Shown here: in pieces, positions 1 through 32,510 of the stretch
Layout: the number at the start of each line of letters is the position of its first letter
How positions within the stretch are numbered: the stretch's first letter is position 1
Source: Candidatus Gastranaerophilales bacterium
Lineage (GTDB): Bacteria > Cyanobacteriota > Vampirovibrionia > Gastranaerophilales > Gastranaerophilaceae
NCBI GenBank assembly: GCA_017415185.1
Contig: JAFQHZ010000018.1
Coordinates: forward strand, 1 to 32,510
Length of the DNA: 32,510 nt
Reading direction: 5' to 3'
Program-made: the position numbers and the translations under genes
Notes under the pieces: generated by a model
What the model saw: only the letters and a program-made list of their open reading frames with translations
What the model was told of the DNA's origin: nothing
The model's database searches: none

Positions 1-78
1 AAATCCTGTCGTTCCGATTTTTTCAAAATCGCCCGACAGGTTGAACCAACGGTTAGCTCGTTTGTTTTTCGTATTGCT
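1..78. repeat. 78-bp structured repeat, copy A
   Basis: Identical base for base to 155-232, giving a 154-bp period. Each copy holds a hairpin near its left end: outer arms CCTGTCG/CGACAGG (5-11 and 34-40), inner arms CGATTTT/AAAATCG and a TTC loop. A second arm pair, TCGTTTG (58-64) with CAAACGA (90-96), lies partly outside the identical block. No reading frame is convincing. The copy starts at the window edge, so more units may lie to the left. Confidence 0.85.
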
Positions 79-154
79 CGCAGAGCTCGCAAACGACAAA
101 CTAAACTCTGCATACTTAATCTCTAGGGCTCATTCTTCGCCAAGAGCTTAAGCA

Positions 155-232
155 AAATCCTGTCGTTCCGATTTTTTCAAAATCGCCCGACAGGTTGAAC
201 CAACGGTTAGCTCGTTTGTTTTTCGTATTGCT
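155..232. repeat. 78-bp structured repeat, copy B
   Basis: Exact copy of 1-78. After 232 the sequence diverges from copy A, but the stretch gcaaacgacaa returns at 241-251 (89-99 in copy A). The long-range TCGTTTG/CAAACGA pairing is therefore kept although the loop sequence differs. That pattern suggests selection on folding, or a mobile intergenic repeat unit, rather than coding. Confidence 0.85.
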
Positions 233-266
233 TATATAACGCAAACGACAACCAAGCAATATAAAT

Positions 267-292
267 AAAAAGGGGTCATATGACCCCTTTTT
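267..292. terminator. Bidirectional rho-independent terminator
   Basis: A perfect 26-bp palindrome: five A, GGGGTCAT, ATGACCCC, five T. It lies four bases past the stop of the minus-strand prepilin gene that ends at 296, so it should terminate that gene. Its symmetry would let it also stop transcription coming from the left. Confidence 0.9.
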
Positions 293-295
293 ATA

Positions 296-3200
296 TTAAT
301 CTTCAAATTTAAATATTACATCATTCAAGTTAAAGATTTGTTCTGTATAATAATCTTTGCCAATCTTATACAATTTAATAATCGAATATGAAGTATTGTC
401 GAGTTCTGAAGAATCTTTTTCTTTGAACCAAGTTTCTTTATATTCGCTTGTTTCAGAGCCTCTTACAGCAACTCTTGGAGAATATTTTACATAAACTTTT
501 TCTTCTTTAACTTCTTCTTTTTTGTTATTTTTACCGCCATGACCTAAGTTTGGTCCATTTGCAGGTGTATCTTTTATTTCGTCATTTGATTTATCTGCTG
601 ATTCACCATTTGATTCAGCTTTTTTGTCGTCGTTTGCTCCAGCATTATTTTCGCTATTTTGGCTAGCTTTTTCTCCTGGAACAGAAGGGAATACTGCATC
701 ATCGTCTTCATTTTCTTCTTTAACGACACTCGAGCTACCTTTATTGGTTTTAACTTTGCCAAAATATGTTTCGCAATCAGAGCTTGAATTGTCAACGTCT
801 AATTCCCATTTGTCGAGAATTTGTTTTCCATTTTTGTCATACACAGGAACAACGTGACAATATTTTACGCCAAATCCTGCAAAACCGCTGCTCTTTGTTG
901 GAGTGTATTTAATAAGTCTTTTGTATTGACCTTTAATACCAAAGATTGCATTGTCGTCTTGAATTGCTTCACCAAGTTCATCGGTTTGTCTGATAACGTT
1001 TGCATTAAGTTCAACAATTTTCAAATCATCAAGGCTAAAGATTTCGCCTTTATCAACAACAGCATTTGTGTTTTTATCCCACCAAGCGAACAACTTGTCG
1101 AAATTTGCGTCATTTTTGTTGATAAGACCTGTATCAAAAGCATATTTTGAATTTTTATTTGAATCTTTTGTGGTATCAAACTCTTCTAATAACTGCTCAA
1201 GACCAGTTTTATACAAGTCGCCATTAGAATTTGGTTTCAATTTTTGATCGCTGAACATATATGAAACATCAGGCACTTTTTTGTTTGAATCAAGTGTTAC
1301 AAGGAACAAGTGAGATTTATCAATTGAATCTTTTGCTTGAATCCAAGGTGTTTTAACTGTTTCATATTTGCCGTTGTTATAATGAAGCGCAAATGAAACT
1401 TCATTGCCTTTAGAGGTCATGTGGTTGCCCAAACGGCTTGTTGAATCAACATCGTTTGTGTAGTTCAACACAATTGGGTCAGCCCATTTGCTATATGTTG
1501 ATTTAATTGAAAGATTAACTTTCCAATAATCATTAGTTAAAGCACTATCTGTGTCAGAAAATCCTGGAGCGCCTTTTGGTCTATTTGCATTAGGATTTGG
1601 CAAGGTAGTTTTACCAGCCCAAGATGGATAGAACGCCCAACCATAATAGTTACCATGTGCACCGTGGAAGTGAACTTGTGGTGTCAAAGAATTTGGATTG
1701 AATTTATTTGAAATTGGGGTTGTATCAATCTTGTACGCGCAAATATTTCTATCAAATGTATATTTTGCAGCGTCATTAGCATTTGGTTTGCCTTTATTTT
1801 TATTTGCTTCATATACTCTTTTAACAGTTGAATTTTTTCCAGCTGAAGAACAATATGTGCAGCTTCCCCTGCTTGAACAACTCAATCCAGCACCACATTC
1901 ATAAGCTTGGCTATATTGATTCCATACTGTTTTAGAAGTTGAGTCTTGCGCTAAAACAGGAGTACTAGCCAATTGTTTATTCATTTCTTTAAGTTGTTCT
2001 TCTTTTGATTCAATGTTACAAGCACATCTACAAGAAGTTGTTGGATTTTTTGGATCATAAGGAACCCAATTGAAGAATCCACCATCGGCACTACATTTAT
2101 CTTTTACAGAATCAGTACAGCCTGGTGCACAATATCCATTTTTCATTTCATAAGTAATATTGCCATCTTTTGATGTTTTTTGCTTACAAGCATAGCAACC
2201 ACTTTCGGAAGCTAAATCATGATTAGCAGGAACTGTATTACTTACAATTTGTTTTAATAATGCTTCGTCAGTAATGCCGTCTTTCATGGCATTTGCTCTA
2301 ACTTGAGCTTGGAATTCCGCAGAAACATCTTTATATTTACATCTACATGCACAGAAGCTATTTGTTTTTGGATCATTTTTTGCTATACCATAGCCATAAG
2401 ATTTTCCAAAACAAGAAGTGTTGTCACAAATACAATCACATGTGTCTTGTTTCCATTTACCAGAGCTCAAAGTACATTGAGTTGGTGTTGAAGCCTTAAT
2501 TAATACTGGCTGACAAACATAAGAACCTTCTTTAGGCAAAGTACAATAATCTTCGTTAAATTTGCCTATTTCAGGACATTTACAAGTACATGTAGCTTCG
2601 TCTAAAGTTGTGCCTTTTGGACATTTTCTAGTACATTTACACGCACAATTTTCTTTATCAAGAGTTTTATTGTCAGCTTTACAGTTTGCACTTGTAATAG
2701 AACAAACATTACATTGACCAGTTGAACCCATTACCCAATTTTCACCAGGACAATCCCCTTTGATTGGATTAAACGAATCAACGTCAACTCCAAATTTGTT
2801 TGGACCAGTTAAACCATTAACATCATAAATACCTTCAACGCAAGCAAGCGCTTCATTTTTAGCTTCATAGCCAAATTTAGCATTGCCTGATGAAGTCATA
2901 TCATTAACAAATTTTTGAGAAACAGTACAACCTTTTTTGTATGAAAGCGCTACGCTTGCGCCTTTGTCAGTTTGAAAAACAGTGTTATAATTAGAAGCTT
3001 TAATTACAGCACCATTATTATCCATGTATTGAGGAGCGAAGTTTTTAGCAACAAAATTATCATAAGTTTCAGGCTTTGCAGTTGAGCCTTCTTTTCGGCT
3101 AACTGTGCCATCTTTATTGATAACGTCGCCTGTAATGCCCATATATTGTTGCAATCTATCAGCAAAGTCTTTTTCGTTAGTTATGCCGACAAGTTTTTTA

Positions 3201-3403
3201 TCAGCATGCATGCTTGCCAAAGAAACAGCAAATTCATTATTTAAAACCACTCTCGCGACATTGGTTTTCTGCGCATCAACTTGCTTTGAAATAAGCCCCA
3301 GAGCAATAAGGGACACAAAACCAATACTTAAAACAGCAATAAGCGCTTCGGCAACGGTAAATGCTTTCGCTTTTGCGTTTAACATCCTCAAACTTTTTTT
3401 CAT
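296..3403 (-). CDS. Giant cysteine-rich prepilin-like secreted protein
   Basis: About 1035 residues. The N-terminus has a prepilin leader rich in Lys/Arg, then a cleavage site A^FTVAEALIAV with Glu at mature position 5 and a hydrophobic helix, so it should be processed by a prepilin peptidase and reach the cell surface. ATG at 3403 is chosen because GGGAGA sits five bases upstream; a TTG four codons earlier lacks this spacing. Residues ~215-520 are very Cys-rich, with five CxCxC clusters (such as CACKC, CTCKC, CDCIC, CACRC, CRCAC). Around residue 775-800 there is an EF-hand-like loop (D-x-N-x-N-x-x-x-D-x-G-E) after a WW pair, like calcium loops in RTX-type proteins. Residues ~895-970 are an acidic Ser/Asn/Lys linker before a small C-terminal domain. 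Typical pilins are 150-250 residues, so this is an outlier. The function is unknown; an adhesin or pilus tip protein is a guess. Confidence 0.8.
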   Translation of the reverse strand: MKKSLRMLNAKAKAFTVAEALIAVLSIGFVSLIALGLISKQVDAQKTNVARVVLNNEFAVSLASMHADKKLVGITNEKDFADRLQQYMGITGDVINKDGTVSRKEGSTAKPETYDNFVAKNFAPQYMDNNGAVIKASNYNTVFQTDKGASVALSYKKGCTVSQKFVNDMTSSGNAKFGYEAKNEALACVEGIYDVNGLTGPNKFGVDVDSFNPIKGDCPGENWVMGSTGQCNVCSITSANCKADNKTLDKENCACKCTRKCPKGTTLDEATCTCKCPEIGKFNEDYCTLPKEGSYVCQPVLIKASTPTQCTLSSGKWKQDTCDCICDNTSCFGKSYGYGIAKNDPKTNSFCACRCKYKDVSAEFQAQVRANAMKDGITDEALLKQIVSNTVPANHDLASESGCYACKQKTSKDGNITYEMKNGYCAPGCTDSVKDKCSADGGFFNWVPYDPKNPTTSCRCACNIESKEEQLKEMNKQLASTPVLAQDSTSKTVWNQYSQAYECGAGLSCSSRGSCTYCSSAGKNSTVKRVYEANKNKGKPNANDAAKYTFDRNICAYKIDTTPISNKFNPNSLTPQVHFHGAHGNYYGWAFYPSWAGKTTLPNPNANRPKGAPGFSDTDSALTNDYWKVNLSIKSTYSKWADPIVLNYTNDVDSTSRLGNHMTSKGNEVSFALHYNNGKYETVKTPWIQAKDSIDKSHLFLVTLDSNKKVPDVSYMFSDQKLKPNSNGDLYKTGLEQLLEEFDTTKDSNKNSKYAFDTGLINKNDANFDKLFAWWDKNTNAVVDKGEIFSLDDLKIVELNANVIRQTDELGEAIQDDNAIFGIKGQYKRLIKYTPTKSSGFAGFGVKYCHVVPVYDKNGKQILDKWELDVDNSSSDCETYFGKVKTNKGSSSVVKEENEDDDAVFPSVPGEKASQNSENNAGANDDKKAESNGESADKSNDEIKDTPANGPNLGHGGKNNKKEEVKEEKVYVKYSPRVAVRGSETSEYKETWFKEKDSSELDNTSYSIIKLYKIGKDYYTEQIFNLNDVIFKFED

Positions 3404-3536
3404 ACTATCTCCCAAAATATATATTTCGATATATCTATTTACGGTTTTTTATGATAAAACTTCAATTTTTTAACAAAAATTTACATTTTTATCATTTATG
3501 AAATTATATTAATTATTATTCCCGCTTTTTAAAAAA

Positions 3537-3545
3537 TGTTATACT
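3537..3545 (+). promoter_or_regulatory. Extended -10 promoter element for the 3570 prepilin gene
   Basis: TGTTATACT is a TGn extended -10. No good -35 is visible. The predicted start of transcription, ~3552, leaves a leader of about 18 bases before ATG at 3570. Confidence 0.45.
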
Positions 3546-3569
3546 GTTTTAAAAAGAAAATAATTGGTT

Positions 3570-4805
3570 ATGAACAAAAAAGCTTTTACTATTACGGAAA
3601 TCGTTATATGCCTATTGGTTATGGGCATGATATTTGGCGCAACAATAACAAATACAGTAAGAAATGATAATTATCATAAATTGTATTGGAGCGCATTCAA
3701 TACACTTTTTCAAGCAACTCACAACGCACAAGCAAGTTTTTCAGACGCTTTAACATGTAGTTGCGCAAATGGCGAAGTTTGCTATACAAGAGAATGCTGG
3801 AACAAAGAAATAGACGGAATAAGAACAGAAGTTCTTCTTCCTGGAGGAAGTAACCATACAAGAGAATGGCCCGATTTTCTATATGGAAGCTCTGACACTA
3901 ACACCTATGATGGTACAGGAACAGACCACGTTTTTTGCGAATTATTAACTTCGCAAATAAACACACTTCTTTCTGGAAACGAATGCACAAGTTTCATATC
4001 CTCAGCAAATCCAACAATGATAGATGAAGTAAACAATGGAGGAGTTGAATTTAAAAAAGCCTTTGCAACAGATTCAAGAAACGAAATTGAGCCTTCTTTC
4101 ATTGCTGCAAATGGACAAAGATTTTATATTTCATCAACAGTTACTGCAAATTTAATGCACCAAGTTGCAGGAAATGAAGCCCAAAGAAAAACTTACCGTT
4201 TTGTTGTTGTTGATTTAAACGGAGCAGCAGGACCAAATAGCCAATTTAAAACAGGAGGCAAATTCCCAGATTTAGTATTATTTGCCATTACAACAAAAGG
4301 AGATGTTATACCATTAGGCTTACCTGAATTCTATAAAACCTACATTAATGCAATTGTTCAATATCCCGAATTTTTAAACAAAAGAGACCCTCACGATAGC
4401 ACAAAATTCCTCAGAAATTTACAAAGAGAATCAGACTACATGACTCTTTCAGACGCAAAAAAACACGCTTGGGGTCCTGGAATTGGTCAAGTTGATGGTG
4501 TAATATATTCTCAAGCTTATAGCGCCGATGAACCTTTGAGTTATTCAAGCTTATTTTACTATAATGCCAATATGTGTAAGGGTGGAAATAACAAATGTGT
4601 TTCATCAGGGGCGAATGATACTTATGTTGATGATTTATATTCTCAAATAGTAATGCAATTTTTATACACCGAACCATTTGAAAAATCAGGCAATGCGCAA
4701 GTATTACCACAATTAACAACAAGCACAACACCCGTTCCTGTTGCAGAAGAAAAAGGTTGCACAACTGGAAATTCAGCGTGCAAAGTTGTTTTTATGGATA
4801 AATAA
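3570..4805 (+). CDS. Prepilin-like protein, 411 residues
   Basis: Starts MNKKAFTITEIVICLLVMGM: a short basic leader, cleavage A5^F, Glu at mature position 5, then a hydrophobic helix, which is the class III/type IV prepilin pattern. ATG 3570 is preferred over TTG 3564 because the leader then has the usual length. The body has cysteine pairs (near residues 60-75 and in the last 70 residues) and a segment of the type hydrophobic-ITTKGDVIPLG (near residue 250) that resembles the β-strand end of other pilins here. It is divergent from the giant Cys-rich prepilin, and its stop codon directly abuts the stop of the minus-strand pilin operon. The specific role (major or minor subunit) is unknown. Confidence 0.8.
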   Translation: MNKKAFTITEIVICLLVMGMIFGATITNTVRNDNYHKLYWSAFNTLFQATHNAQASFSDALTCSCANGEVCYTRECWNKEIDGIRTEVLLPGGSNHTREWPDFLYGSSDTNTYDGTGTDHVFCELLTSQINTLLSGNECTSFISSANPTMIDEVNNGGVEFKKAFATDSRNEIEPSFIAANGQRFYISSTVTANLMHQVAGNEAQRKTYRFVVVDLNGAAGPNSQFKTGGKFPDLVLFAITTKGDVIPLGLPEFYKTYINAIVQYPEFLNKRDPHDSTKFLRNLQRESDYMTLSDAKKHAWGPGIGQVDGVIYSQAYSADEPLSYSSLFYYNANMCKGGNNKCVSSGANDTYVDDLYSQIVMQFLYTEPFEKSGNAQVLPQLTTSTTPVPVAEEKGCTTGNSACKVVFMDK

Positions 4806-5471
4806 TTATAAGCTATCAAGAGCAGAAATGATTGAACATTGATAATAACTGTTTTGTTTTTTTCTGTTTGCGTCATACTCTTTTAGCATACAATCAAATT
4901 TATTTTGAATTCTTGTTGGAAATTCAATTTTACCATTCGCATGAATAACAAAATATATTGCGTTTGATATGTCAAAATTATCATTAACATGAACTCTTAA
5001 ATATATTTTTCTTAATCTTCCTGAAGTTGAAGAAGTTTGAGGAGGACAAAAAGTTACGCCTGAATTGTTTGTAAAACAAGAAAGAGAATTTGCGCTTCTT
5101 GTGATAATATCGGAGCCAACTTTTTCTTCATAAATTGGCATATTTGATTCATTAATAATAACGTTATCTTCTAAAATATTAATTTTTTCTTTAAACGCTG
5201 TTTGAAATTTTGTTGCTCCGCCGTAAGTTATTCCTGTTTTTCTAATTGTAACAGAATCAGTATTTGAAAAACCACGAGAATCAGGATAAATATCCTTATT
5301 TTCCATCATTTGAGAAATTAAAGTCGAAACAGTTCCATAAGTATGCTTAAATCGAATCAAATCTCCATCAGGGATGTTTGATCTAAACGTGTTTAAACCA
5401 ATTATTGATAAGGCAGCAACCATAGTAAGTGCCACGATTGTTTCAGCAAGAGTTAAGGCATTTTTTTTCAT
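4806..5471 (-). CDS. Prepilin-like protein, 221 residues (last gene of pilin operon)
   Basis: N-terminus MKKNALTLAETIVALTMV: cleavage A5^L with Glu at mature position 5, then a hydrophobic helix. The first mature residue is Leu rather than Phe, which is tolerated in this family. GAGGA lies just upstream of ATG 5471. A weak common plan with the two genes before it is visible: an early IYPDSRGFSNT segment, then TIRKTG, a central CF...FCPP segment, and a C-terminal strand region ending in Cys (xxIYFVIHANGKIEF). It is nine bases behind the 5481 gene and is probably co-transcribed. Its stop at 4806-4808 touches the stop of the convergent gene at 4803-4805, and no hairpin separates them. The exact subunit role is not known. 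Confidence 0.8.
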   Translation of the reverse strand: MKKNALTLAETIVALTMVAALSIIGLNTFRSNIPDGDLIRFKHTYGTVSTLISQMMENKDIYPDSRGFSNTDSVTIRKTGITYGGATKFQTAFKEKINILEDNVIINESNMPIYEEKVGSDIITRSANSLSCFTNNSGVTFCPPQTSSTSGRLRKIYLRVHVNDNFDISNAIYFVIHANGKIEFPTRIQNKFDCMLKEYDANRKKQNSYYQCSIISALDSL

Positions 5472-5480
5472 ATATTCCTC

Positions 5481-6140
5481 TTATCGTTTATTAGTAATTG
5501 TAAGGTAATCTTTAGTATGACACTGAAGAGCGGCTTGGTTTTCTTCTTTATCGCAATCAATTGTATTTAAAACAGTTAAAACACCATCGCTTCGAACACC
5601 AAGAAGAATTGCATTTTGCTCAAAATAATCCGTTTTTTGAATAACTTCAGGATCAACATATATTGTTATAGGCAAATAATTTGAAACGCTGCCAAGGGAA
5701 TTTTGAGCTTGTTTTAAATTTAAAGTTGAAAAATCAGTGTTTGGAATACCCCAAATTGTTCCATTATCTTGCTTATAACAATTTCCAGAAACACCAACAT
5801 TATCCCCTTCTAAAATTTCGCATTCAAATCTTCCTCTAAAATCAATTCCTAATTCTTTTAAAACCAATTCTCTAAATTTTGTATCGCCACCAAATGTTTC
5901 ATCATCAATATTAATCAAAGAAACATCGGATAAATCAGCAGAAGAGGAATAATACAATGGATTAATTAAAACATTTTCAAGTGCCATTTTAAAGGATGTT
6001 AAAGCGTTTTGAAATTTAATTTTTTGAACATGTTCATGATTAACATTTAAAACTCGAAGCAAAGTTGTTGAAACAAATGCTAATATAACAATTCCGATTA
6101 TTAATTCTGCTGCACTAAAGGCTTTTTTTTGAATAGTCAT
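5481..6140 (-). CDS. Prepilin-like protein, 219 residues
   Basis: N-terminus MTIQKKAFSAAELIIGIVIL: cleavage A7^F, Glu at mature position 5. GGAG stands seven bases before ATG 6140. It is a clear paralogue of the 6151 gene: both have the order CE(I/L)xEG, then a Cys and xDDGxxYG(V/I)P-type segment ending in PNTDF/PDSDF, then a PI-x-hydrophobic-Y strand, then (I/L)GVRxDGxxxVLNTIxC, then QC and DYL near the C-terminus. The paired cysteines (CD...QC) near the end resemble the D-region disulfide of type IV pilins. It is the fifth gene of the operon, ten bases behind 6151. It is probably a minor or structural pilin; the target system is unknown. Confidence 0.82.
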   Translation of the reverse strand: MTIQKKAFSAAELIIGIVILAFVSTTLLRVLNVNHEHVQKIKFQNALTSFKMALENVLINPLYYSSSADLSDVSLINIDDETFGGDTKFRELVLKELGIDFRGRFECEILEGDNVGVSGNCYKQDNGTIWGIPNTDFSTLNLKQAQNSLGSVSNYLPITIYVDPEVIQKTDYFEQNAILLGVRSDGVLTVLNTIDCDKEENQAALQCHTKDYLTITNKR

Positions 6141-6150
6141 TTTCGCTCCA

Positions 6151-6789
6151 CTAGTCTAATTTAATAGAATTTGATTTCAAATAATCAACAAATTTACACT
6201 GCATTTGTTCAGAATTATCATTGCAAGAAATCGTATTTAAAACACGAATATTACCATCAAATCTAACCCCGATAATAAATGCATCATTTTCAAGAGTTTT
6301 ATTTTCATCCCATTCAGGATACAAAACAATTGGAACAAGATTTCCAAAAGAAGGGTTGTTCATTATTCCAAAAGAAACAAAATCGCTATCAGGAACGCCA
6401 TAAACAACACCATCATCATTTAAAAAACATTGAGTTGATGAAAAAGTTCCTTCATATAATTCACAAGGAATATCATTTTTCATTACATTCAATTCATATA
6501 TCAAAGCTTCACGAAATTTTGAATATGGACCATTGAAACCAATTGTTTCGCCAGTGCCTTTAATTGTTATCGCATGAGTATTTAAAAAACCATCGTCACT
6601 TGGATATATAATCGCATTATTCAAAAGCCTGCTAATAGCACTTTCAATGTTTGCATAAGCTTTTTTTGCTTTTGCTTTGTCTGTGTCAGGCATGATGTTT
6701 GTTATATTCATTATTGTTAAAGCAAGCAAAAAGCCAACAACAATAATAACCATAGAAGTTTCAATTAAAGTAAAAGCTTTTTTCATCAT
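6151..6789 (-). CDS. Prepilin-like protein, ~212 residues
   Basis: N-terminus MMKKAFTLIETSMVIIVVG: textbook prepilin, cleavage A^FTLIE. The chosen ATG at 6789 shares one base with the TAA stop of the preceding gene (TAATG), pointing to translational coupling; ATG 6786 is equally possible, and a GTG at 6795 would lengthen the leader by two residues. Conserved positions shared with the 5481 paralogue include IYPSDDGFLNT, a central C...GVVYGVPDSDF, and IGVRFDGNIRVLNTISC followed by QC and DYL. It is the fourth gene of the six-gene minus-strand pilin operon. It most resembles a pilin subunit of ordinary size. Confidence 0.85.
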   Translation of the reverse strand: MMKKAFTLIETSMVIIVVGFLLALTIMNITNIMPDTDKAKAKKAYANIESAISRLLNNAIIYPSDDGFLNTHAITIKGTGETIGFNGPYSKFREALIYELNVMKNDIPCELYEGTFSSTQCFLNDDGVVYGVPDSDFVSFGIMNNPSFGNLVPIVLYPEWDENKTLENDAFIIGVRFDGNIRVLNTISCNDNSEQMQCKFVDYLKSNSIKLD

Positions 6790-8576
6790 TACCACTCAAT
6801 CATTATTGCGCCACTAGCACCATCCCCTGCCATAGAGTGAGATTCAGCATAATCATACGCATTATTTGACAAATAAACTTCTCTAAGCGGAACAACATTT
6901 CCATTTGTTGAAATAAATTTAATTTGAGGCTTAGCATAAGACAAAGGAAGCCTTGTACCTGCTTTGTTCCAAACCATAGCACCAGAAGCGCCAGAAGAAC
7001 CAGGAGTTGTTGCAGGAGTTATTGCAGAACCCAAAGGAGCAGAAATACCAGGGCTTAAATTATGCAATTTAAAATCACTATTCAAAATAACATTTGGTAA
7101 TAAACCATTTTTACCATAGAAATTTTGTTCTTTTGATAAATCTTGTTGACTTGGAATATCGATATAGTTTTCTAAGACTCTTGCTTGGGTGTTTACCCCG
7201 CCTTTACCGCCTTTTGCCGTAATTGTTTGATCGCCAACATTTGTTGACACAACAAGTGTTGTATCGCCACCATCTTCACCATCAAAAAATCCAGCAGAAC
7301 CGCCACGTCCGCCTAAGCCAAGAGCAGATTTTGGAATAACAATTTCATTTTGCTTATCTTTGCTTATAAATTTACTTTCAAAAACAGTTACCTCACCAGG
7401 CTGTCCAGCAACGCCATCATATATATTTGCAAGATTTTTTGTTAAAGCAAATCTAAAACCTTGGTTTGCGCGAACAACATGTTCTTGACCGTTATAATTA
7501 ACAGCAAATGAAACGCCTTCGTCAATATTTGTGTAAAAAGAGTCATAACCACTGTTTATCATCGTATAGTAGCCAACAGCGCTATATGGTCTTGGTGCAT
7601 AAAAACTACATCTGCCATCCATATTTGCTTGATATCTGTTTTGATTTCTAGAATCCCTCATGGAATTTTTAATACTTGCACAAAAATAATTATAATAAGG
7701 ACAATTTCTAACAAGAGAGCCATCTTTAAAATATCGAGGCAAACCACCATAGCATGTTATATTTATATCAGTATAAGTATCGCCAGATGTATTGCCAATA
7801 TAATTTTCATAAGTGCTTGATGTTACTTGACGAAGAGCATTTCTGATTTTGACGTGGATATCTCTTACCCTATCAGGAGTTTGAAAAAGATTATCATAGC
7901 GATTTTCGGCAATTTCCCTGTATTCAATGCTTTTTCCTAGCAATTGTTTAAAATTTTTAAAATAAGCATCAGAAGACCCAATTAAATCAAATTTTCTCAT
8001 TGCACCAGACGAGCCGCCAGCAGGAGAAGAGGCTTTAATCGAAATAGCTAATTTAGCAAAAAAGTCATTATAAATGTCTTTTTCAACCGTTGCTTGGTCA
8101 ATATATTTATTTTGCATTGCGAATAATTCTGTAAAATTAGTTAAATTTTCACCAACAACGATAGAATCTTCGCCATTTTCTTCAACGGGCGCATTAAAAT
8201 TTAGTTCTGCTTTTGGTAATGACCCTCCGCCACCACCTCCAATTAAAGTGATTTTAAAACTATTTGCTTGTTTTGGAATAGTAAATACGCAAGAACCATC
8301 TTTTGTCTGGTTTAAAGCAGGATTTTCATCAATATCGCCGTTGGTTTTATATTTAACCGTAACTTGTTTTAAAACCCCATTTGGGTCGATATAGCACAAA
8401 AACCTTCCCTTTGATTGATTGGCATTAATTTTGCCATCTTTTGACATACCAGTTGTATATTTTGTATGAGATTTTGTTAAAACTTGAACAGAAGCCATCA
8501 TAACAAAAGAAAGCGTTGTGATAACCATCACAATCAAAACAAGCGCCATTGCCTTCTTTTTTCGTTTATTTACCAT
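6789..8576 (-). CDS. Glycine-rich pilin-like protein lacking Glu5 (PilX/GspK-like N-terminus)
   Basis: 595 residues. After a basic stretch (KRKKKA) comes MALVLIVMVITTLSFVM, a pilin-type helix, but with no Glu at the position expected after a cleavage site. This is the pattern of PilX/GspK-type minor subunits. It shares with the two genes upstream a conserved block: CY-x-D-x-NG, then C-x-FT-x-P, then a β-strand ending in GGGGGG (near residue 115), more Gly-rich loops (GLGGRGGSAG, KGGKGG), and an ending GASGAIMIEW at the very C-terminus. ATG 8576 overlaps the upstream gene by seven bases. I infer it caps a small tip complex formed with the two neighbouring glycine-rich prepilins, as GspK does with GspI/J, but this is not shown by sequence alone. 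Confidence 0.75.
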   Translation of the reverse strand: MVNKRKKKAMALVLIVMVITTLSFVMMASVQVLTKSHTKYTTGMSKDGKINANQSKGRFLCYIDPNGVLKQVTVKYKTNGDIDENPALNQTKDGSCVFTIPKQANSFKITLIGGGGGGSLPKAELNFNAPVEENGEDSIVVGENLTNFTELFAMQNKYIDQATVEKDIYNDFFAKLAISIKASSPAGGSSGAMRKFDLIGSSDAYFKNFKQLLGKSIEYREIAENRYDNLFQTPDRVRDIHVKIRNALRQVTSSTYENYIGNTSGDTYTDINITCYGGLPRYFKDGSLVRNCPYYNYFCASIKNSMRDSRNQNRYQANMDGRCSFYAPRPYSAVGYYTMINSGYDSFYTNIDEGVSFAVNYNGQEHVVRANQGFRFALTKNLANIYDGVAGQPGEVTVFESKFISKDKQNEIVIPKSALGLGGRGGSAGFFDGEDGGDTTLVVSTNVGDQTITAKGGKGGVNTQARVLENYIDIPSQQDLSKEQNFYGKNGLLPNVILNSDFKLHNLSPGISAPLGSAITPATTPGSSGASGAMVWNKAGTRLPLSYAKPQIKFISTNGNVVPLREVYLSNNAYDYAESHSMAGDGASGAIMIEW

Positions 8577-10150
8577 GATATAACAACAGCTCCTCCCATA
8601 CCACTACTACCGTTATAAATTTCAACAATTGGTTCAACAGTTGAATTTAAAACAGTCTCATAAGTATTATTTATATAATCAGGTCTTTCATAAGAAATTT
8701 TATAAAACGGATCATATTTAACAAGCGAATTTCCACCGCCACCGCCTGAACCAAAACTTTCTTCATTAGGCGAAGTAGATTTTGTGCAAACTCCAGCCGA
8801 ATCGCAATGAGCTCCTAATCCTTTATATAAATTTTGCTGCGCAACTCCGTTTAAAACCGTATTTTTTACATAATTGGACATTTCACCATCAGTCGGAATC
8901 CAAGATTGCGTAGCATTAGTAAGCCTAACATTAGAAAGAGTATAATAATTTTCACTTTGGACTAAATGAGAAGAAGGAATTCTGTTAAGAGCAACTCCTG
9001 TATAGGTAATCATATTTGCACCCGGATCACCGCCCCAAGCTGTCAAATTAAAATCTTTAAAATTTGTATTTTGACCTTTTAGACCTGGCTTTCCACCATC
9101 ACCAATATCGCTTTTTGAAATCAAAACAGTTCTTCCAGAAAGATTTAAAGTATTATTTTCAACAGTTGTACCAGCCTTTCCGCCGTGACTTGATCTTGGT
9201 CTTGGAAGAGTTTTTGTATAACTTACTTTATCTCTTTCTGTCAAGGTAACAACAGAAATAGCTTTTTTATTTGTTATGTTACCTCCAGAATGACATACTG
9301 GAGAATCGGAAACTGTTCTATCTTTTCCCGCAATACTAATATTTGTATCTGAAAATCTTGCACCTTGCGCAAGAACATAATCTGCACCTCTAAGAAAAAC
9401 ACCAGGACCGGCAGAAACCAAAGGAGAAGTTGAAGCTTCAGGGCAATCTTTTTCATTAAAACCATTAAATAATTTAAAATTATCGCCTAATCGGAAATTT
9501 GTCCTAAAAGCACAAGTTGCACCATTAATTTCTGAGCTTTTTCCACCTCTTACAAAAAACGAACGATTATTTAGGGCGATTTTTTCAAGCGCACTTGATT
9601 CAAAAACAGACGCAACATTTGATGGAATCATAAAATATCTGTATGCATTGTCGCATTTGTAAGTTGGGCAACTATTCAAATAAAATTTAGTAGTGTTATT
9701 TGAGTACTCAAGCGGAGAATACTGCGCAGAATTTGCCAAACAAGCAGTATAGTTATTTCCAGGTTGAGATATAGAAGAATTTCCAGCCCTTAAAAGATTA
9801 TATGAGAAACTAACAGGAGCATCTGACACCCAATAATCAGTCTTTTCTTCAGATATTTTTCCTCCGCCTCCGCCACCGCCAATAACAGCGACTTTATAGT
9901 TTGAAACACCTGACGGGAAAGTAAAATTGCATTGTTGAATATTTTTTCTATGCTGAACAGTTCCATCCAACAAAGTAACTTTTTGATTTAAATTACCATT
10001 AACATCTTTATAGCAAGCAAAAGTTCCGCTTGAAATATCAGCAGCTACATTAACTTTTTTTGTAATTACTCCACCAATCATAATCATAACTACGCCAAGA
10101 ATAGTTGTAGACATAATTATTTCTATTAAACTTAATCCTCTTTTTTTCAT
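8570..10150 (-). CDS. Glycine-rich prepilin-like protein, 526 residues
   Basis: N-terminus MKKRGLSLIEIIMSTTILG: cleavage G5^L, Glu at mature position 5, then a hydrophobic helix. After it come a CYKDVNGNLNQ segment, a C-x-FTFPSGV segment and a β-strand leading to a run of seven glycines near residue 95. Further Gly-rich loops follow (GDGGKPGLKG, GSGGGGGN), and it ends GMGGAVVISW. The FT-x-P-x-GV-strand-GGGGGG pattern and the final GGA-hydrophobic-W are, from memory, typical of the glycine-rich domain of phage tail and adhesin proteins. It lies 13 bases behind 10164 and overlaps 6789 by seven. It is probably a surface-exposed minor subunit; ligand unknown. Confidence 0.8.
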   Translation of the reverse strand: MKKRGLSLIEIIMSTTILGVVMIMIGGVITKKVNVAADISSGTFACYKDVNGNLNQKVTLLDGTVQHRKNIQQCNFTFPSGVSNYKVAVIGGGGGGGKISEEKTDYWVSDAPVSFSYNLLRAGNSSISQPGNNYTACLANSAQYSPLEYSNNTTKFYLNSCPTYKCDNAYRYFMIPSNVASVFESSALEKIALNNRSFFVRGGKSSEINGATCAFRTNFRLGDNFKLFNGFNEKDCPEASTSPLVSAGPGVFLRGADYVLAQGARFSDTNISIAGKDRTVSDSPVCHSGGNITNKKAISVVTLTERDKVSYTKTLPRPRSSHGGKAGTTVENNTLNLSGRTVLISKSDIGDGGKPGLKGQNTNFKDFNLTAWGGDPGANMITYTGVALNRIPSSHLVQSENYYTLSNVRLTNATQSWIPTDGEMSNYVKNTVLNGVAQQNLYKGLGAHCDSAGVCTKSTSPNEESFGSGGGGGNSLVKYDPFYKISYERPDYINNTYETVLNSTVEPIVEIYNGSSGMGGAVVISW

Positions 10151-10163
10151 TTTGTTTCCATCT

Positions 10164-11690
10164 TTACCAATTAATTATTATTGCGCCGCCAGCACCAGCG
10201 CCGCCGTTGCCTGCATAAAACTTATTGTTTGAAATATAAGTTGTATAAGAAGTTTTATTTAACTTTTGAATAGGAGTACTGTTGTTTTGCAAATTATAAG
10301 CAGAATTCAACTGAGTTCCATCTTGCAAAAAGAACGAAAGAACTTTATGTTCACCAAGATTTTGAGAAGTTCTAAAGACAATGCTTCCACCACCGCCTCC
10401 TGAACCGATTTTTGTTCCCGCAAGACCATCGCAATTTACACAACTGGAATTTTTGCAAACACAATTGCCTCCAATTCCGCCTGCACCGCCATCAAACTTA
10501 TTATCAAAATAGCCATTTTCACCTTTTCGAGTATAAAAATCGCCATCTATAACATGGTTTTCATTGTCGCTATCTTTGAAAATATGCTCCATCGGAAAAT
10601 CGACGCTTCCGCCCTTGCCGCCATAAGCAACAATATTTTCATTATTATCAATTTTAAATCTACTATATTGACCGTTATATCCGCTGCTATTGTAGATATT
10701 TAAATTTAATCTGTCTTTATTGTTAGAAATATTTCTTAATTCATTAAGAAGCCTGTCGTAATTATGAGGAGTGTCTTGAAGTCCATAATTAACCATGTTA
10801 ATAATAACAGGGTCAACTGGGCTTTTTATAATTGAGCGAAGTAAAGATAAATCATAACTATTTATATGACCATCACCATAGCCCATATATGTATCTGTTG
10901 GATGTTTTTTAGAGTATATTAAATCTTGAATAATTCCAAGAAGACTATAATAATTATTTAAATCTTCGCCATAACCACCCATGCCACCTTTTCCAACGCA
11001 ATAATCATATTCGCTTGCATCAGTAGGAATTTCAGTATTGCGACAAAAATTAATAACAAGCTCATCCTGCACAAAATTGTTTGCTAAACTTGAGCTTTTT
11101 GTGACAATTTGCCCTTGTTTTCCGCCTGCACCATAGTATAGAGCAATTGCCCTTTGCATTTTTTTAAGCATATAGCTTGCAACGTCAACTTCAAATTGTC
11201 CTGATTTGTATGAACAAAAATAATTATTACAATGACGAATATTATTTGAAACAGAAGAGCCATATTTTTGAGATAATGAAGGCAAAGTTGCACTATTCAA
11301 TTGTTCTTTTGCTGAACCTTCTTTTTGAATATCTACAACCTGATTAACATCGCTCACAGCGTCACGAGGCACAACGGGCATTGAGCCACCTCCGCCGCCA
11401 CCAACGGCAGTAATTGTGAATGAATTTACACCAGTTGGCCTTGTAAAAATACAGCCAGTTTGTGTTACATCTCTTTTTTGAGATAAAGCTGAGGAATTGA
11501 ATCTTTGTTGTTGATAAAGCCTATATGTATCAGTTACATCATCATATTCTGAAAAACACCTAAATTCACCATATATATTAGAAGAAGTCTTTGTTTTTTG
11601 AGTAGTTAAAGGCATAGTAAGCAAGACTACCGCAGTAACCAAAGACATACAAATAATTAATTCTATATACGAAAACGCAGGCTTTTTCAT
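10164..11690 (-). CDS. Glycine-rich prepilin-like protein, 508 residues (first gene of pilin operon)
   Basis: N-terminus MKKPAFSYIELIICMSLV: cleavage A5^F, Glu at mature position 5. The same plan as its two downstream neighbours follows: GEFRCF, then C-x-FTRPTGVNSF, then a strand ending in GGGGGG near residue 100, then Gly-rich loops (GKGGMGG, YGGKGG, GGAGGIGG, GSGGGGG) with a small CVC...C...C cluster, and the end GAGGAIIINW. The Shine-Dalgarno is weak. It heads a six-gene unit with gaps of at most 13 bases. The three genes look like ancient tandem duplicates that kept the glycine-rich domain while the middle diverged. The assembly machinery must be encoded elsewhere. Confidence 0.8.
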   Translation of the reverse strand: MKKPAFSYIELIICMSLVTAVVLLTMPLTTQKTKTSSNIYGEFRCFSEYDDVTDTYRLYQQQRFNSSALSQKRDVTQTGCIFTRPTGVNSFTITAVGGGGGGSMPVVPRDAVSDVNQVVDIQKEGSAKEQLNSATLPSLSQKYGSSVSNNIRHCNNYFCSYKSGQFEVDVASYMLKKMQRAIALYYGAGGKQGQIVTKSSSLANNFVQDELVINFCRNTEIPTDASEYDYCVGKGGMGGYGEDLNNYYSLLGIIQDLIYSKKHPTDTYMGYGDGHINSYDLSLLRSIIKSPVDPVIINMVNYGLQDTPHNYDRLLNELRNISNNKDRLNLNIYNSSGYNGQYSRFKIDNNENIVAYGGKGGSVDFPMEHIFKDSDNENHVIDGDFYTRKGENGYFDNKFDGGAGGIGGNCVCKNSSCVNCDGLAGTKIGSGGGGGSIVFRTSQNLGEHKVLSFFLQDGTQLNSAYNLQNNSTPIQKLNKTSYTTYISNNKFYAGNGGAGAGGAIIINW

Positions 11691-11819
11691 TATTTTATAT
11701 TTATACTATTCCCATAAACTTTACAAAGATTCCAAAATTAGTATATAACAGCATTTTTTTTCTCGTATCCTACATTTGATGAATATTATTTAAAAATTAT
11801 TTTAGTTTTTATTACAAAA

Positions 11820-11848
11820 TTGCCCGCTATAAACCCAAATGATAAAAT
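11820..11848 (+). promoter_or_regulatory. Candidate promoter of the sulfation operon
   Basis: TTGCCC (11820-11825), a 17-base spacer, then TAAAAT (11843-11848) preceded by TGA, which makes an extended -10. The predicted start of transcription, ~11855, leaves only about ten bases of leader including GAGGAG at 11855-11860. The 175-bp gap 11691-11865 must also hold the promoter of the divergent pilin operon, which I cannot place with confidence. Confidence 0.45.
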
Positions 11849-11865
11849 TTATATGAGGAGAAACA

Positions 11866-13296
11866 ATGAAAAAAAGTATTTTTATAATATCAGCTTCAAT
11901 ATTACTTATTTTGAGCACAGCAATATTTTTCTTATTGAATCATAATCATTTTTTGATAATTAACAATACAATTGAAGATATTAAAATAAACAATTATTCA
12001 ATCTTTTTATACAAAGACAAAAATCAGCCTTCTTATGAAGCAATGACCCTTAATACAGTTTCAAAAACAAAGATTGACATAGAAACAAAAGAAAATGAAA
12101 TTATTCACAAAGAAATAAAGCTAAGAAAATTAAAAGCAAATAAAGCGATATATATTTATTCTCTAAAAGATAAAAAAGCATATAAAATCAATCTAACACC
12201 TGAAAATTTACCAAAATACAAAATTAAAACAAAACCAGGACACACAAAAGGATATTTATTCACTGCTCCAATTGAAGCAATTAATTGGTCAAATGCAATT
12301 GCTATAATAATAAAAACAAATGGAGATTTGATTTTTTATCATAATAATCCATACAAAGACATGTTACTGTTGGCAAATTTCAAAAAACACATCATGCCTG
12401 ATGGAACCATATATTATTCAATAAATATGAAAAAAAATGACGGCAAAACTATTGACTATTACGAATGCGAAATATTTCTTTTTGATAAAAACTTTAATTT
12501 AATTAAAAAAATAACTTTTCCGGATGGTTCATTAACAGAAAGTCATGTATTTGAAATGCTCGACAAGGATCATTATTTTTTAAATGATTATTACGAAGAA
12601 GACATCTATATTCCAGAATGGAAAAAAACCCTAAAAGCACTGCATGAACGCGTGTTTGAGTTCAAAGATGGCAAAGCAATACTTAAATTTGATACCAAAA
12701 AAAATCCTGAGCTATATAAACATCCAACTATAATATATAAATCATTCTGGACGCATATCAAACCAGGCGGACACCTTAATCACATACTCGTTGACCCAAA
12801 AGATAACAATTTAATTTTAAGTTTTGGATACTCGAGTTGCCTTGTAAAGATAGATAGAAAAACTGGCAAAGTAATTTGGATTCTTGGAGGAAAAAACGAT
12901 ATGTTTAACCTCAAAAAAGAACAAAGTTTTATTTTGCAACATGTTCCACAATTTACATCGGACGGATATCTAACATTTTTAAACAACAACTTAAATTTTG
13001 AAACAACAGGAAATAAACAATTTAGCTTACCAGGAGGAAGCAAAATTACAAAAATCAAAATTGATGACGAAAAAAGACAGCTAAAAGATTTCAGATCAAT
13101 TGAACTTGGAATGTCAATTGACATCATGGGAAATATACAAGAACTATCTGCAAATAGATATATAATCGGACAAGGACACAATCAATTAAGAATGTTTGCA
13201 GAAGAAAAAGACATAGTAACAGGCAAAACATATATGGTGCTAGATGTACCAGGATATGCAAACTATAAAGTATTACTATATGAAACATTAGACTAA
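11866..13296 (+). CDS. Arylsulfotransferase (ASST)-like membrane-anchored protein 1
   Basis: 476 residues. A single hydrophobic segment (residues 5-24) should anchor it to the membrane with the body outside. Residues ~30-125 form a β-rich N-terminal domain, then a propeller-like body: GYLFTAP (near 129), TNGDLIFYHNNP (151-162), DGSLTESHVF (220-229), HLNHILVDPKDNNLIL (303-318), KIDRKTGKVIWILGG (328-342) and FILQH (355-359). These match the order in arylsulfotransferases, which move sulfate from one phenolic ester to another without PAPS. The catalytic His (H359) and the HxN motif (303-305) are present. The Arg usually found in the 'SSR' strand is not: the region reads SFGYSS (319-324). So it may be inactive, use another residue, or have another role. 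It heads the sulfation operon; GAGGAG precedes ATG. Confidence 0.75.
   Translation: MKKSIFIISASILLILSTAIFFLLNHNHFLIINNTIEDIKINNYSIFLYKDKNQPSYEAMTLNTVSKTKIDIETKENEIIHKEIKLRKLKANKAIYIYSLKDKKAYKINLTPENLPKYKIKTKPGHTKGYLFTAPIEAINWSNAIAIIIKTNGDLIFYHNNPYKDMLLLANFKKHIMPDGTIYYSINMKKNDGKTIDYYECEIFLFDKNFNLIKKITFPDGSLTESHVFEMLDKDHYFLNDYYEEDIYIPEWKKTLKALHERVFEFKDGKAILKFDTKKNPELYKHPTIIYKSFWTHIKPGGHLNHILVDPKDNNLILSFGYSSCLVKIDRKTGKVIWILGGKNDMFNLKKEQSFILQHVPQFTSDGYLTFLNNNLNFETTGNKQFSLPGGSKITKIKIDDEKRQLKDFRSIELGMSIDIMGNIQELSANRYIIGQGHNQLRMFAEEKDIVTGKTYMVLDVPGYANYKVLLYETLD
12013..12272 (+). repeat. 260-bp near-identical block shared by the two ASST genes, copy 1
   Basis: Matches 13462-13721 with about six mismatches over 260 bases by eye, encoding residues ~50-136 of each protein. 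Flanking regions are clearly more diverged in both DNA and protein. Confidence 0.85.
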
Positions 13297-13314
13297 TTAA
13301 AACAAGGAATAAAA

Positions 13315-14742
13315 ATGAAAAAAGCAATAATAAAAATAGCCACCTTGGCAATAATACCTATTATTATATTTTTAGCATACTATCTAAATTGTGACCGCGT
13401 TGTAATAGTCAACAAAGCAATTAAAGACATTAAAATCAATACTTATTCCATATTTGCCCGTAAAGACAAAAATCAGCCTTCTTATGAAGCAATGACCCTT
13501 AATACTATTTCAAAAACAAAAATTGACATAGAAACAAAAGAAAATGAAATTATTCACAAAGAAATAAAGCTAAGAAAATTAAAAGCAAATAAAGCGATAC
13601 ATATTTATTCTCTAAAAGATAAAAAAGCATATAAAATCAATCTAACACCTGAAAATTTACCGAAATACAAAATCAAAACAAAACCAGGACACACAAAAGG
13701 ATATTTATTCACTGCTCCAATGAGAGTATCAGATTGGTCTAATGCCATAGCGCTAGCCATTAAGACAAACGGAGATTTGATTTTTTATCATAATAACCCA
13801 AATTACCCAATGAAGCTTTTATTTAATTTTCAGAAAATTAAACTAAGCAACGGCGAAGTTTATTATTCTATTAATATGGAATCAAAAAAAGGTCACTTAA
13901 CAAATTATTTTGATACAGAAATATATCTTTTTGATAAAAATTTCAACTTAATTAAAAAAATTACATCGCCCGATGGAAAACTATGCGAAAACCATATCTT
14001 TTACATGTTAGACAGAAACCACTATTTCATAAGTCAACATTACCCTGAGACAAGATATGCAAAAGAACAAAAAAGAAACGTTAAAATACTACAAGACCAT
14101 TTAAAAGAGATCAAAGACAATGATATTATTTTCGATTTTGATACAGGAAAACATCCAGAATATGCACTTAAATATAATTTAGTATATCTTCCCGAATGGG
14201 AATATATGGAGCCTTTCCATTTAAATGGAATGTTAGTGGATCCAAAGGATAACAATATTATAATCAGCGCAGGTTTTATGAGTTCTTTTGTAAAAGTAGA
14301 CAGAAAAACAAAAAAACCAATTTGGATTTTAGGCGGAAAAGGTGATATGTTCAATTTAGCTCCAGAGCAGCGTTTCATACTGCAACATTCGCCAATGCTG
14401 ACATCAGATGGATATTTTACTTTTTTAAACAACAACAACCAATTTAAAATTCCGGGCGACAAACAATTTTATCAACCAGGGAAGGCAAAAATTGTCAAAA
14501 TGAAACTTGACGAAAAAAATCTAAAAATTACAGATTATAGAACTTTTGAACTTGAAGACAATATTATGTTTCTTGGAAACCTACAAGAAATGTCTCCAAA
14601 TAGATATTTAATAGGTTATGGTGTTTCTCGACACAAAAATTTTGCTGCTGAAAAAGATATCACACAAAACAAGGACTATATGACATTTGAAATACCTGAA
14701 TATTCAAGTTATAAAATCACTCACCACAAAACATTAGACTAG
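13315..14742 (+). CDS. Arylsulfotransferase (ASST)-like membrane-anchored protein 2
   Basis: 475 residues, a tandem paralogue of the preceding gene with 18 bases between them. An N-terminal hydrophobic segment (residues ~5-23) acts as an anchor. The same propeller motifs occur in the same order: HTKGYLFTAP, TNGDLIFYHNNP, a SPDGKLCENHIF segment, FHLNGMLVDPKDNNIII, KVDRKTKKPIWILGGKGD and FILQHSPML. The HxN motif and the QH histidine are kept. As in the first copy, the strand that normally holds Arg reads SAGFMSS, so the Arg is missing here too; shared loss suggests it is tolerated or replaced. Residues ~50-136 are nearly identical to copy 1, while the rest is moderately similar. It precedes cysD by 11 bases in the same operon. 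Substrate unknown. Confidence 0.75.
   Translation: MKKAIIKIATLAIIPIIIFLAYYLNCDRVVIVNKAIKDIKINTYSIFARKDKNQPSYEAMTLNTISKTKIDIETKENEIIHKEIKLRKLKANKAIHIYSLKDKKAYKINLTPENLPKYKIKTKPGHTKGYLFTAPMRVSDWSNAIALAIKTNGDLIFYHNNPNYPMKLLFNFQKIKLSNGEVYYSINMESKKGHLTNYFDTEIYLFDKNFNLIKKITSPDGKLCENHIFYMLDRNHYFISQHYPETRYAKEQKRNVKILQDHLKEIKDNDIIFDFDTGKHPEYALKYNLVYLPEWEYMEPFHLNGMLVDPKDNNIIISAGFMSSFVKVDRKTKKPIWILGGKGDMFNLAPEQRFILQHSPMLTSDGYFTFLNNNNQFKIPGDKQFYQPGKAKIVKMKLDEKNLKITDYRTFELEDNIMFLGNLQEMSPNRYLIGYGVSRHKNFAAEKDITQNKDYMTFEIPEYSSYKITHHKTLD
13462..13721 (+). repeat. 260-bp near-identical block shared by the two ASST genes, copy 2
   Basis: Partner of 12013-12272. The next stretch of ~26 identical bases (around ggagatttgattttttatca) occurs 40-50 bases further on in both genes, separated by a diverged segment, as expected for patchy gene conversion. 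Confidence 0.85.
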
Positions 14743-14753
14743 AAAATAAAACA

Positions 14754-15626
14754 ATGGACAACTATTTAAAAAACTTAGAATACCAAGCAATAGATATAAT
14801 AAGAGACACTGTTTTTAACAATGACGTTGAAAAAATAGTAGCATTTTATTCAATTGGAAAAGATAGCAGTGTACTTTTACATCTTTTCAAAAAAGCATTC
14901 TACCCAAACAAAATTCCAATCAAATTTTTGCATATAGATACGGGCTGGAAATTTCCTGAAATGTATGAATTCAGAGAAAAAATTGCCAATGAAATTGATT
15001 TATTAATTTTTAAACATCCAGCCTGCTTGAATCCATACAAAGACGGAAGAAATTATACAGACATCATGAAAACGCAAGCTCTAAAAATGTCTCAAGAACA
15101 TTTTGGCTTTAAAATTGCTTTTGGTGGCGCAAGAAGAGACGAAGAAAAAAGCAGAGCAAAAGAAAGAATAATTTCAATAAGAGATAAAAATGGTTATTGG
15201 AATGCAAGAAAACAGAATCCTGAAATTTCGCCACTATATAACCCATTTTATTGTAACGACACAAGTTTAAGAGTTTTTCCACTATCAAATTGGACTGAAC
15301 TAGACATTTGGAAATACATTAAAGAAGAAAATATTGAAATTGTTCCAATTTATTTTTCGCACAAAAGAAAAGTCAAAATCACAACTCAAAACAATAAAGA
15401 ATTACTCTTAATTCCGCAAAAAGGCGAAAAAACAGAAGAACTGAATGTTCGCTTTAGAACGCTTGGCTGTTATCCTTTAACAGGGGCGGTTCGTTCAAAT
15501 GCAAAGAATATTGATGAAATTATAAAAGAATTAGAAGAAGTGCAATATTCAGAAAGAATTACAAGAGTAATTGATTATGATGCAAAAGGCTCAATGGAAA
15601 TTAAAAAGCAAGAAGGATATTTCTAA
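14754..15626 (+). CDS. cysD: Sulfate adenylyltransferase subunit 2 (CysD)
   Basis: 290 residues. It makes adenylyl sulfate from ATP and sulfate together with the CysN GTPase. The PP-loop YSIGKDSSVLLHL (residues 32-44) is the form typical of CysD, followed by LHIDTGWKFPEMYEFR, then FGGARRDEEKSRAKER, then FPLSNWTELDIWKYI, RFRTLGCYPLTGAV, and the C-terminus GSMEIKKQEGYF. All match E. coli CysD as I remember it, and the length is close to the usual ~300. Its TAA overlaps the next ATG by one base (TAATG), so translation is probably coupled. The lack of cysH or sulfite reductase nearby points to sulfation rather than assimilation as its purpose. Confidence 0.95.
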   Translation: MDNYLKNLEYQAIDIIRDTVFNNDVEKIVAFYSIGKDSSVLLHLFKKAFYPNKIPIKFLHIDTGWKFPEMYEFREKIANEIDLLIFKHPACLNPYKDGRNYTDIMKTQALKMSQEHFGFKIAFGGARRDEEKSRAKERIISIRDKNGYWNARKQNPEISPLYNPFYCNDTSLRVFPLSNWTELDIWKYIKEENIEIVPIYFSHKRKVKITTQNNKELLLIPQKGEKTEELNVRFRTLGCYPLTGAVRSNAKNIDEIIKELEEVQYSERITRVIDYDAKGSMEIKKQEGYF

Positions 15627-15859
15627 TGAAAACAGATACACACTTTGAATCATTAATAAAAAGTATATTATACAGAATTTTTGCAACAATTTCGACAATT
15701 CTTATTGCTTTTATTTTTACGCACGATTTCAAAATTTCAATAAGCATAGGGTCGCTTGAGTTATTTTCTAAAATAATTCTTTATTATTTCTATGAAAGAA
15801 TATGGCTATTTTTCAAAAAGAAAACAGCAAGAGGTGACAATGAGCAACAACATCTTTAA
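15626..15859 (+). CDS. DUF2061 small membrane protein
   Basis: 77 residues with two hydrophobic stretches (about residues 12-32 and 36-54). The opening SLIKSILYRIFATISTILIA, the central ISISIGSLELFSKIILYYFYERIW and the length fit the DUF2061 family, whose members are, from memory, often found next to or fused with sulfate-activation genes. Its start overlaps the cysD stop by one base, and its end overlaps the CysNC start by 20 bases, so it is an integral part of the operon. The function is not known; a role in sulfate uptake or in bringing CysDNC to the membrane is only a guess. Confidence 0.8.
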   Translation: MKTDTHFESLIKSILYRIFATISTILIAFIFTHDFKISISIGSLELFSKIILYYFYERIWLFFKKKTARGDNEQQHL

Positions 15860-17444
15860 TTTTATATGTTGCGGAAGCGTAGACGACGGAAAATCTAGTT
15901 TAATTGGTCAAATTTTATTAAACACAAATTCTGTAAAACAAGATGTTTTAGAAGATGCAATGTCTGCTTCTTTTGATAATGGCAGCGATTTTCTTGAACC
16001 CGGTCTTTTGCTTGATGGCTTATTGGATGAAAGAAAGCAGCAAATCACAATCGATATAGCACACAGATACTTTGATTATAACAATACACGTTATCATATC
16101 TACGATTGTCCTGGTCATGAGCAATATACCAAAAATATGGCAATAGCAGCAGCAGAAGCAAATTGCGCAATTTTAGTTATAGATGTTTTAAAAGGAATTT
16201 CTCCTCAAACGTTAAAACATCTTTCAATTTGCGCTCTTTTTCAAATTAAATATTTAATTATAGCCCTATCAAAATGCGATTTAACAACAAAATCAAACAC
16301 ATGGGATGAAAATATAATTCAAAAAAGAAAACAAGAAATAGAAGAAATTTTAAAACAATATAATTTTAACTATTCAATAATTCCGATTGATTCAATACAC
16401 AATAAAAATATCGACAAAGTTATTGAAAAAATAGAAGAATATAATTGGCTATATTTTGAAAGCAAAAAAAATAATTTTATAGCTCACGCATACTGTTCTC
16501 AATTTTGCAATGGCGAAAGATATTATTATTTAAAACTTTTAGACAAAAAAGAAATCAAAAAAGACGAAAAATTAAAACTTTTCCCTCTTGATAAAGAAGT
16601 GACCATTAAATGCGACAGCAATAATGGAACAATACAAATTCAAGAAGATATAGATATTGAAAAAGGAAACGCATTAGCGAACGTTAATCTTTTAGTAAGC
16701 AACAAAATTAAACATCACACATATTGGTTTGACGAACCAACAAACGAAATGATTTTTCATCATGGAACAATATTTGCCAATATAACAAAATACACTCAAA
16801 CACTAATAGAATTAGATAAAGCTATTTGTTTTAACAATATCAATGATATTAAAGAAAATGGCTTTGGAATAATTATCGATAAAGCAAGCAAAAAAACACT
16901 TGGAGTTAGTGTTTTTCTTGCTAATGATAATTTAATAAAAGTAAATCAAAAAGGAAAAATATATTGGTTTAGCGGATTGTCTGGAGCTGGAAAAACCACT
17001 CAAGCAATGAATCTATGGAGGGAATTTTCAATTAAACCAATCTTGTTAGACGCTGATGATGTTAGAAAAACCATAAATTCTGATTTAGGCTACACAAAAG
17101 AAGATTGTTATCAAAACATTGAAAGAATATCTCAAATTGCGCAACTTCTTTCAAATCAAGGATTCAATGTTATAGTAACTTGCATATCTAAATTTAAAGA
17201 ACAAAGAAAAGAAATTAAAGAAAGATTAAAACCAAATTTAATTGAAATTCTTGTTGATAAAAGTCTTGAAACACTAAAGAAAAACGACACAAAAGGTCTT
17301 TATAATTCACTAGGAACGTGCAATATGATACAAAACTATGAATATGGAAATAGCGTAGATATAATATTAAACACAGAAGAAAAAACCGAAAAAGAAAACT
17401 TTGAATATTTAATTGCACAACTAAAAAAACTGGAGGCTTTTTAA
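15840..17444 (+). CDS. cysNC: Bifunctional sulfate adenylyltransferase GTPase / APS kinase (CysN-CysC), compact
   Basis: 534 residues from ATG 15840, chosen because GAGGTG at 15830-15835 precedes it; an upstream ATG at 15792 lies inside the DUF2061 gene. The GTPase part has CGSVDDGKSS (residues 11-20), LDERKQQITID, DCPGHEQYTKNM (89-100) and SKCD (144-147) where NKxD is normal. A shortened, diverged β-barrel section (~215-365) follows. The APS kinase part has GLSGAGKTT (~379-387), LDADDVR, YQNIERI and a DTKGLY segment. The pair makes PAPS from sulfate: CysD+CysN form APS, CysC phosphorylates it. Typical CysNC fusions are ~630 residues, so this is compact, mostly in the barrel. Its TAA overlaps the next ATG (TAATG). 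Confidence 0.9.
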   Translation: MSNNIFNFICCGSVDDGKSSLIGQILLNTNSVKQDVLEDAMSASFDNGSDFLEPGLLLDGLLDERKQQITIDIAHRYFDYNNTRYHIYDCPGHEQYTKNMAIAAAEANCAILVIDVLKGISPQTLKHLSICALFQIKYLIIALSKCDLTTKSNTWDENIIQKRKQEIEEILKQYNFNYSIIPIDSIHNKNIDKVIEKIEEYNWLYFESKKNNFIAHAYCSQFCNGERYYYLKLLDKKEIKKDEKLKLFPLDKEVTIKCDSNNGTIQIQEDIDIEKGNALANVNLLVSNKIKHHTYWFDEPTNEMIFHHGTIFANITKYTQTLIELDKAICFNNINDIKENGFGIIIDKASKKTLGVSVFLANDNLIKVNQKGKIYWFSGLSGAGKTTQAMNLWREFSIKPILLDADDVRKTINSDLGYTKEDCYQNIERISQIAQLLSNQGFNVIVTCISKFKEQRKEIKERLKPNLIEILVDKSLETLKKNDTKGLYNSLGTCNMIQNYEYGNSVDIILNTEEKTEKENFEYLIAQLKKLEAF

Positions 17445-18193
17445 TGAATACTTTTTCAATGCTTATATATAGCTTTTCCAAATATTTAATAAATTATAAA
17501 ACCATAAAAGAAAATAACAATCGCTATCTTTCTCCTTATTATATTAGATGGCTAATTGACGAAGATAAAAAGGTTATTTTTTTCAATAATCCAAAAGTTG
17601 CCTGCACATCAATTATGGTTTCAATGTTTAATTGTCCTGAAATTCCAGACAGAGATTCATTGGTCCAAACACATTTATTTAATTCAAAACACAACATAAA
17701 AAGCCTCCCTAAAAATCTAGGGGAATATTATAAATTTGGTTTTGTTAGAAATCCTTTTGCAAGATTAGTTTCATTTTATGAAAACAGATATGAAAACAAT
17801 GTTTTAAAAACAAACGCAATGAACAATCTTGAACCATATTTAAAACATATTAATTCATTTGAAGATATGGTTATAAAAATTTCAAAAATTCCAAATTTTA
17901 TGTTTGACCCACATTTTGCAATGCAATATCCTAATTTTTATAGAAATGGAAAATGCATTGTAGATTTCATTGGAAAATTTGAATCGATAGAAGAAGATTA
18001 TAAGCCAACGCAAGAAAGATTCAATTTCCTTCCTCTTCCTCATTTCAATAAAACGCAAAAAACTAAAAAATGGCAAGATTATTACACAAAAAAAGCTCTA
18101 AATCTTGTATATAAAAAATACAAAAAAGATATTAAATTGTTTGGTTATGAAAAAGATTATAAAGAATTATTAGAATATATTAAATCTAAATAA
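17444..18193 (+). CDS. PAPS-dependent sulfotransferase (Sulfotransfer_2-like)
   Basis: 249 residues. FFNNPKVACTSI (residues 46-57) matches the 5'-phosphosulfate loop of carbohydrate sulfotransferases, and FVRNPFARLVSFYENR (100-115) matches the 3'-phosphate-binding segment (VRxPFxRLVSxY). A later FIGKFESIEEDY segment is also typical. It should use PAPS made by the CysD/CysNC proteins encoded just upstream to sulfate an acceptor, most likely a glycan. TGGAGG precedes the ATG, which shares one base with the CysNC stop. A mildly hydrophobic N-terminus is seen, but no clear signal peptide, so it is probably cytoplasmic or membrane-associated. The acceptor cannot be read from the sequence. Confidence 0.85.
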   Translation: MNTFSMLIYSFSKYLINYKTIKENNNRYLSPYYIRWLIDEDKKVIFFNNPKVACTSIMVSMFNCPEIPDRDSLVQTHLFNSKHNIKSLPKNLGEYYKFGFVRNPFARLVSFYENRYENNVLKTNAMNNLEPYLKHINSFEDMVIKISKIPNFMFDPHFAMQYPNFYRNGKCIVDFIGKFESIEEDYKPTQERFNFLPLPHFNKTQKTKKWQDYYTKKALNLVYKKYKKDIKLFGYEKDYKELLEYIKSK

Positions 18194-18230
18194 TAAAAGA
18201 GCCTATAAGGCTCTTTTATTATTTAGATTT
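18182..18230. terminator. Bidirectional terminator with 23-bp perfect arms spanning both stop codons
   Basis: Arms 18182-18204 and 18208-18230 are perfect complements around an ATA loop; the core is AAAAGAGCCT/AGGCTCTTTT. It serves the plus-strand sulfotransferase and the minus-strand zinc-ribbon gene. Both stop codons and the last three sense codons of each gene lie inside the arms. Confidence 0.92.
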
Positions 18231-18809
18231 TAAAAGTTCTTTCATTTTATCATACGCACCAAACGTCGTAGCGTTGACAAATGTTTCTACACCCCTCATT
18301 ATGCTATCTTTGATAATTTTTCTACGCTTTTTTTCGCTTTCTTTAATCCACTGAGCATTGTCCTTCATTCTTGCTTCATATTCTTGACCAAAAATATGAT
18401 AAAGCCTTTTTGCAAAATCGGCATTTCTTGCTTCTTCGGTTGGGAACTCTGCTCTGATTTTTTGCAATTCTTGATTATCTAAAAAAGTCCCACCGCAACG
18501 ATAACAAACATCAATTTGTATTGATAAATTTGCACTCGTATAATTTCTTGTCATAACAGCACCGCAATCCGGACATTCACGCTTAAAATCGTTATTCACT
18601 TCATTAAAAGTTTTATTTTCAATTTCATTTAGAATTGGGGTTATATCTTCATGTTGTTCATCCACTCGCTTAAACTCATTTCTGTCAAAATAGATACCAC
18701 CACAACCATCAACACAAATATCAACACTCATTCCCGCGCTTGCTACATATACTTTTTTCATTATTTTTTTACATGCAGGACACGCAATTATTTTTTCATT
18801 ATCGTACAT
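18219..18809 (-). CDS. Double zinc-ribbon (zf-TFIIB type) protein
   Basis: 196 residues. It has two copies of the zf-TFIIB pattern: CPACKKIM...CVDGCGGIYFDRNEF (residues ~10-45) and CPDCGAVM...CYRCGGTFLDNQEL (~80-115). Each supplies four cysteines for a zinc ion. A basic, helical tail rich in Lys/Arg/Glu follows (to residue ~196). ATG 18809 is chosen because AGAGG is five bases upstream; a GTG at 18815 would overlap the Shine-Dalgarno. The family has no settled function. It stands alone, convergent with the sulfation operon and with its own promoter to the right. Confidence 0.82.
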   Translation of the reverse strand: MYDNEKIIACPACKKIMKKVYVASAGMSVDICVDGCGGIYFDRNEFKRVDEQHEDITPILNEIENKTFNEVNNDFKRECPDCGAVMTRNYTSANLSIQIDVCYRCGGTFLDNQELQKIRAEFPTEEARNADFAKRLYHIFGQEYEARMKDNAQWIKESEKKRRKIIKDSIMRGVETFVNATTFGAYDKMKELLKSK

Positions 18810-18838
18810 AAACACCTCTTAAATATTGCTTAAACTAA

Positions 18839-18866
18839 ATTCTAACATGCAAAGCAATTTTTGTCA
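18839..18866 (-). promoter_or_regulatory. Promoter of the zinc-ribbon gene
   Basis: Read on the minus strand: TGACAA (18866-18861), a 16-base spacer, TAGAAT (18844-18839) with TGT before it, an extended -10. It leads to ATG 18809 with a leader of about 23 bases. The rest of 18810-18976 holds no gene, and I see no terminator for glgA there. Confidence 0.55.
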
Positions 18867-18976
18867 TTTAAACTAATATTTTAAGACGACAAAAGCAAAA
18901 ATACTTCTTCAAGCCAAACATGATATTCATAATTAAATTCTGAATTTTTAGATATTTATTTTGACACTTATAACAT

Positions 18977-20428
18977 TTAAAAATTCTTTTTGTTAAGGAC
19001 ATCCAAATATAAAAACTTATATTTCTTAGCCGAATCTTCCCAAGAAAATTTCGTTTCGATACAATTTTTCATCATATTTTTAAATTCGACTTTTCTATCA
19101 TAATATGTCCAAATAGCGTTTTTGATTTCATTGACCATAGATTGAGCGTCATAACCTAAGAATTTAAAACCAGTTGCATTTTTATTTGGATATGCGCAAA
19201 TTGTATCATCCAAGCCACCAACGGCACGCACAATTGGAATTGAGCCATATTTCATTGCAATCATTTGAGAAATGCCGCAAGGCTCAAACAAACTTGGCAT
19301 TAAAAACATATCAGAAGCTTTATAAATTTTATCACTCAAATCAGCTTTAAAATCAATCCAAGCTCTAATATTTGATGAATTATTTGATGACCAAATAAGC
19401 ATATTTTGATAGCTTTCTTCGCCAGTTCCCAAAAATACAAAATCAGCAGGCTGTTTCATTAATTCAAATTTAGCAAAATCAACCAAATCTAAACCTTTTT
19501 GATAAACAAGACGAGAAATCATTGCAATCAGAGGTCTATCAGGATTAATCGGAAGCCCGAAAGCACGTTGAATTTCTTCTTTAAATTTTGGTTTTTCTTT
19601 TAAATTGAATTTTTTATCATAATGTGTACCATTCAAAATGCCGCAAAGTTTATATGTTTGCCCTCTTAGGGTGTAATCCATTCCTTCGCCAAAATCTGAA
19701 CCTAAAATTTCTTGAGCATATCTTGGCGAAACTGTTGTAATTTTATCAGCACAATACAAAGCACCCTTCAACCAATTAACTCTTCCATAATGCTCAATAC
19801 ATTGATCATGGAAAACATTATCCCAACGCATATTTGCAAAATCAACAATTGCTTTGTCGCATTCTCCTTGATATGCAAGATTGTGAATCGTGAAAACCGA
19901 TTTTGTGTCTTTATAAAATTCATCATATTTATAATTTGATTTCAAATATACAGGCAACATCGCTGTATGCCAATCGTTAGCATGAATAATGTCTGGTTTA
20001 AAATTAAGCAATTTTGCATATTCTAAAACAGCTAATGAGAATGAAACATATCTTTGCATTTCATACATTTCATCACACCATTTTGGATAAACAACATTAA
20101 AGCAAGAAAAATATTTTGGATTAGCCACGAAAAATACTTTAACTTTTGTTTTTGGAATAGTTGTCATAAACAATTTAAAAACATGGCGAGAATGACCCAT
20201 ATCAAGAGTTAATTCAGAATTTTCAAGCTCAACGATATTGTGTTTATTGACATCAATGCAACCGTATAATGGAGTAAAAACCGCACATTCAACATCTTGT
20301 TTATCAAGATACAAAGGCAATTCCCCAACAACATCTGCAAGACCGCCCACTTTTGAATATGGCGCAACTTCAGCAGAAGCAAAAAGCACTCTTAATTCTC
20401 TTTTTTGTTTAGTAAATTTTTTAAACAT
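18977..20428 (-). CDS. glgA: Glycogen synthase (GlgA)
   Basis: 483 residues. It adds glucose from ADP-glucose to a growing α-1,4-glucan. RVLFASAEVAPYSKVGGLADVVGELP (residues 13-38) carries the K-x-GGL nucleotide-sugar motif; HANDWHTAMLPVYL and TIHNLAYQG are typical GT5 segments; MISRLVYQKGLD and PSLFEPCGISQMIAMKYGSIPIVRAVGGLDDT form the C-terminal GT-B half with the E-x7-E motif. The ~10-residue basic N-terminal extension is longer than in E. coli. AAGGA precedes ATG 20428. It follows ruvA by 23 bases and may be co-transcribed with it. No other glg gene is nearby. Confidence 0.95.
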   Translation of the reverse strand: MFKKFTKQKRELRVLFASAEVAPYSKVGGLADVVGELPLYLDKQDVECAVFTPLYGCIDVNKHNIVELENSELTLDMGHSRHVFKLFMTTIPKTKVKVFFVANPKYFSCFNVVYPKWCDEMYEMQRYVSFSLAVLEYAKLLNFKPDIIHANDWHTAMLPVYLKSNYKYDEFYKDTKSVFTIHNLAYQGECDKAIVDFANMRWDNVFHDQCIEHYGRVNWLKGALYCADKITTVSPRYAQEILGSDFGEGMDYTLRGQTYKLCGILNGTHYDKKFNLKEKPKFKEEIQRAFGLPINPDRPLIAMISRLVYQKGLDLVDFAKFELMKQPADFVFLGTGEESYQNMLIWSSNNSSNIRAWIDFKADLSDKIYKASDMFLMPSLFEPCGISQMIAMKYGSIPIVRAVGGLDDTICAYPNKNATGFKFLGYDAQSMVNEIKNAIWTYYDRKVEFKNMMKNCIETKFSWEDSAKKYKFLYLDVLNKKNF

Positions 20429-20451
20429 ATTCTATCCTTCAATTGTTATTT

Positions 20452-21060
20452 TTAAAATACTGATAATATTTTTAAAACTTCTTTTAATAATTCTTCGTCA
20501 TCATCCTTGCTTAATTGTGTTAATGCTGTTTCAATTGCTCCTTGGTATTCATTTTTAGAATAGCCCAAAGATTCTAAAACTGTTGCAACTTGAGAAATTG
20601 TATCTGTTGAAACTTTTGTGTTTGATGTTTTTTCAACAACAAAAGGCACAACGTCTAGTTTTGCAAGTTTGTCTTTAATTTCAAGAACAATTTTTTGCGC
20701 CATTTTTGCACCAATTCCCTTAGTTCTTGAAATTGTTTTGTGGTCTTGAGAAATTATCAAATTAATCAATTCATTTGTTTCAAACTCGGCTAAAAGCGCA
20801 AGAGCAACTTTAACCCCAATTCCTGAAACAGAAGTTAATATATCAAAAATCACTCTATCTTGTCTATTTTTAAAGCCACATAGGGTCATTGAGTCTTCTT
20901 TGTGAATCAATTTCGCATAAATTTTAACTTCAGAATTTAATTCCCCAATTGATTCTAATGTTCTTAAATTAGTTAATAAACGATAACCAACACCATTAAC
21001 TTCAATAGTGCAATATGGAAAACTTTTATCAACCAAAATTCCTTTAAAATAATCAAACAT
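20452..21060 (-). CDS. ruvA: Holliday junction branch migration protein RuvA
   Basis: 202 residues, the normal size. RuvA tetramers bind four-way DNA junctions and load the RuvB motor. The N-terminal OB-fold region (MFDYFKGILVDK, then GVGYRLL, then CGFKNRQDRVIFDIL) is followed by two helix-hairpin-helix motifs, LTSVSGIGVKVALALL and TKGIGAKMAQKIVLEIKDKL, and a C-terminal domain with a VLESLGYSKNE segment that contacts RuvB. AGGAG precedes ATG 21060. It is divergent from ilvB and leads glgA; ruvB and ruvC are not in the window. Confidence 0.97.
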   Translation of the reverse strand: MFDYFKGILVDKSFPYCTIEVNGVGYRLLTNLRTLESIGELNSEVKIYAKLIHKEDSMTLCGFKNRQDRVIFDILTSVSGIGVKVALALLAEFETNELINLIISQDHKTISRTKGIGAKMAQKIVLEIKDKLAKLDVVPFVVEKTSNTKVSTDTISQVATVLESLGYSKNEYQGAIETALTQLSKDDDEELLKEVLKILSVF

Positions 21061-21129
21061 TGTAAACTCCTGTGAATAATTATAGAACTTTAAAAGATAA
21101 ATTCTTCAATTATTTAGAAAATTTTACAA

Positions 21130-21159
21130 TTGGAGCTATAAAGTTTATACTGGTATAAT
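21130..21159 (+). promoter_or_regulatory. Promoter of ilvB-ilvN
   Basis: TTGGAG (21130-21135), an 18-base spacer, TATAAT (21154-21159) with TGG just before it, an extended -10. The leader before ATG 21193 is ~27 bases, too short for a leader-peptide attenuator of the enteric ilv type, and none is seen. Confidence 0.65.
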
Positions 21160-21192
21160 AAAGCAAAGAATCGCATATAAAAGGAAAAAGAA

Positions 21193-22902
21193 ATGAACAA
21201 GCAAATGTATAGCGGAGCACAAATTCTACTTAAATCTTTAGTTAAAGAAGGCGTAGAAGAAATATTTGGGTACCCTGGGGGCGTTGTTCTGCCTTTATAT
21301 GACGCATTATACATGCAAGATGAAATCAAACACTATCTTGTTCGACATGAGCAAGCTGCAGTTCATGCTGCAGAAGGATATGCAAGAGCTTCTGGTCGAG
21401 TAGGCGTAGCAGTAGTGACTTCTGGACCTGGAGCATGTAATACTATAACAGGGCTTGCTAACGCATATTATGACGGAACTCCTTTAATTTTAATTACTGG
21501 TCAAGTAAATTCAAAATTAATCGGGGCTGATGCTTTTCAAGAAGCGGATGTTGTTGGCATAACTCGTTCTTGTTGTAAACATAATTATCTAGTTAAAGAT
21601 GTTAAAGATTTAGCAAGAATTATTAAAGAAGCTTTTTATATAGCTACAACGGGCAAAAAAGGTCCTGTTGTAATTGATATTCCAGTCGATATTTTCAATG
21701 CAAAATATACATTTGAATATCCTAAAAATGTTGAACTTGTTGGATACAATCCAAACTACAAAGGTCATCCTTTACAAGTTCAAAGGGCGCTTGAAACATT
21801 ATTTGAAGCAAAAAGACCAGTTATCATTTCTGGTGGTGGGGTAATGGCGTCAAACGCAAGCAATGAATTAAAAGAAGTCGCAACAAGATTACAAATCCCT
21901 GTTGTGCATACATTAATGGGAACAGGAACGTATCCAGATAGCCTTGAAACAAGTCTTGGCATGATGGGAATGCATGGGAATTATTGTGCAAATTTAACAG
22001 TTGCAAATGCCGATGTTATTTTCGCAATTGGCACAAGATTTTCAGACAGAATTACTGGCTGTTTGAAAAAATTTGCTCGTGACGCTCAGGTTATCCATAT
22101 TGATATCGATCCTTGTTCAATTTCTAAAAATGTTAAGGCGACGATTCCTATTGTCGGAGACATTAAAAATGTTTTATCAATAATGATTGAGCAATTAAAC
22201 AAATCAAAACATGTAGTAAATAATGATTTAAAAGAAAAATGGTTCAATGACATTAGAGAATGGAAGAAAAAAGTTGCAATTCCGCAAAAAATGTCAGAAA
22301 AATTAAGCGCAATTACAGTTTTAAACACAATTTATGACTATACAAAAAAAGACGAGCCAATTGTTGCAACAGAAGTTGGTCAACATCAAATGTGGACAGC
22401 GCAAAACTTTAAATTTAACCAACCAAGAAAATTAATCACTTCAGGCGGATTAGGAACAATGGGTTTTGGTTTTCCTGCTGCAATCGGCGCAATGGCTGCT
22501 ATGAAAAAAGGATATGTTTTAAATATTGCGGGCGATGGCTCGATTCAAATGAATATTCAAGAATTAATGACTTGCGTTGATTACAAATTCAAAGTTATTA
22601 ACTGCATAATAAACAACGGCTATCTTGGAATGGTACGCCAATGGCAAGAAAAAATTTATAACGAACATTATTCGCAAACAAAAATTTCTTCACCTGATTT
22701 TGTAAAACTAGCTCAAAGCTATGGCGCTCTTGGAATAAGAGTTGAACGCGAAGAAGAAATCATTCCTGCACTAGAAAAAGCAATCGAATTTGATGGTCCA
22801 GTTATGATTGATTTTGTATGTGAAAATTTTGAAATGGTTTACCCATGGGTATTAGCAGGTCAACCAATAGACAAAGTATTATTATCAAGAGAGGAGTGCT
22901 AA
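21193..22902 (+). CDS. ilvB: Acetolactate synthase large subunit
   Basis: 569 residues, normal length. It is the TPP- and FAD-dependent first common enzyme of valine, leucine and isoleucine synthesis. FGYPGGVVLPLYDAL and RHEQAAVHAAEGYARASGRVG (catalytic Glu53) are in the N-terminal domain; a central FAD-binding domain follows; the C-terminal TPP motif is GDGSIQMNIQEL then NNGYLGMVRQWQ (from about residue 447). The ending NFEMVYPWVLAGQPIDKVL is typical of AHAS rather than of other TPP enzymes. AAAGGA precedes ATG. One base separates its stop from the ilvN start, so the two subunits are made together. Confidence 0.97.
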   Translation: MNKQMYSGAQILLKSLVKEGVEEIFGYPGGVVLPLYDALYMQDEIKHYLVRHEQAAVHAAEGYARASGRVGVAVVTSGPGACNTITGLANAYYDGTPLILITGQVNSKLIGADAFQEADVVGITRSCCKHNYLVKDVKDLARIIKEAFYIATTGKKGPVVIDIPVDIFNAKYTFEYPKNVELVGYNPNYKGHPLQVQRALETLFEAKRPVIISGGGVMASNASNELKEVATRLQIPVVHTLMGTGTYPDSLETSLGMMGMHGNYCANLTVANADVIFAIGTRFSDRITGCLKKFARDAQVIHIDIDPCSISKNVKATIPIVGDIKNVLSIMIEQLNKSKHVVNNDLKEKWFNDIREWKKKVAIPQKMSEKLSAITVLNTIYDYTKKDEPIVATEVGQHQMWTAQNFKFNQPRKLITSGGLGTMGFGFPAAIGAMAAMKKGYVLNIAGDGSIQMNIQELMTCVDYKFKVINCIINNGYLGMVRQWQEKIYNEHYSQTKISSPDFVKLAQSYGALGIRVEREEEIIPALEKAIEFDGPVMIDFVCENFEMVYPWVLAGQPIDKVLLSREEC

Positions 22903-22903
22903 A

Positions 22904-23434
22904 ATGCCAACTAGCCACACTATATCAGTTTTAGTTACAAACGAAGTTGGGGTATTATCACGAATCGTGGATCTTTTTTCTGGTCGAGGATACAATATTG
23001 AAAGCCTAACAGTTGCCCCAACACTAGATAGCATTTATTCACGAGTGACAATAGTGACTCGTGCGGATGATGATGTAATTGAACAAATTTGTAAACAATT
23101 AAATCGTTTAATTCCAGTTATAAAAGTAGCAAATTTAACACTTGGCGATGCTATTGAATACGAAATCGGACTATTAAAGATTTCGGTAAATGACGAAAAC
23201 AGAGCAGAATTTATGAACATCGTTGCTCAAGCCTCAGCAAAAATTATGGATGTAACCGAAAAAATATATACAGTTAAAATCGATGGCGATGAAAAACAAG
23301 TTCAAACTTTTGCAGAATTAGTTCGTCCTTTTGGAATTAAAGAATTTGTGCGCTCTGGCAAAGTCGCAATTACAAAGAGTGGTCAATTTTCAACATTCAA
23401 AAATCGAAAAGACGAATTAAAATTAAGTTTATAA
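22904..23434 (+). CDS. ilvN: Acetolactate synthase regulatory small subunit
   Basis: 176 residues. The ACT domain (HTISVLVTNEVGVLSRIVDLFSGRGYNIESL, residues 4-34) binds valine and gives feedback control of the catalytic subunit. SRVTIVT and a C-terminal LVRPFGIKEFVRSGKVAI segment are typical of the IlvH/IlvN type with ~160-175 residues. GAGGAG precedes the ATG inside the end of ilvB. The gene ends before a hairpin that has no U-run in this direction, so its own terminator is not clear. Confidence 0.96.
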   Translation: MPTSHTISVLVTNEVGVLSRIVDLFSGRGYNIESLTVAPTLDSIYSRVTIVTRADDDVIEQICKQLNRLIPVIKVANLTLGDAIEYEIGLLKISVNDENRAEFMNIVAQASAKIMDVTEKIYTVKIDGDEKQVQTFAELVRPFGIKEFVRSGKVAITKSGQFSTFKNRKDELKLSL

Positions 23435-23436
23435 AT

Positions 23437-23471
23437 AAAAAAAAGACCTTCATAAAAAAATAAAGAAGGTC
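23437..23471 (-). terminator. Rho-independent terminator of the LuxR-type HTH gene
   Basis: On the minus strand, GACCTTC, a 13-base loop, and GAAGGTC (arms 23471-23465 and 23451-23445) are followed by eight T. On the plus strand the hairpin lacks a U-run, so it mainly serves the minus-strand gene, though it lies just past ilvN. Confidence 0.8.
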
Positions 23472-23503
23472 GAAATTAGATAGTAGAGAGTTAATAAGTA
23501 AAT

Positions 23504-23866
23504 TTATATATATTTTTGAGCTTGCAAAACCCAATATTCAAAGGCTTCTTTGTTTTCTTGATTAATAATTAAGCCTTCAAGAATCTTTTTAATATTGATG
23601 TTTTGCTTATTCAAATAAATAATTTTTGAATTTTTCAAGTCAATCAACGATTTATATTTATCCATAATTTCGCCAAAAACGCTCAAGATAAATTCGCTTC
23701 TTGTTTTTGCCTTGTATTTAGCATACAAAGAACTAATATGATAAGAAACACAAGATTGAGAACAATACATTTCTTTTGCAATTTGAGCAATCGTCATGCC
23801 TTTAAAAATGCACTTCACAATTTTTGAATGATTTTCACTAAGCGCTTTATCTGATTTTTTTAACAT
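23504..23866 (-). CDS. Small LuxR-type helix-turn-helix protein without receiver domain
   Basis: 120 residues from ATG 23866; TTG 23884 or GTG 23881 would add five or six residues, and the Shine-Dalgarno does not decide. Residues ~9-55 read LSENHSKIVKCIFKGMTIAQIAKEMYCSQSCVSYHISSLYAKYKAKTR (split here only by description): the pattern of a LuxR/GerE helix-turn-helix, with AQIAKEM as scaffold helix and SCVSYHISSLYAKY as recognition helix. The C-terminal half is Lys/Ile/Asn-rich and probably helical, with no known domain. It is divergent from the XRE regulator at 24001. Target genes are unknown. Confidence 0.75.
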   Translation of the reverse strand: MLKKSDKALSENHSKIVKCIFKGMTIAQIAKEMYCSQSCVSYHISSLYAKYKAKTRSEFILSVFGEIMDKYKSLIDLKNSKIIYLNKQNINIKKILEGLIINQENKEAFEYWVLQAQKYI

Positions 23867-23925
23867 AATACTTAATTCCACCAAAATATGTATGTAAATT
23901 ATTACTTTATTGCGTTATAATAAAA

Positions 23926-23972
23926 TTGACAGTTGTTATTGACATAGTACATTAACAATTTTTCTTTGTCAA
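23926..23972. promoter_or_regulatory. Shared divergent control region with TTGACA repeats
   Basis: TTGACA occurs at 23926-23931 and 23939-23944, and its inverse TGTCAA at 23967-23972. The first fits a -35 box with TACATT (23948-23953) 16 bases later for the XRE gene. The repeats could also be operator sites for either flanking regulator; this is inference. Confidence 0.4.
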
Positions 23973-24000
23973 GTTTTGGTTTATTTTATAGGTAGAGATT

Positions 24001-24294
24001 ATGAAAAATCTTAATGAAAGAATTAGAATTCTAAGAAAACAATTGGGAATGTCTCAAGAAGAGTTTGCGTCAAAATTGGAAGTTACAAAACAAGCGATTT
24101 CTAATATGGAAAACTCAAAGAGTGCGCCAAGTCCCGCTGTTTTATATAAAATGCACAAAACGCTGGATGTTAATTTAAATTACATTATTGCTGGCAGTGG
24201 TGATATTTTTACAACAGAAAAGGGAAATAAAGCATTAAAAGCATCTCTTCTTAAGGAATTTGAGCAAATGCTTAAGTCGAGAGGAATTGAATAG
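24001..24294 (+). CDS. XRE-family HTH transcriptional regulator
   Basis: 97 residues. LNERIRILRKQLGMSQEEFASKLEVTKQAISNMENSKSAPSP (residues ~4-45) is a standard XRE helix-turn-helix, with the recognition helix around TKQAISNMEN. A LDVNLNYIIAGSGDIF segment after it is common in Cro/CI-like stand-alone regulators. A short helical tail ends the protein, with no peptidase or sensor domain. AGGTAGAG precedes the ATG. Divergent from a LuxR-type HTH gene; the pair may regulate each other through the shared 116-bp gap. A prophage origin is possible, but no other phage gene is here. Confidence 0.85.
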   Translation: MKNLNERIRILRKQLGMSQEEFASKLEVTKQAISNMENSKSAPSPAVLYKMHKTLDVNLNYIIAGSGDIFTTEKGNKALKASLLKEFEQMLKSRGIE

Positions 24295-24410
24295 ATTATA
24301 GTATGCAATTTGTATAGTATATGTAACATTTTAGTAACAAATTTGCACTAGTAATTTTTTATGTGTAATAATCATGAAAGTTAATAGTCTAACCATTCCT
24401 TTCTTGACTT

Positions 24411-24440
24411 ATGCGGTTTCAAAGACCGCATTTATTTTTG
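24411..24440 (+). terminator. Rho-independent terminator after the XRE gene
   Basis: ATGCGGT (24411-24417), a 7-base loop, ACCGCAT (24425-24431), then TTATTTTTG. It lies ~115 bases past the XRE stop and ahead of the WG-repeat gene promoter. Nothing else was found in 24295-24410. Confidence 0.7.
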
Positions 24441-24461
24441 TTATGGAAAACACTTTATTTA

Positions 24462-24470
24462 TGTTATAAT
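24462..24470 (+). promoter_or_regulatory. Extended -10 promoter of the WG-repeat gene
   Basis: TGTTATAAT is a consensus extended -10. TTATGG (24441-24446) at 18 bases is a weak -35. The leader would be about 12 bases and includes AAGGTG. Confidence 0.6.
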
Positions 24471-24488
24471 CACATAAAGGTGTCTATT

Positions 24489-25124
24489 ATGAATAAAACA
24501 TTTGAAAAAATAACAATAATTGCAATACATTTATTTTGCCTCGTTGCAATTACAGAATTAACTGTTAATTATTTTTCATTTCATTTCTTATTTCCAATAA
24601 AAAACGATACAAGTTATGGTTATATTGAAAGAAAAACAAATAGAACAATCATCCCTTTAAATAAATATAAATCAAGATTTAAAGCGCAACTTGCCCTGCC
24701 AATAGAACTTGTTAGAGCAAATATTGCTTCAAATAAAGAATTAAAAAAAGCGTACAATGAATCAACAAAAAAATATGGCTATATTGATTCTGAAAACAAA
24801 CAAATAATCGATTACAAATTTGACACAGCAAACGAATTTGAAAATGATTACGCAATTGTTGCAATAAACAAAAAATATGGAACAATTGACAAACAAGGAA
24901 ATTGGATTATCGAACCAAAATACACATATCTTTGCCCATTTATGAAATATTACACAAAAGCCTGTCTAGACAATAACCATTGCGGTGTGATTGATAGATA
25001 TGGCAACGAAGTTACCCTAATGTCTTATAAAACCGACAAACTTCAATGCAAAGGCAACGATTGCGGAGTTAAATTTTGCGCAATAGGCAAAGATAATAAA
25101 ACTTCTTGTAATTATTTTTTATGA
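24489..25124 (+). CDS. WG-repeat protein with N-terminal membrane anchor
   Basis: 211 residues from ATG 24489, which follows AAGGTG and a good promoter; an upstream ATG at 24411 lies inside the preceding terminator. A hydrophobic segment (residues ~8-27) acts as signal anchor. The body has diverged WG repeats: SYGYIERKTNRTIIPL, KYGYIDSENKQIIDYKFDTA, KYGTIDKQGNWIIEPKY, then HCGVIDRYGNEVTL. Each has the G-x-I-D/E-turn-x-I-hydrophobic pattern. The C-terminus holds four cysteines (LQCKGNDCGVKFC...C). Such proteins are thought to sit at the surface and bind other proteins, but function is not established. Its TGA is also part of the panD promoter. Confidence 0.75.
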   Translation: MNKTFEKITIIAIHLFCLVAITELTVNYFSFHFLFPIKNDTSYGYIERKTNRTIIPLNKYKSRFKAQLALPIELVRANIASNKELKKAYNESTKKYGYIDSENKQIIDYKFDTANEFENDYAIVAINKKYGTIDKQGNWIIEPKYTYLCPFMKYYTKACLDNNHCGVIDRYGNEVTLMSYKTDKLQCKGNDCGVKFCAIGKDNKTSCNYFL

Positions 25125-25130
25125 TAAAAT
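25122..25130 (+). promoter_or_regulatory. Extended -10 promoter of panD
   Basis: TGATAAAAT ends only six bases before the panD ATG at 25137. The normal 6-7 base distance to the transcription start puts the first RNA base at or next to the A of ATG, and no Shine-Dalgarno is present. Confidence 0.5.
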
Positions 25131-25136
25131 AATTAT

Positions 25137-25487
25137 ATGTTAAACGAATTTTTATATGCAAAAATACACAGAGCAACAGTAACGGAAGCTAATTTAGAAT
25201 ATATTGGCTCTATTACGATTGACAAAGCTCTTTTGGATGAAGTTGGTATCAAAAAAAATCAAAAAGTTGAAATTTTAGACATAAACAATGGCGAAAGATT
25301 TTCAACTTATGTTATCGAAGGCGAAGCCAATTCAGGCATAATTTGTCTTAATGGCGCAGCAGCAAGAAAAGTTCAAGTTAAAGACAAGATCATAATTGTT
25401 GCTTATGCGCTTTTAAACGAAGAAGAACAAAAAACATTTGAGCCAAAAATAGCACATGTGGATGGAAACAACAAATTAATCAAATAA
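25137..25487 (+). CDS. panD: Aspartate 1-decarboxylase (PanD)
   Basis: 116 residues. It makes β-alanine from aspartate for pantothenate and CoA. The proenzyme cuts itself at Gly24-Ser25 in YIGSITID, giving the pyruvoyl group at Ser25; the remaining landmarks, [35 protein letters not shown] and DKIIIVAYA, are all present. The length is close to the usual 115-130. No Shine-Dalgarno is visible and a promoter -10 sits six bases before the ATG, so the message may be leaderless. Its TAA overlaps the next ATG by one base. Confidence 0.95.
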
Positions 25488-25921
25488 TGATTAAAGAAAT
25501 TAAAGACAACAATATTCTTTACGCTAAAATCATTAGAGCATCGTATCAATCAAAAGATACAGAATTTTTCACCGATGACTCTGATGAAATTCAATTGGGC
25601 TATATAACTTTTAAAAAGAATCACAAAACAGGCGCTCATTATCACAATCATTTAAATAAAGAAACAAATAGAACAGACGAAATTTTAATCGTTCAAAATG
25701 GTAGCGCTAGGGTTGATTTTTACAACACCAAAGGCGAATATATTATTAGCAGCGAGATATTCAAAAACGACATTTTAATTATCCACCAAGGTGGACACAA
25801 TCTTGTTTTTTATGAAGACACAAAAGTTCTTGCAATTAAATCTGGCGTTTATGAAAAAGAACGCTCTAAAACAAGAATGATTGGAACAAACAATCTCGAA
25901 TTAATAATCGAAAACGATTAA
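25487..25921 (+). CDS. Cupin-fold protein, translationally coupled to panD
   Basis: 144 residues. The body has the cupin signature: GAHYHNHLNKETNRTDEILIV (metal-binding His residues at about 52-56 and Glu ~67), then NGSARVDFY, then a second part NDILIIHQGGHNLVFYED with a His. It looks like the cupins of sugar-modifying or small-molecule enzymes, but no subfamily is recognised. The ATG shares one base with the panD stop. Its own stop overlaps the stop of the minus-strand pentapeptide gene by three bases. Coupling to panD hints at a role near β-alanine/CoA metabolism, which is inference. Confidence 0.75.
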   Translation: MIKEIKDNNILYAKIIRASYQSKDTEFFTDDSDEIQLGYITFKKNHKTGAHYHNHLNKETNRTDEILIVQNGSARVDFYNTKGEYIISSEIFKNDILIIHQGGHNLVFYEDTKVLAIKSGVYEKERSKTRMIGTNNLELIIEND

Positions 25922-26439
25922 TAATCTTCGTTTGAACCTTCTTCGTCGTCTCTTAAAGTCGACAAATCATAATTATATGTGCAATCAAAATCTTCAGGAA
26001 GCTTGTCACTATCAGGCCAAACAGTTGATTCATCAAATCTGCATGAATCAAGATTTTCAGACGTAGAAAAATCGCTATCGGATAAATCTGCTTCAGAAAA
26101 ATTTGCACCTGCCATATCTGCATCAGAAAATTCGCAATAATTTATTGTTGCATAATTAAAACTAGTTCCGTTTAAAATAGAACCGGAAAAATCACATTCA
26201 GAAATCTGTGCTCTTGAAAAATCAGCACTTGTTAAATCACAATCGATAAATTTAACATTCAAAAGATTACCTTCTGCAAAATTTGCACCAGAAAAATCAA
26301 TGTTAGTAAAATCAGCATTTTCAATATTAGCATGCGAAAAATCAGTTTCTGATAAATCTATGTCATTGTTTTGAGCATGCTGAAGAGCAAAATCTTCGTA
26401 ATTATTTAATATTAAATCTACTAAGTTTTCTTTAGACAT
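25918..26439 (-). CDS. Pentapeptide-repeat protein
   Basis: 173 residues. Residues ~28-125 are tandem five-residue units of the A(D/N)(L/F)xx type, such as ETDFSHANIENADFTNIDF and GANFSEADLSDSDF, which fold as a right-handed quadrilateral β-helix. A short N-terminal helix precedes them, and an acidic tail (DDEEGSNEDY) ends the protein. It is strongly acidic overall, which would fit DNA mimicry, as in the Qnr/MfpA group, but many members have other or unknown roles. It follows the 26453 response regulator by 13 bases in what looks like one operon. Confidence 0.88.
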   Translation of the reverse strand: MSKENLVDLILNNYEDFALQHAQNNDIDLSETDFSHANIENADFTNIDFSGANFAEGNLLNVKFIDCDLTSADFSRAQISECDFSGSILNGTSFNYATINYCEFSDADMAGANFSEADLSDSDFSTSENLDSCRFDESTVWPDSDKLPEDFDCTYNYDLSTLRDDEEGSNEDY

Positions 26440-26452
26440 TGTTATTCCTTTT

Positions 26453-27073
26453 TTAAATCAATTCTGTTTGTTGAGCTAAAAGCACCGCTTGGACTCTATT
26501 TCCAACTTTTAATTTTCTGAAAATACTGTTTAGGTGAGTCTTTACAGTAACTTCTCTTACAAAAAGCTTTTGTGCAATTTGAGAGTTTGTTTCGCCTTTT
26601 GCAACCAGTTGCAAAATTTCTTTTTCACGAGATGTTAAAGGAGAAATTTCTTCACCACTCACAAAAGGCAAAGCACTTGCCTGCTTTGTATCTTTATTCC
26701 ACGTTGAGCGTCTTAATAACGCTTCAATTCTTGCTAATAAATTTGGTAAAACAAAAGGCTTAACGATATAATCATCAGCGCCAAATTTTAAACCTGAAAT
26801 TTGCTTATTTGCATCAGAAACAGAAGTCAGCATAATAACAGGGATTTGGGAAAATTTTTCGCTTTTTCTAATTGCTTTTAATGTTTCCCAGCCATCTAAA
26901 TTAGGCATGACAACATCAAGCAATACTATATCAAAATTTGAATCTTCGTCTAATATTTTTAAGCCAAGCAAACCATCGTTTGCACATTTGACTTCATAAC
27001 CATACATTGGAAGAGCATCTTCCATCAATTTTGAATTATCGTCAATAATTAAAATTCTTGCTAATGATGTCAT
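26453..27073 (-). CDS. Orphan response regulator, receiver plus LuxR-type HTH (OmpR-like receiver)
   Basis: 206 residues. The receiver has acidic pair D11-D12, phosphoacceptor D53 (in LLDVVMP), T83 and K105. The stretch GADDYIVKPFVLPNLLARIEALLRR is the form usually seen in OmpR-type regulators, yet the output (residues ~145-206, LTSREKEILQLVAKGETNSQIAQKLFVREVTVKTHLNSIFRKL described only as ending there) is a LuxR/NarL helix-turn-helix. AAGG precedes ATG 27073. It follows the 27081 regulator by seven bases. No histidine kinase is nearby. Some cyanobacterial regulators show this mix, which would fit the suggested lineage. Confidence 0.9.
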   Translation of the reverse strand: MTSLARILIIDDNSKLMEDALPMYGYEVKCANDGLLGLKILDEDSNFDIVLLDVVMPNLDGWETLKAIRKSEKFSQIPVIMLTSVSDANKQISGLKFGADDYIVKPFVLPNLLARIEALLRRSTWNKDTKQASALPFVSGEEISPLTSREKEILQLVAKGETNSQIAQKLFVREVTVKTHLNSIFRKLKVGNRVQAVLLAQQTELI

Positions 27074-27080
27074 AAATACC

Positions 27081-27746
27081 TTAATTAATTAAATTCTCTC
27101 TAATAGCTTTAATTGCCGCTTGGGTTCTATCGTCTACCCCCATTTTTTGCAAAATTGAACAAACATGGACTTTTGTTGTGTTGATTGAAATTTCCAATTT
27201 ACTTGCGATTTGGGAATTGTTTAACCCGCTTGATAATAATATTAATACTCTTTTTTCCTGCTGGGTCAAATTGTAACAATCTTTTACGGATACATTTCCA
27301 AGAGTTTTTTCAACATTTTCCCTCGAAGTTTGCTGCATAACAAACTCAGACACGCTTGAATCAAAATACATTGACCCTTCAAGAACATCTTTAATAACAT
27401 CACACAATTTATCAGGTTTGATTTCTTTTGTGCAATATGCATTAATTCCAAGCTCCAAACATTTTTGAACTTCTTCTTTGTCGCAATGAGATGTCAAAAT
27501 AACAATTTTAATATTCTTGTCTTTTTCTCTTATTGTTTTAAGGGCACAAACACCATCAATTTCGGGCAAGCCCAAATCAAGCAAAATTAAATCTATTTTG
27601 TTGTTTTCCAAAGCTTTATATGCTTCAGCTGCACAATTTACGTCTAGAACCTCTTTAACAAAATCTAAGCAAGATAGCGATGTTTTAAGAGCAAACGAAG
27701 TAAGTGCATGATCTTCAACGATTAAAATACTACTCTTCATATCCAT
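27081..27746 (-). CDS. Orphan NarL/FixJ-type response regulator
   Basis: 221 residues. The receiver has E11-D12, phosphoacceptor D57 (in LILLDLGLPEIDG), T85 and K107. The LuxR-type helix-turn-helix follows at ~155-216 (LTQQEKRVLILLSSGLNNSQ, then an INTTKVHVCSILQKMGV recognition region). ATG 27746 or 27740 are both possible; neither has a good Shine-Dalgarno. It heads a minus-strand unit with a second regulator and a pentapeptide protein and is divergent from gatC. No partner kinase is in the window, so the input signal is unknown. Confidence 0.9.
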   Translation of the reverse strand: MDMKSSILIVEDHALTSFALKTSLSCLDFVKEVLDVNCAAEAYKALENNKIDLILLDLGLPEIDGVCALKTIREKDKNIKIVILTSHCDKEEVQKCLELGINAYCTKEIKPDKLCDVIKDVLEGSMYFDSSVSEFVMQQTSRENVEKTLGNVSVKDCYNLTQQEKRVLILLSSGLNNSQIASKLEISINTTKVHVCSILQKMGVDDRTQAAIKAIRENLIN

Positions 27747-27775
27747 AAGAAAATTGTAAATAACTTAATAATAAA

Positions 27776-27804
27776 TTGCAATACCTTTCAATTTTTGTTA
27801 TCTT
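27776..27804 (+). promoter_or_regulatory. Promoter of gatC
   Basis: TTGCAA (27776-27781), 17-base spacer, TATCTT (27799-27804) with TGT before it. The leader carries GAGGAAAA ahead of ATG 27824. Confidence 0.55.
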
Positions 27805-27823
27805 AATAGTTGAGGAAAAAATT

Positions 27824-28105
27824 ATGATAACAACAAAAGACGTAGAACATGTTGCAAAACTTGCAAGATTAGAATTAACAGAAGAAGAAAAAGAGATGTT
27901 TACTCATCAATTAGGTGATGTATTAGCTCATGTTGAAAAAATGAACGAAGTTGATACAACAGGCGTTGAACCAATGAATCATCCAATTGATTTTGTAAAT
28001 GTTATGAGAGAAGATAACAAGATTTACGAAAACACAAGAGAAGAACTAATGAGCAATGCTCCAGATATAGAAGGTGAGTTCTTCAAAGTTCCAAAAATAA
28101 ATTAA
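27824..28105 (+). CDS. gatC: Asp-tRNA(Asn)/Glu-tRNA(Gln) amidotransferase subunit C
   Basis: 93 residues from ATG 27824, which follows GAGGAAAA. The opening ITTKDVEHVAKLARLELTEEE, the middle VEKMNEVDTTGVEPMNHP and the ending FFKVPKIN are diagnostic of GatC. It stabilises the GatA-GatB pair that turns misacylated Glu-tRNA(Gln) or Asp-tRNA(Asn) into the correct amide. GatA and GatB are not next to it, as is common in many genomes. It is probably co-transcribed with pyrG, 95 bases downstream, as no terminator with a U-run lies between them. Confidence 0.95.
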   Translation: MITTKDVEHVAKLARLELTEEEKEMFTHQLGDVLAHVEKMNEVDTTGVEPMNHPIDFVNVMREDNKIYENTREELMSNAPDIEGEFFKVPKIN

Positions 28106-28120
28106 TAACTAACGGTTAAG

Positions 28121-28185
28121 CTAATTCAAACAATTTTGAATTGGTAAAACAATCAAAAGTGCCGCATGATAACATTCACAGGCAC
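28121..28185 (+). other. Two hairpins between gatC and pyrG
   Basis: CTAATTCAA (28121-28129) pairs with TTGAATTGG (28136-28144) with one G-T wobble, and GTGCC (28159-28163) pairs with GGCAC (28181-28185). Neither has a U-run, so they are not ordinary terminators. They may affect RNA stability or pyrG expression. Confidence 0.4.
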
Positions 28186-28200
28186 AAAACAAGGGGAAAA

Positions 28201-29805
28201 ATGACAAAATATATTTTTATTACAGGCGGTGTAGTTAGCTCTTTAGGAAAAGGGATTGTAGCCGCCTCTTTAGGCAGGCTTTTGGTGTCTCGTGGTTATA
28301 GTGTTTCTATACAAAAATTTGACCCATATATCAATGTTGACCCAGGAACAATGAGCCCATTTCAGCATGGTGAAGTTTTTGTTTGCGACGATGGCGCCGA
28401 AACAGATTTGGATTTAGGGCATTATGAAAGATTTATAGACACAAGCTTGTCTCAAATTAACAATGTTACCTCAGGCTCCGTTTATCAAACTGTAATCAAT
28501 AAAGAAAGAAGGGGGGAATATTTAGGCGCAACAGTTCAAATGATTCCTCATATTACAGGCGAAATCAAATCTCGTTTGACTTTGGCTTCCAAACGAAATA
28601 ATCCTGATATTTTAATTGCAGAAGTAGGGGGAACAATTGGCGATATCGAGAGTTTACCTTTCATTGAAGCAATAAGACAATTTCGTTCAGAAGTTGGCTT
28701 CCAAAATTCAATGTCTATCCATGTGACTTTATTGCCATATTTGCCAACTTCAGGCGAATTAAAAACAAAACCAACACAACACAGCGTTAATGTTTTAAGA
28801 AGTTACGGTATTCAGCCAGAAATGCTCGTATTAAGAACACAAGTTCCTGTTTCAAAAACAGAAAAAGACAAAATTGCACTATTTTGCTCAGTGAATAAAG
28901 ATTCTGTTGTTGAATGCAAGGATATGAAATCAATTTATGAAGTGCCTTTATATCTTGAAAAGCAAGGAATAACTTCGCAAGTTTTGAAAACTCTTGGACT
29001 TGAAGATAGAGAACCCGATTTAACCCAATGGGCAGATTTAATCAACAAAATAAACAATCCTAAAAAAGAATTGACAGTTGCAATTGCTGGAAAATATACA
29101 GAATTAAACGACGCTTATATTTCAGTTGTTGAAAGTTTAAAACACGCAGGTTTTCAAAACGATTCCAAAATCAATTTAAAATGGATTGCTTCAGAAGAAA
29201 TTATAACAGACCAAGAAGCAGCTTCCCATCTGGCAAACGTTGATGCTGTTGTAGTTCCGGGAGGCTTTGGAGTTCGAGGAATTGAAGGAAAATTAAAAGT
29301 TGTAAAATATGCAAGAGAAAATAATATCCCATATTTAGGACTTTGCCTTGGAATGCAATGCGCTGTTATTGAATTTTCAAGAAATGTTGCAAAATTGGAA
29401 AATGCGAATTCAACCGAATTTGATAAAAATACGCCACACAAAGTGGTTGACCTTATGGAAGAGCAAAAAAATATTGCAGGCTATGGCGCAACAATGCGTC
29501 TTGGTTCATATCCTTGCAAAATTGCGCCAAACACACTGGCACATAAGGTTTATGGTTCTGATTTAATTTTAGAACGCCACAGACACAGATTTGAATTTAA
29601 TAGCGAATACAAAAAACAATTAGAATCAGCAGGATTGGTAATCTCAGGAACAAGCCCCGATGAATTGTTAGCAGAAATTGTCGAATATCCTAAGAATGAT
29701 TATTTCATTGCTTGCCAATTCCATCCAGAATTCAAATCTCGCCCACAAAATCCACACCCATTGTTTGATGGGCTGATTAAAGCCGCACTAAAGCGCCTTT
29801 CTTAA
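28201..29805 (+). CDS. pyrG: CTP synthase
   Basis: 534 residues, normal length. It makes CTP from UTP and ATP with glutamine as nitrogen donor. The synthase domain opens with [20 protein letters not shown] and continues [20 protein letters not shown] and [12 protein letters not shown]. The glutamine amidotransferase half has GGFGVRG, the nucleophile Cys in LGLCLGMQ, and the HPEF catalytic pair near the end. ATG 28201 follows AAGGGG; upstream in-frame codons lie in the non-coding gap. Its last 18 bases overlap rsmD on the other strand. Confidence 0.97.
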
Positions 29806-30324
29806 TATAGCAAGCAAACATCTGCCATATTTTTTAGATTTAACCAAATTAATATCGATATTTAATCCATTTAAAATGTTTTGAATATCGATATTTTTCG
29901 TTTTATCATATTCCAAAATAATAACACCATCTTTTTTTATCATTTCATTGGCTTTTAAAATTATCGGCGCATAATCCATTTCCCAAGGAGGATCAGCATA
30001 AATTATGTCAAATTTTTCATCGGTTTTATATTTCAAACAATCGCAAATTGTTATATTTGGTTTTAAATTTAAATTTTTATAATTATTTTTAATTATCAAA
30101 GCAGTTTTAGGGCTAATTTCTATTTCAACAACTTCATATCCTCTTGAAATCGCTTCAAGACCCATAATCGCACTTCCAGAAAACATATTTAAAAATTTAT
30201 TTCCAGATAAATCATATTGCAATAAAATATTAAAAACACTTTCTCTAGTCTTAGACAAAGTTGGTTTAACATTGTTCGGAACTTCAATTTTTCGTCCTTT
30301 ATATTGCCCGCCTGTCAGATACAA
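29788..30324 (-). CDS. rsmD: 16S rRNA (guanine-966-N2)-methyltransferase RsmD, TTG start
   Basis: 178 residues. It methylates N2 of G966 in 16S rRNA using S-adenosylmethionine. [15 protein letters not shown] at the N-terminus aligns with the usual RxIGGxxKGRKL, then [15 protein letters not shown], then motif [18 protein letters not shown] (a DLFAGSGALG form is usual) and the catalytic DPPW (residues 111-114; DPPY/F in most). The start is TTG at 30324, fixed by AAGGAG seven bases upstream and by the match to the family's N-terminus. It overlaps the pyrG end by 18 bases and is divergent from the flavoprotein gene at 30357. Confidence 0.92.
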
Positions 30325-30356
30325 TTTTTTTCTCCTTCTTGTAAAATTAATTTACC

Positions 30357-31718
30357 ATGAAAAAAATTGTTGTAATAGGTGGCGGAGCTGCAGGTGCCAA
30401 GGCGGCTTCTAAAGCCAAAAGGCTCAATCCAAATAACCAAGTAGAACTTTATACAAAAACATCTGAAATTGCATATTCATTGTGCGGTTTGCCATATTTT
30501 ATTGAAGGCTCTGTTAAAAAAATAGAAGATTTAATTATAAGAACACCGCAAGATTTTGAAAAAAATGGAATAAACATTTTTTTAAACCATGAAGCGAGTG
30601 AAATTTTTCCAGAAAAAAATTGTATTTTAATTAATAATAATCACATTTTTTATGATGAATTGATTCTTGCACTTGGAGCAAATATTAATTTGCCAAATAT
30701 TAAAAATTTAAATGCGAAAAATGTTTTTTCCCTGAGATCTCTCGAGTCTGGCAAATTAATTAAAGAAAAAATGAAAGAATCAAAAAACGTTTTAATTATT
30801 GGTGCAGGATATATTGCTATTGAATTAATTGAGGCTTTTACAAAAAACAATTTTAATGTGATATTGCTTGAAAAAAAAGAAAGAATTGCTTCAGATTTTG
30901 ATGAAGATTTTTCAGAGCATATTCAAAAAATGATTGACTACAAAACCAAAGGACAATTACAATGCCATTACAACGAAAACGTTATTGAATTTTTAACAGA
31001 CGAAAATAATTCATTTAAAGGCGCAAAAACAGAATCAAACAAAGAATTTTTTGCCGATTTTTGTATTCTTGCAACGGGAGCAATTCCCAATGTTGATATT
31101 GCAAAAAATGCAGGAATAAAACTTGGAACAACTGGTGCCATTGAAGTTGATTCAAAAATGAGAACAAATTATCAAAACATCTTTGCTTGCGGAGATTGCG
31201 CACAAAAATATTGCATAATTACTCAAGAGCCAACATATATTGGACTTGGAACAATTGCAAACAAAGAAGGAAGAGTTGCTGCCATTAACGCAGATGGAAC
31301 TAATTATGAAAATTTTGATGGCGTTTTAAAATCTACAATAACAAGATTTTATGACTGGACAATATCAAAAACAGGCTTAACCATGCAAGAAGCAAAAAAA
31401 TATTCAAAAGATATCAATCTTGAGCCAATTTGTTCTTCAATTACAAAAAACGACAAAGCAGGATATATGCCCGATACAAACAAAATGACAATCAAAATTG
31501 TTGCAGACAAAAGAAGTGGCGAAGTACTGGGAGCACAAGGGATTGGTTGGAGCGGAAATATATCTCAAAGAATAAACACAATAACTTCAGCTCTTAAATC
31601 AAGATTAACGGTTGAGAAGCTTTTGCATTTGGATTTAGCTTATTCTCCGCCATTTTCAAGTTCAATTGACCCAATTTTAACAGCGTGTTATCAATTAAAA
31701 GAATTAATGAAAAAATAA
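30357..31718 (+). CDS. CoA-disulfide reductase / NADH oxidase-like flavoprotein
   Basis: 453 residues. KIVVIGGGAAGAKAASKAKR (residues 3-22) binds FAD; IAYSLCGLPYFIEG carries Cys43, the single redox cysteine of the CoA-disulfide reductase/NADH oxidase group; VLIIGAGYIAIELIEAF binds NAD(P)H; NIFACGDCAQ is the second FAD motif; and a C-terminal dimerisation domain follows with an SPPFSSSIDP segment. It could reduce CoA disulfide, polysulfide or oxygen; sequence alone does not say which. There is no Shine-Dalgarno, and TAAAAT lies nine bases before the ATG, so the message may be nearly leaderless. Confidence 0.88.
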   Translation: MKKIVVIGGGAAGAKAASKAKRLNPNNQVELYTKTSEIAYSLCGLPYFIEGSVKKIEDLIIRTPQDFEKNGINIFLNHEASEIFPEKNCILINNNHIFYDELILALGANINLPNIKNLNAKNVFSLRSLESGKLIKEKMKESKNVLIIGAGYIAIELIEAFTKNNFNVILLEKKERIASDFDEDFSEHIQKMIDYKTKGQLQCHYNENVIEFLTDENNSFKGAKTESNKEFFADFCILATGAIPNVDIAKNAGIKLGTTGAIEVDSKMRTNYQNIFACGDCAQKYCIITQEPTYIGLGTIANKEGRVAAINADGTNYENFDGVLKSTITRFYDWTISKTGLTMQEAKKYSKDINLEPICSSITKNDKAGYMPDTNKMTIKIVADKRSGEVLGAQGIGWSGNISQRINTITSALKSRLTVEKLLHLDLAYSPPFSSSIDPILTACYQLKELMKK

Positions 31719-31747
31719 AAAAGACGAGGCGGAGACCTCGTCTTTTT
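31718..31747 (+). terminator. Rho-independent terminator of the flavoprotein gene
   Basis: Arms 31718-31729 and 31736-31747 (AAAAAGACGAGG and its complement) around a six-base loop, with five T at the end of the right arm. The symmetric A- and T-runs let it also end the minus-strand coiled-coil gene. Confidence 0.92.
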
Positions 31748-31797
31748 GAATACACATACACAATCTTTTTCAGGAAAAACTATCTTAGTAATGAGTA

Positions 31798-32322
31798 CTA
31801 TGATAATTTTATTGTTGAAGCTTGGATTTGAGAGCTTATTGCTTCGCCAACTGCCTCGATCTCTGCACTGATTGCTTCTAATTGTGCTTCGATTTCAACT
31901 TGTTCTTGGTCAAGCATTGTTTCTTCGTCGTTTGCCTCATTTTCCAATCTTTGTAGCTCTTCGTCACGTTCTTCTTGAGCCATCATATTTAATCTTTCGT
32001 AATTTTCTTTTTCTTCGTTGATTTGTCTATTTAAATCATCAATTTTGTTTTGATCAACTTTTGGATTTCCATTTGGATCAGTCAACGAAGGATTACTAGT
32101 CTCTTGACTAATTTGATCCCTTAATGCATCAGATGTAGCTTTGTAATTTGTATAAAGAGAATCTCTTTCCTCTTTATAATCATTATTGAACAGCAATTGT
32201 TCGTAATGATATTCTCTAGCCATTTGTCTTTTACGTCTAGAAATATCTAGCAGTTCCTTTTGATAATCAGAATGCGACTTTTTTAATTCAGTCTTTCTGA
32301 GAGTTAATGTAACCCATCCCAT
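31798..32322 (-). CDS. Coiled-coil protein of unknown function
   Basis: 174 residues. ATG 32322 follows GAGGTAC. MGWVTLTLRKTELKKSHSDYQ is a conserved-looking start with a short hydrophobic opening but no signal peptide. Residues ~20-65 are basic with aromatic residues (YHYEQLLFNNDY). Residues ~95-165 are a long, acidic, heptad-like helix (EENYERLN..., EEELQRLE, EAQLEAISAEIEAVGEAI). A Pro/Gly/Asn-rich break (NPSLTDPNGNPKVD) at ~78-91 separates two helical halves, so a coiled-coil hairpin is likely. I do not recognise the family. It is read toward the flavoprotein terminator. Confidence 0.7.
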   Translation of the reverse strand: MGWVTLTLRKTELKKSHSDYQKELLDISRRKRQMAREYHYEQLLFNNDYKEERDSLYTNYKATSDALRDQISQETSNPSLTDPNGNPKVDQNKIDDLNRQINEEKENYERLNMMAQEERDEELQRLENEANDEETMLDQEQVEIEAQLEAISAEIEAVGEAISSQIQASTIKLS

Positions 32323-32456
32323 GATAGTACCTCTTTCCCTATTAGTTTGTGTAAAATGTGTGTTGTAAATTCCCTACAAGATAATAAAGTATTTTTTCTC
32401 ATATAAATTGCCTATTTGATAAAATACGCTTAACATTTCTTAACATAAACAGTTTT

Positions 32457-32487
32457 AAAAAAAGAAAAAACCCTTTCTATGAAAGGG
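32457..32487 (-). terminator. Terminator of a minus-strand gene beyond the right edge
   Basis: CCCTTTC (32471-32477), TAT loop, GAAAGGG (32481-32487). On the minus strand it is followed by TTTTTTCTTTTTTT. The gene it serves is outside the window; no gene is seen in 32323-32456, which should hold the promoter of the coiled-coil gene. Confidence 0.75.
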
Positions 32488-32510
32488 ATTGAAAATCTGT
32501 TTGCTTGATT

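Follow-up and report, generated by a model that had tools for sequence, protein, structure and literature searches.

Between positions 11866 and 18193 of the window (the whole stretch of DNA that was analysed, 32,510 nucleotides from a Candidatus Gastranaerophilales bacterium that is probably a gut inhabitant), open reading frame positions and profile matches define six genes on the plus strand that make up a single operon, in the order ASST1, ASST2, cysD, DUF2061, a short CysNC fusion and Sulfotransfer_2. The features are the following:

11866..13296, plus strand: ASST1, an arylsulfate-sulfotransferase-like, predicted beta-propeller protein of 476 aa with an N-terminal hydrophobic anchor
12010..12270, plus strand: codons 49-135 of ASST1, almost identical to codons 49-135 of ASST2 (about 13459-13719)
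13315..14742, plus strand: ASST2, 475 aa, a paralogue of ASST1 with 60% amino acid identity
14754..15626, plus strand: CysD, the small subunit of ATP sulfurylase, with a SIGKDS PP-loop
15626..15859, plus strand: DUF2061, 77 aa, a predicted helical hairpin
15840..17444, plus strand: CysNC, a fusion of the CysN GTPase and APS kinase, a short form of 534 aa with a compact middle region
17444..18193, plus strand: PAPS-dependent sulfotransferase (Sulfotransfer_2), with 5'-PSB and 3'-PB motifs
18185..18227, no strand assigned: 20-bp hairpin terminator, a symmetric inverted repeat scored on the minus strand

ASST2 ends 11 bases before cysD, and from cysD onward the genes overlap: the cysD TAA (15624-15626) overlaps the DUF2061 ATG at 15626, the CysNC ATG (15840) falls within DUF2061 (stop at 15857-15859), and the CysNC stop and the sulfotransferase ATG overlap at 17444. 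Position 15840 is probably the true CysNC start, as in relatives, the start given by the ORF caller (15792) being too early. An earlier note, written from the letters of this DNA, had named these six genes and their overlaps, and every one of the profile matches lies above its cut-off. The strong hairpin terminator separates the operon from a converging zinc-ribbon gene, a member of a multi-copy family that gave no synteny when used as a marker within the genus. The flanking genes are prepilin-like, zinc-ribbon and housekeeping genes, and a neighbouring glycogen synthase is encoded on the opposite strand, past a terminator.

The core of the operon is a putative route from sulfate to a sulfated product. 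CysD scores 346.9 bits against the NCBIfam model NF003587, CysNC matches GTP_EFTU (127.9 bits) and APS_kinase (94.9 bits) in the Pfam/NCBIfam searches, and the last gene product matches Sulfotransfer_2 (PF03567) with 74.4 bits against a cut-off of 22. The nucleotide-binding motifs of ATP sulfurylase (CysD and the CysN GTPase) and APS kinase are all intact, including both P-loops of CysNC (GSVDDGKS and GLSGAGKT), and the sulfotransferase carries PKVACTS as its 5'-PSB and FVRNPFARLVS as its 3'-PB motif. Going by these strong family matches and intact motifs, CysD and CysNC would convert sulfate and ATP to APS and then to PAPS, from which the Sulfotransfer_2 enzyme would pass the sulfuryl group to a cytosolic or membrane-borne acceptor; that the operon serves PAPS synthesis and PAPS-dependent sulfation is, on this predicted basis, very probable. 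CysD and CysNC are also common to assimilatory sulfate reduction, and the genes might in principle feed cysteine synthesis. However, the operon ends in a sulfotransferase gene, and the genome contains no NIR_SIR match to indicate a sulfite reductase and no CysH, its sole other PAPS_reduct match being QueC. With both enzymes missing, the usual reduction route is closed to activated sulfate, and at a genome completeness of 97.5% their absence is strong evidence, if not absolute; assimilatory reduction was thus rejected as exceedingly improbable. The earlier note had reported the lack of cysH and sulfite reductase for the operon, an observation that now extends to the genome, and its proposed route by way of PAPS to a sulfated product is borne out by the motifs. 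Its description of the operon as self-contained is not borne out, as searches of the genome for a SulP-type sulfate transporter and a CysQ-type PAP phosphatase found neither. A reading of the locus as a defence system was also discarded, PADLOC having returned merely weak matches of CysD to the BrxP and SspD models.

The module is rare, the window CysD being encoded in 5 of the 383 genomes of the family. Three further genomes share the CysD-DUF2061-CysNC arrangement, and a fourth (G112) has CysD-CysNC without DUF2061 between the two genes. All four encode a Sulfotransfer_2-like protein (a weak match in G073), whose gene adjoins the CysD-CysNC module in G112. Among the same 383 genomes the ASST pair is confined to that of the window, and no PAPS genes were found near the other ASST loci of the phylum, so that the pairing of the ASST and PAPS modules, seen in one genome only, draws no support from conservation. 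Viral contigs yielded no close relatives of this lineage's CysNC and CysD, and phage-labelled records hold CysD at only about 50% identity to that of the window.

The two proteins at the head of the operon match PF05935 with 48.1 bits (ASST1) and 40.8 bits (ASST2; cut-off 24.2), while neither matched an NCBIfam model. Alignment with E. coli AssT equates H227, H303, N305 and H359 of ASST1 with H252, H356, N358 and H436, the last being the AssT nucleophile, and the equivalent residues are kept in ASST2. H438 of ASST1 was dismissed as a candidate nucleophile, because ASST2 lacks that histidine and the alignment places His436 at H359. The position of AssT Arg374 is a glycine in both paralogues (G321 in ASST1), whereas the arginine is present in the five other ASSTs aligned (AssT and four further members); aryl-sulfate transfer may thus have been lost or altered, and with competence uncertain we call the proteins ASST-like rather than filing them as proven ASSTs. 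Each begins with a hydrophobic stretch, and N-terminal membrane anchoring is plausible. The AF2 model of ASST1, built from two sequences, has a helix at residues 2-24 and a poor overall pLDDT of 39.5 for lack of homologues, too low to show the N-terminal beta-sandwich and six-bladed beta-propeller expected of an ASST. Two scans of genome contigs found no relatives of ASST1 or of the ASST1/ASST2 alignment. The membrane-anchored ASST-like proteins of the earlier note are plausible in view of their hydrophobic N-termini and catalytic histidines, and in doubt as to activity. The block at codons 49-135 is, judging by its near identity, a recent gene conversion between ASST1 and ASST2; outside it roughly half of the positions differ between the two proteins, with non-synonymous change much below synonymous.

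DUF2061 (PF09834, 63.6 bits, cut-off 23.1), which the earlier note listed without its connection to sulfate activation, is modelled as a helical hairpin (helices 6-32 and 35-75, pLDDT 85.7). Elsewhere it forms fusions with CysN (Microvirga) and with APS kinase (Gemmatirosa), occurs in the Mesorhizobium gene run nodBCIJ-sulfotransferase-DUF2061-cysD-cysNC of Nod-factor sulfation operons, and lies directly downstream of APS kinase in 22 of 150 cases in viral contigs, against an internal-control background of at most 1 of 149 ORFs. A CTP_transf_like protein is another viral neighbour of APS kinase. These fusions and linkages give about an even chance that DUF2061 is a membrane anchor of PAPS-making enzymes: a two-helix membrane hairpin with both termini cytosolic, it would dock CysN/CysC on the inner membrane face, so that PAPS arises where it is used. 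A role as a sulfate channel fits the CysN/CysC fusions less well than does an anchor, and the presence of DUF2061 in haloarchaea and Bradyrhizobium without linked sulfate genes counts against the anchor role, as do its absence between cysD and cysNC in G112 and from the description of the Bacteroides sulfation cluster. The literature searched contained no link between DUF2061 and sulfation in title or abstract. Were the anchor role correct, a domain of unknown function would be explained, and many viruses may carry a sulfation cassette able to change host surfaces. The broader proposition, that in bacteria and many viruses DUF2061 generally serves as the subunit which anchors PAPS-making and sulfotransferase complexes in the membrane, and that such a complex is coupled here to an extracytoplasmic ASST pair so that sulfation takes place on either side of it, is rather doubtful.

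The best explanation of the locus, held with roughly even confidence when the DUF2061 anchor and a second transfer by the ASST pair are included, is a dedicated PAPS-dependent sulfation unit. By analogy with Cpz8 and Cpz4 of the caprazamycin pathway, ASST1 and ASST2, anchored and facing outward, would accept the sulfuryl group, most likely from a sulfated phenolic carrier, onto a histidine (H359 of ASST1) before handing it to the final acceptor. This extracytoplasmic step is possible, with somewhat less than even odds, and a scan of the operon and of flanking ORFs turned up no gene for a phenolic carrier, for example a type III PKS. Alternatively, the pair might have lost transferase function and serve as anchored beta-propellers for binding a sulfated ligand or product, as the replaced arginine and the missing NCBIfam matches would suggest; this is unlikely, as three catalytic histidines and the asparagine have stayed invariant despite the divergence outside the converted block.

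The animal members of Sulfotransfer_2 are mostly carbohydrate sulfotransferases. This background and the position of the DUF2061-CysD-CysNC module in the glycolipid-making Nod-factor operons of Mesorhizobium favour a surface glycan as target, in which case Sulfotransfer_2 would act on the precursor of a polysaccharide whose sulfation the ASSTs would remodel outside. The earlier note leaned towards such a glycan, yet neither the operon nor the surroundings of the related modules examined contain glycan biosynthesis genes, the flanking genes are of other kinds and the glycogen synthase is transcriptionally apart, making this target improbable. The PAPS genes could also act independently of the two ASSTs. 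The sulfotransferase would then serve detoxification or signalling by conjugating a sterol or some small molecule, much like the Bacteroides PAPS cluster BT_0411-0416 whose product is cholesterol sulfate (PMC9417993), and the ASSTs would shuttle sulfate among phenol sulfates of host or dietary origin, such as those of p-cresol and indoxyl, in the gut, where ASSTs of Bacteroides vulgatus and others use phenol sulfate donors (PMC13426309). The 11-base gap between ASST2 and cysD within one operon argues for a common pathway, and the loss of Arg374 from both proteins speaks further against this division of labour, which we consider quite unlikely.

Among known systems, the Mesorhizobium symbiosis-plasmid Nod-factor operon (nodP-nodQ and a sulfotransferase) likewise holds a sulfotransferase, DUF2061, CysD and CysNC in one run with no reductive genes alongside. 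It differs in its sulfotransferase family (Sulfotransfer_3/1), its full-length CysNC (646 aa), its lack of an ASST and its nodBCIJ neighbours, which give the acceptor. In the Bacteroides cluster BT_0411-BT_0416, also from a gut bacterium, PAPS synthesis genes adjoin a sulfotransferase and BT_0412 is a putative sulfate importer, while its description includes neither of the window's ASST and DUF2061 components (PMC9417993). E. coli CFT073 AssT (PDB 3ELQ family, PF05935) belongs by sequence profile to the same fold family as the ASST-like pair, which keeps its His436, His252, His356 and Asn358 with Gly for Arg374; the window proteins are shorter, their hydrophobic N-terminus looks uncleaved, and the operon lacks DsbL/DsbI partner genes. 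Caprazamycin sulfation proceeds in two steps through Cpz8 and Cpz4, and joins, as the window does with its ASST-like proteins, a PAPS-dependent sulfotransferase to a PAPS-independent enzyme of the arylsulfate sulfotransferase type (PMC4257720). Its carrier is a triketide pyrone, for which the window operon has no such gene, and neither the PAPS synthesis fusion nor the DUF2061 of the window is described for it. PAPS-dependent sulfation operons are thus already known, and the sole precedent found for pairing one with ASST-like proteins is this antibiotic pathway.

The window operon encodes enzymes for the synthesis of PAPS and its use in sulfation, and this is the strong part of its interpretation: its enzymes would make PAPS and then spend it on a sulfated product. 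The gene set and layout claimed in the earlier note are borne out, with six genes on the + strand, gaps of 18 and 11 bases upstream of cysD, and each gene overlapping the next from cysD onward.

11866-18193, + strand: six-gene sulfation operon (two ASST-like genes, cysD, DUF2061, cysNC, sulfotransferase)
18185-18227: perfect 20-bp hairpin, between the operon and a converging zinc-ribbon gene

Promoter-like matches were no more frequent than expected by chance (40 found, 39.7 expected), so that no promoter was placed. GC content is lower in the operon genes (0.245–0.302 per gene) than in the flanks (0.34 and 0.32), and hints at a foreign origin. Upstream, on the − strand (6789–11690), lie three big glycine-rich proteins in tandem, at least two with prepilin-like N-termini (e.g., MKKRGLSLIEIIMSTTILG) and one alone with a Pfam match, sub-threshold, to Gly_rich_2.

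CysD carries the SIGKDS loop, CysNC both P-loops, DxPG and [NST]KxD, and the sulfotransferase both PAPS-binding motifs. CysNC, with 534 aa against 646 aa in Mesorhizobium, belongs to a short type whose compact GTPase-to-kinase stretch has no Pfam match to EF-Tu domains 2 and 3, a form common to relatives in four family genomes (520–535 aa) and probably the reason why whole-CysNC NCBIfam scores fall below the curated cut-off. The genome (1.87 Mb, completeness 97.5%, the window being its contig 13) has no match to NIR_SIR, the sulfite reductase family, in a search positive in 11 of 14 control genomes, nor was CysH found in it; the second PAPS_reduct match is QueC. With PAPS-making and PAPS-binding motifs present and the reductive genes absent, the earlier reading of the locus as a sulfation operon stands, and its proposed check on cysH/cysI came out in its favor. 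Nor did this genome yield a match to SulP, for sulfate entry, or to the family of CysQ and inositol phosphatases, for PAP removal.

The wider point of the operon is the link of DUF2061 to sulfate activation. This gene adjoined CysD/CysN in eight of the 15 plasmid loci fetched and tested (four Mesorhizobium, three Microvirga, one Gemmatirosa), the unlinked seven being Bradyrhizobium and six haloarchaeal loci. The four Mesorhizobium plasmids share the order nodB-nodC-nodI-transporter-sulfotransferase-DUF2061-cysD-cysNC, while DUF2061 is fused to the CysN C-terminus in Microvirga (plasmid example L062:4573-6210) and to the APS kinase N-terminus in Gemmatirosa (L061:5992-6732). Judging from these fusions and linkages, DUF2061 may anchor the PAPS-making enzymes at the membrane. 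AlphaFold2 modeling on 38 sequences predicted two helices (pLDDT 85.7), and both hairpin ends should face the cytosol, since the fusion partners CysN and APS kinase work there. In the literature searched, the four papers that mention DUF2061 do not deal with sulfation, going by title and abstract.

Relatives of DUF2061 are encoded by at least 538 viral-contig stretches among the 600 matches listed. An APS kinase or sulfotransferase match accompanied DUF2061 in 26 of the best 80 viral loci, a sample selected through one conserved motif, and was in all 26 upstream on the same strand, all except one at 0.3–1.4 kb. Across 55 dereplicated viral loci, 150 ORFs within 1 kb of DUF2061 (a set trimmed by hand to this size) included 22 APS_kinase, 22 CTP_transf_like and four Sulfotransfer_2 matches, while for the comparison set from these loci, 149 ORFs lying 2.5 kb or more from DUF2061, APS_kinase was outside the 25 commonest families listed, implying by ranking at most one match. 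The APS_kinase enrichment (one-sided Fisher p 1.4e-6, assuming one far match) is to be read knowing that contigs may still be akin after dereplication and that some matches are weak P-loop kinases. An APS kinase - CTP_transf_like - DUF2061 run, extending within about 1.8 kb upstream of DUF2061, recurs in five viral loci (L117, L132, L141, L164, L174), and such runs sometimes include sulfotransferase-like genes. The CTP_transf_like protein is a small nucleotidyltransferase with GRxQPxHxGH; it might act as a minimal ATP sulfurylase, or its role might be an unrelated one.

The ASST pair may carry out a second sulfuryl transfer on the outer side, a weaker proposal suggested by operon membership, anchors, retained histidines and the Cpz8/Cpz4 precedent (PMC4257720). 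Alignment of E. coli AssT with 9kf4 (a solved ASST-like chain), a Rubrobacter protein and two phylum proteins, with residue roles taken from PMC13426309, placed His252, His356, Asn358 and the sulfated His436 in both window proteins, whereas Arg374 is Gly in both and Arg in the five others aligned. Near-saturated synonymous changes, together with a dN of about 0.4, indicate an old duplication. Codons 49–135 (near-identical block at 12010-12270 and about 13459-13719) have a dS of only 0.10 within these otherwise saturated paralogues, the mark of a gene conversion that recently homogenized their N-terminal domains. In the rest of the two genes, non-synonymous changes are much rarer than synonymous ones, so both copies are under constraint. 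Structure prediction gave models of too low quality for use.

The proposed recurrence of the gene set in relatives held in part: CysD-DUF2061-CysNC is found in G087, G073 and G212, and ASST in the window genome only. CysD of the window kind occurs in five of 383 family genomes, and three of the other four share this arrangement, G112 having CysD-CysNC with no DUF2061 between. Genome searches of relatives found ASST above threshold in the window genome alone; one sub-threshold match elsewhere does not resemble an ASST. PAPS genes were not found near the other ASST loci examined in the phylum. The window-type sulfotransferase occurs in three of 192 genomes of the order, two of them distant matches. 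All four other module genomes encode a Sulfotransfer_2-like protein of 317–321 aa (below cut-off in G073, convergent with the PAPS module in G112); these (L093-L097) form a second, divergent family, and the G112 copy may be missing the usual 3'-PB arginine (VYDDP).

As to the product, the glycan target suggested earlier is unsupported. In G073 (L020:12375-18155) a sulfotransferase-like remnant of 78 aa comes after the PAPS module, and next to it an aryl-polyene-type cluster (ketoacyl-synthase, ketoreductase, ApeP-like dehydratase, ACP); aryl polyenes could be what is sulfated there, or could serve as the phenolic carrier. A gut cluster in Bacteroides, BT_0411-0416, whose product is cholesterol sulfate (PMC9417993), resembles the window operon in uniting PAPS genes with a sulfotransferase. 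The operon is a variant of an already known kind of system.
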